Source of the DNA: Asticcacaulis solisilvae | Lineage (GTDB): Bacteria; Pseudomonadota; Alphaproteobacteria; Caulobacterales; Caulobacteraceae | Assembly: GCF_017875235.1 (NCBI RefSeq) | Contig: NZ_JAGGMI010000001.1 | Coordinates: forward strand, 310,001 to 374,000 | Reading direction: 5' to 3' | Length of the DNA stretch: 64,000 nt | In this document: positions 1-64,000 of the stretch, in pieces | Layout: each line of letters opens with the position of its first letter | Numbering within the stretch: position 1 is the stretch's first letter | Position numbers and translations under genes: made by a program | The notes under the pieces: model-generated | What the model saw: only the letters and a program-made list of their open reading frames with translations | Told to the model about the DNA's origin: nothing | The model's database searches: none

Positions 1-2423
1 AACGCCTTGGAGATATCGACCGTCTGCAGGACGTTCAGGCTGTGGCCCATGGCCATGATGACCGGCCCCTGGACCGGCGCATCTAGACGGTAGCGAATGC
101 CGACCGTCATCTTGCCCGTCGTCTGGCGCGTCAGGTTGACCGGCTCGCCGACAATGGCGGCCAGGCCTCTACCCTTGAAGACCAGCGAACGGCCGGCTTC
201 CTGCTGGTTGTTGGCATCGACAGCCGACTGCGTGACCATACCGCCGGGGCTGGAGAAGGTCGCGAGATCCCCGTCGGCCACGCCGTTCATGTCCGCCAGT
301 TGCAGCTTCCACGGCGCCTTGACGCGGCCGGCGGCAAAATAGGTATCGACATTGACCACGGCTTCGTTGCCGAGGCCCGAGTCTTCAGACAGTGGCGCGA
401 CATCGCCCTTGTCCTTATAGGTCAGGCCGTAGCCATAGGCGAACTGTGGGTCATAGCCGGGCGTGCCAACATTGAGCGGACCCTGGTTGGCCTTCTTGGG
501 CCACGAGAAGGTCAGCTTGCCCTTGAAGTCGTTGCGTGGCTGCTTGTTGGTGTCGCCGACCAGAACGTCGGCCACGCCGCCGCCTTCGGAGCCCGGCAGG
601 AATGCGGCGACAAAGGCGTCGGACGCATTGATGTAGGGGTTGGTCCACATCGGGCGGCCCGACAGGAAGACCGTCACCACCTTGATGCCCTCGGCCTTCA
701 GCTTCTTGATCATGTCAAGTTCGCTGCTGTCGCCGGTCTTGTAGCCCAGATTGGCGCGGTCGCCCTGGAATTCGGCGTAAGGGTCTTCGCCGATGACGAC
801 GATGGCCACATCCGGCTTTTCCTTGTAGACGCCGCCGACGCTCAGCGAGGCCGTGCCGCCGGCTGCCTTCACGGCATCGGCGATACCGCCATAGATCGAC
901 TGGCCGTTCGGGAAGTCGGCATTCGAATTGCCGGTGCCCTGCCAGGTGATCGTCCAGCCGCCGGACTGCTTGCCGATATTGTCGGCGCCGTCACCCGTGA
1001 CCAGAATACGGGCGTTGGCCTTCAGCGGCAGGACCCCGCCCTGGTTCTTGATCAGGACCAGCGATTCACGCACGGCCTGACGGGCCACGGCGCGGCTGTC
1101 GGCCGAACCCAGTTGGTCCCACTTGCCGGCCAGCGGACGGTCCTTCGGGGCTTCCAGCTCGAACAGCCCCCCCTTGATCTTGGCGCGCAGGATACGGCGC
1201 ACGGCGTCGTCGAGACGCGCCATCGGAATGGTGCCGTCCTTCACCTGGGCCAGGGTGTTCTTGTACAGGCCCTTCCAGCTGTCGGGCGCCATGAACATGT
1301 CGACGCCGGCATTCATGGCGATCGGGCAGCTTTCGTTGGTGCAGCCCGGCACCTGGCCCTGCGCGTTCCAGTCGGTGACGGCGAAACCGTCAAAGCCCAT
1401 GCGCTGCTTGAGGGCGCCGGTGATGATGTGCTTGGAGCCGGTCAGCTTCTGGCCGTTCCACGACGAGAAGGAGACCATGACCGACAGGGCGCCGGCCTTG
1501 ATGGCGGGCGGATAGCCGGCATTGTGGATGTTGACCAGCTCGGCTTCGCTGATGATCGCGTCGCCCTGGTCCTTGCCGTCCTTGGTGCCGCCATCGCCAA
1601 GATAGTGCTTGGCGGTCGACATGATGCGGCCCGGCTTGATGCCGTTGCGGCCGCCGTCATCGCCTTGCAGGCCCTCGACCATGCGGCCGGAATAGGCGGC
1701 GACATCGGCCGGGTTTTCGGAATAGCCTTCATAGGCGCGGCCCCAGCGCTTGTCGCGCGGCACGGCCACGGTCGGGGCGAAGGTCCAGTCGACACCGGCC
1801 AGCGACATTTCCTTGGCGGTAACTTCGCCGATCTTTTCGATCAGGTCCGGATTGTGGGCGGCGCCCAGGCCGACATTGTGCGGGAAGACGATGGCGCCGA
1901 CCATGTTGGCGTGGCCGTGGACGGCGTCGATGCCGAACAAAAGCGGAATGCGCACCTTGGTCTTGCGCGCGTCATTGGCGCGCCAGTAGTCGTCGGCCAG
2001 TTGCAGCCACTCTTCCGGGGAGGCGCGCTCGTTCTGCTTCGGCGACGAGTTGCCGCCGGCCAGGATCGAACCCAGCGGATACTCCTTCAGCTCATCCGGC
2101 TTGATGAAGTTGATGTCGGCCTGGATGGTCTGGCCGACCTTCTCTTCCAGCGTCATCTGCGCCATGATCTCGTCGATGCGCTTTTCAGTCTTGGCGTCGA
2201 CGATACCGGCATCCTCGACGGCCGGCCACGCCGGATCGACGGTGATGACCTCTTCGGCCGCGGCGGGTTTGGCCGCCGGCTTCTTGGCCTTCTTCGCTTC
2301 GGCGGCGCCGACCATGCCCAGGGCCAGGACGAGCGCAATGCCCAATCCCGACTTCAGCGTCATTTTCAGAGTGCGCGACTTGCGCATAGTGGCCGGCCCG
2401 AAGGCGTGACGTGTGAAGGACAT
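1..2423 (-). CDS. Glycoside hydrolase family 3 beta-glucosidase, secreted (3' end outside window)
   Basis: This is a secreted exo-acting beta-glucosidase-type enzyme that would release glucose from beta-glucans or cello-oligosaccharides in the envelope. The minus frame stays open from the ATG at 2423 to the window edge (807 codons). Residues about 13-45 form a basic n-region and hydrophobic signal peptide ending near GAAEA, followed by a Lys/Ala/Pro-rich linker. The GH3 barrel begins near MAQMTLEEKVGQ, with FGIDAVHGHAN and a VTDWN motif whose Asp (about residue 351) is the expected nucleophile. The start at 2423 has GGGAG five bases upstream; the in-frame ATG at 2387 has no such site. A promoter with a LacI-type operator lies at 2554-2582. 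A glucose-releasing enzyme next to an Entner-Doudoroff operon fits a shared glucose route. The exact substrate cannot be read from sequence. The long plus-strand ORF over this gene is a shadow. Confidence 0.93.
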   Translation of the reverse strand, partial: MSFTRHAFGPATMRKSRTLKMTLKSGLGIALVLALGMVGAAEAKKAKKPAAKPAAAEEVITVDPAWPAVEDAGIVDAKTEKRIDEIMAQMTLEEKVGQTIQADINFIKPDELKEYPLGSILAGGNSSPKQNERASPEEWLQLADDYWRANDARKTKVRIPLLFGIDAVHGHANMVGAIVFPHNVGLGAAHNPDLIEKIGEVTAKEMSLAGVDWTFAPTVAVPRDKRWGRAYEGYSENPADVAAYSGRMVEGLQGDDGGRNGIKPGRIMSTAKHYLGDGGTKDGKDQGDAIISEAELVNIHNAGYPPAIKAGALSVMVSFSSWNGQKLTGSKHIITGALKQRMGFDGFAVTDWNAQGQVPGCTNESCPIAMNAGVDMFMAPDSWKGLYKNTLAQVKDGTIPMARLDDAVRRILRAKIKGGLFELEAPKDRPLAGKWDQLGSADSRAVARQAVRESLVLIKNQGGVLPLKANARILVTGDGADNIGKQSGGWTITWQGTGNSNADFPNGQSIYGGIADAVKAAGGTASLSVGGVYKEKPDVAIVVIGEDPYAEFQGDRANLGYKTGDSSELDMIKKLKAEGIKVVTVFLSGRPMWTNPYINASDAFVAAFLPGSEGGGVADVLVGDTNKQPRNDFKGKLTFSWPKKANQGPLNVGTPGYDPQFAYGYGLTYKDKGDVAPLSEDSGLGNEAVVNVDTYFAAGRVKAPWKLQLADMNGVADGDLATFSSPGGMVTQSAVDANNQQEAGRSLVFKGRGLAAIVGEPVNLTRQTTGKMTVGIRYRLDAPVQGPVIMAMGHSLNVLQTVDISKA

Positions 2424-2553
2424 AGTGCTCCCGCTGTAATCCAGTGTTATTATTCAGTTTGATCGCAGCCGTCAGTCGAGGTCAACAACCTGCAACCGCG
2501 GCCACCCTGCGCCTGTTCCGGATGATTTTATAGCTCCGGTTCTTCCGCGCGGA

Positions 2554-2582
2554 TTATTGACAGCGCTATCAACCGCCGTCAA
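2554..2582 (-). promoter_or_regulatory. Promoter of the GH3 gene with LacI-type operator in the spacer
   Basis: On the minus strand TTGACG (2577-2582) and CAATAA (2554-2559) are separated by exactly 17 bases, a good sigma-70 promoter. The spacer and -10 region contain the palindrome TTGACAGCGCTATCAA (plus-strand 2557-2572) with one mismatched pair and the CG-centred form of LacI-family operators. A bound repressor would cover the -10 element. Transcription would start about 125 nt before the GH3 start codon. The regulator could be the nearby LacI protein or another family member. Confidence 0.65.
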
Positions 2583-2665
2583 GTCGATTGCTTTAACCGT
2601 TTCCTTATAAAATAAGGCATAACGCTGTTTTCCCGAAGAAAAATATTTTTGGTTTCATTATTTAT

Positions 2666-2694
2666 TTGACAGCGTTGTCAGATATCAATATATG
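2666..2694 (+). promoter_or_regulatory. Plus-strand promoter with overlapping LacI-type operator
   Basis: TTGACA (2666-2671), a 17-base spacer and TATATG (2689-2694) form a near-consensus promoter pointing rightward. The palindrome TGACAGCGTTGTCA (2667-2680) overlaps the -35 box and shares the TGACAGCG core with the operator at 2557-2572, so both divergent promoters could answer to the same repressor. The predicted start near 2700 leads into a structured, non-coding stretch ending at a terminator. Confidence 0.6.
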
Positions 2695-2699
2695 GAATC

Positions 2700-2883
2700 T
2701 ACCCTGTTTCCTCTTTGCGTCAGTTTTGACGGAACGAGGTTTCTCTTTAAAACGGCGGTGCCTGGCTCTTTCCCTTTTTCATGCCAGTCAGCGTGCGGTT
2801 TTAAAGCGCCTTCTTAAATGTGGCATTATTTGGAAGGCACTGGCCTTTAACCCCGATGAACTCCGGTTCATCGGGTTTTTTTT
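2700..2883 (+). ncRNA. Candidate sugar-regulated small RNA
   Basis: About 185 nt lie between a strong plus-strand promoter (2666-2694) and an intrinsic terminator (2852-2883), with no convincing ORF. Visible structure: CGTCA/TGACG stem at 2718-2731, and CTGGC (2762-2766) pairing with GCCAG (2783-2787) around a 16-nt pyrimidine-rich loop (TCTTTCCCTTTTTCAT). A further CU-rich stretch lies at 2706-2716. Such loops are typical of small RNAs that pair with Shine-Dalgarno sequences. The LacI-type operator at the promoter suggests induction by a sugar. I do not recognise a named RNA family. A leader or decayed gene is the alternative. Confidence 0.5.
2852..2883 (+). terminator. Strong Rho-independent terminator
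   Basis: CCCGATGAAC (2852-2861) pairs perfectly with GTTCATCGGG (2866-2875) around a four-base loop and is followed by eight T residues on the plus strand (2876-2883). There is no annotated plus-strand gene before it, so it most simply ends the candidate small RNA that starts near 2700. Confidence 0.85.
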
Positions 2884-2992
2884 ATGTTTTTTGCCGCTCA
2901 AGTGCCGCGGGGCTCGCGCAAAAGTGCGCGGGCGGTCGCCCTCGCCTCGCCTAAAAGGCTCGGAGGCTTCTGTTTATTGATAGCGGAGATGA

Positions 2993-4087
2993 CTACAACT
3001 TCCGGACGGAATCCCGTTCGATCAGCGTGAACGGCAGTTCGCGGACGATGCTGCTGAATGGCGGCGCGTCCTCGTCGGCGTTATTCCGCTCCAGCAGGAT
3101 ATCCGCTGCCGCGAAGGCCATGTCGGTTACCGGCTGACGGATCGTCGTCAGGTGCGGCCAGATCAGCTCGCAGCCAGGCGTGTCGTCGAAACCGACAATC
3201 GACAGGTCATCGGGAATGCGGATGCCGAGGCGCTGCGCCACGCTCATCATGCCGAACGCCATGTCGTCGTTCGAAGAAAAGATGGCGGTCGGCCTGGCCT
3301 GCCCATCCGCGAAGAAGGCGTTGCCGACATCGACGCCGGATTCGAAACTGAAATAACCCTGCTTGATCCATTCAGGCCTAGGTTCGACGCCCGCGTCACG
3401 CATGGCGCTCATGAACCCTTTGTAGCGCAGGTGCGTGCCGCCGTGTTCCGGGTGCCCCATGACAAAGCCGATGTCGCGATGCCCCATGTTCAGCAGATAC
3501 TGCGTCATCTCATAGGCGGCGCGCGCCTCGTCCATGCGGACCGTCGCCGTGCGGCCGGGATAAAGAAACGGAGCGATGCGGACATAGGGCACATTGGCGG
3601 CCTCGACCGTCTGCAGCACCACGGCCATGTCGCACAAGGGCGGGGTCAGAATGACGCCATCGAGGCGGATGGTAGACAGCAGGTTGGCGATCGACTTTTC
3701 GACCTCGCCGCTTGTCAGGTCCTGCGGCTCGGCCAGCAGATGGTAGTTGCTTTCCCGGCAACGCTTCACCACGCCGTGGTGCATCTGCATGATGTAGGTC
3801 GGCACGGGGTTGTGATAGAGCAGGCCCAGCAGAAAGCTGCGCGCACCGGCCAGAGACCGGGCCAGCAGGTTCGGACGATAATGCAGGACGTCGGCGGCTT
3901 GCTTGACCTTGGCGCGCGTTTCCTCGCGCACGTTCGGCTCATCATTCATGACGCGCGAAACGGTCTTGATCGATACACCGGCCAGACGCGCCACGTCATT
4001 GATGGTCGAAATGGCACCCGCAATGCCCGGAGCGGGCGCCGTGCCTTCCGGGAGAGCCTTGGTTTGATTCACTGAATGCCGTTCCAA
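2993..4087 (-). CDS. LacI/GalR-family transcriptional regulator
   Basis: DNA-binding repressor with a sugar-binding core, 364 residues. After an N-terminal extension of about 27 residues, TINDVARLAGVSIKTVSRVM is the LacI helix-turn-helix, with the hinge helix running to about residue 85. The rest is the periplasmic-binding-protein-like effector domain, including FSSNDDMAFGMM and SIVGFDDTPGCELIWP near the end, as in the GalR/SalR subgroup. It follows eda on the same strand with a 135-bp gap containing a palindrome (4150-4164) that may be its own operator. Its position after the Entner-Doudoroff genes and before the GH3 gene makes it the natural candidate to control both. The effector is not readable from the sequence. 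Confidence 0.93.
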   Translation of the reverse strand: MERHSVNQTKALPEGTAPAPGIAGAISTINDVARLAGVSIKTVSRVMNDEPNVREETRAKVKQAADVLHYRPNLLARSLAGARSFLLGLLYHNPVPTYIMQMHHGVVKRCRESNYHLLAEPQDLTSGEVEKSIANLLSTIRLDGVILTPPLCDMAVVLQTVEAANVPYVRIAPFLYPGRTATVRMDEARAAYEMTQYLLNMGHRDIGFVMGHPEHGGTHLRYKGFMSAMRDAGVEPRPEWIKQGYFSFESGVDVGNAFFADGQARPTAIFSSNDDMAFGMMSVAQRLGIRIPDDLSIVGFDDTPGCELIWPHLTTIRQPVTDMAFAAADILLERNNADEDAPPFSSIVRELPFTLIERDSVRKL

Positions 4088-4149
4088 TATCCGCCGATTA
4101 CTGGCAAAACTTTCTTCACCTGTGCAAATTTGTCAATAGCATGAGTATT

Positions 4150-4164
4150 TGGAAACGCTTTCCA
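4150..4164. promoter_or_regulatory. LacI-type operator between eda and lacI
   Basis: TGGAAACGCTTTCCA has two perfect 6-base arms around CGC and lies 63 bases upstream of the lacI start codon. It resembles LacI/CcpA-class operators and suggests autoregulation of lacI. It differs from the TGACAGCG-type sites at 2557 and 2667 and from GTTAGCGCTAAC before zwf, so more than one LacI-family protein may act here. Confidence 0.5.
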
Positions 4165-4222
4165 CCCTGCCTTGATCTTTTTTGTCGTGCAGCCGGAGAA
4201 TGCCCACGCAAGTCTTAAGGCT

Positions 4223-4852
4223 TTATTTGCCGAAGGTCGACACAGCTTCGGCCGCCAGACGGGTGATCTCGGCCCAGTTGCCCTCTTCCATCGCCTTGGC
4301 TGGGGCGACCCACGAGCCGCCGACGCACAGGACGTTCGGCAGGGCCAGGAAATCGGCCGCGTTCTTCACATCGACCCCGCCGGTCGGACAGAACTTCGCC
4401 TGCGGCAGCGGGCCGCCGATGCCCTTGAGGTAGTTGACACCGCCAGCCGGCACGGCTGGGAAGAACTTCAGGTAGGTGAAGTCCCATTCCATGGCCTGCA
4501 TGACTTCGGACGAGGTCGCTACACCCGGCAGCAAAGGCAGCGCGTCCTGATGCGCCAACGCCTTGGTCAGGCCCGGCGACACGGCGAACTGCGCGCCGGC
4601 CTTGGCGGCCTTTTCGGCGTCCTTGGGCGTCAGCACGGTGCCGGCGCCGACGACGGCTTCCGGGCATTCCTCGCTGATCAGCTTGATGGCGTCGAGCGCG
4701 CAGTCGGTGCGCAGCGTGATTTCCAGCACCTTGATGCCGCCATTGATCAGCGACTGGGCCAGCGGCACGGCGTGTTCGATTTTCGAGATGACCATGACCG
4801 GCAGCACAGGGCCCATGGTCATATATTTCTGGACTTTGTTGTTCTGGGACAT
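4223..4852 (-). CDS. eda: 2-dehydro-3-deoxy-6-phosphogluconate (KDPG) aldolase
   Basis: Splits KDPG into pyruvate and glyceraldehyde-3-phosphate, the last Entner-Doudoroff step, in the cytoplasm. 209 residues, normal for the family. Class I aldolase features are visible: LEITLRTDCALDAI (Glu of the active site), VVGAGTVLTPKDAEKAAKAG, FAVSPGLTKAL, LKFFPAVPAGG (Schiff-base Lys in the KFFPA motif) and FCPTGGVDVKNAADFLALPN. It follows glk with a 176-bp gap filled by a palindromic repeat (4885-5020), so it may be read through from the zwf operon or partly uncoupled by the repeat. lacI follows on the same strand. Confidence 0.97.
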   Translation of the reverse strand: MSQNNKVQKYMTMGPVLPVMVISKIEHAVPLAQSLINGGIKVLEITLRTDCALDAIKLISEECPEAVVGAGTVLTPKDAEKAAKAGAQFAVSPGLTKALAHQDALPLLPGVATSSEVMQAMEWDFTYLKFFPAVPAGGVNYLKGIGGPLPQAKFCPTGGVDVKNAADFLALPNVLCVGGSWVAPAKAMEEGNWAEITRLAAEAVSTFGK

Positions 4853-4884
4853 GGTCGTTTCCTTAGCCTGATCGGGTCAATTTA

Positions 4885-5020
4885 TTCCCTCCCCGTTTAC
4901 GGGGAGGGGGGACCACGAAGTGGTGGGAGGGGGATTATCCGCTCCCGATTTGTTTCTATGGCCTTCCCCCTTCCGTCATCGCCTCCGGCGATGCCACCTT
5001 CCCCGTAAACGGGGAAGGAA
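4885..5020. repeat. Paired inverted palindromic repeat between glk and eda
   Basis: The left copy has a CCCCGTTTACGGGG stem, then a GACCACgaaGTGGT stem and a G-rich tail. The right copy is its inverse and ends in TTCCCCGTAAACGGGGAA. A core of about 40 bases separates them. It has the same two-stem architecture as the repeats at 28461, 31758, 33960, 39273 and 50230 but a different first-stem sequence. It lies inside the presumed zwf-pgl-edd-glk-eda transcript. Confidence 0.8.
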
Positions 5021-5028
5021 GGAATGGT

Positions 5029-6027
5029 TCAGCCCGTTATCTCGTTGTCAGTAAGCGCATTTGCCGAGCCCAGCAAGGCCGCATACGGATGGATGATGAT
5101 GCGCGACGGAATGGCCGACACCAGATGCACCATCGGCTGCTTGGCCTCCATGCGGGCGCGGAAGCGCAGTTCGTCGATATGCTTGATCAGGCGCGGTGCG
5201 ATACCACCGGCCATGAACATGCCGGACGTCGCGCCGTGCGCCAGGGCAAGGTCGCCGCAGACGCTGGCCATGATGTCGAGGAACGCCTCAACCGTATAGC
5301 GGCTACCGGTCGCGTCCTCGCCTTCCAGATGGGTGATCTGCGCGGGCGTCAACGGCTCGCAGCCCTCGCCGCGGATCGAGCAGATGGCCTGGTAGAGGTT
5401 GACCAGGCCCGGGCCCGACAGCAGCATCTCGACCGTGACGCGACCGTACTTCTTGCGCAGGAAGCGCTGGATCTCGGCTTCGTAGTCGTTGACGGGGGCC
5501 CAGCTGATATGACCGCTTTCGGTCGACAGGCAGTACGGGCCATATGCGCCGCCGACCAGCACCGAAGCGCCGAAGCCCGTCCCTGCCCCCATGACGGCGT
5601 GGACATTGCCGAAGCCTTGCGTCACCGGCCCGATCGTCTTGACGTCCTGATCCGACAGGTGCGGCAAGGCAAAGGCCAGGCCGGCATAGTCGTTGATCAG
5701 GCGTGCCTTGGGGGCGCCGACGGATTCGGCCAGCAGCCGCTCCTCGATGATCCAGCTGAGATTGGTGAACTTGATCCGGCCATCCTTGACCGGACCGGCA
5801 ACCGCCACGCAGGCATAGTCGAGCGCCGGACGGCCGCCGATCATGCCGAAATAGGCCTTGAGCGCCTCATAGACGTCCGGATAGTCGCCGCATTCCAGCG
5901 ACTTGAAACTGGACAAAGTCGTCTTGCCGTCCGTCCGTTCGGCCACGGCGAAACGCGCATTGGTGCCGCCGATGTCACCGACCAGACCGCGCAGCGTGCG
6001 GCCAGAAATTCCTGATTGAGCTGTCAT
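5029..6027 (-). CDS. glk: Glucokinase
   Basis: Phosphorylates glucose with ATP to glucose-6-phosphate, feeding zwf. It belongs to the bacterial Glk family rather than the ROK family: GDIGGTNARFAVAE is the phosphate-binding loop near residue 15, followed by LSWIIEERLL, LINDYAGLAFALP (catalytic Asp in the NDYAG segment), GAGTGFGASVLV and TESGHISWAP. The start at 6027 (MTAQSGISG) gives 332 residues, normal for the family, and lies four bases after the edd stop. The longer frame to 6162 would overlap edd by 130 bases and adds unconserved residues. It is coupled to edd in the zwf-pgl-edd-glk operon. Confidence 0.95.
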   Translation of the reverse strand: MTAQSGISGRTLRGLVGDIGGTNARFAVAERTDGKTTLSSFKSLECGDYPDVYEALKAYFGMIGGRPALDYACVAVAGPVKDGRIKFTNLSWIIEERLLAESVGAPKARLINDYAGLAFALPHLSDQDVKTIGPVTQGFGNVHAVMGAGTGFGASVLVGGAYGPYCLSTESGHISWAPVNDYEAEIQRFLRKKYGRVTVEMLLSGPGLVNLYQAICSIRGEGCEPLTPAQITHLEGEDATGSRYTVEAFLDIMASVCGDLALAHGATSGMFMAGGIAPRLIKHIDELRFRARMEAKQPMVHLVSAIPSRIIIHPYAALLGSANALTDNEITG

Positions 6028-6031
6028 TACC

Positions 6032-7846
6032 TTACCAAAAGACGGCACCGCCCGCGTCGGCTGGCCCCACGACGCGGCGCATATGCGCAAAAAGTTCCCG
6101 ACCCACACCATCAGCCTCTCTGGGCCGTTCAGCGTTTTGTCTTTGAGCAAACTCGGCGGCATCTCCGAGGTAATCTACTGTTCCGGCGACGCAATCGACC
6201 CGGATCAGGTCGCCGGTCTTGAGCTTCGCGATCGGCCCGCCATCCACCGCTTCGGGTGTCAGGTGGATCGCCGCGGTCACCTTGCCTGACGCGCCCGACA
6301 TGCGGCCGTCCGAGACCAGCGCGACCTTGCGGCCCTGATCGAGGATCGACGACAAGGACGGCGTCAGCGAATGCAGTTCCGGCATCCCGTTGGCTTTTGG
6401 GCCTTGGAAACGGACCACGCAAACGAAATCGCCTTCCGGCAGTTGTTTGGCCTTGAAGGCCGCCAGGAAATCGTCCTGGTCGTCGAATACCACACAGGGG
6501 CCTTCGACGATCTGATGCTCCGGCTTGACGGCCGACGTCTTGGTGACCGAGCGGCCGAGATTGCCCTTCAGTTCGCGCAAGCCCCCTTCGGGCTGGAACG
6601 GATTAGACAGCGGACGCACCACGGCCTCGTCGAGGCTGTGTTCCGGCACCGGGCGCCAGGTCAGCACGCCCTCATCGAGGAAGGGTTCTGTGGCGTATTG
6701 GCTCAAGCCGTGGCCCCAGATGGTATCGACGTCTTCGTGCAGCAGGCCGCCCGACAGCAGCTCACGGATGACGAAGCCGACACCGCCGGCGGCGTGGAAG
6801 TGGTTCACATCGGCCGAACCGTTCGGATAGACACGCGCCAGCAGCGGCACAACGCGCGACAGTTGGTCCATGTCTTCCCAGGTCAGGATGACGCCGGCAG
6901 CGCGCGCCATGGCCGGCAGGTGCAGGGTGTGGTTGGTCGATCCACCGGTGGCCAGCAGGCCGACCGCCGCATTGATAAAGGCCTTTTCCGACAGGACGTC
7001 GGCCAGGCGCTTCGGGTCCTTGCCGTTTTCGGCCGTCTTTGCCGCGCGCTCGGTGGCGGCGGCCGTCAGGGCCTCGCGCAGCGGCGTGTTCGGATGGACA
7101 AATGCCGCGCCCGGCACATGCAGGCCCATCATCTCCATCATCATCTGGTTGGAGTTGGCCGTGCCATAGAAGGTGCAGGTGCCGGCGGCGTGATAGGAGG
7201 CCATTTCGGCCGCCAGCAGCGCGTCGCGGCCGACTTCGCCGAGGGCATACAGCGTGCGGATCTTGGCCTTTTCCGGATTGGGAAGCCCGGAAGACATCGG
7301 ACCGCCCGGCACGAAGATGACCGGAAGGTGGGCAAACGACAGGGCGCCGATGACCAGGCCAGGCACGATCTTGTCGCAGATCCCCAGCATCAACGCAGCG
7401 TCAAACGCGTCGTGGCTAAGCGAAATTGCGGTCGCCATGGCGATGACGTCGCGCGAAAACAGCGACAGCTCCATGCCCGGACGGCCTTGCGTGACGCCGT
7501 CGCACATGGCTGGCACGCCACCGGCGACCTGGACCGTGGCGCCGACTTTACGGGCAGCGACGCGGATCTTGTCCGGGTAGTCGTGATAGGGTTGGTGCGC
7601 CGACAGCATATCGTTGTACGAGGTGACAACGCCGATATTCGGCACGGCATCCAGCGCCTGTTGCAGCTTGTCGGTATCCGAGGACGCGGCCACAACGTGG
7701 GCATAGTTGGCGCAGCTGAGCTTCTTGCGGCGCGGCTCGTCCGACTTATAACGGTCGGCGCGGCTCATGAAATCGGCGCGCAGGTCTTTCGAACGTTCGA
7801 TGACGCGCTGGGTGACTTCGGCGAGGACAGGGTGCAGTTCAGCCAT
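6032..7846 (-). CDS. edd: 6-phosphogluconate dehydratase
   Basis: Dehydrates 6-phosphogluconate to KDPG, the committed Entner-Doudoroff step. 604 residues, full length for the IlvD/Edd family. Iron-sulfur cluster Cys motifs are in place: [22 protein letters not shown] and [21 protein letters not shown]. The C-terminal domain has [15 protein letters not shown], typical of the family. Ten bases separate its start from the pgl stop, and its stop abuts glk. Organisms of this order generally lack phosphofructokinase and depend on this route (family knowledge). Confidence 0.97.
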
Positions 7847-7855
7847 ATGACTACC

Positions 7856-8599
7856 TCAGGGTGCCCAGACGAATTCGACGGCAACTCTGGCCTGGGCCAG
7901 GAAGGCGCCGATGGGCGAAGTATAGGGATCGGTCGACTGGGCGGCGGTCTTCAGCACGTCCAGCTTGGTCTGACCGGTGATATAGAACAGAATGCGGCGC
8001 GATTCGTTGATCGCCGGCACCGTCAGCGTAATGCGCGGCAGCTTGGGCTCCAGCTCGGTCGTCGAGGCCGAGACCGGCAGGACCAGGGCATCCGTATTGT
8101 AGACGACGCCGTTGATGGCGTGGCCTGGGAAGATCGACGCATAGTGGGCGTCCGGCCCCATGCCCATCAGGGCGAAGTCGAACACCGGCGGCTCACCACC
8201 ACCCAGCTCACGCAGCTTTGCTTCGGCCTTGGCAGCGCAGGCGTACTGGTCGTCGATGTCCTGGATCAGCGAGATCAGCTCCATGGCGCCCTGGCCGAGG
8301 ACGCTGCTGAGCGCTTCACGCATCATGCGCGTATTGGAGGCGGCGTCATCGGTCGGCACGAAGCGTTCGTCGACCTGGAACAGCTTGACCTTGTCCCAGT
8401 CGATGTCTTCGGTGACCAGCTGCTCATAGATCGGCTTCGGCGTATTGCCGCCGCAGCCGAGCCAGATGGCCTTGCCGCGCTGGGCGATGGCGTCCTTCAG
8501 AGACTTGGCGATGTTTGGCGCGATCCACGCCCCGGCTTCCGCCGCGCTGTCAAAGCAACGCACCGCGACGGGCCCCTTGGCGCCGTCGAAGGTGATCAT
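7856..8599 (-). CDS. pgl: 6-phosphogluconolactonase
   Basis: Hydrolyses 6-phosphogluconolactone to 6-phosphogluconate, between Zwf and Edd. It is a member of the NagB/devB-type isomerase-lactonase fold: IWLGCGGNTPKPIYEQL near the N-terminus, KLFQVDERFVPTDDAASNTRMM and FDFALMGMGPDAHYASIFPG are diagnostic. The ATG at 8599 has GGGCAGGG just upstream. A GTG at 8617, three bases after the zwf stop, would add six residues and is the other possible start. Length is 247 residues. It is tightly packed between zwf and edd in one operon. Confidence 0.94.
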   Translation of the reverse strand: MITFDGAKGPVAVRCFDSAAEAGAWIAPNIAKSLKDAIAQRGKAIWLGCGGNTPKPIYEQLVTEDIDWDKVKLFQVDERFVPTDDAASNTRMMREALSSVLGQGAMELISLIQDIDDQYACAAKAEAKLRELGGGEPPVFDFALMGMGPDAHYASIFPGHAINGVVYNTDALVLPVSASTTELEPKLPRITLTVPAINESRRILFYITGQTKLDVLKTAAQSTDPYTSPIGAFLAQARVAVEFVWAP

Positions 8600-8620
8600 G
8601 TGGCCCTGCCCGTCCACCTT

Positions 8621-10096
8621 TCAATCGTTCCAGGTGCGGCCGTCACGGTCCAGCAGCGTATAGGCGCTGACCGGGCCGTAGGTGCCGGCGGGATAGGTTT
8701 GAGGTTTGGGATAGGCCTGTTTCCAGGCCTCGGAAATGCCGTCGACCCAGGCCCAGGCGGCCTCGACCTCGTCGCGGCGGACGAACTGGGCGTTGTTGCC
8801 ATTCAGGGCATCGAGGATCAGGCGCTCATAGGCGATGCGGCGGCGCGATGGTTTGTTGCCGTTGCCATCAAACGCATTGATCAGCGACAGGCTGAGGTCG
8901 AGCGACTGCAGGTGCATCCCCTCGGCGGTCAGACCCGGCGACTTGTTCATGATGCTGAGCTTGATGTCTTCATCGGGCTGCAGGCGGATGATCAGGCGGT
9001 TGGCACGATCTTCACCGCCAAAGATCGAGTGCGGCAATGCCTTGAACTGGATGACGATTTCGGTGGCGCGCGATGGCAGGCACTTGCCGGTCCGCAGATA
9101 GAAGGGCGTCCCCGCCCAGCGCCAGTTCTGGATTTCGGCCTTGACGGCCACATAGGTTTCTGTGCCCGACGGTGAACCCTTTTCGGCTTCGTAGCCGCGG
9201 ATGGCGCCGCCATCGGCAAAGCCCGGACCATACTGGCCGCGCGCCGTCACCTGGGTGACGTTCGAGGCGTCGATGGGCTTAAGCGATCTCAGCACCTTGA
9301 CCTTTTCGTCGCGCAGGGCGTCAGATGACAGGCCGGCCGGCGGCTCCATGGCGGTCAGGCACAGCAGCTGCAGCAGATGGTTCTGCAGCATGTCGCGGAT
9401 GGCGCCGTATTCGTCGTAATAGCCGAGACGCTCACCCGTGCCGACGGTTTCGGCGATGGTGATCTGGACGTGGTCGATCGACTGGGCGTTCCACAGCGGC
9501 TCGAACACCGTATTGCCGAAGCGCAGCGCGATCAGGTTCTGGACGGTTTCCTTGCCCAGATAGTGGTCGATGCGGAAGGTGCGATCTTCGGAGAAGGCGT
9601 GGGCGACCGAGTCGTTGATGATCTTCGACGTCGCCAGGTCGCGGCCGATCGGCTTTTCAATGACGACGCGGTTCGGCGCCTTGTTGAGGCCCGCGCGCTC
9701 GATATGCTCGCAGATCGGCTTGAACAGGGTCGGCGACACAGAGAGGAAGTAGACGATGTCGAGCGCGTCGACATTGCCAAGCTCGGCCTTGAGCTTTGGC
9801 CCCCAGTCGTCATTGGCGGCGTCGAGCGCGACGTGGACGATGCGCTTGCGGAAGCGCGGCAGGGTCGACGGCTCCAGATCGGTGCCGATCCGCTTTTGCA
9901 CCGCATTGCCGATGCGATCGACGCACACCTCGGTACCACAGTCCTCGCGCGCCACAGAGATAATGCGGAGGTCATCCGGCAGATAACCGTCCTGGTCGAG
10001 CATGGCCAGGGACGGCCACAGCATCCGCATGGCCAGGTCGCCGGTGCCGCCGACAAGGACAAAGACCTGCTGCCGCGCGCTGGAAGATATCGCCAT
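8621..10096 (-). CDS. zwf: Glucose-6-phosphate 1-dehydrogenase
   Basis: Oxidises glucose-6-phosphate with NAD(P)+ to 6-phosphogluconolactone; first gene of the operon. 491 residues, full length. The N-terminal nucleotide fold has FVLVGGTGDLAMRMLWPSL; the conserved VVIEKPIGRDLATS and FRIDHYLGKETVQNLIALRF carry the substrate-binding and catalytic residues (RIDHYLGKE signature). The start ATG has AGGGA eight bases upstream. About 80 bases upstream of the start lies a perfect LacI-type palindrome (10175-10186), so the whole operon is likely repressed until sugar is present. Confidence 0.97.
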   Translation of the reverse strand: MAISSSARQQVFVLVGGTGDLAMRMLWPSLAMLDQDGYLPDDLRIISVAREDCGTEVCVDRIGNAVQKRIGTDLEPSTLPRFRKRIVHVALDAANDDWGPKLKAELGNVDALDIVYFLSVSPTLFKPICEHIERAGLNKAPNRVVIEKPIGRDLATSKIINDSVAHAFSEDRTFRIDHYLGKETVQNLIALRFGNTVFEPLWNAQSIDHVQITIAETVGTGERLGYYDEYGAIRDMLQNHLLQLLCLTAMEPPAGLSSDALRDEKVKVLRSLKPIDASNVTQVTARGQYGPGFADGGAIRGYEAEKGSPSGTETYVAVKAEIQNWRWAGTPFYLRTGKCLPSRATEIVIQFKALPHSIFGGEDRANRLIIRLQPDEDIKLSIMNKSPGLTAEGMHLQSLDLSLSLINAFDGNGNKPSRRRIAYERLILDALNGNNAQFVRRDEVEAAWAWVDGISEAWKQAYPKPQTYPAGTYGPVSAYTLLDRDGRTWND

Positions 10097-10174
10097 CTAA
10101 CCGTTCCCTGACTGACTGTAATTTCGTCCCATATAGAGGAACTTGCCCTTGCGAAACAAGGCCATTACACAATT

Positions 10175-10186
10175 GTTAGCGCTAAC
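10175..10186. promoter_or_regulatory. LacI-type operator upstream of zwf
   Basis: GTTAGCGCTAAC is a perfect 12-base palindrome with the CG-type centre of LacI/GntR-family sites, about 80 bases before zwf. Sites of the TGTTAGCGCTAACA form are known for LacI-family sugar-acid regulators in proteobacteria. A possible -10 (TATATG on the minus strand, near 10131) lies closer to the gene. Confidence 0.65.
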
Positions 10187-10204
10187 GGAAGAAATGAGTT
10201 TCAC

Positions 10205-10243
10205 GCGCTCTTCCCGCTCGCGGGGAGAGCGCTGGGGTGAGGG
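10205..10243. repeat. GC-rich palindromic repeat (second family)
   Basis: CGCTCTTCCC..GGGGAGAGCG stem followed by GGGTGAGGGG. The repeat at 46045-46112 has the same arrangement (CTCTCCCC..GGGGAGAG, then GGGTGAGGGG at its end). It lies between ppc and zwf, near the zwf operator. Confidence 0.55.
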
Positions 10244-10335
10244 GCAAATCAACCTTGACCACAGGCATCGCAACCGCCGCCAAGGCTTATGTCACCTCAG
10301 TTTACCTGTCAGCTCCGAAGGCGCCGCCGGCAAAA

Positions 10336-13005
10336 TCAGCCCGTATTCCTGAGCGCCGCCGAGATGCCATTGACCGTCAATTGCGCGGCCAACTGCACCA
10401 GTTTGTGATCGTTACCACGGCGCAGACGGCCGATCAGATGCACCTGAAGACGGTTAAGCGCATCGAGCACCGGCTTCGACCGTTCGATCTGGCCGCGCAG
10501 GCGCTCATGCGTCGACAGAAGCGTCGAGGCGCCGCGAATGCGCAGGATCAGCGCCACGGTGTCGTCGAACTCGCTTCGGATCTGGGCGAAGATGCGTTTG
10601 GCTTCCTCGGGCTCGGTCGCAAGCGCCACGTAGGACTCGGCCACGCCCATGTCGGCCTTGGCCATGCCCATTTCCATATTGGCCAGGAAGACGTCGAAGA
10701 AGTCCCACTTGACCATCTCCTGCAGCTCGGCGTCGGTAACACCGGCCTCGCGCACGCCGGCGGCAAAGCCGTACCACCCCGGCAGCATGAGACGCGACTG
10801 CGACCACGAAAACACCCACGGAATGGCGCGCAAGTCCTCGATCTTGCCGGAAGCCGTACGCGATGCCGGGCGCGAACCGATCTTGAGGCCCGAGATTTCC
10901 GAGATCGGCGTCACCGAACGGAAAAACGCGAGAAAATGCGGATCGTCATAGACCAGACCACGATAGGCCTTGAACGAGGCTTCGCAGATTCGATCCATGA
11001 CCGGCGTGAAGCGCGCCTCCAATTCGCTGTCGCCGGCCGGACGCATGGTGTGGCCATTGGGCTTGGATGCCAGGAAGGTCGCGGCGGCAAAGGCGTCGAG
11101 CGTCTTTTGCGCCACCTGCGGATTGCCGAACTTGCGCGCGATCATCTCGCCCTGTTCGGTGACGCGGATCTGTCCGCCGACGGTACCTTCCGGCTGGGCC
11201 AGGATGGCTTCGAAGGCCGGACCGCCGCCGCGCCCGACGCTGCCGCCGCGGCCATGGAACAGGCGCAACTGCACCTTGCTCTCGTCGCAGACGGCCTTGA
11301 CGGCCTTCGAGCCCTTGTGCAGCGACCAGCGCGACGCCGTATAGCCGCCATCCTTATTGGAATCCGAATAACCGAGCATGACCTCCTGGATCAGCGGCCG
11401 GCCCATCAACGAGCGGACGGCGTAGTTGCCGAGCCACTTCTTCATGATGTCGGGCGCGGCTTCCAGGTCGCCGATGGTCTCGAACAGCGGCGAAATCTTG
11501 ATCATGGTATGCGGCTGGGGTCCGCCGCGCACCAGGCCGGCCTGCTTGAGCAGGACCAGCGGTTCGAGGATGTCGGAGACCGACGCCGCCTTGGAGATGA
11601 TATAGGCGCCGAAGGCTTCCGGGCCGAAGGTCTTGATCAGTGCGGCGGCCGCATCGACGATCTTCAGCTCGCGGCGCGTCTCGTCGGAATAACGCGCATA
11701 GGGCCAGCGTAAGATGCGGTCATTGGTCAGTTCCGCCAGCAGCAGCGAGCAGCGCTCGCTTTCCGACATGCCGAGATAGTCGATGAGCTCCGACGACTGG
11801 GTGAACAGCTCGGCGATCACGCGCTCATGGACGTCCGAGTTCTGGCGAAGGTCGATGGCCAGCAGGTGGAAGCCGCACGAGCGCGCAATGCGGATCAGGC
11901 TCTTCAGCGTCTTGCCGACCATGCGCTTGCCGCCATGTTCGGCAATCGAGTCGCACAGGACCTTGAGGTCCTTGATGAAGGCGTCGCAGGTCTCATAGGG
12001 CGGGGCCGCGACATTGCCGCGGCGGTCGTCCTCGTCGAGGATCAGGCTGCGCGTCCGCGCCAGCCGGTCCTTGATCCAGGCGATGGCGCGGCGATAGGGC
12101 TCGTCGACACGATGGATATTGCCGTCCATCGACTTGCGCGACATTTCGAGCAACGATTCCGATACCTTGGTGAGTTCGTCCGACAGGGTCAGTTCGGTGT
12201 CGAGCTGTTCAAGCTGCGTGAAATAGAAGCGGAAGGCCAGCCGCGCCTGCGTCTTGATGGCGTAGTTGAGCGTCACCTCGTCGACGTGCGGGTGGCCGTC
12301 GCGGTCGCCGCCGATCCAGGTGCCGAGCTTCAGCACACTCGGCAGGGCGCGCTCGATGTCGAGGTTACGCCCCCACTCGTTATACAGCGACACCAGCGCC
12401 GGCAGGATCGAGCGTTCGACGTGCCCCAGAAGATTGTTGATCTCGTCCTTGACCGTGATCCGCTCGGGCCGGTTCAGGCGCGTGTTCCACAGAAGCGCGA
12501 TCGCGCGATAAAGCTCGTCCTCGATCGTCTTCTTGTCGCTGCCGGACTTCTCATAGGCCTGCAGCAGTTGCGTAATCTCGGTCTCGCGCATGGTGACACT
12601 GGCGCGGCGCATCTCGGTCGGATGGGCAGTGAAGACCGGCGAGGCCAGGATATCAGCCAGCAGCGTCTCGACCTCTCCTTGAGTCATGCCCTCGCCCTTT
12701 GCCGAGGCCACGGCATTGGTCAGGGTCGTCGCCTGACGCGAACCATCCGAGGCGGTGAACTTGTCGACCATTTTCAGCTGATCGACGTCCTCGGAGATCA
12801 CCTGCAGCGTCGACAGGCAGGTCATGATGCGCGCGGCGTGGGCAGCTTCGGACTCGCTCAAGGCCGCCAGATCGCACTTGCCGGCGATCAGTCCATCGAT
12901 CAGGTCGAGGATATGGTCGCGACCGAAATCGCGCACCGCCTCATGCAACAGGCCGTCCAAAAGCGCGATATGATGCCTTACGGGATCGAGAGAAGTGTCA
13001 TCCAT
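10336..13005 (-). CDS. ppc: Phosphoenolpyruvate carboxylase
   Basis: Carboxylates PEP to oxaloacetate with bicarbonate, refilling the TCA cycle; this matters in cells whose sugar carbon reaches pyruvate through the Entner-Doudoroff route. 889 residues from the ATG at 13005, which has GGAGG eight bases upstream; the longer frame to 13035 lacks a site. Catalytic motifs are intact: FTAHPTEMRR (His about 128), VMLGYSDSNKDGGYTASRW, LRLFHGRGGSVGRGGGPA, and the C-terminal ALRNTG that closes the active site. It stands alone on the minus strand, divergent from the hypothetical gene at 13281. Confidence 0.97.
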   Translation of the reverse strand: MDDTSLDPVRHHIALLDGLLHEAVRDFGRDHILDLIDGLIAGKCDLAALSESEAAHAARIMTCLSTLQVISEDVDQLKMVDKFTASDGSRQATTLTNAVASAKGEGMTQGEVETLLADILASPVFTAHPTEMRRASVTMRETEITQLLQAYEKSGSDKKTIEDELYRAIALLWNTRLNRPERITVKDEINNLLGHVERSILPALVSLYNEWGRNLDIERALPSVLKLGTWIGGDRDGHPHVDEVTLNYAIKTQARLAFRFYFTQLEQLDTELTLSDELTKVSESLLEMSRKSMDGNIHRVDEPYRRAIAWIKDRLARTRSLILDEDDRRGNVAAPPYETCDAFIKDLKVLCDSIAEHGGKRMVGKTLKSLIRIARSCGFHLLAIDLRQNSDVHERVIAELFTQSSELIDYLGMSESERCSLLLAELTNDRILRWPYARYSDETRRELKIVDAAAALIKTFGPEAFGAYIISKAASVSDILEPLVLLKQAGLVRGGPQPHTMIKISPLFETIGDLEAAPDIMKKWLGNYAVRSLMGRPLIQEVMLGYSDSNKDGGYTASRWSLHKGSKAVKAVCDESKVQLRLFHGRGGSVGRGGGPAFEAILAQPEGTVGGQIRVTEQGEMIARKFGNPQVAQKTLDAFAAATFLASKPNGHTMRPAGDSELEARFTPVMDRICEASFKAYRGLVYDDPHFLAFFRSVTPISEISGLKIGSRPASRTASGKIEDLRAIPWVFSWSQSRLMLPGWYGFAAGVREAGVTDAELQEMVKWDFFDVFLANMEMGMAKADMGVAESYVALATEPEEAKRIFAQIRSEFDDTVALILRIRGASTLLSTHERLRGQIERSKPVLDALNRLQVHLIGRLRRGNDHKLVQLAAQLTVNGISAALRNTG

Positions 13006-13139
13006 GGCATCCGCCTCCACACACAAATCAAGCACAGATTAGCGGGAAATTTGTGCACTGCAAAGCAGCCCATCCGACGCCGGATGAGTGGCACCTGAAC
13101 AGGTAGCGATAACAGTCCAGTCAAAACAAGACCTTGTAA

Positions 13140-13195
13140 TATGAAAAATTTTCCTGAAATTTTTTCATATTGTGAACTCTGTTGCACGCGCAACA
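13140..13195. promoter_or_regulatory. AT-rich inverted repeats in the ppc/13281 divergent region
   Basis: TATGAAAAATTTT and AAATTTTTTCATA (about 13140-13170) form an imperfect inverted repeat, followed by TGTTGCACGCGCAACA (13180-13195), a palindrome with 6-base arms and a 4-base centre. They lie between the divergent ppc and 13281 genes, so are more likely operators than terminators. This is the most AT-rich spot in its neighbourhood. Confidence 0.4.
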
Positions 13196-13280
13196 AATTA
13201 TCCGGGTACCGTTTCTTTGCCATTTCTAAAGTTTTTTCGCGTAATGCTGGTGGACAGCCTGAACGAAAACAGGGTTTCCC

Positions 13281-13841
13281 ATGGCAAAAGCCTCCTTCCA
13301 CCGCCACCAGCGGGTCTATGTCGAACCGGTCGGTACCTGGGCCGTGATCGACAAGGTCAATCCCGTCTGGGTCAAGGGTTTCGACGAACCCGTCCGCGTC
13401 ACCTACGACTGCGGCCTGGGGCGCGATTTCTCCGCGGAGGAACTGACGGCCGATACCCGCAACAATGAGGCGTCGGACAAGCAGCCGGGCATGGGCCATT
13501 GGCGCTTGATGCGCGCGCGCAATAAGTGGCAAAGCCCGGACGAAAGCCGTCACCACCCCTTCCCCGGCACCTATCCGGTCGTCGTCACCGACGTCAATGA
13601 CTGGGGCGGCTGGCGTGTGCCAGGCGCCGAATACGAACGTGATCCCGACCTGATCGAAATGCAGGCCCGCCTGATCGCCGCCAGCCCGGCGCTTTACAAA
13701 ATCGCCAAGGACCTGCGCGACTATGTTCGCCAGAATACCGACGTCGATGACGACATCATTACCCTGGCCAAGCGCGCCGAACAGCTGCGCAAGATCATCG
13801 ACGGGGATGCCCTGGCGACGGCAAAAGCGGCGACGGCTTAA
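13281..13841 (+). CDS. Conserved hypothetical protein
   Basis: 186 residues, no signal peptide or membrane segment, so probably cytoplasmic. The N-terminal half is rich in aromatic residues and beta-prone (RVYVEPVGTWAVIDKV..VWVKGFDEPVRVTYDCGLGRDF). The middle has GMGHWRLMRARNKWQSPDE and TYPVVVTDVNDWGGWRVPGAEYERD, and the C-terminal 60 residues look helical. I recall proteins of this kind in other Caulobacterales but know no function. It is divergent from ppc with AT-rich inverted repeats between. The upstream site is weak (CAGGG seven bases before ATG). Codon use matches its neighbours. Confidence 0.75.
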   Translation: MAKASFHRHQRVYVEPVGTWAVIDKVNPVWVKGFDEPVRVTYDCGLGRDFSAEELTADTRNNEASDKQPGMGHWRLMRARNKWQSPDESRHHPFPGTYPVVVTDVNDWGGWRVPGAEYERDPDLIEMQARLIAASPALYKIAKDLRDYVRQNTDVDDDIITLAKRAEQLRKIIDGDALATAKAATA

Positions 13842-13946
13842 AGCCTTTCTTACTTTATCCCACCGCAAAACAATTGCCGGGTGCTGCAATCTTTGAAATG
13901 AGTCCCTAAATCGACTCGACGCTTAGAGATTGCAGGACGCCCGCCC

Positions 13947-16559
13947 ATGCGCACCGACACACCCCAGCCTATCCGCCTCACCGACTACAAGGCGCCGGAA
14001 TTCCGCATCCCCGAAGTCGAGCTGGACTTCGCCCTGGCGCCCGAAACGACGCGGGTCATGGCACGGCTGATCCTGGAACGCCAGGCGCCCGGTCCGCTGG
14101 TCCTGATGGGCGAGCGGCTGAAGCTGATCAGCTTGCGCATAGACGGCAAGGCGCTTGGCGAGGCCGACTATCAGGTCACCGCCGAAACCCTGACCATCGC
14201 CGACGTTCCGGACCGTTTCACGTTGGAAACCGAGGTCGAGATCAATCCGTCGGATAACAAGACGCTGGAAGGCCTCTACATGTCGTCCGGCCGCTACGCC
14301 ACCCAGTGCGAGGCCGAAGGGTTCCGCAAGATCACCTACTTCCTCGACCGGCCCGATGTCCTGTCGAAATACCGCGTCCGCATCGAGGCGCCGAAGGCCG
14401 ACTTCCCGCATCTCCTGTCGAACGGCAACCTGATCGAGACCGGCGACCTGCCTGAAGGCCGCCACTACGCCCAGTGGGAAGACCCCTTCTTCAAGCCCTG
14501 CTATCTGTTTGCCCTGGTCGCCGGCGAACTCGACGTCCTGGAAGACGCCTTCACGACCATGTCCGGCCGGAGCGTCGCGCTGAAAATCTATGTCGACACC
14601 GGCATGAAGGCGCGCGCCGCCTACGCCATGGACGCGCTCAAGCGCTCGATGAAGTGGGACGAAGACGTCTATGGCCGCGAATACGATCTCGATCTGTTCA
14701 TGATCGTGGCGGTGCGTGACTTCAACTTCGGCGCCATGGAAAACAAGGGGCTGAATATCTTCAACGCCTCGTTGCTGCTGGCCGATCCCGCGACCGCGAC
14801 CGACCTCGACTATGAGCGCATCGAAAGCGTTATCGCCCACGAATATTTCCACAACTGGTCGGGCAACCGCGTCACCTGCCGCGACTGGTTCCAGCTGTGC
14901 CTGAAGGAAGGCCTGACCGTCTATCGCGACCAGGGCTTTTCCGGCGACATGCGCGGCCATGCCGTCGCCCGCATCAAGGACGTCAAGGCGCTGCGCGCCC
15001 GCCAGTTTCCGGAAGATTCCGGCCCGCTGGCCCATCCGGTCCGCCCGTCGTCCTACGTCAAGATCGACAACTTCTATACCGCGACCATCTACGAAAAGGG
15101 CGCCGAGATCGTCGGCATGCTCAGGACCTATGTCGGCCCCGAAACCTACCGCAAGGCGCTCGACCACTATTTCGAGACCAATGACGGCACGGCGGCGACG
15201 CTCGAAGACTTCCTGAAGAGCTTTGAAGCCGTCACGGGCGAGGACTTCTCGCCGTGGCTGCAATGGTACACCCAGGCCGGGACGCCACGGCTCGACATCA
15301 CGCCGGTCTATGATGCCGCCGGCCAAACCCTGACCCTGAAGCTGCGCCAGAAGACCCTGCCGACGCCAGGCCAGCCGGACAAGTCGCCCGTACCGATCCC
15401 GCTGCGTTTTGGTCTTCTGACCACGCGCGGCGCGCCCATGACCTATAATGGTGGCACCGCCAGCGAGAGCCTGCACGTCCTGCGCCGTGAGGCGGAACAC
15501 ATCGTGCTGACCGGCGTCACCGAACAGCCCGTCGTGTCGGCGTTGCGTCACTTTTCGGCGCCCGTCATCCTGACGGTCGAGGAACCGCGCGACCACGCCT
15601 TTGCCCGTTTCAAGGGCGACGCCGATCCGTTCAATCGCTGGGAGGCGGCGCAAGGCCTGGCGCGCGCCATCATCCTCGATCCGGAACCCGCACCCTCCCT
15701 GATCGACAGTTTCGCCGACGCGCTGAAGGCCTGCCTTGAGGACGACAGCCTGGAGCCCGCCTTCAAGGCGCTGATCATGGCCCTGCCGACCGAGGCGGAC
15801 CTGGCGCAATCCATGAGCCCGATCGATCCCGCCTTTATCCACAAACAGCGAACGGGCCTGAAAACAGCCTTGTCGGACAGGCTGAACCACCTGTTGCACG
15901 ATCTGTATAACGCGATCATTCCACCGGTCGCGTTCAGCCCGGACGCCGAGGCCGCCGGCCTGCGCGCCTTGCGCAATGCCCTTCTGGACCTGATGCTGGC
16001 CGGTTATAACGACAGCCACAACAAGGAAGGCCTGGTCGCCCTGGCCGAAGCGCACTTCGTCAACGCCACCAATATGACGGACATGGTCGGCGGCATCACC
16101 GCCCTGATGTCCGTCCAGGGCCAGCCGTACCAAAAGGCGCTCGACGCCTTCTATCACCGTTTCAAGGCCGAACCGCTGGTCATCGACAAATGGTTCGCCC
16201 TGCAATCCAGTTGCCCGCACCCGGCGACGCTGGAGCGCGTCCAGGCGCTCAAGTCCCACCCGGATTTCGATGCCAGGACGCCGAACCGCTGGCGCGCCCT
16301 GGTCCAGGCCTTCGCCGGCAACCAGAGCGTCTTCCACGATCCGTCCGGCGCGGGCTACGCCTTCCTCGTCGAGCAGGTGCTGATGGTCGATGCCTTCAAC
16401 CCGATGACGGCCGCGCGCCTGATCGAGCCGCTCAGCCGCTTCCGCTTCTACGCCGCGCCTTGGAACGGCCTGATGAAGGACGCCCTGCAAACCATCGCCA
16501 AGGCGCCCAACCTGTCGAAGAACGTCGCCGAACTGGCGACCAAGGCGCTGGAAGGGTAA
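13947..16559 (+). CDS. pepN: Aminopeptidase N (M1 family zinc metallopeptidase)
   Basis: Removes N-terminal residues from peptides in the cytoplasm. 870 residues, the length of the E. coli PepN subfamily. The substrate-anchoring FGAMENKGLN (about 261-270) and zinc motif HEYFHNWSGNR with His298, Glu299, His302 are intact, as is the downstream KEGLTVYRDQGFSGD with the third zinc ligand Glu. The helical C-terminal domain runs to the end (ELATKALEG). Start ATG has GCAGGA about ten bases upstream. It is probably monocistronic. The long minus-strand ORF over it is a shadow. Confidence 0.97.
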   Translation: MRTDTPQPIRLTDYKAPEFRIPEVELDFALAPETTRVMARLILERQAPGPLVLMGERLKLISLRIDGKALGEADYQVTAETLTIADVPDRFTLETEVEINPSDNKTLEGLYMSSGRYATQCEAEGFRKITYFLDRPDVLSKYRVRIEAPKADFPHLLSNGNLIETGDLPEGRHYAQWEDPFFKPCYLFALVAGELDVLEDAFTTMSGRSVALKIYVDTGMKARAAYAMDALKRSMKWDEDVYGREYDLDLFMIVAVRDFNFGAMENKGLNIFNASLLLADPATATDLDYERIESVIAHEYFHNWSGNRVTCRDWFQLCLKEGLTVYRDQGFSGDMRGHAVARIKDVKALRARQFPEDSGPLAHPVRPSSYVKIDNFYTATIYEKGAEIVGMLRTYVGPETYRKALDHYFETNDGTAATLEDFLKSFEAVTGEDFSPWLQWYTQAGTPRLDITPVYDAAGQTLTLKLRQKTLPTPGQPDKSPVPIPLRFGLLTTRGAPMTYNGGTASESLHVLRREAEHIVLTGVTEQPVVSALRHFSAPVILTVEEPRDHAFARFKGDADPFNRWEAAQGLARAIILDPEPAPSLIDSFADALKACLEDDSLEPAFKALIMALPTEADLAQSMSPIDPAFIHKQRTGLKTALSDRLNHLLHDLYNAIIPPVAFSPDAEAAGLRALRNALLDLMLAGYNDSHNKEGLVALAEAHFVNATNMTDMVGGITALMSVQGQPYQKALDAFYHRFKAEPLVIDKWFALQSSCPHPATLERVQALKSHPDFDARTPNRWRALVQAFAGNQSVFHDPSGAGYAFLVEQVLMVDAFNPMTAARLIEPLSRFRFYAAPWNGLMKDALQTIAKAPNLSKNVAELATKALEG

Positions 16560-16584
16560 CCGAAGGCTGGGTTATAGCATTCTA

Positions 16585-16598
16585 TTAACCCTTCTTAA
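16585..16598. promoter_or_regulatory. Possible CtrA-like half-site pair before the response regulator
   Basis: TTAA-CCCTTC-TTAA lies 53 bases before the start of the receiver protein at 16651. The spacer is six bases instead of the seven of the CtrA consensus, so this is a weak candidate for cell-cycle control. Confidence 0.22.
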
Positions 16599-16650
16599 GC
16601 CATTGGCCTTCATAGACTGTGAACGGGTTGCCTGCCACGCGTGGGCTTGA

Positions 16651-17202
16651 GTGAAGGACAGGATATTGGCAGGCCTCGAACGCGTCAGGTTCCTGGTAGT
16701 GGACGACAACGCCCACATGATCAATATTGTCAAAACGATCCTGCGCGGCTTCGGCGCGACCCAGATCTTCGAGGCCAAGGACGCCACCGACGCCTTTCAC
16801 CGCCTTAAGCACGATTCGATCGACATAGTGGTCACCGACTACCAGATGGAAGTCCTGGACGGCATCGAGTTCGTCAAGCTGGTGCGTAATTCGTCCGACA
16901 GCCCGAACCGCTATGTCCCGATCATCATGCTGACGGCGCACTCGGAGCGCTCGCGCGTCCTCGCCGCGCGCGACGCCGGCGCCAATGAGTTCTGCTGCAA
17001 GCCGGTAACGGCGCAGGAGCTCTATCGAAAAGTCGTCGCCATCGTCGACTATCCCCGCCCCTATATCAAAACGAGCAGCTATTTCGGCCCGGACCGGCGC
17101 CGCCGCATGGACCCGAAGTATGACGGCCCGGAACGGCGCGAAGGCTGGACGGCCGATCACCAGCCGCCGAATAACAGCCGTGGCGAAGCGGCGGCCAGCT
17201 AA
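16651..17202 (+). CDS. Single-domain response regulator with C-terminal Arg-rich tail
   Basis: CheY-like receiver of about 130 residues with acidic pair D18/D19, phospho-acceptor D63 in VVTDYQM, Thr in IIMLTAHSE and Lys in CCKPVTA. There is no DNA-binding domain. The last 50 residues are a basic, proline- and glycine-rich tail with the paired motifs FGPDRRRR and YDGPERRE, which I have seen in other Caulobacterales receivers. It lies 247 bases before the PleC-like kinase and may be one of its partners. Start is GTG at 16651; TTG at 16666 after AAGGACAGG is also possible. It is not DivK, which is shorter and lacks the tail. Confidence 0.88.
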   Translation: MKDRILAGLERVRFLVVDDNAHMINIVKTILRGFGATQIFEAKDATDAFHRLKHDSIDIVVTDYQMEVLDGIEFVKLVRNSSDSPNRYVPIIMLTAHSERSRVLAARDAGANEFCCKPVTAQELYRKVVAIVDYPRPYIKTSSYFGPDRRRRMDPKYDGPERREGWTADHQPPNNSRGEAAAS

Positions 17203-17449
17203 TTTTTCATTTGCGGCGGCGGATAATCATACCGCATAGCCGTTATTCGAATTCATCTGACCTTAAGACTCTCGACAATAGATTAACAGGGCGTTTACCC
17301 TGTTTGTTAACGCGAATCACGGACACCTTGGCGGCCCCCGGAAACCCGAACGCGGTTTTCGGAATAGCGCTGAAAAAACAATAACCTGCGGCTCATCGCA
17401 TGATCATTTCGGATCAGACGGCGGGCGCGGAAGCAAAGCGAATCAAAGC

Positions 17450-20056
17450 TTGACGGCACGGCGCCCACATTCCCGCATCCGCCCGGCACCGCCGGAAGCG
17501 AAGGCGCGCGCCGCAACTTCACCGGACGACAGCGTGACAGGCGGTATTACCCGGGCGGCCCTGAGCTTCATTCCCAATACCGTGCCGCTATGGATGCGGC
17601 TGACCATACTGGTCCTGCTGCTGGGCATGGGGCTGTTCTCGGCCCTGTCGACGCTGCAGCTGGGGAATTCCCTGTCGGCCGACAAGGATCGCCAGGGCGA
17701 AGTCCTGCTGGAAGGCGCGGAAATGGGGGCGGCGCGCGCCGAAGCGCGGCTGGGGCTGGCGCGGGCGGCCCTGGAAGCCAGCGCCGACCGTATCGCGCTG
17801 GCGCCCACAGATACCTTAAGCGCCACCGAGACCGGCCTGCGGCTGGCGCGCGGCAACCTGTCCAGCCTGGCCGTCGTCCGCGTCGAAGGCGGCGACGGCA
17901 CGATCGCCGCGATGTCCGGCAATGACGACCATGCCCTGGTTCGCAAGGCGGCCGAAGCCGCGGCGGCGAAAACCGGCCGGCGGCTGGCCATCGATGTGCT
18001 CAATTCCCGCCTCAGCGGTCAGGCCCGCGCCTATATGACGCTGGAAACCGCCGGCGGTATCCTGGTCGCGCGTCTCGACCCCGCCGTTCTCTCGACGCCC
18101 GGTGACGGCCGTCTCGGCCTGCTGGTCGACAAGGATGGCGTGATCCTGGCCGCGTCCGACAGCCGCATGGTCGGCCTGGACACCGACACGGCGCTGGCCG
18201 TCGCGCCGGCGCAACTGCGCGATCGCGCCGACAGCCGCGACCTTATCCAGGGCGCGCGCGAGGGCGCGGGCTTCGTGAAGATCGCCTCGGCGCGTATCAG
18301 CTCCGACAACGGCGAGGGCCTGCTGGTCCTCAACGCCATTCCGACCGAGCCGTTCTTTTCTGTCTCGGCCAGCCTTATCACCGGCCTCCTGTTCATCGGC
18401 GGCCCCCTGCTGGTCGGCGTGCTCTTCACCCTGCTGCTGATCTACCAGGCGCGGCGCGGCCGCAGCCAGACCCTGCAGTTCCAGGCCAGCGAACAGCGCT
18501 ACCGGCTGGCGGTCGAGGCGGCGCACTGCGGCATCTGGGACTGGGACCTGGAGCAGGATCTGATCTACATGTCCGACGTCACCGGCGTCATGCTGGGCTG
18601 GGGCGGTGGCGGCGTGGCCTCGACACCCGAGGTCCTGGCGCGTCTGGCGGCCGACCATCGTGACGCGGTGACGAAAGCCTTGATGGATGCGCGCCTGACC
18701 GGCGCCTTCGATGTGTCGTTTCGTGTGCCGCGTGAAGGCGGGCGGTCCTTGTGGATCGACGCGCGCGGCCAGGCGGTCGGCGAACGCTCGGCCTCCGGCT
18801 TCACACGCCTGTCGGGCGTGGCGCTCGACGTCACCGACGAACGCACGGCGCAGATCAGGGCCCAGCGCGCCGAGGCGCGGCTGCTCGACGCCATCAACTC
18901 GGTGTCCGACGCCTTTGTGCTGTGGGACCGCCACGGCCGCCTGACCATGTGGAACAAGACGTTTGGCACCACCTTCAACATCGATGAACGGTTCCTGCGC
19001 CAGGGTACGCCGCGCGACCTGATCGAGCAGGTCATCCAGATCGCCATCCGGCGCCAGGTTCCGGTGGCTGACGGGCGCGACGGCGTCATCGAGGCCGAGT
19101 TGAACAACGGCCACTGGATTCAGATATCGGAAAGCCCGACGCGCGAAGGCGGCCGCGTCGTCACCAGCGCCGACATCACCGCCGTCAAGGTCCAGGAAGA
19201 GTTGAGCCGCCGGAACGAGGAACAGCTGCAGGCCCTGGTCGAGAAACTGGAGCAGAGCCGCAAGCAGCAGGAGGTTCTGGCGCGCAAGTACGAGATGGCC
19301 AAGATCCGCGCCGAGGCCGCCAACCACGCCAAGAGCGAGTTCCTGGCGAATATGAGCCACGAACTGCGCACGCCGCTGAACGCCATCAACGGCTTCTCCG
19401 AGATCATGTCGTCGGAGATGTTCGGGCCGCTGGGCCATCCGCGCTACAAGGAATATTCCGGCGACATTCTCAATTCCGGCCAGCACCTGCTGAGCCTGAT
19501 CAACGACATTCTCGACATGTCGAAGATCGAGGCCGGCAAGATGACCCTGCGCTTCGAGCCCGTTAATGTCGAGGAAGTCACCGACGACACGCTGCGCCTG
19601 ATCCGCCAGCGCGCCGAAAAGGCCGGCCTGAAGCTGCGCACGCACATTCCGCCGGACCTGCCCGAGATCGAGGCCGATTTCCGCGCGCTGAAACAGGTGC
19701 TGCTCAACCTGCTGACCAACGCCGTCAAGTTCACCCCCAAGGACGGGACCATCACCGTGTCCGCCGTCCGCACCGACGAAAACGTCCACATCACCGTTTC
19801 CGATACCGGCATCGGCATTTCCGAAAAAGATCTGCAGAAGCTGGCCCGGCCGTTCGAGCAGATCGACAACCAGTATCTGCGTACCAAGGAGGGGACGGGC
19901 CTCGGGCTGGCGCTGTCCAAATCGCTGACCGAAATGCATAGCGGCCGCATGGAGCTCGACAGCCTGCCCGGCGAAGGCACCAGGGTGCATCTCATCCTGC
20001 CGATCCGCCAGCCCACCAAGACCGAAGGCGAGCGCTCGGCGGACCGTGCCGCCTGA
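17450..20056 (+). CDS. pleC: PAS-domain sensor histidine kinase, PleC/PdhS type
   Basis: Inner-membrane kinase of 868 residues. A transmembrane helix near 48-70, a periplasmic domain to about 300, a second helix near 302-325, two PAS-like regions (about 345-465 and 475-585), a coiled coil, then HisKA with SHELRTPLNAINGFSE (His637) and HATPase motifs NLLTNAVKF, DTGIGI and GTGLGLALS. The stretch MFGPLGHPRY..LINDILDMSKIEAGK is typical of PleC, DivJ and PdhS kinases that act on DivK. Two membrane helices plus this length fit PleC, which sets polarity and stalk/flagellum development in Caulobacter; DivJ and PdhS are built differently. Symbol is by family reasoning only. The start TTG at 17450 lacks a clear ribosome-binding site. 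Confidence 0.8.
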   Translation: MTARRPHSRIRPAPPEAKARAATSPDDSVTGGITRAALSFIPNTVPLWMRLTILVLLLGMGLFSALSTLQLGNSLSADKDRQGEVLLEGAEMGAARAEARLGLARAALEASADRIALAPTDTLSATETGLRLARGNLSSLAVVRVEGGDGTIAAMSGNDDHALVRKAAEAAAAKTGRRLAIDVLNSRLSGQARAYMTLETAGGILVARLDPAVLSTPGDGRLGLLVDKDGVILAASDSRMVGLDTDTALAVAPAQLRDRADSRDLIQGAREGAGFVKIASARISSDNGEGLLVLNAIPTEPFFSVSASLITGLLFIGGPLLVGVLFTLLLIYQARRGRSQTLQFQASEQRYRLAVEAAHCGIWDWDLEQDLIYMSDVTGVMLGWGGGGVASTPEVLARLAADHRDAVTKALMDARLTGAFDVSFRVPREGGRSLWIDARGQAVGERSASGFTRLSGVALDVTDERTAQIRAQRAEARLLDAINSVSDAFVLWDRHGRLTMWNKTFGTTFNIDERFLRQGTPRDLIEQVIQIAIRRQVPVADGRDGVIEAELNNGHWIQISESPTREGGRVVTSADITAVKVQEELSRRNEEQLQALVEKLEQSRKQQEVLARKYEMAKIRAEAANHAKSEFLANMSHELRTPLNAINGFSEIMSSEMFGPLGHPRYKEYSGDILNSGQHLLSLINDILDMSKIEAGKMTLRFEPVNVEEVTDDTLRLIRQRAEKAGLKLRTHIPPDLPEIEADFRALKQVLLNLLTNAVKFTPKDGTITVSAVRTDENVHITVSDTGIGISEKDLQKLARPFEQIDNQYLRTKEGTGLGLALSKSLTEMHSGRMELDSLPGEGTRVHLILPIRQPTKTEGERSADRAA

Positions 20057-20111
20057 AACATGCCTGACGCCCCGCTTGCCGGATTGGCGAAAACGTGGTC
20101 ATCTTCGCCTT

Positions 20112-21761
20112 ATGAGCAAGTTCAGTATCGGTAAAGTCGCGCACCTGTGTATCGCCATCGCCGCCACGGCGGTCATCGCCTCCTGTGGAGGCGGAGGTGG
20201 CGGTGGCGGCTCGTCCGCCCCCTCCGGCGGCGGATCTTCCGCCTCAAGCAGCAGCAGTTCATCCAGTACCACGGGCTGGGTATCGGGCGTCTTCCAGGCC
20301 GCCAGCACCTTCAAGGACAAGTGCCAGGCTCCGCGCACCGGCTTTGATATCGAAGGCACGGCCTTCCCCGACAAGGCCGGCACGACGCTTGACGAAAAGA
20401 ACTGGCTGCGGTCGTGGACCCACGAGACCTATCTGTGGAACACTGAGGTCATCGACACCAACCCCAACAACAGCAGCACGCGCGTCCAGTATTTTGATAC
20501 GCTGAAAACCCTGCTCAAGACGTCTTCGGGCCGGGACAAGGATGAGTTTCACTTCAGCGAGCCGACCGCCGAATACCTGGCGCGGCGCAATTCGTCGGCC
20601 AGCGCCAGCTACGGCGCCGAAATCGCCATCCTGTCCGGCACGGTGCCGCGCGACGTCCGCGTCGTCTTCACCGATCCCGGCACGCCCGCTGACGGCAAGC
20701 TTCTTCGTGGCACGCGCATCCTGACGGTCAACGGCATCGACGTCGTCAACGGCGGCACGACGCAGGCCGAAATCGACACCCTCAACAACACCCTCTTCCC
20801 ATCCACGGCCGGCGTCACCGCCAACCTGGTCGTGCGCGATCCGGGCGCGTCGGCCAACCGCAGCGTTACTTTGGTTTCAGCCAACCTGGTGTCGAAGCCC
20901 GTCAACCGGACGCGCGTCCTGACCGACGGGGCCGGCAGGAAGACTGGCTATATCCTGTTCAACACCTTCAGCCCCTATTCGAGCGAAAACGACATCGTCA
21001 CGGCGATGCAGAGCATGAAGGACCAGGGCGTCGCCGACCTGGTGCTTGACCTGCGCTACAATGGCGGCGGCCTGCTGGCCGTGGCGTCGCAGCTGAGCTA
21101 CATGGTTGCGGGCGACGCAAAAACGACCGGAAAGACCTTCGAGCGCCTGCGCTTCAACACTGCCGCCGGCACGCTCAACCCGGTGACCGGCGCCGTGAAC
21201 AATCCGACGCCGTTCTACAAAACCGGCCTCGGCTTCACGGTCGCCAACGGCACTGCCCTGCCCGCCCTGAACCTGCCGCGCGTCTTCGTGCTGACGACGG
21301 GCAATACCTGCAGCGCCAGTGAAGCGGTCATCAACGGCCTGCGCGGCGTCGGCGTCGAGGTCATCCTGGTCGGCGGCAAGACCTGCGGCAAGCCCTACGG
21401 CTTCTACCCGCAGGACAATTGCGGCGAGACCTACTATACCATCCAGTTCCAGGGCGTGAACGAGGTCGGCTTCGGCGACTATGCCGACGGCTTCACAGCC
21501 GCCAACTCGACCGAAACCTACGGCGTCAAGATCGCCGGCTGCGCCGTGGCGGACGATTTTGGCCATGAGCTCGGCGACGCCAATGAAGGTCTACTGAAGG
21601 CCGCCATGACCTTTGGCGCTAACGGCACCTGTCCGGCGGCGACGATCACCGCCGTCGGCAGCAGCAGCGCGGCAAGCACCTCTTCGGGCACATCGCTCAA
21701 GCTTGAACGGCCGGAGCCCTGGATCATGACGACCAACCGCGACATGACGATGCGGCGGTAA
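20112..21761 (+). CDS. S41-family C-terminal-processing-type peptidase, lipoprotein
   Basis: Envelope serine protease of the CtpA/tail-specific type, 549 residues. It starts with a lipoprotein signal (lipobox VIASC, Cys about 26), then a Gly/Ser-rich linker with a run of nine Ser. A PDZ-like region near 190-260 (PRDVRVVFTDPGTPADG..GTRILTVNGIDV) precedes the S41 core: VLDLRYNGGG, NTCSASEAVINGL (Ser motif about 399-406) and GGKTCGKPYGF (Lys427 of the Ser-Lys dyad). The start at 20112 is chosen because the signal begins there; the frame to 20046 adds an unrelated leader. It is followed after two bases by a small lipoprotein gene. Confidence 0.9.
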   Translation: MSKFSIGKVAHLCIAIAATAVIASCGGGGGGGGSSAPSGGGSSASSSSSSSSTTGWVSGVFQAASTFKDKCQAPRTGFDIEGTAFPDKAGTTLDEKNWLRSWTHETYLWNTEVIDTNPNNSSTRVQYFDTLKTLLKTSSGRDKDEFHFSEPTAEYLARRNSSASASYGAEIAILSGTVPRDVRVVFTDPGTPADGKLLRGTRILTVNGIDVVNGGTTQAEIDTLNNTLFPSTAGVTANLVVRDPGASANRSVTLVSANLVSKPVNRTRVLTDGAGRKTGYILFNTFSPYSSENDIVTAMQSMKDQGVADLVLDLRYNGGGLLAVASQLSYMVAGDAKTTGKTFERLRFNTAAGTLNPVTGAVNNPTPFYKTGLGFTVANGTALPALNLPRVFVLTTGNTCSASEAVINGLRGVGVEVILVGGKTCGKPYGFYPQDNCGETYYTIQFQGVNEVGFGDYADGFTAANSTETYGVKIAGCAVADDFGHELGDANEGLLKAAMTFGANGTCPAATITAVGSSSAASTSSGTSLKLERPEPWIMTTNRDMTMRR

Positions 21762-21763
21762 TC

Positions 21764-22117
21764 ATGCGTCAAGGGCTCGCCACATCCCTGATCGTCATGC
21801 TGGGTTTAAGCGCCTGCCAGACCGTTGCCGGCACGCAGGCGGCGACCGTCAATCTCGATGACCCGGCGACGCGCCAAGCGCTGCAATCCGCCCTGGCGCG
21901 CGCTGTCGGCCGTGGGCGGATCGAGCTTGGACCATCGGCATCGGCCAACACGTCGAGCGTGACTGTCCTGCCCCCGCCCCTGGGCCCGCGCGAGACGCAT
22001 TCCATGGCCCTGCCGGTACAGTTCGATATCGTCAGCGAAGACGGCCATTGCCTGGCTGTGCGTCGCGATACGAAAGATATCTACGACCTGCCGGGTGTGA
22101 CCTGCCAAAGCCGTTGA
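21764..22117 (+). CDS. Small lipoprotein, unknown function
   Basis: 117 residues beginning with a short lipoprotein signal ending in the lipobox LSAC (Cys about 18). The mature part is mostly beta-prone with two Cys near the end (GHCLAVRRD, GVTCQSR) that could form a disulfide. It starts two bases after the stop of the S41 peptidase gene, so the two are probably co-transcribed and may act together in the envelope. I recognise no family. Confidence 0.72.
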   Translation: MRQGLATSLIVMLGLSACQTVAGTQAATVNLDDPATRQALQSALARAVGRGRIELGPSASANTSSVTVLPPPLGPRETHSMALPVQFDIVSEDGHCLAVRRDTKDIYDLPGVTCQSR

Positions 22118-22123
22118 GGTTCG

Positions 22124-22639
22124 TTACTTCGCCGAAGCCGATGCCGGCGCGGGCTTGCCGTTCGGCTGGGGCGCGCCGTCCTTTTCGAGGAATTTGCGGA
22201 ACCGGAAGGACGGCCGCAGAATAAAGCTCGCCACGGCCTCGCGTTCCTTGGCCGACAGTTGCGCCATGTCCTCGATTAGCGCCGTCTCGATCTTGCCGCG
22301 CGCCATGTCCTCATAGGAACGCGCCTGGTCGGACAGAGCGATGACCCGCGCCGCATCATAGGGTTCGGCCGCGGCGACCTTACCGGCATCCTTCCGGAGC
22401 GTGCGCGCCTTTTCCATGTCCGGCTCGCCTTCCAGGGCCGCCTTCTTGATCACGGCCTTGATGCGCGCCTTGGCTTCCGGCGTCATTGTCTCATTCGGGT
22501 GCCCGCCCCAGTTCGCCGCGGCCGGCGGACGCTTCATGTGCTGGTTCAGCACGACGCCCGCACCGATGCCGCCGGCGATCAGGAACAGGTTCAGCGCCAC
22601 GGAGACGCCGAGCAGCCATTTCAAGGTTTTCGGTGTCAT
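22124..22639 (-). CDS. Periplasmic heavy-metal-sensor-like protein (CnrR/ZraP/Spy fold)
   Basis: 171 residues with an N-terminal membrane anchor (about 8-30) and a long helical periplasmic part (MTPEAKARIKAVIKKAAL..ALIEDMAQLSAKEREAVASFI), the pattern of the Metal_resist family. A C-terminal tail is Pro/Ala-rich. Its start overlaps the stop of the probable anti-sigma factor by four bases (ATGA), so it is translated from the same transcript as the ECF sigma factor. In CnrYXH-type systems such a protein senses a periplasmic signal for the anti-sigma factor; here that role is inferred. No clear His-rich metal site is visible. Confidence 0.8.
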   Translation of the reverse strand: MTPKTLKWLLGVSVALNLFLIAGGIGAGVVLNQHMKRPPAAANWGGHPNETMTPEAKARIKAVIKKAALEGEPDMEKARTLRKDAGKVAAAEPYDAARVIALSDQARSYEDMARGKIETALIEDMAQLSAKEREAVASFILRPSFRFRKFLEKDGAPQPNGKPAPASASAK

Positions 22640-23094
22640 CCCACGGCCTCGTCATCGAAGACCTGGGCCTGTTCCAGTACGGCCTGGGCGCGCACATCGG
22701 CAAGGGTGGACATGCTGAAGGTGATGCCGAAGATCGCACCGGCGATGCAGGCCGCCATGCCCGCCGCCGCCCACAGGACAGGCGGGCGGACTCTGGGTTT
22801 CAACACCACGACATTCCCGACGTCTTCCGGCATGCGGCGCGCCAGGTGTTCCAGGGTTTGCCAATGCAGGCTGCGGCTGTCTTCCAGGCTCAGGCGATCC
22901 GCCTCGGACAGAGTGTTGAGCAGGCCGTCGGTTATGCGCGCCTCGTCCAGCCACGACTGGACCCTGGTGGCGTGGTCGAGCATGTACGAGATGGCGCCCG
23001 CGCGCTCGGCCTGCGGCCAGCGCTTCGAATCCGCGCCATAGGCCTCGAGAATTTCCCGGAAACGGGCTTCAGTCATTACACTGGGATTGGGCAT
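22636..23094 (-). CDS. Probable anti-sigma factor, single-pass membrane protein
   Basis: 152 residues: an N-terminal cytoplasmic helical part (TEARFREILEAYGADSKRWPQAER), one transmembrane helix near 106-127 (LWAAAGMAACIAGAIFGITF) and a short periplasmic tail. This layout and its place directly after an ECF sigma gene (one base between stop and start) and before a periplasmic sensor protein point to an anti-sigma factor. There is no zinc-binding HxxxCxxC motif, so it is not of the classic ZAS type. Function is inferred from context. Confidence 0.75.
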   Translation of the reverse strand: MPNPSVMTEARFREILEAYGADSKRWPQAERAGAISYMLDHATRVQSWLDEARITDGLLNTLSEADRLSLEDSRSLHWQTLEHLARRMPEDVGNVVVLKPRVRPPVLWAAAGMAACIAGAIFGITFSMSTLADVRAQAVLEQAQVFDDEAVG

Positions 23095-23095
23095 G

Positions 23096-23743
23096 TTACG
23101 CTCCCTTCTCCTGACGGCTCTTCCCGGAAGCCGCAGGGGTGTGGGGAATATGAGAACTCATGGCGGCGCGAAGGGCACGGCGCCCCCGCGCCAGAAGGCT
23201 TTCCAGCGCCTCGACGCTGACGTCCATGACGTTGGCGGCTTCCTGGTTGGACAGTTCCTGATAGTAGGTCAGGACGATGGCTTCGCGCTGGCGGTCCGGC
23301 AGGGCGTTGATCGCCGCCTGGACCTGGCTGGCGGTTTCGGCGGCTTCCATCTTCGCCGGCGCGCTGATGGTGCCGTCGACGATTTCGACGTCGTCGGTCG
23401 AGACCTGTTCGCGGCGCCGACGCAGACGATCGTAGCAGAGGTTCAGCGCGACGCGATGCATCCAGGTGTCGATGCGCGCCTTGCCCGGCACCCAGGTCGC
23501 CGCCTGTTTCCAGGTTCGCAGCAGGGTTTCCTGGGCGACGTCCTCGGCTTCCACGGGATCGCCCAGCATGCGCCGGGCCAGGGCCATCAAACGCGGCATC
23601 TTGCGCGAGACAAGGATCGACACCGCGGCCATATCGCCGCGTCCCATGCGCTCCAGCAGGTGTTCGTCAGGATCCGTACTCACAGCGCTCCGCGAAATAG
23701 GTGAAGGCCCTCCCGGCCAGGCAAGAATGGTCGTGTCAGGCAT
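23096..23743 (-). CDS. ECF-type RNA polymerase sigma factor
   Basis: Group 4 sigma factor, 215 residues from the ATG at 23743, which has GGAG six bases upstream; GTG at 23764 and ATG at 23755 lie further out. Region 2 is LMALARRMLGDPVEAEDVAQETLLRTWKQ with the -10 binding helix WMHRVALNLCYDRLRRR; region 4 is LPDRQREAIVLTYYQELSNQEAANVMDVSVEALESLLARGRRALR. It is the first gene of a three-gene operon with an anti-sigma factor and periplasmic sensor. Such operons usually control themselves and a few envelope-stress or metal-response genes. Confidence 0.93.
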   Translation of the reverse strand: MPDTTILAWPGGPSPISRSAVSTDPDEHLLERMGRGDMAAVSILVSRKMPRLMALARRMLGDPVEAEDVAQETLLRTWKQAATWVPGKARIDTWMHRVALNLCYDRLRRRREQVSTDDVEIVDGTISAPAKMEAAETASQVQAAINALPDRQREAIVLTYYQELSNQEAANVMDVSVEALESLLARGRRALRAAMSSHIPHTPAASGKSRQEKGA

Positions 23744-23885
23744 GGCCCGCTCCATTCCTAGCACAGAAAACCGGCCTTTGCGAACCGCACGTCATGTAAA
23801 ACCGCCAACAGATGAAGCTCCCCAGCATCATGATCGTTCAACGGGGGGACATGGGGTTTCCGTCGGTCGTCTCAATATTTGGGTG

Positions 23886-26837
23886 TTAGCCCTCGGGCGA
23901 CACGACCCGCTCGAACGCCTGGCGGGCGCGCTTGCGGATGTCCTTCAGCTTCTTTTCCAGCGTGTCGAGGCGGCGGGTATGGACCGCGCGGGCCAGCTTG
24001 CGCTGAAAGGCTTCGGGCTCGTTGTGCGGGTCGTCGTTTTCGGTCAGCGACACGCGCATCACCTGGGCCAGCGACTGCTGCACCCGCCAGGCCAGGATCA
24101 GGGCGTCGATCTCGGCGGCCGGCGCCAGCCCCGCGCGCTGCATGGCCGTCAGCGCCTGAAGCGTGCCAGAGCGCAGCGGCCCGCCTTCGGAGGCGTGGAC
24201 CAATTGCAGGAACTGGGCGGCGAACTCGGCATCGACCTGACCGCCGACGCTCAGCTTGAAGTCCCAGAAGGTCTTCGCCGGCCGCTCCTTCTCCATCAGG
24301 GCGCGCATATTGAGCACGTCCAGCGCCGTCTCCCCGCGCGAGCGCGGCGTGCGCAGGATGGTCTCGACCTTCAGCCGCACCAGGTCGGCGAAATCGGCCG
24401 ACGACGCCCACACGACACGTGCCCGCGTCAGGGCCAGGAACTCCCAGGTATCGGCTTCGCGCGTGTAGTAGTTTTCGAACGCCGCCAGCGACACGGCCAC
24501 CGGCCCCTTGGCGCCGGTCGGCCTGAGCTTCATGTCGATTTCGTAGAGCGTGCCTTCGTGGGTCGGCGCCGACAGGGCCGCGATCAGGCGCTGCGTCACG
24601 CGCGCGAACCAGGTCTCGGCCGCCCAGCCCTTGACCGTCGATCCGGCCGACGGGTCGTCGGGCAGGTAGACCGCCATCAGGTCAAGGTCCGACGTCGCCG
24701 TCATCTCCTGCGAGCCCAGCTTGCCGAGCGCGATGATGGCGATCTGGCCGTCCAGCCGGCCGGCCTGGCGCGTCACGTCCTCGACCGCCAGCGGCGCGAG
24801 ATGGCTGACGCAGGCATCGGCGACCCGGGCGTAAGCCGCGCCCGCCGCCTCAGTCGACAGCCGGCCGGACAGGATCTGCATGCCGATACGGAACTGCTGC
24901 TCGCGGCCGACGCGGCGCAGGGCATTCATTACCGCTTCGATATCGGCCGGCACGCGCTCGACCTCACGGCCGATCAGCGCGTCCAGTTCCTCGCCCAGCG
25001 GCTCGAAGAAGCCGGCGTCCAACATGGCGTCGAACGCGGTCGGGTGGCGGGCCAGCATGCCCGACAGGCGCGGGCTGAAGCCCATGATCTCAACGACCAT
25101 GCTGAACAGCTTCGGATTGGCCAGGAACAGCGACTGGATTTGAACACCCGCCGACAGGGTCACGAAGAACTTTGCGAAGCGCGTAAAGGCGATCGACGGC
25201 GTGCCGGTCTCGTTCAGCGCCTCGAGCAGGCGCGGCACCAGCCGGGTAAACAGTTCGCGGCCGCGTTCCGACCGCGTCGCCGGAATGCGGCCATGGTGCC
25301 AGGACCGGATCGTCGCCGCCACCTGGTCCGGATGTTCGAAACCCATGCGTTGCAGGGTCTTGATCGTTTCCGGATCGTCCTCGACGCCGGTGAAGACCAG
25401 GCTGCCGAACGACGACGATAGCGGCTCGGCTTCGGAAAATAACTCGCCATAATGGCCATTGACCAGACGCAGGGTCCGCGACACGGCCAGGTCGAAGCGG
25501 CTGAGGTTGGAGAAGCCCGACAACACCGCCACCTGCATGCGGCCGTCCTCGGCCTCGGGCAATTCGTGAGTCTGCTCGTCGTGGATCATCTGGACGCGAT
25601 GTTCCCAGTTGCGCAGGCGGACATAGGCCTGTTTCAGCTCTTTCGCGACCGCCGGCGCCAGGTGGCCGGCGCGTCTGAGGGCATCGAGGGCGTCCAATGT
25701 CCGGCGTGAACGTAGCGACGGATCGCGCCCGCCCAGAATCAACTGTTGAGTCTGAGCAAAGAACTCGATCTCTCGGATGCCGCCCGCCCCGAGTTTCAAG
25801 TTGGCGCCGGCGGCCTCCAGACGCTCATCGACCTTGTAGACGTGGATCTGGCGCTTAATCGAATGGACGTCGGCGATGGCCGGATAGTCGAGGCTGCGCC
25901 GCCAGATGAAGGGTGTCAGGTCGGTCATGAACGCCTTGGCTTCGACCGGGTCGCCCGAGACGTGGCGCGCCTTGATGAAGGAGGCGCGCTCCCAGTTCTG
26001 GCCGACCGATTCGTAGTAATTCAACGCAAACGGCACGCTGACCACGGTCGGGGTCGACGACGGATCGGGACGCAGGCGCAGGTCGACGCGGAAGACATAG
26101 CCGTCGCCGGTACGCTCACTGAGGATGACCGCCACCTGGCGCGCAACGCGGTCGGCAAAGGTCTGGGGATCGACCGTGTCCTTCAGCGGCAGGCGGTCCA
26201 GGTCGCAGAAGAAGGTGATGTCGATGTCCGACGAATAGTTCAATTCCCCCGCGCCGTGCTTGCCCATGGCCAGCACGAACAGGCCCGGCAGGACGCCGCG
26301 GTCCTTGTCCCACTTGGGATCGTCGGGCGGTAGCAGGCGCCCCTTGTCGCGCTCCTCGCGCACGACCAGCGCCAGGGCCGCGCAGGTGACGGCGTCGGCG
26401 AAGCGTGTCAGCGCCGCCGTGACGTGGTCCAGGCTCCAGACATCGCCGAGGTCGGCCATGGCGGTCAAAAGGTGCGTGTCGGCTTTGAGGTGACGCAGGA
26501 TCTTCTTGGCGGCGTTGACGTCGGGTGCTTCGATCGTGGCGGCCTGGGCCTCCAGCGCTTCGGTCGCCAGCAGGATGGCCTTCAGGCGCGCTTCAGGCGC
26601 GGTGATCAGGGTTTCGCGCAGGCGCTGCGGATCGCGGCGCATCAGTCCGGCGAGATAGGGTGACGCCGCGACGATCGGGCGGATGGCGGCTTCGGCCTGC
26701 AGCAGCACGTCGCGCCAGCCCTCGGCCTTGGCGACCTCATGCAGGGTCTCAAGCGTATAATCGGCCGCACCGGCGTTCAGCACAGGCCCGCAACTGTGCA
26801 GGCGTTCGACCAGCGAGGAAAAAAGCACGTCGTTCAT
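23886..26837 (-). CDS. glnE: Bifunctional glutamine synthetase adenylyltransferase/deadenylyltransferase
   Basis: Adds AMP to, and removes it from, a Tyr of glutamine synthetase in response to PII, controlling nitrogen assimilation. 983 residues with the two expected nucleotidyltransferase domains: VLAMGKHGAGELNYSSDIDITFFCD (N-terminal) and IIALGKLGSQEMTATSDLDLMAVYL (C-terminal), each followed by its helical domain. The ATG at 26837 follows AAGGAATGCT, whereas the frame to 26873 has no site. Its neighbour on the 5' side is the sensor kinase at 26929, the same order (degP, regulator, kinase, glnE) I recall from rhizobial genomes. Confidence 0.97.
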   Translation of the reverse strand: MNDVLFSSLVERLHSCGPVLNAGAADYTLETLHEVAKAEGWRDVLLQAEAAIRPIVAASPYLAGLMRRDPQRLRETLITAPEARLKAILLATEALEAQAATIEAPDVNAAKKILRHLKADTHLLTAMADLGDVWSLDHVTAALTRFADAVTCAALALVVREERDKGRLLPPDDPKWDKDRGVLPGLFVLAMGKHGAGELNYSSDIDITFFCDLDRLPLKDTVDPQTFADRVARQVAVILSERTGDGYVFRVDLRLRPDPSSTPTVVSVPFALNYYESVGQNWERASFIKARHVSGDPVEAKAFMTDLTPFIWRRSLDYPAIADVHSIKRQIHVYKVDERLEAAGANLKLGAGGIREIEFFAQTQQLILGGRDPSLRSRRTLDALDALRRAGHLAPAVAKELKQAYVRLRNWEHRVQMIHDEQTHELPEAEDGRMQVAVLSGFSNLSRFDLAVSRTLRLVNGHYGELFSEAEPLSSSFGSLVFTGVEDDPETIKTLQRMGFEHPDQVAATIRSWHHGRIPATRSERGRELFTRLVPRLLEALNETGTPSIAFTRFAKFFVTLSAGVQIQSLFLANPKLFSMVVEIMGFSPRLSGMLARHPTAFDAMLDAGFFEPLGEELDALIGREVERVPADIEAVMNALRRVGREQQFRIGMQILSGRLSTEAAGAAYARVADACVSHLAPLAVEDVTRQAGRLDGQIAIIALGKLGSQEMTATSDLDLMAVYLPDDPSAGSTVKGWAAETWFARVTQRLIAALSAPTHEGTLYEIDMKLRPTGAKGPVAVSLAAFENYYTREADTWEFLALTRARVVWASSADFADLVRLKVETILRTPRSRGETALDVLNMRALMEKERPAKTFWDFKLSVGGQVDAEFAAQFLQLVHASEGGPLRSGTLQALTAMQRAGLAPAAEIDALILAWRVQQSLAQVMRVSLTENDDPHNEPEAFQRKLARAVHTRRLDTLEKKLKDIRKRARQAFERVVSPEG

Positions 26838-26928
26838 AGCATTCCTTGTGCCGCACCGCCGTCCGGCCCGCAAGAGCTATGGTTTGCAACGATTCAGGGA
26901 TTTCGCAAAGCCATATGCTCGGACCGGC

Positions 26929-28425
26929 CTACCCTTGCAGCGGCGGCAATACCAAAGCCGTGCGCAAGCCCGGCCCATTGCCGTCGAACACGCCAGGCCC
27001 CTCGTCGATCGTCAGCCGGCCCTTGTGCGCCACGGCGACGGCTTCGACCATGGCCAGACCGAGGCCCACGCCCGGCAGAGACCGGCTGTTTTCCAGGCGG
27101 ACAAAGCGCTCGGCGATGCGCGGGCGGTCCTTTTCGGGCACGCCCGGCCCCGTGTCGGTGATCGAGAATTCGACTTCGCGCTGCGAGGTCCTGCGCAGGC
27201 GGAAGGTGATGCCGCCCGCGGCCGTATATTTCACCGCATTGTCGAGCAGATTGGCCAGGGCCTGGGCCAGAAAATCGCGATTGCCCAGCACTCGGACATT
27301 GGGTTCGATCTCGGCTTCGAACTCCAGCCCCTTGTCGGCCGCCACGGCTTCGTACAATTCAGCCATGTCGTTGGCCAGGTCGCTGGCCGGGAACAGGACC
27401 TGGTCGGGCGCCTGGCCGGCCGCCTGCAGCCGTGAAATGGCGAAGACGGTGTGGAAGGTGCGCAGCAGTTGATCGGTCTCGTCCAGCGCCTTTTGCAGGG
27501 CGTCGTGGGCCTGCGACGGATCGCGGTCGACCTCGAACAGCGACACCTCAAGCTTTGAGCGCAGGCGCGACAACGGCGATCTCAAATCGTGGGCGATGGC
27601 GTCCCCGGCATATTTGAGATTGCCCATCGTCTTTTCCATCCGGTCGAGCGTCTGGTTAATGCGCGCGGCCAGGGCGTCGAACTCGTCACCGGTCTCGCGC
27701 ACCGCGATGCGCGCCTTGAGGTCGCCTTCCTGTACCTGGCTGAGGACATTGGTGACACGGGTGACCGAGCGCGTCACTTCCTGGTTGATCAGGGTACCGG
27801 CGAACAGGCCAAGCAGGATGACCAGCACGCCGCCACCGATCGCGGCGTTGACCTCCTGCTGGAAGCCGTGGTCGGCCCACGACATGTCCATGGCGACGAA
27901 GACGTAGAAGTCGTCGTCGAAACGGACGATCCGCCCCTGGAAACGGCAGCAGTTGCCCGGCGTATTAGGCGACGAATAGGTCAGGTTGAAGGAGGTCGCC
28001 TCCTTGTCGAGATTTTCCATGCCGCGGCGGATGATCTCATCGGGCAGGTCGCGGCCTTCCATCTTGGTGCGGGTGTTCTGGGCCAGGATGGTGCCCGACG
28101 AATCGAACACGCCCTTGGCGAAGCCCCATTCGACCGCCTCGTCGCTCAGTATCTTGCCGACGACGGCGGCGTGGCCCTGGCTCTGATCGAGGTCCTTGAG
28201 CACCTTGACGCGCGCATCGATCGAACTGTTGCCCCAGGCGCGCGATTCCGTCGACGTCGCCAGCCAGATATAGCCGAAGACCAGCATGGCGACGAACAGG
28301 TAGACACTCAGGAAGACGAGGGTCAGGCGGAACGGCGTCTGGCGAAAGACGTTCGGCCGGAAGAATGTCAGGTTCCAGAAATCCGACAGGTTCTGGCGCA
28401 GATTGGACAGGAGGCTACTGGGCAT
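26929..28425 (-). CDS. HAMP-domain sensor histidine kinase
   Basis: Membrane kinase of 498 residues. Transmembrane helices near 32-55 and in the segment GVLVILLGLFAGTLI flank a periplasmic domain with FNLTYSSPNTPGNCCRFQ. A HAMP linker, HisKA with AIAHDLRSPLSRLRSK (His279), NLLDNAVKY and DTGPGVPEKD, GVGLGLAMVEAV complete it. It is paired with the OmpR-type regulator at 28663, but a 180-bp paired repeat separates them. The frame runs upstream into that repeat; the start at 28425 (MPSSLL) is chosen because it is the first Met outside it. In rhizobia the equivalent position holds an envelope-associated two-component pair (synteny inference). Confidence 0.92.
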   Translation of the reverse strand: MPSSLLSNLRQNLSDFWNLTFFRPNVFRQTPFRLTLVFLSVYLFVAMLVFGYIWLATSTESRAWGNSSIDARVKVLKDLDQSQGHAAVVGKILSDEAVEWGFAKGVFDSSGTILAQNTRTKMEGRDLPDEIIRRGMENLDKEATSFNLTYSSPNTPGNCCRFQGRIVRFDDDFYVFVAMDMSWADHGFQQEVNAAIGGGVLVILLGLFAGTLINQEVTRSVTRVTNVLSQVQEGDLKARIAVRETGDEFDALAARINQTLDRMEKTMGNLKYAGDAIAHDLRSPLSRLRSKLEVSLFEVDRDPSQAHDALQKALDETDQLLRTFHTVFAISRLQAAGQAPDQVLFPASDLANDMAELYEAVAADKGLEFEAEIEPNVRVLGNRDFLAQALANLLDNAVKYTAAGGITFRLRRTSQREVEFSITDTGPGVPEKDRPRIAERFVRLENSRSLPGVGLGLAMVEAVAVAHKGRLTIDEGPGVFDGNGPGLRTALVLPPLQG

Positions 28426-28460
28426 GGAGCGTACCCCACAAAGCCGAGTGACTATCATTT

Positions 28461-28639
28461 CGCCCTCCCCATTCATGGGGAGGGGGGACCATCCGAAGGA
28501 TGGTGGGCGGGGCCTCTTGCAAAGGATCCAAGGTTACATGGGCAAATTTGGCAGAATAAAGCGTGAGGCAAGCATGGTCAGGCCCCGCCCGCCATCTGCT
28601 TCGCAGATGGTCCCCCCTCCACATGAATGGGGGGGGCGA
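28461..28639. repeat. Paired inverted palindromic repeat inside a two-component operon
   Basis: Left copy 28461-28514 (CGCCCTCCCC..ATGGGG stem, then GACCATCC..GGATGGT stem, then GGGCGGGGCC); core 28515-28580; right copy 28581-28639 is the inverse of the left. Closely similar units occur at 31758, 33960, 39273, 50230 and 50520. It separates the response regulator gene from its kinase gene on the same transcript. Confidence 0.88.
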
Positions 28640-28662
28640 AAAACTGTCCATTCCTACTACCG

Positions 28663-29334
28663 TCACGCCTTTAACTGATACCCCTCACCGCGCACCGTGT
28701 GCAGCATGGGCCGGTCGAAACCCTTGTCGAGCTTCGAGCGCAGCCGGGAAATGTGCACGTCGATGACATTGGTCTGGGGGTCGAAATGATAGGCCCAGAC
28801 CTTTTCCAGCAGCATGGTGCGCGTGACGCTCTGGCCGGCGTGGCGCATCAGGAATTCCAGCAACTGGAACTCACGCGGCTGCAGGTCGATGAGCGTCGTC
28901 TGGCGCTTCACCTGGCGCGAGATCAGGTTCATTTCCAGGTCGCCGACGCGCAGGATGGTTTCGACCTGGTCCTTTTCCTTGCGCCGCGCCAGGGCCTCTA
29001 CCCGCGCCAAGAGTTCCGGCAGGGCATAGGGCTTGACCAGATAGTCATCCGCGCCGGCGCGCAGGCCCGACACGCGGTCTTCAAGTTCCCCCAGGGCCGA
29101 CAGGAACAGGACCGGCGTATCGACGCCTTCGGCGCGCAGTTGCGTCAGCATGCTGACGCCGTCCATGACCGGCATCATGCGGTCGAGAATAATGACGTCG
29201 GGCGCCTGCTGACGGATCGCCTCCAGTCCCTGCTGGCCGTCCCCGGCCAGGCGTGCCTCGATGCCGGCCTCCTTCAGGCCCTTCTGCATGTTGAGGGCGG
29301 CTTCCATGTCATCTTCGACAATCAGGACCTGCAT
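28663..29334 (-). CDS. OmpR-family response regulator
   Basis: 223 residues: receiver with E7/D8/D9, phospho-acceptor D51 (IILDRMMP), Ser/Lys switch residues (LFLSALGE, DYLVKPYAL), then a winged helix (LQPREFQLLEFLMRHAGQSVTRTMLLEKVW..VDVHISRLRSKLD..LHTVRGEGYQL). It lies between degP and its presumed kinase. Because envelope stress regulators often flank degP, it may control envelope genes, but no target site is visible. A hairpin at 29428-29462 and a palindromic motif at 29379-29404 lie in its 5' region. Confidence 0.94.
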   Translation of the reverse strand: MQVLIVEDDMEAALNMQKGLKEAGIEARLAGDGQQGLEAIRQQAPDVIILDRMMPVMDGVSMLTQLRAEGVDTPVLFLSALGELEDRVSGLRAGADDYLVKPYALPELLARVEALARRKEKDQVETILRVGDLEMNLISRQVKRQTTLIDLQPREFQLLEFLMRHAGQSVTRTMLLEKVWAYHFDPQTNVIDVHISRLRSKLDKGFDRPMLHTVRGEGYQLKA

Positions 29335-29378
29335 GTGCGACTCTTTCCGTTATTTCTGAAACGTGTTTAAAGCGATAT

Positions 29379-29404
29379 GCCGAAAAGTGTGAGCGGTTTT
29401 CGGC
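29379..29404. repeat. Short palindromic motif, copy 1 (AAACCGCTCACACTTTT)
   Basis: GCCGAAAA and TTTTCGGC are perfect 8-base arms around a ten-base centre. Read on the minus strand the centre gives AAAACCGCTCACACTTTT. Related copies sit at 53550-53569 and 59846-59869. Similar motifs are common between genes in alphaproteobacteria, as I remember them, without known function. Confidence 0.6.
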
Positions 29405-29427
29405 GAAATATCGCGACAAACAAAAGG

Positions 29428-29462
29428 CTAAAGCATTATGACGACCCGTCATCGTGCTTTAG
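29428..29462. promoter_or_regulatory. Hairpin/operator in the 5' region of the response regulator gene
   Basis: CTAAAGCA (29428-29435) pairs with TGCTTTAG (29455-29462), and inside them ATGACG (29438-29443) pairs with CGTCAT (29447-29452). It lies about 95 bases before the regulator start and after the degP terminator. No T-run follows, so it is an operator or leader structure rather than a terminator. Confidence 0.45.
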
Positions 29463-29516
29463 CGCGGATCATCTTCGCAAGCCCGTTAAATATTCGCAAT
29501 TAAGCCTTCGGGAAAC

Positions 29517-29544
29517 AAAAAAGCCCTCCGTCGCCGGAGGGCTT
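29517..29544 (-). terminator. Rho-independent terminator of degP
   Basis: On the minus strand a 10-bp stem (AAGCCCTCCG/CGGAGGGCTT, 29521-29544) with a 4-base loop is followed by a run of T (29517-29522 region). It lies 23 bases after the degP stop, so degP and the two-component genes have separate transcripts or only partial read-through. Confidence 0.88.
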
Positions 29545-29566
29545 TCTGCAGACATGGTCCGTAAGC

Positions 29567-31123
29567 TTACTTCGCGTCTTTCAGCGACAGGGGCAGCGGC
29601 AGGTTACGGCCATCGCGGCTGATCAGCAGCAGGATGGACGGGCGGCCCGCCTTCTTCAACTCATCGACCACCTTGGCAAAGTCAGCCTGGGTGGCGACCG
29701 GACGCTGGTCGGCCAGAACGATAACGTCGCCGGGCTTGAGACCCTTTTGGCCGCCGTCACTGTTCATGTCGACGTTGGTGATGACCACGCCCCTGATATC
29801 CGCGTCGAGGCCGTAGGTCCGGCGGTTTTCCGGTGTCAGAGGCTTGACGCTCATACCCATGACCGACGGCGTGCCGGTCGATTCTGCGCCCGGCGATTCC
29901 GGACCGGTGTCGCCACCGTTCAGGCCCTTGGCCAGGTCTTCCTCGCTGGGACGCAGCGCCGCAGTCAGGGTCAGGTTGACCACCTTGCCGCCGCGGACCA
30001 CACCCAATGTCACCTTCTCACCGACCTTGACGTCGGCGATGCGGCGCGTCAGCTCGGTCGGGCTCTTGACCGGCTGGCCATTGACGGTGCGGACGATATC
30101 GCCCGCCTGGACGCCAGCCTTGTCGGCAGGACCTGCCTTGGTCGTCTCGGTGATGTAGGCGCCCGTCGTATCCGTGACGCCCAACGCCTCGGCATTTTCC
30201 GGGGTCACCGGCGAAATGGTGACGCCGATATAGCCGCGTTCGATCTTCACGCCGCGGATCAGCTGCGAGGTGATGCGGTTGGCGATATCGGCCGGAATGG
30301 CGAAGCCGACACCGGCATTGGCGCCCGACGGCGTGACGATGGCGGTGTTGACGCCGATCACGCGGCCATAGAGGTCAAAGGTCGGGCCGCCCGAATTGCC
30401 CCGGTTGATGGCGGCGTCGATCTGCAGGTAATCGATATAGCTGGTGCCCGATTCACGCAGGTCGCGGCCATAGGCCGAAACGATGCCGGCGGTGGCGGTG
30501 TTGGAGAAGTTGAACGGGTTGCCGACGGCGACGACCCAGTCGCCGACGCGCGGCTTCTTTTCCAGTTCCCAGCGCACGAACGGGAAGTCGTGGCCTTCGA
30601 CCTTGAGCACGGCCAGGTCGGTCGCCGGATCGCGGCCGATGACCCTGGCCTTCAGTTCCTTGTCATTGGTCAGCTTGACGGTAATGTCGTCTGCGCCCTG
30701 GATGACGTGGTTGTTGGTGACGACATAGCCGTCGGCCGAGATGAAGAAGCCCGAACCGGCGCCGCGCACTTCCTGTTCGCGACCGCCCGGGGTGTCGTCG
30801 TCCTGGCCGGGGAAATCGAAGCCCGGGAGCGCCGGAATGCCCGTCGGCACCTTCATCTTGCCCTTGGTCTCGATGGAGACGACGGCCGGCGACACGCGCT
30901 CGATCATGTCGGCGAAGGACATGGGCGCGCCATTGGGCGGCTTGACCGGGGTCAGGTCGGCAGCGCGGATCAACTGGGCGCCGTCATAGCCAATGCCCGG
31001 CGCCTGGCCATTGAAGCCCGACATTGCGGCGGCGGCAACGCCTGCGCCCAGCGCCAGGCCGGCAACGGCGCCCGCGACGGTCGAGCGGTTTTTGAAGAAA
31101 GCACTAAAGGTATTTTTCCCCAT
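29567..31123 (-). CDS. degP: Periplasmic serine protease/chaperone of the DegP/HtrA family
   Basis: Degrades or refolds damaged envelope proteins. 518 residues: a signal or membrane-anchor segment (about 14-34), then the trypsin-like domain with His139 (VTNNHVIQG), Asp169 (ATDLAVLKV) and Ser244 (NRGNSGGPTF), and two PDZ domains (GYIGVTISPV..GDIVRTVNGQPV and KPLTPENRRTYG..GDVIVLADQRPV). Full length for the family. It stands between ccmH and a two-component pair on the same strand and ends at its own terminator. Alphaproteobacteria often have several paralogues, so DegP versus DegQ naming is not settled. Confidence 0.95.
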   Translation of the reverse strand: MGKNTFSAFFKNRSTVAGAVAGLALGAGVAAAAMSGFNGQAPGIGYDGAQLIRAADLTPVKPPNGAPMSFADMIERVSPAVVSIETKGKMKVPTGIPALPGFDFPGQDDDTPGGREQEVRGAGSGFFISADGYVVTNNHVIQGADDITVKLTNDKELKARVIGRDPATDLAVLKVEGHDFPFVRWELEKKPRVGDWVVAVGNPFNFSNTATAGIVSAYGRDLRESGTSYIDYLQIDAAINRGNSGGPTFDLYGRVIGVNTAIVTPSGANAGVGFAIPADIANRITSQLIRGVKIERGYIGVTISPVTPENAEALGVTDTTGAYITETTKAGPADKAGVQAGDIVRTVNGQPVKSPTELTRRIADVKVGEKVTLGVVRGGKVVNLTLTAALRPSEEDLAKGLNGGDTGPESPGAESTGTPSVMGMSVKPLTPENRRTYGLDADIRGVVITNVDMNSDGGQKGLKPGDVIVLADQRPVATQADFAKVVDELKKAGRPSILLLISRDGRNLPLPLSLKDAK

Positions 31124-31296
31124 GGTACTTCACTGTTCCTTATTAGGGTTGGGTGCGGGCGTTTCCGCACCAATCTGAGCGTTTCGCCAGGGGAATACAA
31201 CCTCCCCCGCGCACAAAAATCAGGTCCTTATCGACTATAACCATCGCTGAGGCAAAATCGTGACATTCCGAAAACTTTCGTAGTTTTTCTGCACGC

Positions 31297-31746
31297 TTAG
31301 CGGTCGTTCTTCAGGATGTCGCGCAGACGCGCCTCCTCGGCCTCGCTGAGCACGTAATCGCGGGCAGCGCCCCTGCGGCGGGATATGGCGACGAAGACAG
31401 CTATTCCGCCGACCAGGATGAGCGGTGGCAGGCTCCACAGCAGCAGGTTACCGAGCGAGAATCGCGGCCTGAACAGAACATAGTCGCCATAGCGCGCTGA
31501 CAGTCCCGCCCGGATTTCCGCATCACTGCGGCCTTGCGCGATCTCCTCGCGGATTTCCCGGCGCATGTCCGCAGCGATGGCGGCGTCGGAATCGGCGATG
31601 TCCTGGCTCTGGCAGGCGACGCAGCGCACTTCGCGATAGAGGGCCTTTGCGCGGGCTTCGTCGTGGGCGGCGTCGGCGTGGGCGGCGTCGGCGTGGGCGG
31701 TGAAGGGGAGAAGGAGCAGGAGAAACAAGACCGCCAACAAGGACAT
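31297..31746 (-). CDS. ccmH: Cytochrome c maturation protein CcmH
   Basis: Membrane-anchored thiol reductant that handles apocytochrome c before haem attachment. 149 residues: signal peptide (1-19), a short Asp-Ala-Ala-His repeat, the redox motif RCVACQSQ (Cys42, Cys45), a helical domain (MRREIREEIAQGRSDAEIRAGLSARYGDYVLFRPRF) and a transmembrane helix near 102-122. The family usually has LRCPQCQ. The frame extends upstream through a repeat to 32076, but the signal peptide fixes the start at 31746. Last gene of the ccmIEFH set; no ccmG precedes it. Confidence 0.92.
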   Translation of the reverse strand: MSLLAVLFLLLLLPFTAHADAAHADAAHDEARAKALYREVRCVACQSQDIADSDAAIAADMRREIREEIAQGRSDAEIRAGLSARYGDYVLFRPRFSLGNLLLWSLPPLILVGGIAVFVAISRRRGAARDYVLSEAEEARLRDILKNDR

Positions 31747-31757
31747 TGACCGTCTTT

Positions 31758-31923
31758 CGCCCTCCCCATTCATGGGAAGGGGGGACCGTGAGCGGAGCGA
31801 GCGGTGGGCGGGGCTGACCGCCAGCGCAGCGATAACTACCGTCAAACATTGGGAAACAGGGGTGGGCCCCGCCCACCATCTGCTCCGCAGATGGTCCCCC
31901 CTCCCCATGAATGGGGAGGGCGA
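31758..31923. repeat. Paired inverted palindromic repeat between ccmF and ccmH
   Basis: Left copy begins at 31758 with CGCCCTCCCC, has a GACCGTGAGC..GCGGT second stem and ends GGGCGGGGC near 31814. The right copy (31866-31923) is the inverse and ends ATGGGGAGGGCGA. The core is about 50 bases. It lies inside the ccm operon, where ccmG sits in many other bacteria. Confidence 0.88.
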
Positions 31924-31952
31924 AGTGACTCTGTCCTGCCGCTTCCTGTTCA

Positions 31953-33944
31953 TTAAACAGCTTCCTTGAGCTTGCGGGCCTTCGTCGCCACACCCAGCCG
32001 TAACCGCCGGTCGAACAGCGACAACACCCCGCCCAGCGCCATCAGCACCGGCCCCAGGAAGATCAGCCGCACCCACGGATTATAGAACCAGCGCACTTGC
32101 CACACAGGCTTGCCGCCCACGCTTTCCTGCGGCTGGGACAATACCACATAAAGATCGTTCAGCGGCTCGAAGCACAGCCAGACCTTGCTCTGCATCGACC
32201 CCGAAGCCGGATAGAAGCGCCGCTGCGGCCGCGCCTCGCAGACCTGACGGCCATTCTTTTCGATGACGAATATCCCGCCCTGGGCATCGTAGTTGGCGCC
32301 ATCCTGACGATAGGTGCCGGTAAAGGTCATCTCGTAACCCGCCAGCCTGACCGTATCACCGACCTGCATGCCCTGCTGGATGCTGATGCGCGAATGGCCT
32401 TCGACGACGGCGCCCAGGACAAAAATACCCAGGCCGACATGCGCCAGGATCATGCCGTGGGTTGCCAGCGGCAGGGCGGTAAACTTGCGCCACGCCGCGG
32501 CACCAAACCCGACACGCTCCATCAGCAGACGCAAAGATCCCCAGATTAGCCAGAAGCCGGCCAGAAGCCCGACAAAGAAGGTCACCTGCTTCCATACTCC
32601 TGCCCCGCCGTAGAACAGCGAACCGATGGCGGCGCTCAAACACGCCACGCCAAAGGCCAGGCCCAGGCGTTGGACCACGCCCTTCAGGTCGCTGCGCTTC
32701 CACGACATCAGTTGCGATATCGGGATAATCGCGATGGCCGCCAGCATGATCGGCCCGAAGACCGCCAGGTAATAGGGCCCGCCGACCGACATGGCCTTGT
32801 CGACAAGCGCCTGCATCAACAGCGGATAAAGCGTGCCCAGGAACACCGACAGTAGCGCCGCCGACAGCAGCAGGTTATTGAGCACCAAAGACGCCTCGCG
32901 CGAGACGGCCGCGAACAGGCCCCCGGGCTTCAATTCCGGCACACGCAGGGCGAACAGCGCGAAGCCCAGGCCCGCCGTCACGAACAGGATGGTGAGCAGC
33001 AGGATGCCGCGCTGCGGATCGACGGCAAAGGCGTGCACCGACGTCAGAAGCCCCGAGCGCACCAGGAAGGCCCCCATCATCGAGAAGGTGAAGGCGAGGA
33101 TCGCCAGGAACACCGTCCATGCCTTCAGGGCGTCGCGTTTTTCCATGACGATAGCGCTGTGAAGCAAAGCGGTCGCCGCCAGCCACGGCATGAAGGAGGC
33201 GTTTTCAACCGGGTCCCACGCCCACCAGCCGCCCCAGCCGAGCTCATAATAGGCCCAGTAGGCGCCGAGCGTGATACCAATAGTCAGGCAGACCCAGGCG
33301 GCCAGCACCCACGGCCTGACCCAGCGCGCCCAGGCGCGATCGAGCCGCCCTTCGATCAGCGCGGCGACGGCGAAGGAAAAGACCACCGACAGGCCGACAT
33401 AGCCGAGATAGAGCATGGGCGGGTGAAAGGCGAGCGCCGGGTCCTGGAGCGCCGGATTGAGCGAACGCCCCTGTAGCGGCGCCTCCGCCAGGCGGCCGAG
33501 CGGGTTGGAGCTGAACAGCGTAAAGCCGACAAAGGCAGCGCCGAGCAGGCCCTGGATGCCCAACGCCTTGTGTTTCAAGCTGTCGGGCAGGCCGCGCCCC
33601 AAAAGCGTGATCAGCGCGCCGAAGCTGAGCATGATGACGCACCACAACAGCATCGAGCCTTCGTGCGAGCCCCAGGCGCCGGAGATCTTGTAGAGCAGCG
33701 GCTTGTCGGTGTGGGAGTGTTCGTAGACGTTCACTACCGAGAAGTCCGAACGGACAAAGGCGGCGATCAGGATGGCAAACGACAGGATCAGGCTGAGCGC
33801 CGCTGCCAGCGACACGCCTTCAGAATAGCGCTCAATGCCGCTTAGGCGCTTCCACTGCCCGGCCGCGACCAGAGCCACCTGCGCGACGCTGAGCACAAAG
33901 GCGCAGACAAGCGCGAACACACCGATTTCGTTCAGAAAGGTCAT
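31953..33944 (-). CDS. ccmF: Haem lyase component CcmF
   Basis: Multi-pass inner-membrane protein that attaches haem from CcmE to apocytochrome c. 663 residues with many transmembrane helices. The WWD domain WGGWWAWDPVENASFMPWLAATALLHS is diagnostic, and AYWAYYELGWGG precedes it; the periplasmic domain near the C-terminus (HSRISIQQGMQVGDTVRL..YDAQGGIFVI) is as expected. Repeats flank it on both sides (31758-31923 and 33960-34187) within the operon. Confidence 0.96.
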   Translation of the reverse strand: MTFLNEIGVFALVCAFVLSVAQVALVAAGQWKRLSGIERYSEGVSLAAALSLILSFAILIAAFVRSDFSVVNVYEHSHTDKPLLYKISGAWGSHEGSMLLWCVIMLSFGALITLLGRGLPDSLKHKALGIQGLLGAAFVGFTLFSSNPLGRLAEAPLQGRSLNPALQDPALAFHPPMLYLGYVGLSVVFSFAVAALIEGRLDRAWARWVRPWVLAAWVCLTIGITLGAYWAYYELGWGGWWAWDPVENASFMPWLAATALLHSAIVMEKRDALKAWTVFLAILAFTFSMMGAFLVRSGLLTSVHAFAVDPQRGILLLTILFVTAGLGFALFALRVPELKPGGLFAAVSREASLVLNNLLLSAALLSVFLGTLYPLLMQALVDKAMSVGGPYYLAVFGPIMLAAIAIIPISQLMSWKRSDLKGVVQRLGLAFGVACLSAAIGSLFYGGAGVWKQVTFFVGLLAGFWLIWGSLRLLMERVGFGAAAWRKFTALPLATHGMILAHVGLGIFVLGAVVEGHSRISIQQGMQVGDTVRLAGYEMTFTGTYRQDGANYDAQGGIFVIEKNGRQVCEARPQRRFYPASGSMQSKVWLCFEPLNDLYVVLSQPQESVGGKPVWQVRWFYNPWVRLIFLGPVLMALGGVLSLFDRRLRLGVATKARKLKEAV

Positions 33945-33959
33945 GCGACATCTTTCTTT

Positions 33960-34187
33960 CGCTCACCCCATTTATGGGGCAGAGCGGTAGCGAAAGTATA
34001 GCTTTCGCCCGTGATGGGGACCATGAGCGGAGCGAATGGTGGGAGGGGCTGTCTCCCATGACAATTTCTAAATAACCGACGACCTTCTGGTTCAGGCAGA
34101 CGATAGCCCCGCCCACCGCCTTCGGCGGTCCCTGCGCTTGCGAAAGCTATACTTTCGCTGCACTTACCCCATAAATGGGGAGGGCGA
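33960..34187. repeat. Paired inverted repeat with nested palindrome, between ccmE and ccmF
   Basis: Left copy 33960-34049 and right copy 34106-34187 are inverted around a core of about 56 bases. Both carry an extra nested palindrome of the form GCGAAAGTATAGCTTTCGC (left near 33990-34008, right near 34143-34157) inserted between the CCCCATTTATGGGG stem and the second stem. The same insertion is in the single copy at 39273-39360. Confidence 0.85.
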
Positions 34188-34209
34188 AGAAAAGCCGTGT
34201 CGATCATTA

Positions 34210-34716
34210 TCATGTCCCGAACGGCCGATCCGCCTTGGGCTCGGCCGGTTTGGCGTCCGGCCGCCATTCGCCCTGCCGCTCCAGCTCTTCCTTGACGTTC
34301 TTGGGCATGTAGGTCTCGTCGTGTTTCGCCAGGACCTGGGTGGCGCGCAGGCCCGACGCCGTCACCTCGCCCTCGCAAACCACGCCCTGCCCTTCGCGGA
34401 ACAGATCCGGCAGGTCGCCCTTATAGGCGACCTCGATCTCTTTGAGCTTGTCCATGACGGTAAATTTCACCGAGCCGTCGGCCAGTTTGGTGACGCTGCC
34501 GGCCTTGACCAGACCGCCCAGCCGCACAACCTCACCGGTCCTGACCTTGGCCTCGATCATCTGGGCCGGCGTATAGAAGTAGATCGCCGTACCCTTGAGC
34601 GCATAAAGGCTCAAGGCCGCCGCCGCAACCAGCAGCGGCGCGGCGATCAGAAATATTGTCAAACGCCGCCTGGCTTTGACCGATTTAGGCCACATCTTTT
34701 GCAGGATTTGGCCCAT
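34210..34716 (-). CDS. ccmE: Haem chaperone CcmE
   Basis: Carries haem covalently to CcmF. 168 residues: N-terminal membrane anchor (about 18-40), an OB-fold beta domain, and the haem-binding HDETYMPK (His132, Tyr136). The start at 34716 has GGGAGG six bases upstream and overlaps the ccmI stop (TAATG), so the two are translationally coupled. Confidence 0.96.
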   Translation of the reverse strand: MGQILQKMWPKSVKARRRLTIFLIAAPLLVAAAALSLYALKGTAIYFYTPAQMIEAKVRTGEVVRLGGLVKAGSVTKLADGSVKFTVMDKLKEIEVAYKGDLPDLFREGQGVVCEGEVTASGLRATQVLAKHDETYMPKNVKEELERQGEWRPDAKPAEPKADRPFGT

Positions 34717-35810
34717 TATTGGCCTCCCGTATTCTCGGCGCCGACGGCGCCTTTCGACTTCTGCACGATGTCCGCCGCCACTTGCGGCCGGTCGCGATAG
34801 TGCGCCTGCATCTCCTTTAGTACCCGGGCCTTGCCGGCCGCGTCGCCCATCACGTCGTAGGAGCGCAGCAGCCGCGCCCAGCCGTCCGCATTGTCAGGCT
34901 GCTCAGTCAGTTGCGCCTCCAGCGCCGCCACCATGCCGGCGATGCGCGTCCTGGCCGCCGCTTCGCCCGATTGCGCCGTCTCAACGGCCGCAAGCTGTTC
35001 GGCGATGGCGTTCTGGCGGATATCGTCGACAGCCAGCGCCGCCTTCGCCGTCACGAAGTGCGCCCGCGCGCTGTCGTAGCGCCCCTGGTCGAGATCGCGG
35101 CGGCCAAGATAGTAGTGTGCGCGCGCGTCCTTCGGGTCCTGCGCCAGCGCCAGGTCGAAGGCCTTTTGCGAATCCGGACCGACTGAACCGCCGGCGACGA
35201 AATAGAGCGCTTCGCCAAGATCCGACCAGCCGGTGAAGGTCTTGGGGGACAGCTTCATCGAGGTATCGAACGCCTTGGCGGCTTCGTAATAACGTCCGGC
35301 CATCATGTCGACCTTGCCGAGGAACAGCCAGAAGTCGGGGTTCTTGACGTTATCCGGCTCGGATGCGCGGCGATGCAGGACAGCCGACAGGGCCTCGGGC
35401 GGCAGGCTGTCGATGTTCCGCCGTGCCGCGTCGGTCCACTGCACGACGCGCGTTTCGTAGGGCTGGTCGCCCAGTTCCGGGTGTCCGATATAGAGCGCGT
35501 AGAGCGCGAAACTGATGCCGGCTACGGCAAACGCGCCAATCGCCGCATGGGCGGGTTTGAGGCTGTAGGCAGGTGTCGCCGCCGCCTCCGCCTTCAGAAG
35601 CGCACGGGCGGCCTCGACGCGCTCCTCATTGGCCAGTTCGGCGTCGATGTCGCCACGGCCTTCGCGTCGTTCGACATCAACGACAAAGCCTTCATACTGC
35701 GCCTTGGCCAAAGCCAGGGCGTCGATGGCCGGCGCGCGGCGGTGCCACAGGCCCACGATAGCAATGAGCGCGGCGGCAATGACGACGCAGGTGAGGACAA
35801 GACCGATCAT
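34716..35810 (-). CDS. ccmI: Cytochrome c maturation protein CcmI (TPR)
   Basis: Presents apocytochrome c to the haem lyase. 366 residues: two transmembrane helices (about 2-20 and near 88-108) separated by a short cytoplasmic helical loop, then tetratricopeptide-like repeats in the periplasm (FWLFLGKVDMMAGRYYEAAKAFDTSMKLSP, AFDLALAQDPKDARAHYYLGRRDLDQGRYDSARAHF). The start at 35810 has AGGGGA upstream; the frame to 35831 does not. First gene of ccmIEFH, equivalent to cycH in rhizobia. Confidence 0.92.
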   Translation of the reverse strand: MIGLVLTCVVIAAALIAIVGLWHRRAPAIDALALAKAQYEGFVVDVERREGRGDIDAELANEERVEAARALLKAEAAATPAYSLKPAHAAIGAFAVAGISFALYALYIGHPELGDQPYETRVVQWTDAARRNIDSLPPEALSAVLHRRASEPDNVKNPDFWLFLGKVDMMAGRYYEAAKAFDTSMKLSPKTFTGWSDLGEALYFVAGGSVGPDSQKAFDLALAQDPKDARAHYYLGRRDLDQGRYDSARAHFVTAKAALAVDDIRQNAIAEQLAAVETAQSGEAAARTRIAGMVAALEAQLTEQPDNADGWARLLRSYDVMGDAAGKARVLKEMQAHYRDRPQVAADIVQKSKGAVGAENTGGQ

Positions 35811-35886
35811 AGGTCCCCTGACATAGAGCAAATTATGTCAAAGCCAAGACCCCGGCGCGTCGTGCGACAATATTACCGACTATGTC

Positions 35887-36111
35887 TTACGACTGCACGC
35901 GCAACTGACTGCGGACCTGCGCGAAGATCGAACGGGTTTCACGCACGCCGAGCGGACGGTCGGGCGAAGGGCCACCCGGCAGTTTCGGCTGGCGCTCTTC
36001 CATCAGGCGCAAGGCCTCGCGCATCAGGTCGGAAGGGGTGTCGAAATGCCCGGCCGCCAGTTGCTGCCGGATAAACTCTTCGTAGTGCGTACCGAGCGTC
36101 AGTGTGATCAT
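35887..36111 (-). CDS. ParD-family antitoxin, no adjacent toxin
   Basis: 74 residues. The N-terminal ribbon-helix-helix (MITLTLGTHYEEFIRQQLAAGHFDTPSDLMREALRLMEER) is typical of ParD/CopG antitoxins, followed by a disordered tail that would normally cover the toxin. No ParE-like ORF lies on either side: downstream is ccmI and upstream a 451-residue unrelated protein. It may be an orphan autoregulator or pair with a ParE elsewhere. A CtrA-type box lies 103 bases before its start. Confidence 0.82.
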   Translation of the reverse strand: MITLTLGTHYEEFIRQQLAAGHFDTPSDLMREALRLMEERQPKLPGGPSPDRPLGVRETRSIFAQVRSQLRVQS

Positions 36112-36213
36112 GGCGGGGCTTTGTAAGGAATGCCCCCGACCTTTAGCCGCCGCGCACGGCCACCCGCAAAACGATTAAATCCGCACGGGAACCGTCATAC
36201 GCGCCGTCTAGCG

Positions 36214-36228
36214 TTAAGAGAAAATTAA
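36214..36228. promoter_or_regulatory. CtrA-type box (TTAA-N7-TTAA)
   Basis: TTAAGAGAAAATTAA followed by C matches the full CtrA recognition sequence of Caulobacter. It lies upstream of the parD-like gene and just after the stop of the 451-residue gene, so parD is the only gene positioned to be controlled by it. Confidence 0.5.
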
Positions 36229-36243
36229 CCGTGCCTGAGCCGC

Positions 36244-37599
36244 TTACGCCACTTTCGGCGGGTTCAGGACGTTGGAAGACGCCACGCGGCGGCGCCCGAC
36301 AACGGCCTTTTCCTCGCCGCACAGGGCCTCCATCAGGTCAGTCACCAGCTCGAAGAAGCTCATGACCTGTTCGCTGTCGAACGGATCCTCGCCGTTGGCG
36401 ACGTCAAGCAGGGCCTCGAAATAGGCGTCGAGTTGTGCCTCGAGCGCCTGCACCGTCTTGGTATGCAGTGTGGCGAAGCCGCCGGCATTGGCGGTGGCGC
36501 GCACCTCACGCACAAAGGCGGCGCAGTTGCGCGCGCGATCGACAACTTCCGGCTTCGGATACTTGTCCATCTTCGGCACGTCCTTCTTGACGCGGCCGTA
36601 GACGCGCTCGGACCTCATGACCAGCGTGTCCTCGAAGATGCGCTCGGCGCCCTTGAGACGGCTTTCGACCAGCCCGGCGATCTGCTTGCTCGCCTCCGCC
36701 ACGCGCTTGCTCCACGGACCATCACGCGTCAGTTCGATATAGTGGCTGAAAGATTGCAACTGCCCGACACTTTGCGCCACGCGCAGGCCGGCGTCGGGCT
36801 GTGGCTCGCCCTTGCCGCCGAAAGCCGCCTTGAGATCGGCAAGTCCCTCCTCGATACGCTCCAGGATGCGCTCTCCGAAATCGGCCAGTTCCGACTCAGC
36901 CAGGAACCGGTCATTGGGACGGTCGGAAACGGTGGCGATGAACTTGATGATCTGGGCGCCGTCCTCGAGGTTCGAGAAGATGACCTCCATGAAGCGCATG
37001 CCGCCCTCTTCGGAAATGGCGCAGGCGTCTTTGAACATCAGGCGCAGCGCCGCGGCCTTTTCGGCGTCGATGCGGCCCAGGAAATCCGGCAGCTTGGCCA
37101 GGACGTTGCGCACGATGCGGTGCAGGTCCAGATAGTGGGCGAATTCCGCCACTTCCTCCGCGTCACCACGCGCCGGCGACTTGGGCAGCACGTCACCCGG
37201 ATGGTCGCGGCAGATGGCGGCGGCGGAGGTTACCAGCCGGAAGAAGACGACCGGCGTCGGATCTTCGGCGCGCAGGCCGCGCAGGGCGAAACGCGACTGC
37301 TGATAGAGTTCGGGCTCATGGCTTTCCAGCGCGCGCCACAGATTATCGAGCAGCCAGTGGGGGAATTCGACGGCGTTCAGGCCGTCGTGTCGCGTTTCGA
37401 ACAGCGGCAGGTAGGGCGCGAAGACGGCTTCCCTGGCGTAGCGGAACTCGAGTTCGATGCTGATAAGTTCGCGGACTTCGATCAGCGCCTCGTCCTTTGT
37501 CAAGCCCAGGGCCAGTTCGAGCGAACGCAGCGACGCCTGAGGCAAGGTCTTGATCAGGCCTTTCAGCAATACCAGCCGCTTGTCCGCTATCACGCTCAT
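36244..37599 (-). CDS. Conserved hypothetical helical protein
   Basis: 451 residues with no signal peptide or membrane segment; strongly helical and acidic throughout (KLPDFLGRIDAEKAAALRLMFKDACAISEEGGMRFMEVIFSNLEDG; LEAQLDAYFEALLDVANGEDPFDSEQVMSFFELVTDLMEALCGEEK). I recall similar proteins only in Caulobacterales and cannot assign a domain. The even, well-conserved-looking composition and codon use argue for a real gene. It is alone on the minus strand between the parD-like gene and a sensor kinase. Confidence 0.75.
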   Translation of the reverse strand: MSVIADKRLVLLKGLIKTLPQASLRSLELALGLTKDEALIEVRELISIELEFRYAREAVFAPYLPLFETRHDGLNAVEFPHWLLDNLWRALESHEPELYQQSRFALRGLRAEDPTPVVFFRLVTSAAAICRDHPGDVLPKSPARGDAEEVAEFAHYLDLHRIVRNVLAKLPDFLGRIDAEKAAALRLMFKDACAISEEGGMRFMEVIFSNLEDGAQIIKFIATVSDRPNDRFLAESELADFGERILERIEEGLADLKAAFGGKGEPQPDAGLRVAQSVGQLQSFSHYIELTRDGPWSKRVAEASKQIAGLVESRLKGAERIFEDTLVMRSERVYGRVKKDVPKMDKYPKPEVVDRARNCAAFVREVRATANAGGFATLHTKTVQALEAQLDAYFEALLDVANGEDPFDSEQVMSFFELVTDLMEALCGEEKAVVGRRRVASSNVLNPPKVA

Positions 37600-37795
37600 T
37601 GGATGGAATAGTCCCCGGCAGCCGTAGTACGCAGAAAAGTGCCGACTGTGTCAGACGAAAATCTTTAGAGATATCTGGTTAATTTTCTCTGACGGTAGCG
37701 GGTAACCAAAATGGCAGTTCATTTCTTTAAGTTACCGACAAGACTGAACTATTTGTGTGCCAAAGTGCACTTAACCACAATGGGCGGACCGCCCC

Positions 37796-39244
37796 CTACG
37801 CCTCCAGATCCTGGACGCCGCCCGGCAGGCGAATACGGACTTTCAGCCCTCCCAGGGTCGAGCGTTCGAACTTCAGCGTGCCGCTGTATGCCCGCACCAG
37901 TTCATCGACGATCGACAGCCCAAGCCCCGTTCCCGGTACGCTTTCGTCCAGCCGCGCGCCACGCTTCAGCACCTCGTCGAAGCGCGCCTCGTCAAGCCCC
38001 GGGCCGTCATCCTCGATATTGAGCGCCATGACATGCTCGGCCTCGGAAAATTCGGCGGTGATCCGCACCCGCCGCTTGCACCAGATGCAGGCGTTTTCCA
38101 GCAGATTGCCGGCGATTTCCTGCAGGTCCTGCTTTTCACCCCGGAACATCAGGCTTTCCGGCGCGCGCCAGTCGATGACCACGCCCTTGTCATGAAAGAC
38201 CTGCTCCAGCATGACGGCCAGCTCGTCCAGCACCGGCTCGACCTGGGTGCGTTCGCCCATCGACTGGGCGCGGGCGGCGGCGCGGGCGCGGCGCAGGTGA
38301 TGGTCGACCTGCGCGCGCATGGCTTCGGTCTGCTTGCGCACTAACTCGTTAAGCGATCCATCCGTGGTATCGGCCGCCGTCAGCAGCACCGACAGAGGCG
38401 TCTTCAGCGCGTGGGCCAGGTTGCCGACGTGCATGCGCTGGCGCTCCATCATCTCCTGGGCGTCGTCAAGGAAGGCATTGATCTGGCGGCCGACCGGGGT
38501 GATCTCGGCCGGATAGGTCTTCAGCAGGCGTTGCTGTTCGCCACGCTGGATGGCAGCGATCTCTCCCGTCAGGTCGAACAGGGGGCGCAGGCCGAAACGC
38601 ACCTGGAAATAGATGGCCAGCAGCGACCCGATCGCCAGCAGCAGCAGGGCCAGGGTCGTCATCAGGGCGAAGGTTTCAACCTGCTTGTCCATCGGACGGC
38701 GGTCCTCGGCGGCGACGAAGACGAAGGCGCGGCCATCGATCATCGAAAAGATCGCCGCCACGCGCAGCGCCTCGTCCTGGGGGCCGAAACTGTTGTAAAA
38801 CACAGGCTTTCCAGAAGTGCCGCGCACCTCGGCCAGGATTTCCGCCGGGATGGGAATGCGCGCGTTCCACAGCGACCGCGAACGGGCCGCATCGCTGACC
38901 TTGCCGTCCTTGGCGATCTCGCTGACCTGCCAGTAGAGGCCGGAATAAACGCGGTTGGTGCGGGTGTCGAAGAACGGCGGCGTGACAATGCGGCCATCGC
39001 TGGCCACATCGGTATCGACATAGAGGTTGTCGGCGATCTGGCCGACCCCCAGTTCGAACCGGCGCAGCGCCGTTTCATGAAAGTAGTAGGTCAGGGCGAT
39101 GCCGGTCATGACCAGCATGAAGATAAACCAGACGGCGGCCAGGCGGATCAGCCGCCCGACCAGCGAATTGCTGCGGCTGGAGATCAGCCGCCAGAAGCCG
39201 CGCACACGCTCCGTTTCCTTCGCGAGGGGAGGCGCGTCCGTCAT
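37796..39244 (-). CDS. Sensor histidine kinase (PhoQ-like layout)
   Basis: 482 residues: transmembrane helices near 34-58 and in MTTLALLLLAIGSLLAIYFQV, a periplasmic domain between them, HAMP, HisKA with LAHALKTPLSVLLTAAD (His278), then ENACIWCKRRVRI, DDGPGLDEARFDEV and GTGLGLSIVDELV. Having ALKTP rather than ELRTP in the H-box and a short ATPase lid is as in PhoQ-type kinases. Its regulator is at 39390, separated by a palindromic repeat. The frame runs into that repeat; the start at 39244 (MTDAPP) is the first Met outside it and has no clear ribosome-binding site. Confidence 0.9.
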   Translation of the reverse strand: MTDAPPLAKETERVRGFWRLISSRSNSLVGRLIRLAAVWFIFMLVMTGIALTYYFHETALRRFELGVGQIADNLYVDTDVASDGRIVTPPFFDTRTNRVYSGLYWQVSEIAKDGKVSDAARSRSLWNARIPIPAEILAEVRGTSGKPVFYNSFGPQDEALRVAAIFSMIDGRAFVFVAAEDRRPMDKQVETFALMTTLALLLLAIGSLLAIYFQVRFGLRPLFDLTGEIAAIQRGEQQRLLKTYPAEITPVGRQINAFLDDAQEMMERQRMHVGNLAHALKTPLSVLLTAADTTDGSLNELVRKQTEAMRAQVDHHLRRARAAARAQSMGERTQVEPVLDELAVMLEQVFHDKGVVIDWRAPESLMFRGEKQDLQEIAGNLLENACIWCKRRVRITAEFSEAEHVMALNIEDDGPGLDEARFDEVLKRGARLDESVPGTGLGLSIVDELVRAYSGTLKFERSTLGGLKVRIRLPGGVQDLEA

Positions 39245-39272
39245 TGAAACACACAACGAATTGGGAAAATTT

Positions 39273-39360
39273 CGCCCTCCCCATTCATGGGGTAAGCGCA
39301 GCGAAAGTATAGCTTTCGCAAGCGCAGGGACCATCTGCGGAGCAGATGGTAGGCGGGGCT
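39273..39360. repeat. Single palindromic repeat with nested palindrome, inside a two-component operon
   Basis: CGCCCTCCCC..ATGGGG stem, then the nested GCGAAAGTATAGCTTTCGC (39301-39319) flanked by short GC arms (AAGCGCA..), then the GACCATCTGC..GCAGATGGT stem and AGGCGGGGCT. No inverted partner copy is seen. It separates the response regulator gene from its kinase gene, as in the operon at 28 kb. Confidence 0.85.
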
Positions 39361-39389
39361 AAACCGTAAGCTGGCCCACGCCCCTGCCC

Positions 39390-40070
39390 TCACAGGTTTT
39401 CCACTTCGCCATGCAGGGGCTTCAAACGATAGCCCAGCCCGCGCACGGTTTCGATCCGGTCATTGCCGATCTTTTTGCGCAGCCGCCCCATGAACACTTC
39501 GATCGTGTTGGAATCGCGGTCGAAATCCTGATCGTACAGGTGTTCGACCAGTTCGGTGCGCGAGATCACGCGGTTCTGGTGCAACATGAGATAGTGCAGC
39601 AACCGGTATTCCAGCGAAGTCAGGCGCAGCGGCTCGCCATTGACCGAGGCACGGGCGGCGCGCGGGTCCAGCCGCAAGCCCCCGCAGGTCAGCAGCGGCT
39701 GGGCGTGGCCGGCGGCGCGGCGGACCAGGGCGCGCAGGCGGGCCAGCAGCTCTTCGGTATGGAACGGCTTGGTCAGGTAGTCGTCGGCGCCGGCGTCGAA
39801 GCCCGACACCTTGTCGCTCCAGGCGCCGCGCGCCGTCAGGATCAGCACGGGGGTCGTCTTGCCTTCACGCCGCCAGCGTTCCAGCACGGATACGCCGTCG
39901 ATCTTGGGCAGGCCCAGGTCGAGAATGATGCAGTCGTAAGGTTCGGTATCGCCCAGGAAGTGCGCCTCTTCGCCGTCCGGCGCGTGGTCGACCACGTAGC
40001 CGGCATCGCTGAGGGAGGCTTTCAACTGACGCGACAGGTCGGGATCGTCTTCGGCAAGCAGAATACGCAA
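39390..40070 (-). CDS. OmpR-family response regulator
   Basis: 226 residues: receiver with E7/D8/D9, phospho-acceptor D51 (CIILDLGLPKIDG), Thr/Lys (LILTARGA, DYLTKPFHT), and winged-helix output domain (LTSLEYRLLHYLMLHQNRVISRTELVEHLYDQDFDRDSNTIEVFMGRLRKKIG..IETVRGLGYRL), like PhoP/QseB. It lies 20 bases after a PepSY-domain gene and before its kinase, forming a PepSY-regulator-kinase unit often seen in alphaproteobacteria. Confidence 0.95.
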   Translation of the reverse strand: MRILLAEDDPDLSRQLKASLSDAGYVVDHAPDGEEAHFLGDTEPYDCIILDLGLPKIDGVSVLERWRREGKTTPVLILTARGAWSDKVSGFDAGADDYLTKPFHTEELLARLRALVRRAAGHAQPLLTCGGLRLDPRAARASVNGEPLRLTSLEYRLLHYLMLHQNRVISRTELVEHLYDQDFDRDSNTIEVFMGRLRKKIGNDRIETVRGLGYRLKPLHGEVENL

Positions 40071-40090
40071 ATCGTCGTCTCTTTCTGTGA

Positions 40091-40513
40091 TTATCTTTCG
40101 CCGACTATACGACCGGAGTCAGCATCGACCAAGAGGTCGACGCGGCGGCCGTCCGGCGCAGCAGCGCGCACCCAAAAGATCGAGCCGCTCTGTTGCCCCG
40201 CATCGAGCACGCGAAAGCCACGACTGCGTGCGATGGCCATGGCTTGGCCGATACGGCCGTCATTGCGGTCCTCACGCCGGGCGGCGCCGCCACGATCGTT
40301 GTCACGGCTGTCGCGCCAGTTGCTGCCGCCATTGTTGCCCCGATCATCGCGATCATCCCGGTCGCGTCCCGGCCGGCGCCGTTCCTGATCGCCGCCAATC
40401 TTGACGACAACGGCGGTGTCGAGCCCCTGCACCAAATCGTGCAGGGTGTCAGCCTGCGCGCCCACAGGCGCGACAGTCAGAGCCAGACAGAAAAGAGCGA
40501 GAATCCGTTTCAT
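40091..40513 (-). CDS. PepSY-domain periplasmic protein
   Basis: 140 residues. Signal peptide (1-21, ending AQA), a low-complexity Arg/Asp/Asn-rich linker (about 46-85), then a PepSY-like domain at the C-terminus (RIGQAMAIARSRGFRVLDAGQQSGSIFWVRAAAPDGRRVDLLVDADSGRIV). Such proteins commonly precede a PhoPQ-type pair and may modulate the kinase's periplasmic domain; this is inference. The linker resembles the Asp/His/Arg-rich lipoprotein at 41819, two genes upstream. Confidence 0.85.
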   Translation of the reverse strand: MKRILALFCLALTVAPVGAQADTLHDLVQGLDTAVVVKIGGDQERRRPGRDRDDRDDRGNNGGSNWRDSRDNDRGGAARREDRNDGRIGQAMAIARSRGFRVLDAGQQSGSIFWVRAAAPDGRRVDLLVDADSGRIVGER

Positions 40514-40564
40514 GTTCCCGACAATAAGGCCGCAGACCTGAACCTTAGCTGAACAACCCGATCA

Positions 40565-40602
40565 GACATAGCCCGGGATGCAAAAAATTACCGGGCCATG
40601 TC
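40565..40602. promoter_or_regulatory. Large hairpin upstream of the PepSY operon
   Basis: GACATAGCCCGG (40565-40576) pairs with CCGGGCCATGTC (40591-40602) with one mismatch, around a 14-base AT-rich loop. A second hairpin, CCTGCAA/TTGCAGG, lies at 40664-40688. Both are between the DnaJ-like gene's stop and the PepSY start at 40513; neither has a T-run, so they are operators or leader structures rather than clear terminators. Confidence 0.4.
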
Positions 40603-40709
40603 ATGCATAAGACCACAGTAAAACAATGACTTAGACATCAGTCGTTATATGACGCTATGTAAGCCTGCAAAAAATTTCGCGTTGCAGGAGAATAATCGCT
40701 CCGTAACGC

Positions 40710-41690
40710 TCATTTCTTGCGCAGGCTCGGCGTGTAGGGCGCCACGGCCCGCCAGCGTTCGGCCAGCGCCATAAGATCCTTGCGGACGTCGTCCGGCATC
40801 TTTTCCGCCTGGCCGTCCGGGAGGGCAATGGCGATATGGGCGAACAGGTCGCCGCGTTCATTGTCCTTATGGAACGCGCCCCGGCCTTTCAGTCGCAGCG
40901 TCGCGCCGGAATTGGTGCCGGCGGCGATATTGACGCTGACCGGACCGTCGGGCGTCGGCGCCTGGACCTTGCCACCCAGCAGCGCATCGGGCAGCGAGAC
41001 GAACAGGTCCATGTGCAGGTCGTTACCTTCCAGCCGGAAGACCGGATGTTCCTTGACGCGCAGTTCGATCATCGCATCACCGGGCGATCCCCTGCCGCCG
41101 GGCGCGGGAGAGCCCTGCCCTTTCAGCCTGAGCATCTGGCCGTCGCGCGCGCCTTTGGGGATGTTGACGTCGACCGTGCGTCCGTCCGAGAACAGGACAC
41201 GGCGCGTATTGCCGACAATCGTATCGAGCAGGTCGATATCCAGCTTGACCTTAACGTCGTTGCCCTTGGATGGCGGAGGTGAACCGAAGGGCGAACCGCC
41301 AAAGCCACCCGCGCCGCCGCCCGCACCGCCGGCGCCGCGCCGGCCGCCGGCGCCGAACATGTCGAATATGTCCTCGAAATCCATGCCTTCGAAGCGGCCT
41401 GACGTCCCGCCACCGCCAAAGCCGCCACCTGGGCCCGCGCCGCCGCCGAAGCCGCGATAGATCTCCCGGCCGTCGGCGTCGATCTCGCCCCGGTCGAAGC
41501 GCTTGCGCTTGTCGGCGTCCTTCAGGAAATCATAGGCGGCCGTGATACGCTTGAAGCGTTCTTCGGTCGCCTTGTTGCCCTTGTTCTGGTCGGGATGCAG
41601 TTCCTTGGCCAGTTTTCGGAACGCTTTCTGGATTTCGGCGTCGCTGGCGCCGCGCGTGACGCCCAGTTCAACGTAAGGGTCGTTAGCCAC
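40710..41690 (-). CDS. DnaJ-class co-chaperone (CbpA-like, no zinc finger)
   Basis: Stimulates DnaK ATPase and delivers clients. J-domain at the N-terminus with HPD at 32-34, a Gly/Phe-rich linker (about 80-135: GFGGGAGPGGGFGGGGTSGRF), then the DnaJ C-terminal beta domains. No CxxCxGxG zinc repeats, so it is the CbpA/DjlA-like type II class. The GTG at 41690 is preceded by AGGAGG eleven bases away, and residues after it (ANDPYVELGVTRGAS) match the family's usual start; the upstream ATG at 41744 adds an unrelated leader. 326 residues. Confidence 0.92.
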   Translation of the reverse strand: MANDPYVELGVTRGASDAEIQKAFRKLAKELHPDQNKGNKATEERFKRITAAYDFLKDADKRKRFDRGEIDADGREIYRGFGGGAGPGGGFGGGGTSGRFEGMDFEDIFDMFGAGGRRGAGGAGGGAGGFGGSPFGSPPPSKGNDVKVKLDIDLLDTIVGNTRRVLFSDGRTVDVNIPKGARDGQMLRLKGQGSPAPGGRGSPGDAMIELRVKEHPVFRLEGNDLHMDLFVSLPDALLGGKVQAPTPDGPVSVNIAAGTNSGATLRLKGRGAFHKDNERGDLFAHIAIALPDGQAEKMPDDVRKDLMALAERWRAVAPYTPSLRKK

Positions 41691-41818
41691 TGTTGTAAAA
41701 GTCCTCCTGCGCGACAAATTTTGTCCTACAGACAAACTTTTCAAGAGGCAAGCGCGGCGCGCGAAACCGCCGGCCGGACAAATCGCCGGGCCGCCGGCCG
41801 AATTCGCCTATTCGTAGT

Positions 41819-42031
41819 TTAATGCCGATCGCGATCGCGGTGGCCGCCGCGGTCATGATCCCGGTCGTGGCGGTCACCCCTGTCCCGGTCATGCCGGTCG
41901 CCGCGGTCATGGTCGCGGTCACGGTGGCGGCCATGCCGCCCCCAGTCGCCGCCGCCGTAATAATCATGCGCGCAACCGGACAGCGTCAGCACACAGGCCG
42001 AAGCGAGCATAAGCACAACAATTCTTTTCAT
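41819..42031 (-). CDS. Small His/Asp/Arg-rich lipoprotein
   Basis: 70 residues. Lipoprotein signal with lipobox LSGC (Cys about 20), then almost entirely His, Asp, Arg and Gly in imperfect repeats (RDRDHDRGD, HDRDRGD, HDRDHDRGG). AGGAAGG lies upstream. Such a polymer of charged and His residues could bind metal or just be a spacer. The plus-strand frame over it is also open because of the repeats, but lacks a signal or start site. Confidence 0.6.
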   Translation of the reverse strand: MKRIVVLMLASACVLTLSGCAHDYYGGGDWGRHGRHRDRDHDRGDRHDRDRGDRHDRDHDRGGHRDRDRH

Positions 42032-42135
42032 GGCGTTTGAGCCCTTCCTGTCAGACGGCTCCGCACTCCCGGCAGCTTCACGGCACCGTCCTTCTGGAGG
42101 CTAGGCCCGCCAAGCTGAACCGGACATGAACCCGG

Positions 42136-42906
42136 TTAACGCAGGGCGATCCACACCGGCGCGTGGTCGCTGGTCTTTTCCCAGCCGCGCACATGGCGGT
42201 CGACCTCTGCCTGCTTCAGGCGTTTGGCCACGTCCGGACTGAGCAGGAAATGGTCGATTCGCAGGCCCGCATTCCGCTCCCAGCGTTTCCGCAGATAATC
42301 CCAGAAGGTGTAGATTCGCTCGTCCGGATGCAGCTTGCGCAGGGCATCCGTCCAGCCCTGCGCCACGAGTGACGCAAAAGCTTCGCGCACCTCGTCGCGA
42401 AACAGGGCGTCGTCCTGCCACCGCTCCGGCGCATAGACGTCGATGTCGGTCGGCATGACATTGTAATCGCCGGCCAGCACCACCGGCGCGCCGCTGTCGA
42501 GCAGGTCCTTCGCGTGGCGCTTCAGCCGTTCGAACCAGCGCAGCTTGTAATCGAACTTTGGCCCCGGCCAGGGGTTCCCGTTCGGCAGATAGAGACAGCC
42601 GATCAGGACGCCGTTCACGGCCGCTTCGATATAGCGGCTATGGGTGTCCTCGTCCTCGCCCGGCAGGCCACGTCGCGTCTCGACCGGCGCCTTACCGCGC
42701 GCAAGAATCGCGACGCCGTTCCACGACTTCTGCCCGTGCCAGATGGCGCCGTAACCGGCGTCTTCCAGCGCCTTTTCCGGAAACTTCTCGTCGGGCGCCT
42801 TCAGTTCCTGCAGGCAGACCGCATCGGGTTGCGCCTCCTCCAGCCAGCGCAGCAGGACCGGCAGACGGCCATTGACGCCGTTGACATTATAGGTCGCGAT
42901 TTTCAT
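42136..42906 (-). CDS. xth: Exodeoxyribonuclease III (AP endonuclease)
   Basis: Cuts at abasic sites and trims 3' ends in base-excision repair. 256 residues from the ATG at 42906 (MKIATYNVNGVNGRL); the frame to 42945 adds an unconserved leader. Metal and catalytic motifs are present: Asn7, Glu34 in CLQELKAPDEKFP, GDYNVMPTDIDVY, RIDHFLLSPD and SDHAPVWIAL at the end. Full length for the ExoIII subfamily. Confidence 0.96.
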   Translation of the reverse strand: MKIATYNVNGVNGRLPVLLRWLEEAQPDAVCLQELKAPDEKFPEKALEDAGYGAIWHGQKSWNGVAILARGKAPVETRRGLPGEDEDTHSRYIEAAVNGVLIGCLYLPNGNPWPGPKFDYKLRWFERLKRHAKDLLDSGAPVVLAGDYNVMPTDIDVYAPERWQDDALFRDEVREAFASLVAQGWTDALRKLHPDERIYTFWDYLRKRWERNAGLRIDHFLLSPDVAKRLKQAEVDRHVRGWEKTSDHAPVWIALR

Positions 42907-42979
42907 GGGCCGGATTGAACGCCGCCGCGCGTAAGCGCGAAACACGGCACGCGGCCTGCAAAGTCAAACGGGAGTAAGG

Positions 42980-43489
42980 CTACGTGGTCTCATCCTCGTC
43001 AATATCGCATGGCCAGTCCGAACGGTCCTCGCTCAGGTCCCAGGCGGCGAAGTCGAGCGCGTCCTCGACATCGGGCAGGGCGACTTCGGAAATGGTCTGG
43101 CCCCGCACGGATACGCCCGCCCTGTGTACCGTCTCGCGGTCACCGGTGATCAGGTGATGCCAGCGCGGCAGGGGCTTGCCTTCATGCAGCCGGCGATAGG
43201 CGCACGACATCGGCATCCATTCCAGCGCCTCGATATTGCCGGGCGTCAGCTTGATGCAGTCCGGCACATATTTCTTGCGGTTGGCATAGTCGGAACACCG
43301 GCACAATTCGCTGTCGAACAGCTTGCAGTGGACGCGGGTCGGAATGACCTCCAGTGTTTCTTCGTCCTCGAAGCGCACCAGGCAGCACAACCCGCAGCCG
43401 TCGCACAGGGATTCCCATTCCTGGGCGTTCATCTGCGCGAGGGTCTTGGTTTCCCAGAAAGGGGTGGCGGGTAAAGCACTGTCACTCAT
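42980..43489 (-). CDS. YcgN-family cysteine-cluster protein (UPF0260)
   Basis: 169 residues. A cluster of Cys (CDGCGLCC, then HCKLFDSELCRCSDYANRKKYVPDCIKL) defines the YkgJ/YcgN zinc- or iron-cluster family, with MPMSCAYRRLHEGKPLPRWHHLITGD conserved further on. Function unknown. The start at 43489 (MSDSALPATPFWETKTLAQM) fits the family; the longer frame to 43594 adds a leader. It is independent of its neighbours. Confidence 0.93.
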   Translation of the reverse strand: MSDSALPATPFWETKTLAQMNAQEWESLCDGCGLCCLVRFEDEETLEVIPTRVHCKLFDSELCRCSDYANRKKYVPDCIKLTPGNIEALEWMPMSCAYRRLHEGKPLPRWHHLITGDRETVHRAGVSVRGQTISEVALPDVEDALDFAAWDLSEDRSDWPCDIDEDETT

Positions 43490-43540
43490 CGCGGCTATAT
43501 AGTCCGCTATCAACAAATATGCACTACCCACAAATTGATA

Positions 43541-43563
43541 AGGGCCGCCTATGAGGCGGCCCT
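43541..43563 (-). terminator. Hairpin terminator after the small membrane protein gene
   Basis: AGGGCCGCC (43541-43549) and GGCGGCCCT (43555-43563) form a perfect 9-bp stem with a 5-base loop, nine bases after the stop at 43572. On the minus strand the following bases (TATCAATTT) are only moderately T-rich, so termination may be partial. Confidence 0.6.
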
Positions 43564-43571
43564 GATATGAA

Positions 43572-43766
43572 TTATGCCGGCCGGCGCTTGGCAACCAGCA
43601 GGGCCAGGCCCGCCAGGGCGGCTATGCCGACGGCAGTACCTGGGCGGCGGGCAATGAAGTCCTTTACCGGGGCGGGCAGCTTGTTAAGGTGCTCGGAAAA
43701 GGGCAGGCCCTTGATTTCACGAGCCTGTTGCGGGGTATCCTTGACGGCGGTGTCCAAGGTTTGCAT
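43572..43766 (-). CDS. Small single-pass membrane protein
   Basis: 64 residues. A hydrophilic N-terminus (MQTLDTAVKDTPQQAREIKGLPFSEHLNKLPAPVKDFIARRPG) precedes one C-terminal membrane helix (TAVGIAALAGLALLVAKRR), the layout of YqjD/ElaB-like (DUF883) inner-membrane proteins, though too short to assign. The ATG at 43766 lies nine bases after AGGAG; the ATG at 43775 abuts that site and is less likely. A terminator hairpin follows. Confidence 0.65.
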   Translation of the reverse strand: MQTLDTAVKDTPQQAREIKGLPFSEHLNKLPAPVKDFIARRPGTAVGIAALAGLALLVAKRRPA

Positions 43767-43864
43767 GGCAGTCATCTCCTGAAGCGATAGCGATTGACCT
43801 CAGAACCCTAGCACCGGAGGGGATAAGACCGCCGCGAAGGACACATTCGCGGTTCATCAGAAAA

Positions 43865-44200
43865 TCATAAGCCGGGCTGGGGCTTGCCGGAACTATCGGC
43901 CGCGCCGCCGGGCTTGTTGGTGCCGTCATCCAAAGCTTCGGCGGGCTGTCCGTCCGGCCAGTCGGCGCTGGTCTTGCCGCCACCCGACAGGCCGGCGGCG
44001 ATCACCGCCTTGGTGGCGCGCAGGGCCTCGCCTTCGCTCAGGGGCTGGTCGCCGCGCGCCGGCCCCTGGACCGTCTTGTCATCGGTCCCCTCTTCGGGAA
44101 ATGGATCGGGCTGGTTCTGCGCCTGCTGGCGTTCGGCGTGTTCAGCGACGTCGACATCGGTATCGGTCGCGCGGGTCTCGGTTTTTGCGGCATCGGTCAT
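43865..44200 (-). CDS. Hydrophilic hypothetical protein
   Basis: 111 residues, rich in Asp, Glu, Gly, Pro and Gln with no hydrophobic core, so probably disordered (HAERQQAQNQPDPFPEEGTDDKTVQGPARGD; ALDDGTNKPGGAADSSGKPQPGL). The only helix-like stretch is LSEGEALRATKAVIAAGLSGGG. A strong AAGGAG six bases before the ATG supports translation. No family is recognised. It sits beside another small gene on the same strand. Confidence 0.6.
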   Translation of the reverse strand: MTDAAKTETRATDTDVDVAEHAERQQAQNQPDPFPEEGTDDKTVQGPARGDQPLSEGEALRATKAVIAAGLSGGGKTSADWPDGQPAEALDDGTNKPGGAADSSGKPQPGL

Positions 44201-44259
44201 GACGATCTCCTTTCCGGAAAACTGTACGCCCGCCCGGCATAAGGACGCGATATCAACCC

Positions 44260-45009
44260 TCAGGCCGGCACAAAGCCCTTGGTGGTCAGTTTCAGGTTGC
44301 GCAGGCCTATACCCATGTCGGCGCGGAAGCGGGCTTCGGCGGCGTCACCCAACTTCCGCAGGGTCGCCGTATCACCGCGCTTCATGGCATCGACATACGC
44401 GGCGTGCTGCAACAAGGTGTTCAGCATAAAGGTTTCGGCCAGTTCCTGCTTGCGGGCATCACTTAAGCCGCCATAGACCGCCATGATCGGCCTGACCTGG
44501 TCGCGGACCGCCAGGGTTTGGACCTTCGTGCTGTCGGTGCCATTGGCCATGGCCCAGTTCAACACCCAATAGCCGGCGAAGGCATCGGTTATATCGCCCG
44601 GCCTTAAACCGTCGTCAGCCATGATCGAAGCCCAGCTGGCGACCGCATCATTGCTTTTCAGAATAGAGTCGATCTGCGCGGCAGGCTCATGACCGGCGCG
44701 CTCGCGAATCTGAGCTACGAACTCCGCCTCGACCTTGCGGCTGATCTCGGGTGAACGCGCATAGGTCGTAGGCCCGCTGCTGCTGGCCTGAGGCGGCGCG
44801 GCCTTCGGCACAGGCACGGTGCGCTTCGAAGGCCCGTCCAGCGGCTGGCTGATGGCGGCCTCAATCCTTTGCCGGTTGAGAATGTCATTCATCACATAGT
44901 CGTGGGGAATGACGCTGTACATGTTGAGGTCCTGGGCCCTGGCCGTTCCGGTCAATGGCAGGCAGAGGGACAGGGCCAGACTGAGGATACGCAAGAACGA
45001 TCGGGGCAT
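44260..45009 (-). CDS. Secreted hypothetical protein (DUF6683-like)
   Basis: 249 residues with a signal peptide (about 1-25, ending ARA) and a mature part that starts with a Pro/Ser-rich linker (residues 50-80), then a helical domain (EISRKVEAEFVAQIRERAGHEPAAQIDSILKSNDAVASWASIMADDGLRPGDITDAFAGYWVLNWAMAN). The pattern recalls the DUF6683 family of secreted proteobacterial proteins; function unknown. ACAGGAG lies eight bases before the ATG. Confidence 0.8.
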   Translation of the reverse strand: MPRSFLRILSLALSLCLPLTGTARAQDLNMYSVIPHDYVMNDILNRQRIEAAISQPLDGPSKRTVPVPKAAPPQASSSGPTTYARSPEISRKVEAEFVAQIRERAGHEPAAQIDSILKSNDAVASWASIMADDGLRPGDITDAFAGYWVLNWAMANGTDSTKVQTLAVRDQVRPIMAVYGGLSDARKQELAETFMLNTLLQHAAYVDAMKRGDTATLRKLGDAAEARFRADMGIGLRNLKLTTKGFVPA

Positions 45010-45102
45010 GGCGGCTCTCCTGTCTTGGTAACCACCAACCCATAGCCCGCCCGCCTTGTCCGGCCAATTACCGCTTTTTTACTTCCGGCTCGCGATCGAG
45101 GC

Positions 45103-45149
45103 CAACATATGTAGAGTTTATCCATTGACTTAAAACTCTACATATGTTG
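45103..45149. promoter_or_regulatory. 17-bp perfect inverted repeat before padR
   Basis: Arms CAACATATGTAGAGTTT (45103-45119) and its exact complement AAACTCTACATATGTTG (45133-45149) flank a 13-base spacer. Each arm also contains the palindrome ACATATGT. The right arm ends ten bases before the padR start codon. A TTGACT -35-like box lies in the spacer. Likely the operator of the PadR protein and possibly of the divergent region. Confidence 0.75.
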
Positions 45150-45159
45150 ACATATACGC

Positions 45160-45465
45160 ATGCCCAGACGCCCGAACATATCGCCCCAGACCCGCACGGT
45201 CCTGGCCACCCTTTTCGCCCAGCCTCAGGCCTGGCGCCACGGCTATGACTTGTCAAAGGAAACCGGCCTGAAATCCGGCACGCTCTATCCGCTGCTTATC
45301 CGGCTGGCCGACCAGGGCCTGCTTGAGACGGAATGGCGCAAGCCGCTTCAGCCCGGAAAGCCGCCACGCCATGCCTATCGCCTGACCGCGCAAGGCCAGG
45401 CCCTGGCCGCCGAACGCGAAGCTGAAACGCTTGCACCCGCAGGCCTGCGCGAGGCCGAAGCATGA
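45160..45465 (+). CDS. PadR-family transcriptional regulator
   Basis: 101 residues, a single winged helix of the PadR type (SPQTRTVLATLFAQPQAWRHGYDLSKETGLKSGTLYPLLIRLADQGLLETEW..HAYRLTAQGQALAAE). The short form lacks the C-terminal dimerisation helix of classic PadR. Its last four bases overlap the start of a membrane-protein gene, so they form a two-gene operon. The large inverted repeat just upstream suggests it represses itself. Confidence 0.92.
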   Translation: MPRRPNISPQTRTVLATLFAQPQAWRHGYDLSKETGLKSGTLYPLLIRLADQGLLETEWRKPLQPGKPPRHAYRLTAQGQALAAEREAETLAPAGLREAEA

Positions 45466-46040
45466 GCCTCGCCGTTACCATCGCCCGATGGGCCGCCCGC
45501 ATCCTGCCCCCCCACCGCCGCGCCTGGGGCGAGGCCATGGCCGCCGAAGTCGCCGCCATCGATAACCCCCGGGACGCTATTCTCTTTGCCGCCGGCTGCC
45601 TGTGGGCCGCCCTGTCTGAAAGGATTACCTTCATGAAGGCTTTTGTATTTGCTGGCCGCCTTGGCGTTGGCCTCGTTACGGTGCTGTACGCTTTGGCATT
45701 CCTGTATTTCACAAGCAATGGCATGGGACGCGATAACCCGCCACTACACCTGCCCTTCCTCCTCGGCTGGCAAGTAAGCATGGGGCTAAGCCATCTGGCC
45801 GCGGCATGTTTTCTGGTGTTCTGGCGGCCCAGGCCATTCCTCTGGGCCTGCGCCGCCGCTGCGGTGCCGGCCCTGGCCCTGACGATATTCGGTCTTGCTG
45901 GAATGATAATGGGTAAATTGGCATCGGGGACCATAGTCATCTCATTCGCCTGGCCGTTCGTCCCCATCTCCATGCTGATGGGCGCGGCATGGCTGTTTGC
46001 GTGGCTGGAACAGGCGCCGAAAAAACCGGCAATCGCATAG
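45462..46040 (+). CDS. Membrane protein partnered with PadR
   Basis: 192 residues with an N-terminal amphipathic part (TIARWAARILPPHRRAWGEAMAAEVAAIDNPRDAILFAAGCLWAAL) and four likely membrane helices (from about 58 to 185). The start overlaps the padR stop (ATGA), so the two are translationally coupled; the membrane protein is probably the regulated target. No family assigned with confidence. The stop is followed by a palindromic repeat (46045-46112). Confidence 0.8.
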   Translation: MSLAVTIARWAARILPPHRRAWGEAMAAEVAAIDNPRDAILFAAGCLWAALSERITFMKAFVFAGRLGVGLVTVLYALAFLYFTSNGMGRDNPPLHLPFLLGWQVSMGLSHLAAACFLVFWRPRPFLWACAAAAVPALALTIFGLAGMIMGKLASGTIVISFAWPFVPISMLMGAAWLFAWLEQAPKKPAIA

Positions 46041-46044
46041 CTTT

Positions 46045-46112
46045 CACCTCTCCCCTCTTGAGGGGAGAGGACGAGAGGCGAGCTTTTTGCGAAGCCGATC
46101 GGGTGAGGGGCT
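46045..46112. repeat. GC-rich palindromic repeat (second family)
   Basis: CACCTCTCCCCTC..GAGGGGAGAGG stem followed by an ACGAGAGGCGAGC tail and GGGTGAGGGG, the same arrangement as 10205-10243. It fills most of the gap between the PadR operon and the ABC-F gene. Confidence 0.6.
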
Positions 46113-46147
46113 TCCATTCGTTACGTCCAAACGTTAAACCCCCGAGC

Positions 46148-47956
46148 ATGAGTTCCAAGCCCCCCCTGCTCGCCCTCAAAGACGTCCGCTTGATGGACGG
46201 CATGACGCCTTTGTTTGACGGTGTCGATATCGCGCTTGAACCGCGTGTCCGCGCCTGCCTGGTCGGCCGCAACGGCGCCGGCAAGTCGACCCTGATGCGC
46301 ATGCTGTCCGGCCTGATCGAGCCTGATTCAGGCGAACGCTACATGCAGCAAGGCATCCGCTTCGCGCACGTGCTGCAGGAACCGGAACCCAAGGGCGACA
46401 CCATCCTCGACTGGGCGTGCTCGGGCGGGGCGGAACACTATACGGCCGAATCCGAACTGTGGGCCTTCGGCATCGATCCGTCGGGCCCGACCACCTCGAT
46501 GTCAGGCGGTGAAAAGCGCCGCGCCGCCCTGGCCAAGGCATTCGCCGAAGATCCCGACCTGATCTTCCTCGACGAGCCGACCAACCACCTCGACATCTTC
46601 GCCATCGAGACGCTGGAAGACCGGCTTCGCGCGTTTCGTGGCGCCGCCCTGATCGTCAGCCACGACCGCACCTTCCTGGAGCGCGTGACCCAGCGCTGCT
46701 ACTGGCTGTATGAACGCCGCATCCTGCGCCGCGACGAAGGCTATAAAGGCTTCGACGAGTGGCAGGCCAAGATGGAGGCGGAGACCGCCGAGTCTTTACG
46801 CCGCCTGGAAAAGGCGATCGAGCGCGAAACCTATACCTTCTACCGCTCGATCACCGCCCAGCGCACCCGCAACGAAGGCCGCGCCGCACGCCTGGAAGCG
46901 ATGCGCCGCGACCATGCCGAACGCATGAAGCTGATGGACAAGCCGATGGAGATCGTCATCGACTCGGGCGCGACCTCCGGCAAGCTGGTGGCCGAACTGC
47001 GCGGCATCTCGAAATCGTTCGGCGACAAGACCCTGCTGAAGAACTTCTCGACGCGCATCATCCGCGGCGACCGGCTGGCCATTGTCGGCCCTAACGGCGC
47101 CGGCAAGTCGACCCTGGTCAAGCTGCTGATCGGCCAGATTCCGGCTGACTCGGGCGAAATCAAGCTCGGCACCAATCTCGACGTCGCCTATCTCGACCAG
47201 GGCCGCGACGCGCTCAAGGGCGACGAGACCCTGTGGGACGTGCTGGCCAATTCGGGTTCGGACTCGATCATGGTGCGTGGCCAGCCGCGCCACGTCGCCG
47301 CCTACGCCAAGGACTTCCTGTTCCGCGAAAAGCAGTTGCGCCAGCCGGTGAAGTCGCTGTCTGGCGGGGAGCGCAACCGCCTGCAGCTGGCGCGTGCCCT
47401 GGCGAAAGCGACCAATCTGCTGGTCCTCGACGAACCGACCAACGACCTCGACATGGACACGCTGGACCTGCTCGAGGACCTGCTGGCCGACTATGACGGC
47501 ACGCTGATCCTGGTCAGCCACGACCGCGACTTTATCGACCGGCTGGCGACTTCGACGCTTGCACTTAACGGCGACGGCAAGACGGCGGAAACGCCCGGCG
47601 GCTGGCAGGACTTCATCCGCCAGAACCCGGACTTCTTCGCCGAAATCTCACAGAAGGAAGCGCAGAAGATCAAGGCCGATGCGCCAAAGGCTGCGCCGGC
47701 CCCGGTCAAGTCCGCGCCAAAGAAGCTGAGCTACAAGGACCAGAAGCGCCTCGAAGACCTCAACCAGCTGATGCCGAAGTGGACGGTCGAGATCAAGAAG
47801 CTCGAGACGGTCCTGGATGACGCGACGCTCTACAGCCGCGATCCCAAGACCTTCGACGCCACCATGAAAAAGCTCGACCAGCTGCGGTCCGACCTGGAAA
47901 ACGGCGAGATGGAGTGGCTGGAACTGGAAGAAAAGCGCGAAAGCCTGGCGGGTTAA
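46148..47956 (+). CDS. ABC-F family ATPase (Uup type)
   Basis: Cytoplasmic, ribosome- or DNA-associated ATPase with two ABC domains and no membrane part, 602 residues. Walker A motifs GRNGAGKST and GPNGAGKST, signature motifs SGGEKRRAAL and SGGERNRLQL, Walker B with LIFLDEPTNHLD and LLVLDEPTNDLD. A linker between the domains and a C-terminal coiled coil (KKLSYKDQKRLEDLNQLMPKWTVEIKKLETVL..) mark the Uup subfamily. The start at 46148 (MSSKPPLLALKDVRL) is where family similarity begins; the frame to 45989 runs through a repeat. Confidence 0.95.
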   Translation: MSSKPPLLALKDVRLMDGMTPLFDGVDIALEPRVRACLVGRNGAGKSTLMRMLSGLIEPDSGERYMQQGIRFAHVLQEPEPKGDTILDWACSGGAEHYTAESELWAFGIDPSGPTTSMSGGEKRRAALAKAFAEDPDLIFLDEPTNHLDIFAIETLEDRLRAFRGAALIVSHDRTFLERVTQRCYWLYERRILRRDEGYKGFDEWQAKMEAETAESLRRLEKAIERETYTFYRSITAQRTRNEGRAARLEAMRRDHAERMKLMDKPMEIVIDSGATSGKLVAELRGISKSFGDKTLLKNFSTRIIRGDRLAIVGPNGAGKSTLVKLLIGQIPADSGEIKLGTNLDVAYLDQGRDALKGDETLWDVLANSGSDSIMVRGQPRHVAAYAKDFLFREKQLRQPVKSLSGGERNRLQLARALAKATNLLVLDEPTNDLDMDTLDLLEDLLADYDGTLILVSHDRDFIDRLATSTLALNGDGKTAETPGGWQDFIRQNPDFFAEISQKEAQKIKADAPKAAPAPVKSAPKKLSYKDQKRLEDLNQLMPKWTVEIKKLETVLDDATLYSRDPKTFDATMKKLDQLRSDLENGEMEWLELEEKRESLAG

Positions 47957-48016
47957 AGCAAAGGTAAGGCCGCACCACACGGCGTGCCTGTGGAGGAATC
48001 CGCTGTTCTTTCAGCA

Positions 48017-48031
48017 TTAGCGCTCTATTAA
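48017..48031. promoter_or_regulatory. Near-consensus CtrA-like site
   Basis: TTAG-CGCTCTA-TTAA has the 7-base spacer of CtrA sites with one base off the TTAA half-site. It lies about 50 bases before the secreted Pro-rich protein gene. Confidence 0.25.
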
Positions 48032-48081
48032 GCGGCGTAAAGTATGCTCACGGCGTTGCAACTCTTCGCGTCCGGGTCAGA

Positions 48082-49125
48082 ATGCCAGCGCCTACGTTCC
48101 GTTATACCTGTTACGCCGTCCTGGCCGTAACCGTCGTCCTGCCCGCCTGCGCGCTGGCGGACAGCGCCGGAACCTACCTGACCTGGCAGAACAAGACCGC
48201 GCCCGCCTCCGAGCCGCAGGGCGACGATACCCCTGCGGCCATGGCCTATCCGGCTCCTCCCTCCCCCTACGGCCAGGTCGGCGATCCCTTCCGCCGCAAC
48301 CTGAACTGGCCGGCGAAAAAGGCGCCGCAGGCCCTGCCGCAACCGGCGCCACAGCCCCCGGCCACCAAGCCTCAGGCGACCAGCGAAGGCCCGCGCCCCT
48401 ATCAGCCCACCCATGCGCAAACCGCGCCGGCTCAACCGGTTCAAGCCGTCGCGTCGCGTCCTGAAACACCGAGATCCGTTACGGTCCAGCCCCTGCCCGC
48501 CGCACCGGCGCCACAGACAGCGATCGTCGACCCCACGCCTCCGCCGCCGCCGATCCTGTCCGTCGCCAAGCCGGCTGCGCCCCCGCGCCCGCCTGAAGCC
48601 CACACGGCATCGGTCAGCACGCCAACGCCTCTGACGGCCGCCAAGCCCGTCACCGTCGCTCCGCAGGCGGTCGCCGCCGCGTCCAAGCCCCAGAGCCAAA
48701 GCCAAAACCAGACACCGCCCCAGCCGGCCCCTGCGCAGGATAACGGCTACCAGGTCCCGGCCACCAGCAAGTACGCCGCCCAGATCAAGGCCGCCCGCGC
48801 TGCCCAGGCCCGTGATCTGGCGCGTCAGAAAGCGGAAGACGATGCCACCGCGCCGGAGCCGTCCGAACAGCTGGCCGTCCACGAGACCGACCACGTCTTC
48901 ATCCCGGGCGAGACCTACAAGGACGAAGGCGATGCACCGCGTTTGTACAGCCTGCACCGCATGTACGGCCTGCAGCCCGACCCGATCACCGTCTCCCCCG
49001 AAAGCAACGGCACCATCCTGGATGGCGCCGACCTGCACGCCGACGAAGCCGCGCCGAAAACACCCGCCAAGGACACTGCCAAGGAAAACGGCAAGGCCCC
49101 CAAGGCGAAGTCCGAAGGAAAGTAA
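48082..49125 (+). CDS. Secreted Pro/Ala-rich hypothetical protein
   Basis: 347 residues: signal peptide (1-26, ending ALA), then about 190 residues dominated by Pro, Ala, Gln and Thr with no fold, followed by a less biased C-terminal region (HVFIPGETYKDEGDAPRLYSLHRMYGLQPDPITVSPESNGTILDGADLHADE) and a Lys-rich tail. The disordered part suggests a periplasm-spanning or surface linker. Its stop directly abuts the start of the DUF2336 gene (TAAATG), which implies coupled translation. No family known to me. Confidence 0.75.
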   Translation: MPAPTFRYTCYAVLAVTVVLPACALADSAGTYLTWQNKTAPASEPQGDDTPAAMAYPAPPSPYGQVGDPFRRNLNWPAKKAPQALPQPAPQPPATKPQATSEGPRPYQPTHAQTAPAQPVQAVASRPETPRSVTVQPLPAAPAPQTAIVDPTPPPPPILSVAKPAAPPRPPEAHTASVSTPTPLTAAKPVTVAPQAVAAASKPQSQSQNQTPPQPAPAQDNGYQVPATSKYAAQIKAARAAQARDLARQKAEDDATAPEPSEQLAVHETDHVFIPGETYKDEGDAPRLYSLHRMYGLQPDPITVSPESNGTILDGADLHADEAAPKTPAKDTAKENGKAPKAKSEGK

Positions 49126-50208
49126 ATGTCGTCCCTTCTCAGCCTCATCGAGCTTGCCAAGGAGCCGTCCAGCGCGAAGCGCCGTGAACTGCTGCGTCAG
49201 GTGACCAGCATCTTCATGGCGCATCCGGAGGAGATCGAAGGCCCGGAAATGGCGCTCTATGACCAGGTCATGAGCCAGCTGTCGGCCGAGATGGAAATCA
49301 TGGTCCGGGCCGAAATCGCCAATACCCTGGCGTCGGCGAAGGTCGCGCCGCTGGGCCTCCTGCGCCGTCTGGCCACCGACGATATCGACGTCGCCGAACC
49401 GATTCTCACGCGTTCCAAGGCCCTGTCGGAAAGCGACCTACTGCACGTCGTCCAGACCAAGGGCCAGGAACACATGCGCGCTGTGTCGCGCCGCGACGAA
49501 GTGCCGGAAAGCGTCTCGGGCGTCATCGTGACCCGGGGCGACGACGACACCCTGCATACCCTGCTCAGCAACGACGGCGCGCGCCTGTCGCGGGCCTCGA
49601 ACGAGGAAGCCGTCCAGCGCGCCCAGGCCAATCCGGCCCTGCACGAGGTCGTCGTCAACCGCAAGGATCTTCCGGCGGACCTGATGAACGACATGTATTT
49701 CGTCGTCGAACAGCGCCTGCGCGAACGCATCATCGCCGAAAACGCCAAGCTCGATCCGTCGATGGTCGAAAAGGCCATTTCGAAAAGCCGCGATAAGGTC
49801 GCCGTCGCCTATGGCAGCTTCCCGGAAGATTATGAGCGCATCAATGCCGATGTGACGGTGCTGCGCCAGAACCAGCGCCTGACGCCACAGCTTCTGGCCA
49901 AGTATATGCGCGATCCCAACCCGACCTATTTCCTGTGCGCCCTGTCGCAGATGGCGGACATCGACTTCCTGACCGCCAGGCACCTGGTCGAAAAGAAGGA
50001 GATCGACGCGCTCGCCATAGCGTGCAAGGCGGCGGGCCTCGACAAGGCCCTGTTCCTGACCTACGCCATGATCATGCTGTCGGATCAGCAGAATGCCATG
50101 GGCAAGGCGGCCGAATACGGCCAGCTCTACATGCAGCTGCCGCTGGACACGGCACAGCGCACCATCCGTTTCTGGCGCATGCGCCGCGCCGAAGGCCACG
50201 CGGCGTAA
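49126..50208 (+). CDS. DUF2336 domain protein
   Basis: 360 residues, cytoplasmic, all-helical with HEAT-like repeats (LRRLATDDIDVAEPILTRSKALSESDLLHVVQTKGQEHMRAVSRRDEVPESVSGVIVTRGDDDTLHTLLSNDGARLS), the pattern of DUF2336, which is widespread in alphaproteobacteria and of unknown function. It starts at the base after the stop of the secreted Pro-rich gene, so the two are made from one transcript. A paired repeat lies after the gene. Confidence 0.88.
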   Translation: MSSLLSLIELAKEPSSAKRRELLRQVTSIFMAHPEEIEGPEMALYDQVMSQLSAEMEIMVRAEIANTLASAKVAPLGLLRRLATDDIDVAEPILTRSKALSESDLLHVVQTKGQEHMRAVSRRDEVPESVSGVIVTRGDDDTLHTLLSNDGARLSRASNEEAVQRAQANPALHEVVVNRKDLPADLMNDMYFVVEQRLRERIIAENAKLDPSMVEKAISKSRDKVAVAYGSFPEDYERINADVTVLRQNQRLTPQLLAKYMRDPNPTYFLCALSQMADIDFLTARHLVEKKEIDALAIACKAAGLDKALFLTYAMIMLSDQQNAMGKAAEYGQLYMQLPLDTAQRTIRFWRMRRAEGHAA

Positions 50209-50229
50209 AAAGCTGAGCACTTAGCACTT

Positions 50230-50450
50230 CGCCCTCCCCATTTATGGGGAGGGGGGACCGCAGCTTGCTGCGGTGGGCGGGGCCAATTAGGGTTCGCCAT
50301 AACCCGTAGCTACAATGCAAGCTCTGTTAGAGGTCGCGCTCAAACGCCACGGTATCTCGTAGAACTCCGCAAGATAAAGTCTGTTTCATCTTTCAAAGGC
50401 CCCGCCCACCGCCTTCGGCGGTCCCCCCTCCCCATAAATGGGGAGGGCGA
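50230..50450. repeat. Paired inverted palindromic repeat after the DUF2336 gene
   Basis: Left copy 50230-50284 (CGCCCTCCCCATTTATGGGG stem, GACCGCAGC..GCTGCGGT stem, GGGCGGGGCC) and right copy 50398-50450 (its inverse, ending CCATAAATGGGGAGGGCGA) flank a 113-base core with no ORF. It occupies most of the 437-base gap between 50209 and 50645; nothing else is seen there besides the single repeat at 50520. Confidence 0.9.
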
Positions 50451-50519
50451 GGTGCTTTTTCGTATTCATGATTGCTCCGTTAATCTCCATAGCGATTTGA
50501 GACACGTTGGCACCTTCTT

Positions 50520-50578
50520 CGCCCTCCCCATTTATGAAGAGGAGGGACCATCTGCGGAACAGATGGAGGGCGGGGCCA
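50520..50578. repeat. Single, degenerate palindromic repeat
   Basis: CGCCCTCCCCATTTATGAAG (first stem decayed), then GACCATCTGC..GCAGATGG and GGGCGGGGCC. It is a one-sided copy of the family at 50230, upstream of the M28 peptidase gene. Confidence 0.8.
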
Positions 50579-50645
50579 ACTCCGCTTGACGCTTCGCGCC
50601 GCGTCCGACACAGTGTCGGCTGAAACCATTTCAGGACTCCCGACC

Positions 50646-51998
50646 TTGCGTTCTCCTTTTCTCTGCGCCGCCGCGCTGACGCTTGCCTTTGCCTCTCCCG
50701 CCCTTGCCGAGACTTGGACCGTCAAACGCGAGTGGGTCAGCGCCCACGAAAACTTCCTGGCGTCCGAAGCGCTCCAGGGCCGCGGCAGCGCCACCCGCGA
50801 CGAGGCCATCGCCGCCGCCTATATCGCCTCGCAGTTCGAAGGCTTCGGCCTGAAGCCCGCACCGGGCATGACCGGCTACCTGCAGACCGCCTGGGTTATC
50901 CAGCCGCGTCTCGAAGGCCCGGTCACGCTGTCCATCGGCGGCCAGGCGGTTGACGGCGTCCAGCTCCTGAGCTCATCCGGCAACAATATCTCCGGCAAGA
51001 TCAAGGTCTTCACAGGTGAAGACACCAAGACCATGTCGGCCGCCGACGTCATCATGGCGACACCGGGCGCGAAGACGCCCCTGCCGGGCCTGACACGCGC
51101 CGCGCGCGCCAAGGGTGCGAAGCTGATCATCCTGCGCGAAAGCGACGACACGAAAAAGTACTGGGAAGCCGGCGGCAAGACGACGGGCATGTCCGCCTAC
51201 CTGGAAAGCGACCCGCCCGCCAAACCCGGCATGGCCATCGCCATCCTGCCCGCCGCCACCTATGACCGGTTGGCCAGGGATGGGGCGGACACGGTCCTGA
51301 CCCTGCCCGAAATCATCAAGACGCGCAGCCAGACGACCAACGCCATTGGCTACCTTCAGGGATCCGACCTGTCGGCCGGCACCATCCTCTATACCGCGCA
51401 CCTGGACGCCCTTGGCGTCAAGGGCGACACTGTCGTTTACGGCGCCAATGACGACGCGTCGGGCACTACCGCCGTGCTTGAAATCGCCCGGGCCCTGGCA
51501 GCCGGCAAGCCACCGAGGCGCAGCGTCATGTTTGTGGCGTACGGCGCGGAAGAGCTGGGGTTGCTGGGCTCGCTTTACTTCGCCAAGAACCCGCCGGTGC
51601 CGCTCAAGGACATTATCGCCAATCTCGAATTCGAGATGATCGGTGCCCAGGACCCGAAACTGCCGGCCAATACGTTGATGATGACGGGTTTCGAACGGTC
51701 GGATTTCGGCGAGACGATGAAGGCGCAGGGCGCCCAGGTGACGGCCGACCCCTATCCGGAATATCGTTTCTTCGAGCGCTCCGACAACTATCAGCTGGCG
51801 CTGCAGGGCATTGTTGCCCATACGGTCTCAGGCTGGGCGACAACGCCGAATTACCACAGCCCGCAAGATACGGTCGCCAACCTGAATATCGATTTCATGA
51901 CCAGCGCCATCCAGTCGCTGATCGCCCCGGCGCGCTGGCTGGCCAACAGCGACTACGTTCCGCAATGGAAACCGGGCGGCAAGCCCGTTGCCAAATAA
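50646..51998 (+). CDS. M28-family zinc peptidase, secreted
   Basis: Exopeptidase-type metallohydrolase in the periplasm or outside, 450 residues. The signal peptide (RSPFLCAAALTLAFASPALA) puts the start at the TTG at 50646, with AGGA nine bases upstream; an earlier TTG at 50586 lies in a repeat. A PA-like insert region (GKIKVFTGEDTKTMSAADVIMATPG) precedes the catalytic core: HLDALGVKGD, GANDDASGTTAVLEIARAL, AYGAEELGLLGS (Glu-Glu), LEFEMIGAQD and NYHSPQDT carry the zinc ligands. It ends four bases before the convergent kinase gene. Confidence 0.9.
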   Translation: MRSPFLCAAALTLAFASPALAETWTVKREWVSAHENFLASEALQGRGSATRDEAIAAAYIASQFEGFGLKPAPGMTGYLQTAWVIQPRLEGPVTLSIGGQAVDGVQLLSSSGNNISGKIKVFTGEDTKTMSAADVIMATPGAKTPLPGLTRAARAKGAKLIILRESDDTKKYWEAGGKTTGMSAYLESDPPAKPGMAIAILPAATYDRLARDGADTVLTLPEIIKTRSQTTNAIGYLQGSDLSAGTILYTAHLDALGVKGDTVVYGANDDASGTTAVLEIARALAAGKPPRRSVMFVAYGAEELGLLGSLYFAKNPPVPLKDIIANLEFEMIGAQDPKLPANTLMMTGFERSDFGETMKAQGAQVTADPYPEYRFFERSDNYQLALQGIVAHTVSGWATTPNYHSPQDTVANLNIDFMTSAIQSLIAPARWLANSDYVPQWKPGGKPVAK

Positions 51999-52001
51999 GG
52001 A

Positions 52002-53444
52002 TCAGGCCGCCGCGGCCTCGGATATCGAAGCTTCCGGCGCCTTCGCCAGCGTAAAGCAGAAGCGCGCGCCATGACCGGGCGCGGGCTCGACCCAGATCTC
52101 GCCACCGTGGCGTTCGACGATCTTGCGACAAATGGTCAGGCCGAGGCCGGTGCCGTTATATTTGTCCCAGGTATGCAAACGGCGGAATGGCTCAAAGATC
52201 TGCTTGGCGTATTCGGGCTCGATGCCGATACCGTTGTCGGTGACGCAGATCCGCCAGCGCCCCCCGGCCTCCACCGACGACACGGTGATCACCGGCAGCC
52301 GCCCCTCGGGCTGGTAGGTCATGGCATTGCCGATCAGGTTCTCGAAAAGCCGTTGCAACTGCACGGGATTTCCCGACACCTTCGGTAGATTGTCGCTTTC
52401 GATCCGCGCGTCCGTTTCGGCGATCCGCTGCCCCAGGTTGGCGCGTACCTGGACGAGCAGACGATCGAGATCGACGACACTGTCCTCGAAAGGTTCATGC
52501 TTCAGCCGGGAATAGCGCAACAGGTCCTGCACCATCAGGTGCATGCGCGTCGCCGACGAGCTGATGATGCCGAGATAGCGGCGCCCCTTCTCGTCCATCC
52601 GGTCGTGATAGTCTTCGGCGACCAGCTGGCTGTAGATATTGACCATGCGCACCGGCTCCTGCATGTCGTGCGACGCGACATAGGCGAAGCGTTCCAGTTC
52701 GGTGTTCGACTCCATCAGTTGTTTCAGCAGCCGCTCGCGGTTCTCGTCGGCGACGCGCGCCCGCTCCAGTTCGCGCATGATGAAGTGCTGGACGATCCAG
52801 AAGCTCAGGGCGGCGGCCAAGACGATCCACACCAGCGTTACGGCGACGAAGCTGATCACCCTCTCGCGGCGGTAGGTGTCGGCACGCGCCGTCTCCGAAT
52901 CCAGGGTGCGGCGAGTCGCGGCGACCACGCGGTCGATATCGCGCTGGAAACTCATGCGCACGGGACGATCGGCGACACCAATGGCTTCAGCGGCCGCCGG
53001 CCCCTGGGCGACGGCCGCCTTGCTCAACCCCCGGCGGACCTCGATAAACTGGCGGGCGCGGTCTTCCAGCCGGTCAAGCCCGACGTCCTGGTCGGCCGTT
53101 CCCTTGCCGCGCCATTGCACCAGCACGGCATCGATTTCATCGAGATTGCGATCGAGCCGGGCAGCGAACATCCGCGTTTCGTCTTGCGACCGCGAATGGT
53201 AGATGCCACGCGACTCCATGACCGCCGAACTGATCAGGCGGTTCAGCCGCTCTCCCATATAGGCGTTCTCATAGGCGCGGCCGTAATCCGCCATCATCCG
53301 GTTGTAGTCGGACAGGGTTGATAAACCGAACAGCATGACGCTCAGCGACATGACGACCAGTCCGCCGATCAGAATGGAAATACGCGCCCGCAAGGTCATG
53401 AACAGCGCCCAGTTTCCGGAAGATGGTTCAGCAATCCTTTGCAT
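52002..53444 (-). CDS. Sensor histidine kinase with CHASE3-like periplasmic region
   Basis: 480 residues: membrane helices near 22-45 and in VTLVWIVLAAALSFWIVQHFIM, with a helical periplasmic domain between (YENAYMGERLNRLISSAVMESRGIYHSR), as in CHASE3-type sensors. HisKA has FAYVASHDMQEPVRMVNIYSQLV (His259), typical of phytochrome-like kinases, then NLIGNAMTYQPEG, VTDNGIGIEPEYAKQIFEPFRRLH and GTGLGLTICRKIVERHGG. No response regulator is adjacent. The ATG at 53444 or at 53399 (MTLRARISIL) could be the start; neither has a strong site. Confidence 0.88.
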   Translation of the reverse strand: MQRIAEPSSGNWALFMTLRARISILIGGLVVMSLSVMLFGLSTLSDYNRMMADYGRAYENAYMGERLNRLISSAVMESRGIYHSRSQDETRMFAARLDRNLDEIDAVLVQWRGKGTADQDVGLDRLEDRARQFIEVRRGLSKAAVAQGPAAAEAIGVADRPVRMSFQRDIDRVVAATRRTLDSETARADTYRRERVISFVAVTLVWIVLAAALSFWIVQHFIMRELERARVADENRERLLKQLMESNTELERFAYVASHDMQEPVRMVNIYSQLVAEDYHDRMDEKGRRYLGIISSSATRMHLMVQDLLRYSRLKHEPFEDSVVDLDRLLVQVRANLGQRIAETDARIESDNLPKVSGNPVQLQRLFENLIGNAMTYQPEGRLPVITVSSVEAGGRWRICVTDNGIGIEPEYAKQIFEPFRRLHTWDKYNGTGLGLTICRKIVERHGGEIWVEPAPGHGARFCFTLAKAPEASISEAAAA

Positions 53445-53549
53445 AACCTATGACAGTTCGCCTGTTGCGTGTAAACGGTAACAGGTGCTTGTGACACATT
53501 TCCGCGCCGATGGGCGCAAAAATCCCGTTGGTTTGTCGCGGCGTTAATG

Positions 53550-53569
53550 CGAAAAACCGCTCACACTTC
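53550..53569. repeat. Short palindromic motif, copy 2
   Basis: CGAAAAACCGCTCACACTTC has the AAACCGCTCACACTT core of the motif at 29379-29404, with one arm decayed. It ends exactly at the stop of the carboxylesterase gene. Confidence 0.5.
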
Positions 53570-55207
53570 TTATCCCGCGCCCCACATTGCGCGCGCGGCG
53601 CCTTCCGGGTCGTTCTCGACGCGGCAGGTGGTGTTGACCAGCATGGTGGCGCGGTGCCGGCGGTCATAGACCGGCCAGTCCGGCAGCCCCTTGGCGGAAG
53701 GTTTGCCTGTGCGAGCAAACGTTGTCAAAAGCGTCGACAGGTTGCGCGACGCCTGTTCCAATCCCGGACCGTTGCCGTGCAGTCCGCCTAAGTCCCAGTT
53801 GTGGAAGGTCGCGCCGATATCGGTGGCGTGGCCGGCCTTCAGCGTCGTGTTCGTGCCGGCGATCGGAAAGTTCGATTCGTAGTCATAGCGATAGAGCCAG
53901 ACAGGTGCGGACTGGTCCGACTTCAGGCTGGCGGTCGTCACGCTGTCATTGCCGAAAACACGCGCCGAGGCGATGGCGATATAGACGTCGGCCGGCGTGG
54001 CCTTGGGGTAAAGCCCGCGATAGGCGCTAAGGATTTCGGGCACCCTGGCGCCGAACTCCGTGTCGAGCCTGGCCTTCAGCGCCGCCTCGTCCATGGTAAA
54101 GGTGTCCGGCCGGCCCATGTTGAAGAAGGTCGCCTCGTCGCGATCCCAGCCGATGATCAGCGGAATCTTGGCGGACAGGGCCGGCGCCTTCGGATCGAAA
54201 GGCTGGATCGGCAGGACGGCGCCGTCAACGATCGGGCCGAAATGGCCGGCCTCATTGGCGTCACCACCGGCGGGCAACAGGCGGCGCGGGCCCTTGCGGG
54301 GATTGGCCAGCGGCCCCTGGTCCTGGTCGGCCAACAGTTGCAGGTCGAGCAGGACCTGCGCCGGGATGGTGTCCAGCCGCGCCGTGTCCGTCAGGTCCAG
54401 CGTCTTCATCAGGCGGCGAGTGGTTTCGCGCGCGGCCTCGGCGGTGAAGCGGCGCGGCCAGGCGCCGCTCTGAATGATCGCCTTGTGGAACAGGCCGTGC
54501 GCCGCCGGCATGGCCATCAGCGTACCGACCTTGCCACCGCCGCCGGACTCGCCGAAGATCGTGACATTGCCGGGATCGCCGCCGAAGGCCGCGATATTGT
54601 CCCTGACCCATTCGAGCGCTGCGACGATATCGAGCATGCCGGCATTGGGGACGCGGTTTTCGCCTTCGACCCACAGGTAGCCCATCAGGCCCAGGCGGTG
54701 ATTGCCGGCCACGACCACCACATCGTGGACCGCCGCCAGCCGCCCGCCGTCCTGCGAGGTCGAGCCGGCCGAGCCGGTCACAAAGCCGCCGCCGTGCAGG
54801 TAGAACATGACCGGCCGCTTTTTGCCGTCGGCCGCCGGCGTCCACACGTTCAGCACGCCGCAGTCTTCGCTGTAGCCAGGCTCCTGCTCGCCGTAGGTCG
54901 ACTTCGGCTTCTGCAAGGCCGGCGCGCCCAGTTTCGTTGCGTCGAACACGCCCGTCCAGGGCTTGACCGGTTGCGGCGCGCGGAAACGGTGGGCGCCGCC
55001 CATCGGACCGGCATAGGGGATGCCCTTGAAGCTCAAGGCTCCACGCGCCGTACCGCCACGGACTCGGCCTTTCGCGGTCTCGACCTCGACAAAGGGCGCT
55101 ATGGGAATGGTGGAGGGAGACAGCGTCTGCGCCCAGCCTGCCGTCGTCAGCAGCGATGCCGCCAGCCCGGAGCCCATGAGACTCCGCCGATCCAGTGTGA
55201 AACGCAT
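53570..55207 (-). CDS. Type-B carboxylesterase, exported
   Basis: Alpha/beta-hydrolase of 545 residues that would cleave esters outside the cytoplasm. The N-terminus (DRRSLMGSGLAASLLTTAGWAQ) looks like a twin-arginine signal. The oxyanion HGGG at 138-141 and nucleophile Ser221 in FGESGGGGK are visible (GESGG rather than the common GESAG), with the acid and His expected near DRDEATFFNM and AGHATDIGATFHNW. The start ATG follows GGGAG at about nine bases, but that site lies in the 3' arm of a hairpin (55214-55242) shared with the gene at 58136. Confidence 0.92.
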   Translation of the reverse strand: MRFTLDRRSLMGSGLAASLLTTAGWAQTLSPSTIPIAPFVEVETAKGRVRGGTARGALSFKGIPYAGPMGGAHRFRAPQPVKPWTGVFDATKLGAPALQKPKSTYGEQEPGYSEDCGVLNVWTPAADGKKRPVMFYLHGGGFVTGSAGSTSQDGGRLAAVHDVVVVAGNHRLGLMGYLWVEGENRVPNAGMLDIVAALEWVRDNIAAFGGDPGNVTIFGESGGGGKVGTLMAMPAAHGLFHKAIIQSGAWPRRFTAEAARETTRRLMKTLDLTDTARLDTIPAQVLLDLQLLADQDQGPLANPRKGPRRLLPAGGDANEAGHFGPIVDGAVLPIQPFDPKAPALSAKIPLIIGWDRDEATFFNMGRPDTFTMDEAALKARLDTEFGARVPEILSAYRGLYPKATPADVYIAIASARVFGNDSVTTASLKSDQSAPVWLYRYDYESNFPIAGTNTTLKAGHATDIGATFHNWDLGGLHGNGPGLEQASRNLSTLLTTFARTGKPSAKGLPDWPVYDRRHRATMLVNTTCRVENDPEGAARAMWGAG

Positions 55208-55213
55208 GGTCTT

Positions 55214-55242
55214 CTCCCAAAAACTGTTATGATTTTTGGGAG
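55214..55242. promoter_or_regulatory. Hairpin enclosing the ribosome-binding site of the esterase gene
   Basis: CTCCCAAAAA (55214-55223) and TTTTTGGGAG (55233-55242) are perfect 10-base arms with a 9-base loop. On the minus strand the downstream arm contains GGGAG, the ribosome-binding site of the esterase. The same arrangement with a similar loop (ATAACA) lies before the diguanylate cyclase gene (58140-58167). Either a shared RNA switch or a shared operator would explain it. Confidence 0.6.
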
Positions 55243-55272
55243 AGCTTAACCGAGCTTCATCGAGCCAACAAG

Positions 55273-56613
55273 CTACCCCTGCTCGCGCACGCGGCTAAGC
55301 TGGGCCTGCACGCTTTCGGCCAGGGCCGCCATGCCGTGCTCCGAAAAGATCTCATGCGCCGCTTCCAGGGCATAGGCCGCCTCGGTGCGCTCCATCATGA
55401 AGCCGGTGATGTCGCCACGCGCCACATAGAGCCGCGCCAGGTTGCTCTGCACGATCGCCCAGCCGACCGGATCTTCCTGCGGTTTCAGCATACGCAGTTC
55501 GTCCTTGAATGCCGCTTCGGCCGCGTCCAGCGACTTCAGGTCGCCTTTCAGTTCGGCCTGCCGGGCCTGACAGACGGCGCGGTTGTTGACCAGTTGCGCG
55601 CGCAGGGTCAGTTGCTTCTGCATCGGCCGCTTCAGCGCTAGGTCGTACATGGCGATCGCCTGGTCGCAGACCTCCTGGTTGAGCGTCAGTTCCCCCAGGG
55701 CCTGCAGCCCCATGGCCAGGGCCTGCTTGTGCTCCACCCAGTCGAGCGGCGAATGCTCGTAGTCGAGCGTCGCGGTGTCTTCGTTCGACAGCAGCGCGAT
55801 GCCCAGGCTGATGCCTTCTGGCTTGCCTTCGATCTGGCCCTGCCAGATGCGGGCCAGCGCCAGGCGCAGGGTGACGCGGGCATAGGTCACGGGCTCGTAG
55901 TCCGGGTCGAGGCGCTGACGCAGGGCGTCGAAATCGGTGATGACCGCGGCCATCAGCGTCGCGTCGGCGCGGTCGAGCCCCACCATCATCAAAAGGTCGC
56001 CGCGGTCGAAGCGCGCATGGGCGGCGTCCAGCTTGTCGCGGGCGGCATTGGTCTGGCGGACGCGCTGGTCGGCGCGGTCGATGGCGCGGTCGATGCGCGA
56101 CATGGCGTGCAGCGCCGGATCGAGGTCCTGTGCCCCTTTGCGCGCCGCATTACGGGCGGCCAGGCGGGCTTCGACGGCGGCGAAGCGGACCTTCAGCACC
56201 TCGTCGTCGGCGATGGCCGCCTTGCCGCCACTCAGCAGGCTTTCGGCCGAATCGAGCAGTTCGTGCGTTTCGAACAGTTCGCTGCCCAGGATGCAGGTCA
56301 GGGCCTGCTCCAGCGCGGCGGAAGCGGCTTCCGACGTCGTCTTGGCCTCCTTGCCGGCGTTTTCGGCGGCCGAGGCCGCGCGGCGGAGCGCCACCGGATC
56401 ACCGGTCCGGCGCGCATATTCGCGCCAGATCTGCGCGGCTTCGAGGTAGGGCGTGAAGCGATTCTTGGTCGAGACGCGGCCGCCTTCGATATCGAGATGG
56501 CGCCCCTGGGCGATGAGCAGCTTGAGATTCAACAGCTCATAGAGCGACGGATCGGTTTCGACCCGGCCCTGATTGCCGAAGATGCGTCTGATTTCACGAC
56601 CGAATTCGAACAT
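55273..56613 (-). CDS. Conserved hypothetical protein, TPR-like
   Basis: 446 residues, all helical with repeats recalling tetratricopeptide units (AQIWREYARRTGDPVALRRAASAAENAGKEAK; LVNNRAVCQARQAELKGDLKSLDAAEAAFKDELRMLKPQEDPVGWAIVQSNLARLYVARGD). No signal or membrane segment. I recall similar proteins only in Caulobacterales. It is alone between the esterase and the diguanylate cyclase, all on the minus strand. Confidence 0.78.
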   Translation of the reverse strand: MFEFGREIRRIFGNQGRVETDPSLYELLNLKLLIAQGRHLDIEGGRVSTKNRFTPYLEAAQIWREYARRTGDPVALRRAASAAENAGKEAKTTSEAASAALEQALTCILGSELFETHELLDSAESLLSGGKAAIADDEVLKVRFAAVEARLAARNAARKGAQDLDPALHAMSRIDRAIDRADQRVRQTNAARDKLDAAHARFDRGDLLMMVGLDRADATLMAAVITDFDALRQRLDPDYEPVTYARVTLRLALARIWQGQIEGKPEGISLGIALLSNEDTATLDYEHSPLDWVEHKQALAMGLQALGELTLNQEVCDQAIAMYDLALKRPMQKQLTLRAQLVNNRAVCQARQAELKGDLKSLDAAEAAFKDELRMLKPQEDPVGWAIVQSNLARLYVARGDITGFMMERTEAAYALEAAHEIFSEHGMAALAESVQAQLSRVREQG

Positions 56614-56774
56614 GTCCCGTTACCCCCTCAAGGCGAGAAACGTATCAGGACGATACGCAGCGCTTGAGGCTCGAACGGACAGATGCAATCCCAGGGCCGC
56701 CGAAGAGTCAACAAAAGGTTAACGGCGATCTGGTTTTAGCGTCCCGCTGTTGCCGAAGGAACGATGTTTGGGCG

Positions 56775-58136
56775 TTAAGCCGCTTTCGACATATCGGCGC
56801 GGAGCAGGCGGCAACAGTTGCGGCCGGCGGCCTTGGCGGCATAGAGCGCCGTGTCGGCCAGGGACACCATGCGCGACAGATCGGGCTGCGCGCCGTTGGC
56901 CCAGTGGATGCCGAAGCTGGCCGTCACGGGCCCGCACGGACCGAAGTCGTGGCCTTCGACGCGTTCACGCAGCTTTTCGGCGATCTTCTGGGCGCCCCGG
57001 CGGTCGACATCGGCGCAGACGACGACGAATTCCTCGCCGCCCCAGCGCGCCACCATGTCCTGCATGCGGACATTGCGGCCGATAACGCCGGCGAATGCCG
57101 CCAGTACCTTATCGCCGAAATCGTGGCCATGGGTGTCGTTCAAGGCCTTGAAGTGGTCGATGTCGATCAGGATGACGGCCAGGTCGAAGGCGCCGCGCCT
57201 TTGCCCGGCCATACCGTCGAACGCTTCGATCATGCCCCGGCGATTGAGCACACCGGTCAGATGGTCGCGGCGCGCGGCTTCCTGCGCTTCACGCAAGGCC
57301 AAGGCTTCCAGGGTCTGGCGCTCCAAAAGGGCCTTGCGCAGGTTGGCGACGCGATAGCCAAGATAGGCAACGATCATCACGATCCACATGCCGAGCAGAA
57401 GCAGGTAACCCTGCGCATCGCTCAGGATCGCCTTGCGGATCAGCACTTCGCGCACTTCAAACGAATGATGTCCGACCGGCGCTTCCGTCCCGGTCTCGAA
57501 GATCAGCGAGGTCACATTGTCGAACTTGGGGCGGCCAAACTGCGGCGCCAGCCTGTGCTTGCGCAGCCACCAGTCGGCAACGCCAAAATCGGCCGTGGTG
57601 AATTCTATGGTTTGCAGCTTGCCAGGCGTGGTGTCGGCCTCGACGCGCAGATATTGCGGGCTCTCGTCGTCGGCGCGGATGCTGTAGGACGGATCGAAAT
57701 TCTTGAGATGTACACGGAAGGAGGTCGCCTCCCCCTTGTACATCATGGTGATGCGCATCGCGCGCATATTGCTCAGGTCGAGACCGTGAATGCCCCGGTC
57801 GCCGTCGAGAAACAGCTCATAGCCGCAGTATCGGTAAGGGTGCTGGACGTGCAGGTCGCAGTCCCACTTAAGCCCGCCCTTATCGTAGGTCGCGGTCTTG
57901 CCGCCGACACCCGCGTCGCCATCCGAAAAAACGAGATGCGCGTTACGGGTTGTGTTTTGTGGTGTGAAGACCACTGTACGGCCCAGCAACTGGTCCTTGC
58001 CGGCAATGGCGCCGGCCGTCAACAGCAGCAGGCCGAGTAGCGCCACTTCAAACTTGGCGCTGGCGGCCAGGCGCAGGCCTTTGCCGGCAAATCCGGCGAT
58101 ACGATCTTTCAGACCTTTGGTACTCAAGGCAGTCAA
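56775..58136 (-). CDS. Diguanylate cyclase (GGDEF) with periplasmic sensor domain
   Basis: Makes cyclic-di-GMP. 453 residues: one membrane helix near 29-45, a beta-rich periplasmic domain of about 200 residues (FTPQNTTRNAHLVFSDGD..VADWWLRKHRLAPQFGRPKFDNVTSLIFETGTEAPVGHHSFEV), a second helix near 270-290, then GGDEF with DHLTGVLNRRGM, IDIDHFKALNDTHGHDFGD and WGGEEF. An RMQD five residues before GGEEF is an intact inhibitory site, so the enzyme should be product-inhibited. The start is TTG at 58136, directly after an in-frame stop and a hairpin holding its ribosome-binding site. Confidence 0.92.
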   Translation of the reverse strand: MTALSTKGLKDRIAGFAGKGLRLAASAKFEVALLGLLLLTAGAIAGKDQLLGRTVVFTPQNTTRNAHLVFSDGDAGVGGKTATYDKGGLKWDCDLHVQHPYRYCGYELFLDGDRGIHGLDLSNMRAMRITMMYKGEATSFRVHLKNFDPSYSIRADDESPQYLRVEADTTPGKLQTIEFTTADFGVADWWLRKHRLAPQFGRPKFDNVTSLIFETGTEAPVGHHSFEVREVLIRKAILSDAQGYLLLLGMWIVMIVAYLGYRVANLRKALLERQTLEALALREAQEAARRDHLTGVLNRRGMIEAFDGMAGQRRGAFDLAVILIDIDHFKALNDTHGHDFGDKVLAAFAGVIGRNVRMQDMVARWGGEEFVVVCADVDRRGAQKIAEKLRERVEGHDFGPCGPVTASFGIHWANGAQPDLSRMVSLADTALYAAKAAGRNCCRLLRADMSKAA

Positions 58137-58139
58137 CTA

Positions 58140-58167
58140 TCCCAAACAGATGTTATCATCTTTGGGA
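58140..58167. promoter_or_regulatory. Hairpin enclosing the ribosome-binding site of the diguanylate cyclase gene
   Basis: TCCCAAA (58140-58146) and TTTGGGA (58161-58167) flank an inner GATG/CATC pair and TTAT loop. On the minus strand the 3' arm TTTGGGA provides the site just before the TTG start. Aligned with 55214-55242 the two share CCCAAA, AT, ATAACA and TTTGGGA with one small insertion. Confidence 0.6.
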
Positions 58168-58222
58168 AGGAGCCTACGCGATAACCTTAAGCATCCAGTG
58201 AAATAACACCGTTAACGACAGG

Positions 58223-59077
58223 TCAAGCGCGCGCTGCCCTGTCCACTGCCGCGAACTCGTCATCCTTGAGGACGATGTTCGCCGCCGCGACGTTTTCCTC
58301 AAGATGCTTGACCTTGCTGGTGCCCGGAATGGGCAGCATGACGGATGAGCGCTTCAACACCCAGGCAAGCGCGATCTGCGATGGCGCGGCGTTGTGCGCC
58401 ATCGCGATGCTGTCGAGCACCGTCCCCGGCCTGGCCAGGTCACCCGCCGCCAGGGGATACCATGGGATAAAGCCGATGCCATGGGATTCGCAATAGTTCA
58501 GCACGTCTTCGCTGCCGCGTTCGGCCAGGTTGTAGCGGTTTTGGACGGTGGCGACCGGGAAGACCTTCTGTGCCGCCTTGATGTCTTCGACCGAGACCTC
58601 GGACAGGCCGGCGTGGCGGATAACGCCGCTGTCGAGAAGCAACTTGATCGCCGCGAACTGTTCGTCACGCGGCACGCGCGGATCGATGCGGTGGAGTTGC
58701 CACAGGTCGATGATCTCAATGCCCAGCTTGTCGCGTGACCGGTTGGCGTTTTCGATCAGGTAGTCGGGATCGCCGTTGGGAATCCAGATGTTCGGCCCGC
58801 GCCGCACCAGCCCGGCCTTGGTGGCGATGACCGTCTTGCCGTAGGGATGCAGAGCCTCGTGGATCAGCTCTTCGGAGACGTCGGGCCCGTAGGAATCGGC
58901 GGTGTCGATAAAGTCGATGCCCAGCTCCAGTAGGCGCCTCAACACGCGGATGGCCTCGTCGCGATCGGCCGGCGGCCCCCAGACACCCGGTCCAGTGACG
59001 CGCATGGCGCCGAACCCCAGCCGGTTGACACTCAGTTCCCCACCGATCCTGAAGGTTCCGCTGTTCGCTGCCGTCAT
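58223..59077 (-). CDS. Aldo/keto reductase
   Basis: NADPH-dependent carbonyl reductase of 284 residues. Barrel motifs: [18 protein letters not shown] (catalytic Asp and Tyr), [12 protein letters not shown] (Lys), [12 protein letters not shown] (His), and the C-terminal coenzyme-binding [18 protein letters not shown]. The start at 59077 has AAGGAG seven bases upstream; the frame to 59134 has no site. The substrate is unknown. It is separated from the diguanylate cyclase by 86 bases and points the same way. Confidence 0.94.
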
Positions 59078-59186
59078 GTCAGTCTCCTTGTTTGCTGGGC
59101 AGATGGGCGTAGACGGCAGCAATTGCAATCGCATTATTTCGCCGGCTTAAGATTCCGGCTTTATCGATCAAGCGAAAGGCCGTGTG

Positions 59187-59291
59187 ATGACGCAGGATCA
59201 GCTCTACCGGACGCTGGCCCTCGCCGCCATCGTGGCCGACGAACAGCTGACGGCGGATTTCATTGGGGCGATATCCAGCCAAAACCGCTGA
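59187..59291 (+). CDS. Candidate small protein, 34 residues
   Basis: ATG at 59187, eight bases after AAAGG, opens a frame ending at TGA 59289-59291: MTQDQLYRTLALAAIVADEQ then LTADFIGAISSQNR. It is mildly amphipathic with no signal. It is on the plus strand, facing the minus-strand XpaC-like gene and divergent from the aldo/keto reductase. Its short length leaves chance possible. Confidence 0.4.
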   Translation: MTQDQLYRTLALAAIVADEQLTADFIGAISSQNR

Positions 59292-59309
59292 CACCGTTCG
59301 GCCTATTGC

Positions 59310-59780
59310 TCAAAGAAACGGATTGTCCTTGTCGGCATAACGCTGGCCGATGAACTGGGTGTTGTGCGTAAAGGCATCCAGATCGTGCTGGGCCAGGCTG
59401 CGCAGCATGTCGTCGAGCTTGTCCTGCATCTTGTCCAGGCTTTCATCCAGGATGAAGCTGGCTGACTTGCCGGTCTTGCGAAAGATCTCGGACCGGTGCG
59501 CGGACGGAATATCAATATAGCTCTTCACCAGCTTGGGCAGATGCAGGTCACGCATCTGCTCGAGGTCAAAGCGGTTGACCGTCGAAGCGTGCTCGCGCTT
59601 GGCGGCCTCATGAACCTCATCGAGCGTGGTCAGGATACGCCGGATGCGCGCCTGGGCGCTGTCCGGCACTCGGTCATCTGTGTAGTCCACGCGCACGGGT
59701 TCCGGCCCCGGCGGCAAGGGTGCCGGAGGCGGCAGCGAGGGCTTGGCAAACAGCCTTCGGAAGAACTCCATGAGATTCAT
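59310..59780 (-). CDS. XpaC-like protein next to telA
   Basis: 156 residues: a Pro-rich N-terminal segment (KPSLPPPAPLPPGPEPV) followed by helices (RIRRILTTLDEVHEAAKREH..FDLEQMRDLHLPKLVKSYIDIPSAHRSEIFRKTGKSASFILDESLDKMQDKLDDMLRSLAQHDLDAF). The helical part resembles XpaC proteins, whose genes are paired with telA in many bacteria. It follows telA on the same strand after 103 bases. Function unknown; the XpaC link is my inference from pattern and position. Confidence 0.7.
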   Translation of the reverse strand: MNLMEFFRRLFAKPSLPPPAPLPPGPEPVRVDYTDDRVPDSAQARIRRILTTLDEVHEAAKREHASTVNRFDLEQMRDLHLPKLVKSYIDIPSAHRSEIFRKTGKSASFILDESLDKMQDKLDDMLRSLAQHDLDAFTHNTQFIGQRYADKDNPFL

Positions 59781-59845
59781 ACTTACCGATAATAAGCCGC
59801 GAATCCAAAAAATCCACGGCTCGAATTAAGTAGCCCCGCTTTCTA

Positions 59846-59869
59846 CCAAAAAACCGCTAACACTTTTGG
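59846..59869. repeat. Short palindromic motif, copy 3
   Basis: CCAAAA and TTTTGG arms flank AACCGCTAACAC, giving AAAACCGCTAACACTTTT, one base different from the motif at 29379-29404. It lies between telA and the XpaC-like gene. Confidence 0.6.
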
Positions 59870-59883
59870 GAAAGCGCTGCGGT

Positions 59884-61050
59884 TTAGTTCAAAGCCAGCG
59901 GCGAGTTCGAACCATTGTCCGCACTGTTGCCCTGGGCGCGGGCGATATAGCCCTTTGCCTTCTCGGTTTCGTGCGACAAGGTATCAACCGTCGTCTTCAT
60001 ATTCGACAGCGCCTTGATCTTAAATTCGTCGACGGCGTCCATGGTCGCGTAGATGTTGGCGAAGGCACGTTGCAAGGTTTCGACGTGAATGGTCGCCGAG
60101 GTCGCCTGTTCGTGGATACGCGCCGTGTTCGACTTCAGAAGCTCGCTGGTGCTGGCGATCATGTTCGACGTGGTGGTGTTCAGCGCCGTGATCTGGTCGA
60201 GCACCAGTTTCTGACTGGCTAGGGCTTGGGCGACCGTCACGGCCGTGCGCAGGGCCGCGATGGTCGTCGTCGAGGCGCGATCGACACCCTTGATCAGCTC
60301 GATATTGTTCTTCTTGATCAGGTCCAGCGCCAGATAGCCCTGCACCGTCACGGCCATCTGCGTCAGCAGGTCGGTCGTGCGCTGACGGACATAGAAGAGC
60401 GCCGATTCGCGGATGGCGCGCGCCTTGGTCGGGTCGGAGCTGTCGAGATCGTTGGCGCGCTCTTCCAGGCGGCTGTCGAGCGTCTTGGAGATATGGATGA
60501 CCTGCTCCAGCTTGCCCATCATCTCCCACATCTTGCGGCGCTCACCGTCGATGGCGACATTGTCCTGCAGGAGCTCGTCCTTGCCGCGCGCCAGGGTCAC
60601 CAGGATGCCGTTGATGTGGGTCTGGGCCGACTGATACTTGTCGAAATAGGCCTTCAGCTTGTTGCCGAACGGGATGAAGCCGAATAGCTTGCGCGGTTCG
60701 GTCAGGAGGCCACCGCGCGACGGATCCAGGCCTTCGATGGTGTGGCGCAACTCGATCAGGGAGTTGCCGACGCTGCCCTCCCCTTCCATCTGCTTAGTCG
60801 GGCGGTCGAGGAAGCGGTTGCTCTGCGACGACAGGGCCGAGATTTCGCGCTGGCCCAGGGCATTAAGCTGGTTGATCTTGGTGCCGAAGTCCGGGCTGTT
60901 GGCGTCGACGCTGACCAGGTCGGCGATGTAGGTCTCGACCTTGGTCTCCAATTCCGACTTTACCGAGGTTTCGATCGGCACCAGTCCGGCGGCCTTTTCG
61001 ACGGGAACGGCGGCAACAGGGGCCGGAGCCTCAAGAACGAGATCACTCAT
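59884..61050 (-). CDS. telA: TelA/KlaA-family toxic anion resistance protein
   Basis: 388 residues, all helical and soluble (VQGYLALDLIKKNNIELIKGVDRASTTTIAALRTAVTVAQALASQKLVLDQITALNTTTSNMI is the family core). TelA proteins are linked to tellurite and antimicrobial resistance and to Ter stress clusters, where they are thought to act near the membrane with TerC/TerD; the mechanism is not known. GGGGAA lies before the ATG. It follows the CitE-like gene by 141 bases on the same strand and precedes the XpaC-like gene. Confidence 0.92.
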   Translation of the reverse strand: MSDLVLEAPAPVAAVPVEKAAGLVPIETSVKSELETKVETYIADLVSVDANSPDFGTKINQLNALGQREISALSSQSNRFLDRPTKQMEGEGSVGNSLIELRHTIEGLDPSRGGLLTEPRKLFGFIPFGNKLKAYFDKYQSAQTHINGILVTLARGKDELLQDNVAIDGERRKMWEMMGKLEQVIHISKTLDSRLEERANDLDSSDPTKARAIRESALFYVRQRTTDLLTQMAVTVQGYLALDLIKKNNIELIKGVDRASTTTIAALRTAVTVAQALASQKLVLDQITALNTTTSNMIASTSELLKSNTARIHEQATSATIHVETLQRAFANIYATMDAVDEFKIKALSNMKTTVDTLSHETEKAKGYIARAQGNSADNGSNSPLALN

Positions 61051-61191
61051 AGTCGTGTTTCCCCAGAGAAGGTTTAATTTAAACGCTACTGTACCGTCGA
61101 ACGGCTTTGCATCTCAGAGCGTGATCGTAAGATCGCAGGCCCGTTGCCACAACTGAAAATTCAGTATGGCCCGCCTTTCCCCCCGATGCCG

Positions 61192-62094
61192 TCAAGCGAC
61201 TCGACTATCGGCCGCAGACAGGCCCTCAGCAATACCATAGATTTGCGCGCGCTGGACGATATTTTCCGCCCAGCGGCTGTGGGTCGCCGGCTCGCACATG
61301 CTGCCGTTCGCGCCGAAAACCGCCGGCGAGGCGTTGTCCAAGATCGCGCGCGCCTCCATCAGGTCGGCGGCCGAAGGCTTGTACAGCCGCTGAATGACAG
61401 GGATCTGCGACGGATGGACCGCCGTCTTGGTCAGCAGGCCGTTTTCGATATCCTGTTCGACCTCTTCGGCCAGCAGGCTGTGGTCGCCGAAATGCTCAAA
61501 AACCGGCGCCGTGACGCTGAAACCGTGGCTGGCAAAGGCCGCGGTAATATTGAGTATGGCGACGCCCAGAAGACCGTCATAGGCCGTGCGGAAACGCGAC
61601 CTGCGCACGCCGATCAGGCTGAGGATATCGTTGCCGCCGACACGCACGGCCAGTATCCGCTCGCGGAAAGGCAGAAGCCGGTCGCGCAACTGGCCCAGGC
61701 TGACCGGATCGAACGCCTCCTTGCCTTCGATGGTCGGCATGAACAGGTGACCGTCTATACCCGGCAGGCCGAACCAGTCGTCGACGGTCCCGGCCGTGAT
61801 CTTGGGCAGGACAAAGCCCGCCAGATGTTCGGCGCCGGGCATGGCCAGGATGCGTGCGAGCATTTGCGGGCTCCGCGGCCGGACAAAGACATGCACCGTC
61901 GGCGACATGAGAGTGAAATGTTGCAGCGTGACCTTCAGCGCCTGCTCGGCGCCGGCCAGTTCGTCATCGCGGATAGCGTCTTCCAGGCAGATGACCATGG
62001 AACGCAGATCGGGACAGGCCCCATAGGCATTGTCCATCGCCGCCGGGTTCAGCGCGGGGGTATAGAGCGTGGCGCCCAGTTCGATCGCTCTCAT
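61192..62094 (-). CDS. HpcH/CitE-family aldolase/lyase of Ter cluster
   Basis: TIM-barrel lyase of 300 residues (CitE type): GACPDLRSMVICLEDAIRDDE has the metal-binding Glu, HVFVRPRSPQML the substrate-binding Arg, and LAVRVGGNDILSLIGV, VTAPVFEHFGDHSLLAEEVEQDIENGLLTKTAVHPSQIPVIQ further core motifs. Its start overlaps the StiP-type gene's stop by four bases. In Ter-linked clusters (described by Aravind and colleagues) this enzyme is one of a set with two phosphoribosyltransferases, a HAD phosphatase and an ATP-grasp protein, proposed to make a nucleoside-like compound. Confidence 0.88.
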   Translation of the reverse strand: MRAIELGATLYTPALNPAAMDNAYGACPDLRSMVICLEDAIRDDELAGAEQALKVTLQHFTLMSPTVHVFVRPRSPQMLARILAMPGAEHLAGFVLPKITAGTVDDWFGLPGIDGHLFMPTIEGKEAFDPVSLGQLRDRLLPFRERILAVRVGGNDILSLIGVRRSRFRTAYDGLLGVAILNITAAFASHGFSVTAPVFEHFGDHSLLAEEVEQDIENGLLTKTAVHPSQIPVIQRLYKPSAADLMEARAILDNASPAVFGANGSMCEPATHSRWAENIVQRAQIYGIAEGLSAADSRVA

Positions 62095-63179
62095 TCCTGC
62101 TCGCCCTTTATATTCCTGATAATCGTCACTGCGCGGTAGCCCCCCAAATCGCGTTCCATCACCGGCACGCCGTCCTTTTCCGCCAGATGCCGCAGGTGCT
62201 GCGTCTCCGGATCGTCGAGGTCCCTTACCAGCACCCGTTCGGGCAGACGGCGAAGGGTCGCCCGCGTTGCTTCGGCGATGCCGGGCTTGATGCGATTAAT
62301 ATCGGTAACCTGATAAGTATCCGCAAGATGCCGCAAAATGCGGTCTTTCGTTGCTGCCGCCATTTTCGCCGCCTCCGGTGACCACGGCACGGAGACGGCA
62401 ACGGTATCGGCGCCCTCGACGGCCTCGAGGAAGTGGTGGGTCAGGTCGTACGGCGCCTGGTCTTGCTGGAACAGGCAGGCGTGGAAGTCATTTGGGCCGA
62501 CCAATGTGTCGGTCAACACAGTGCGGCTGATCAGCCCCGAGACAATGCCGTTCAGAAGACCGCTGGGGATGACATAGTCGTCGGTCGTCGCCGCCAGACT
62601 GGCGGTCCCGGCCGGATCGGCGACTACGGCCAGGAACGGCGCAAAGCCCAGGTCTGACTGCGCCAGCGAGGTTTCCAGTTCGCGGCTGATGGCGCCCTTG
62701 CCGGTCCAGCCGTCGAGAAAGATCGCGGACGCCGTACCATGACGCGCCGTGATAGCCCTGAGCGCATTGAGATCGATGCCCCGGCCGCGAATGATGCTGA
62801 CCGTGTAGTGAAAGGCTGTGACGCCCAAGCGCTCCAGCGCGCGTTTGACCAGCACGCCGATCGGCGTTCCGGCACGGGCCAGCGAAATGATGACGCATTG
62901 CGCCTGCGTTTGCGGTCGCGCGGCGATCTTCTGCGCCAGCGTGGCGATATCATTTTTCAGCCGCCCGGCATTGCGCGCCAGGGCATCGTGATAAAGCTGC
63001 ATGTAACGCGCGTCCGGCACGGCTTCTGCCGACAGCATCTCTGAATAGTGCTTCACGCCCGACTGGATCAGGCGTTCCTTCTCGGCGACCGGTGTAGGCG
63101 CGATGTCTGCGGGCTTGAGCAGCATGACCACATCCTCAGCCGCGTAGGTGCCGGAAAAGGCTTCAGTCAATCCAGACAT
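62091..63179 (-). CDS. StiP-type phosphoribosyltransferase-like protein of Ter cluster
   Basis: 362 residues. CVIISLARAGTPIGVLVKRALE and ASAIFLDGWTGKGAISREL are hallmark segments of the PRTase/StiP family (the second corresponds to the phosphoribosyl-pyrophosphate site), and FAPFLAVVADPAGTASLAATTDDYVIPSGLLNGIVSGLISRTVL is the conserved middle part. It overlaps the HAD gene by 17 bases upstream and the CitE gene by four downstream, which implies one translated block. The proposed role is base or sugar transfer in making the Ter-linked metabolite; this is family knowledge, not shown. Confidence 0.88.
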   Translation of the reverse strand: MSGLTEAFSGTYAAEDVVMLLKPADIAPTPVAEKERLIQSGVKHYSEMLSAEAVPDARYMQLYHDALARNAGRLKNDIATLAQKIAARPQTQAQCVIISLARAGTPIGVLVKRALERLGVTAFHYTVSIIRGRGIDLNALRAITARHGTASAIFLDGWTGKGAISRELETSLAQSDLGFAPFLAVVADPAGTASLAATTDDYVIPSGLLNGIVSGLISRTVLTDTLVGPNDFHACLFQQDQAPYDLTHHFLEAVEGADTVAVSVPWSPEAAKMAAATKDRILRHLADTYQVTDINRIKPGIAEATRATLRRLPERVLVRDLDDPETQHLRHLAEKDGVPVMERDLGGYRAVTIIRNIKGEQE

Positions 63180-63909
63180 TGTCGCCCCCGACGTGCGTCC
63201 AAAGCTGGGATTGCGTGGGCGTCATGGCGAAGTCGCACAGGTCCATGAAGCCAACGTCGGAGACGCTGTCGCCGATGCCGATCACCGGTGCATCGGGCGC
63301 GTCGGCCCGCAGCTTTTCGATAAGGTAGCGGACGGCGTGTCGCTTGCTCAGCCAGGGCGGCAGATAGGCCAGGTTGTTGTCATTGCGATGGACGCGCCAG
63401 CCATCCGGCAATCGGTGCACCAGGTCGCGTTCAATGTCTGCCAGCACCTCGCCGCCATCGCGGTTGCTCTTGACGACGATAAATTGCGGCATGCCGTTTT
63501 CTGCCGCGACCCAGTGGCGGAATGCGGCCGTATCAAGCGCCCCGGTAAGTGCGGCATAGACGTCGTCAACAGCTTCGCCATCGCGGGCCTGAGCCAACAG
63601 TTGATCATGCCAGGCCTGGTCGATCTCGCCATCGTCCAGTAGAATACAGCCGCCATTGCCGCAGATGGCCGGCGCCTGTTCGATATCGGCGCGGCTGAGC
63701 GCCTCGCGGCTGCGCGCGGTCACCGGGATCAGCTTACCGACGCGCAGCCACTTCAGCAGGCTTTCCTGCCGCACCGTCGCATAGCCGCTGGGACTGCCAT
63801 CGTTCAGCCGGCTCATCAGTCGCAGGCCGTCGGCCACGCCGCCGGGGCATTTGCGGGCGGTCTGGAACAGGGTGTCGTCCAGGTCGGCAAGGATGATCGG
63901 GGCGCTCAC
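63163..63909 (-). CDS. HAD-superfamily phosphatase of Ter cluster
   Basis: 248 residues. ILADLDDTLFQTAR has the nucleophile Asp and its partner; PVTARSREALSRA is motif II, RHAVRYLIEKL supplies the Lys, and VIGIGDSVSDVGFMDLCDF is motif IV with the metal-binding Asp. The insert between motifs is as in Cof-type HADs. The start is GTG at 63909, overlapping the stop of the previous gene by four bases. In Ter clusters this phosphatase acts with the CitE and PRTase proteins. Confidence 0.9.
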   Translation of the reverse strand: MSAPIILADLDDTLFQTARKCPGGVADGLRLMSRLNDGSPSGYATVRQESLLKWLRVGKLIPVTARSREALSRADIEQAPAICGNGGCILLDDGEIDQAWHDQLLAQARDGEAVDDVYAALTGALDTAAFRHWVAAENGMPQFIVVKSNRDGGEVLADIERDLVHRLPDGWRVHRNDNNLAYLPPWLSKRHAVRYLIEKLRADAPDAPVIGIGDSVSDVGFMDLCDFAMTPTQSQLWTHVGGDNVWID

Positions 63910-64000
63910 TGGCCGTCACCATAACGGCAGGCGACAACCTCGACTAGGATGTCACGGCCCAACTGCGCCAATGCCGCGCGGGCTTCCGCCGCCTGGTCCC
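63906..64000 (-). CDS. C-terminal end of the preceding Ter-cluster gene (5' part outside window)
   Basis: The frame ends at TGA 63906-63908, overlapping the HAD gene's GTG. The visible tail reads DQAAEARAALAQLGRDILVE then VVACRYGDGQ. The tight overlap shows it is in the same operon. In related clusters a second phosphoribosyltransferase or an ATP-grasp protein holds this place; the 30 visible residues do not decide which. Confidence 0.65.
   Translation of the reverse strand, partial: DQAAEARAALAQLGRDILVEVVACRYGDGQ

Follow-up and report, generated by a model that had tools for sequence, protein, structure and literature searches.

A predicted LacI-controlled small RNA next to the Entner-Doudoroff genes of Asticcacaulis, with pyruvate phosphate dikinase as a candidate target

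Control of sugar metabolism by small RNAs is well described in enterobacteria, where Spot 42 and SgrS are sugar-responsive RNAs that redirect carbon metabolism, in many cases by masking ribosome-binding sites. In alphaproteobacteria, the description of such control is only beginning. A related transcriptional system is known from Caulobacter, in which the predicted LacI-family regulator GluR (CC2053) is encoded directly downstream of zwf-pgl-edd-glk (PMC4052901). In the sections of that study devoted to this regulon, GluR sites are predicted for zwf-pgl-edd-glk, pykA, gnl-gfo, ppdK, sucABCD and the regulator's own gene, the latter being preceded by a site in all three Caulobacter genomes, and GluR is proposed to leave the DNA in response to glucose (PMC4052901).

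We analyzed a 64,000-nucleotide stretch of the Asticcacaulis solisilvae genome (the window), in which a first-pass annotation had proposed a small RNA divergent from a GH3 beta-glucosidase gene and close to the Entner-Doudoroff operon. This arrangement is borne out by gene calls and domain assignments, with GH3 and eda-glk-edd-pgl-zwf all encoded on the minus strand:

3-2423, minus strand: GH3 glycosidase gene (PF00933, PF01915), divergent from the RNA, its 3' part extending beyond the window edge.
2993-4087, minus strand: LacI-family regulator gene, GluR-like (PF00356, PF13377), convergent with the RNA and facing its terminator.
4223-10096, minus strand: zwf-pgl-edd-glk-eda cluster (Entner-Doudoroff pathway), from gene calls and domains.

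The regulator gene thus lies downstream of zwf-pgl-edd-glk, separated from glk in the window by eda alone. The predicted RNA occupies the intergenic region between the GH3 and regulator genes and possesses its own promoter, the -10 box of which is variable, as well as an intrinsic terminator. Its elements are as follows:

2699-2883, plus strand: predicted small RNA of ~185 nt, the 5' end being placed at about 2699-2702 by inference.
2710-2739, plus strand: hairpin 1, which differs in sequence between species.
2745-2806, plus strand: hairpin 2, a long stem (UUUAAAAC...GGUUUUAAA) that presents the loop, from the fold and from covarying helices 1 and 2.
2767-2782, plus strand: 16-nt loop of hairpin 2, UCUUUCCCUUUUUCAU, predicted to pair with the ribosome-binding site of ppdK.
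2768-2780, plus strand: loop core CUUUCCCUUUUUC, formed by near-invariant alignment columns.
2808-2838, plus strand: hairpin 3 (helix 3), the loop of which contains UGGCAU (2821-2826).
2852-2883, plus strand: intrinsic terminator, a 10-pair stem (2852-2875) followed by eight T, from the terminator scan and covarying helix 4.

The RNA strand folds at -66.2 kcal/mol, compared with -46.4 +/- 3.6 kcal/mol in 200 shuffles (z -5.6). Two hairpins had originally been proposed, whereas three precede the terminator; the 16-nt loop noted at that time is present in the second of them, the stem of which closes with UUUAAAAC and GUUUUAAA. The strong terminator with eight T expected ~185 nt downstream of the promoter was also recovered. 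Since the scan detects two terminator-like sites versus a mean of 2.0 in shuffles, it is the length and conservation of the terminator that make it convincing and not the scan count.

A DNA search identified the RNA in 18 of the 24 other Asticcacaulis genomes and in none of 36 genomes from other genera. When 18 copies were used to build a covariance model, the RNA was found in 23 of 25 Asticcacaulis genomes. The suggested covariance search in relatives was therefore productive within Asticcacaulis, but not in other genera including Caulobacter, as none of the 365 genomes of other genera in the family matched under filters that may lose weak matches. In a 398-genome sample of the order, searched with similarly strict filters, all five matches belong to Asticcacaulis. 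Model scores are 92.9-162.5 bits for the 23 copies, 18 of which had been used in building it, and at best 24.6 bits for non-Asticcacaulis DNA among 90 stretches, the majority of which had been chosen in advance for the loop.

The alignment fitted to the model (23 copies, 22 of them distinct) has two-sided changes in 21 of 35 helix pairs, a level reached by none of 500 shuffles, and 98.6% of its cells pair, compared with 53-54% when the partner is slid by one column. An unfitted alignment of 19 copies shows two-sided changes in 17 of 34 pairs. For helix 3, such changes affect seven of the ten pairs, with 100% of cells paired. In hairpin 2, the 13 loop letters CUUUCCCUUUYUC hardly vary between copies and are predicted to be unpaired (0.99-1.0) in all of them. 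The UGGCAU loop of hairpin 3 likewise occurs in 23/23 copies, and UGGCC precedes the terminator in 21, differing in L058 and L059. As a separate observation, the complement of the UGGCAU loop, AUGCCA, could include start codons. On this comparative evidence the RNA is almost certainly real, and it constitutes a new family within an established type of RNA.

The upstream region contains a promoter and two palindromes:

2666-2671 and 2689-2694, plus strand: promoter of the small RNA, -35 TTGACA and -10 TATATG with a 17-nt spacer, read from the letters.
2667-2680, plus strand: LacI-type operator TGACAGCGTTGTCA, a palindrome overlapping the -35 box.
2558-2571, plus strand: second LacI-type operator TGACAGCGCTATCA, a palindrome upstream of the GH3 gene, on the GH3 side.

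The initial description of this promoter as near-consensus holds for the -35 box, which is identical in all 23 RNA copies, but not for the -10 box, which differs among relatives. The promoter is absent from the automatic promoter scan of the window, because the scan rule demands a final T in the -10 box. The LacI-type palindrome over the -35 box proved to be a constant feature of the family: the operator letters TGACAGCG[C/T]TGTCA are kept in 23/23 copies. Written as TTGACAGCG[C/T]TGTCA, this conserved string implies that the -35 box and the operator form one element. Fusion of an operator to the -35 box is the usual place for repression. In each of the 23 copies TTGACAGCGYTGTCA is kept together with a divergent GH3 gene, and a second palindrome is also found upstream. 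We conclude that a LacI-type repressor very probably controls the RNA. The sequence of the GH3-side site, TGACAGCGCTATCA, occurs in addition ~70 nt before a gene for a TonB-dependent receptor (TIGR01782; L458) elsewhere in the same genome (contig C11, 1731-1744), and this common site suggests that the receptor gene is co-regulated with the GH3 gene.

The identity of the repressor was approached through the genomic context and the distribution of sites. The LacI-family gene is located within 3 kb of the RNA in 22 of 23 carriers and 10 kb away in the remaining one (G004). G023, the sole genome without a close ortholog of this regulator (best identity 41%), also lacks the RNA; G017 has the regulator (64%) and lacks the RNA as well as an adjacent GH3 gene (16 kb examined). 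The operator precedes zwf in six of the seven Asticcacaulis genomes in which that region is covered, the exception being the window, where no such operator was found before zwf. At nine outgroup loci with an ortholog of the LacI gene, zwf was found in four, each time with an exact TGACAGCGCTGTCA in front, and at one further outgroup locus the site lies before a GH3 gene. Upstream of the regulator gene itself, 12 of 23 carriers have a site with 1-2 mismatches and the other 11, the window included, have no such operator; a one-mismatch site is located ~300 nt before sucC in the window's genome. The zwf, sucC and own-gene sites match members of the GluR regulon as listed in its published reconstruction (PMC4052901). 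The likeness to CC2053 is judged from genomic place and these sites, and it is in this sense that the LacI gene at 2993-4087 is called GluR-like.

Two other palindromes of LacI type were noticed in the window. The first, TGTTAGCGCTAACG at 10174-10187, lies before zwf, a position taken in six relatives by TGACAGCGCTGTCA or a similar sequence, and the zwf operon may have changed its regulator in this genome. The second, TGGAAACGCTTTCCA at 4150-4164 between eda and the LacI gene, perhaps controls the regulator gene.

The adjacent GluR-like protein is the probable regulator of the RNA. The operator could instead serve another LacI-family protein, such as a repressor of BglR type for beta-glucosides, in which case the RNA would answer cellobiose or beta-glucosides. 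This assignment is favored by the GH3 neighbor present in all 23 carriers, by the copy of TGACAGCGCTATCA ~70 nt before the TonB-dependent receptor gene and by the lack of such a site before the LacI gene in the window; moreover, the account of GluR names three BglR paralogs close to it (PMC4052901). However, the outgroup loci L063, L065 and L070 combine the LacI ortholog with zwf and the same operator and have no GH3 neighbor, and the joint absence of the LacI regulator and the RNA from G023 also counts against a BglR-type protein, which we regard as an unlikely partner of the operator.

Retaining the GluR-like protein as the predicted regulator, we turn to the target of the RNA. The pyrimidine-rich loop had been considered fit to pair with ribosome-binding sites, and target prediction against it had been recommended. 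The loop indeed combines near-invariance with predicted single-strandedness in 23/23 copies, and its best match among 1470 frames in G020 (1.6 of 3.3 Mb, or about half of the genome, scanned) is the ribosome-binding site of the pyruvate phosphate dikinase gene, ppdK. G020 was picked for this ranking because of its perfect ppdK match, a 13-nt complement of the loop at the ribosome-binding site, and under a different start choice 64 of 1466 G020 frames reach -12 kcal/mol. Two other high-ranking frames of this genome were read as KduD and PntB. The ppdK candidate arose post hoc, from a search of these same genomes for the complement of the loop in which ten matches were examined. Among the matches listed, at least five are perfect 13-mer complements outside the RNA genes; of the three perfect ones examined (L208, L211 and L212), only L212, corresponding to ppdK, precedes a start codon, and the other listed ones lie in G005 and G001. 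A further match, L220 (G006:C2:993200-993212), complements the loop at 12 of 13 positions just before the start codon of a secreted-looking protein, perhaps an esterase as judged by eye.

In all 25 Asticcacaulis genomes the ppdK site was read and pairs with the loop at -10.8 to -19.4 kcal/mol, with a mean of -14.7. Energies of -12 kcal/mol or lower are reached in 24 of 25 Asticcacaulis genomes versus 2 of 45 outgroup genomes, the outgroup means being -7.8 (27 genomes) and -6.6 kcal/mol (18 genomes). The ppdK sites of the window's genome and of the ten whose RNA is closest to it, a group defined by DNA search scores, are all at -15.6 kcal/mol or lower. As a control, 8 of 128 start regions from eight neighboring gene families reach -12 kcal/mol, a set from which matches without a usable start were dropped and in which G004 is counted twice for some genes. 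None of 300 shuffled loops pairs as well on average with the 25 ppdK sites, which are related by descent. Within individual genomes the arrangement of the loop letters matters less: of 1000 shuffles, the number that pair as well is 20 for the window's genome, 116 for G001, 82 for G004, 18 for G012, 11 for G011, 4 for G018 and 0 for G020 (7 of 25 genomes covered). Complementary ppdK sites are also kept in the RNA-less genomes G017 (-15.3 kcal/mol) and G023 (-14.8 kcal/mol); recent loss of the RNA could explain this complementarity, which gives no support to the ppdK assignment. Weighing these data, we consider the chance that ppdK is a true target to be slightly better than even.

The RNA might mainly target outer-membrane TonB-dependent receptors in response to sugar, with ppdK as an incidental match. 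The sequence AAGGGAAAG precedes the start codon in several receptor-like genes (L371, L374, L379, L380 and L384), and the Caulobacter small RNAs SisA and RusT are described as acting on such receptors in the relevant parts of two reports (PMC12559287, PMC11005374). On the other side, four receptors in the scanned half of G020, recognized by a crude rule, pair no better than other genes. In one receptor family, all 22 copies read have a comparable site, those of the RNA-less G017 and G023 included; another family is found in 13 of 25 genomes and has AAGGGAAAG in 5 of these 13, among them the RNA-less G023. Energies for the rest of this second family depend on start codons assigned automatically, at least two of which (L388 and L390) were misplaced. 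With no enrichment in half of G020 and two families without a clear link to the RNA across the genus, the receptors were rejected as a target class, and we see them as an improbable main target. Irrespective of the RNA, one family of TonB-dependent receptors (L399-L420) keeps the unusual ribosome-binding site CCTAAGGGAAA, or one near it, in 22/22 copies, RNA-less genomes included.

We regard it as distinctly unlikely, more so than the receptor and BglR-type alternatives, that the RNA titrates another RNA or a protein, in the manner of a sponge or decoy, and pairs with no mRNA. CrfA of Caulobacter is reported to be such a sponge in carbon starvation (PMC12559287), and hairpin 3 likewise presents an invariant loop, UGGCAU; against this, the conserved loop of hairpin 2 is pyrimidine-rich, which would be the polarity of an mRNA-binding seed.

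The coding potential of the region was assessed in the predicted transcripts of all 23 copies. In 16 of them no ATG frame of at least 12 codons closes inside, and the other seven contain ATG frames of 13-27 codons that differ from each other, with no single frame conserved. In agreement with the original statement that the region has no convincing ORF, no reading frame is common to the 23 copies. Nor is conservation limited to a coding frame, as would be seen for a gene encoding a small protein; the helices covary and no frame is shared, and for these reasons the element is interpreted as a structured non-coding RNA. Hence it is very improbable that the locus encodes a small protein or serves a gene further downstream as its leader or attenuator: although a 104-codon TTG frame crosses the region and seven transcripts have an ATG frame of at least 12 codons closing inside, 16 have none, the seven share no conserved frame, the conserved helices contain one- and two-base gaps, the next gene in the window is convergent with the RNA and the terminator is kept.

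Comparison with Rfam revealed no family at its gathering score, the best match being 16.5 bits versus a cut-off of 49.5. The claim that no RNA had been described at this locus is consistent with this result, and a literature search of titles and abstract openings, with most subscription journals outside its reach, found no description of the RNA. The small-protein, leader and known-Rfam interpretations were rejected on the basis of these observations.

We somewhat favor a model in which the locus encodes a trans-acting small RNA of ~185 nt that is repressed by the GluR-like protein, released by sugar and blocks ppdK. In this model, the neighboring GluR-like LacI-family protein, the presumed binder, would occupy TGACAGCGYTGTCA over the -35 box and repress the RNA promoter. 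Glucose or a glucose-derived compound, the presumed signal, would take the repressor off the DNA, and the Entner-Doudoroff genes and the RNA would then be made together. The exposed pyrimidine loop of hairpin 2 would cover the ribosome-binding site of the ppdK mRNA, the predicted target, and presumably repress it. Conversion of pyruvate to PEP by this enzyme would thus be curbed while sugar yields pyruvate.

The distribution of operators suggests how such a relay could have arisen. A GluR-like site before ppdK, defined as a match with at most two mismatches within 350 bases, is present in none of 25 Asticcacaulis genomes and in 9 of 45 outgroup genomes, the latter counted without sorting by presence of the regulator; shuffles give 0.2-0.4%. 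Some other Caulobacterales accordingly have a GluR-like site at ppdK itself; in one outgroup genus (g29), three of five genomes have it. Together with the loop complementarity at ppdK and the published link between GluR and ppdK, this distribution suggests that in Asticcacaulis the RNA may have taken the place of the direct site. We tentatively propose, at somewhat less than even odds, that an ancestor of Asticcacaulis lost the direct ppdK operator and replaced it by the RNA, so that the repressor would now activate ppdK through an RNA that inverts the sign of its action. Through this RNA relay, a repressor could also exert the positive control required for a gluconeogenic gene.

The present analysis yields a genus-wide RNA for which the likely regulator, signal and first target can all be named from sequence. 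If true, the switch of ppdK from a DNA site to an RNA would represent a natural experiment on the replacement of an operator by a small RNA. It would also make the rewiring of a transcription-factor link into a small-RNA link traceable inside a single genus.

Among known systems, the GluR regulon of Caulobacter resembles the Asticcacaulis locus in having a LacI-family gene beside zwf-pgl-edd-glk, the presence of ppdK in the network and the proposed glucose signal (PMC4052901); similar sites stand upstream of zwf in six of seven genomes, of sucC in the window's genome and of the regulator gene in 12 of 23 carriers. In contrast, ppdK is under a direct site in Caulobacter, while in Asticcacaulis this site is found in 0/25 genomes and the RNA matches the gene instead; the regulon as described in the sections on GluR includes no mention of a small RNA (PMC4052901). 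SisA-D (alphaR8) and CrfA of Caulobacter crescentus, as presented in the portions of their description relevant here, are likewise alphaproteobacterial small RNAs tied to carbon supply, and SisA-D also bind mRNAs through an exposed pyrimidine stretch; their UUUCCUCCCU, however, is single-stranded below a weak hairpin, whereas CUUUCCCUUUYUC forms the loop of a long hairpin (PMC12559287). The alphaR8 core UUUCCUCCCU is absent from positions 1-11000 of the window, the nearest string in the RNA being UUUCCUCUUU at 2707, which has two differences and is not kept in relatives. Identity with alphaR8 was rejected, since its defining core is absent.

The likeness to Spot 42 and SgrS was initially suggested to be one of role and not of sequence, and so it appears, with a gluconeogenic enzyme leading as the predicted target and no match to Rfam; in contrast to the new RNA, Spot 42 and SgrS have CRP and SgrR as regulators and other targets. 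The proposed sign inversion has its counterpart in the Fur-RyhB pair, where repression of an inhibitory RNA allows a repressor to act positively as well. The two RNAs are unrelated, and the parallel would lie in the logic of the circuit, which responds to iron in that case and would respond to sugar in Asticcacaulis.
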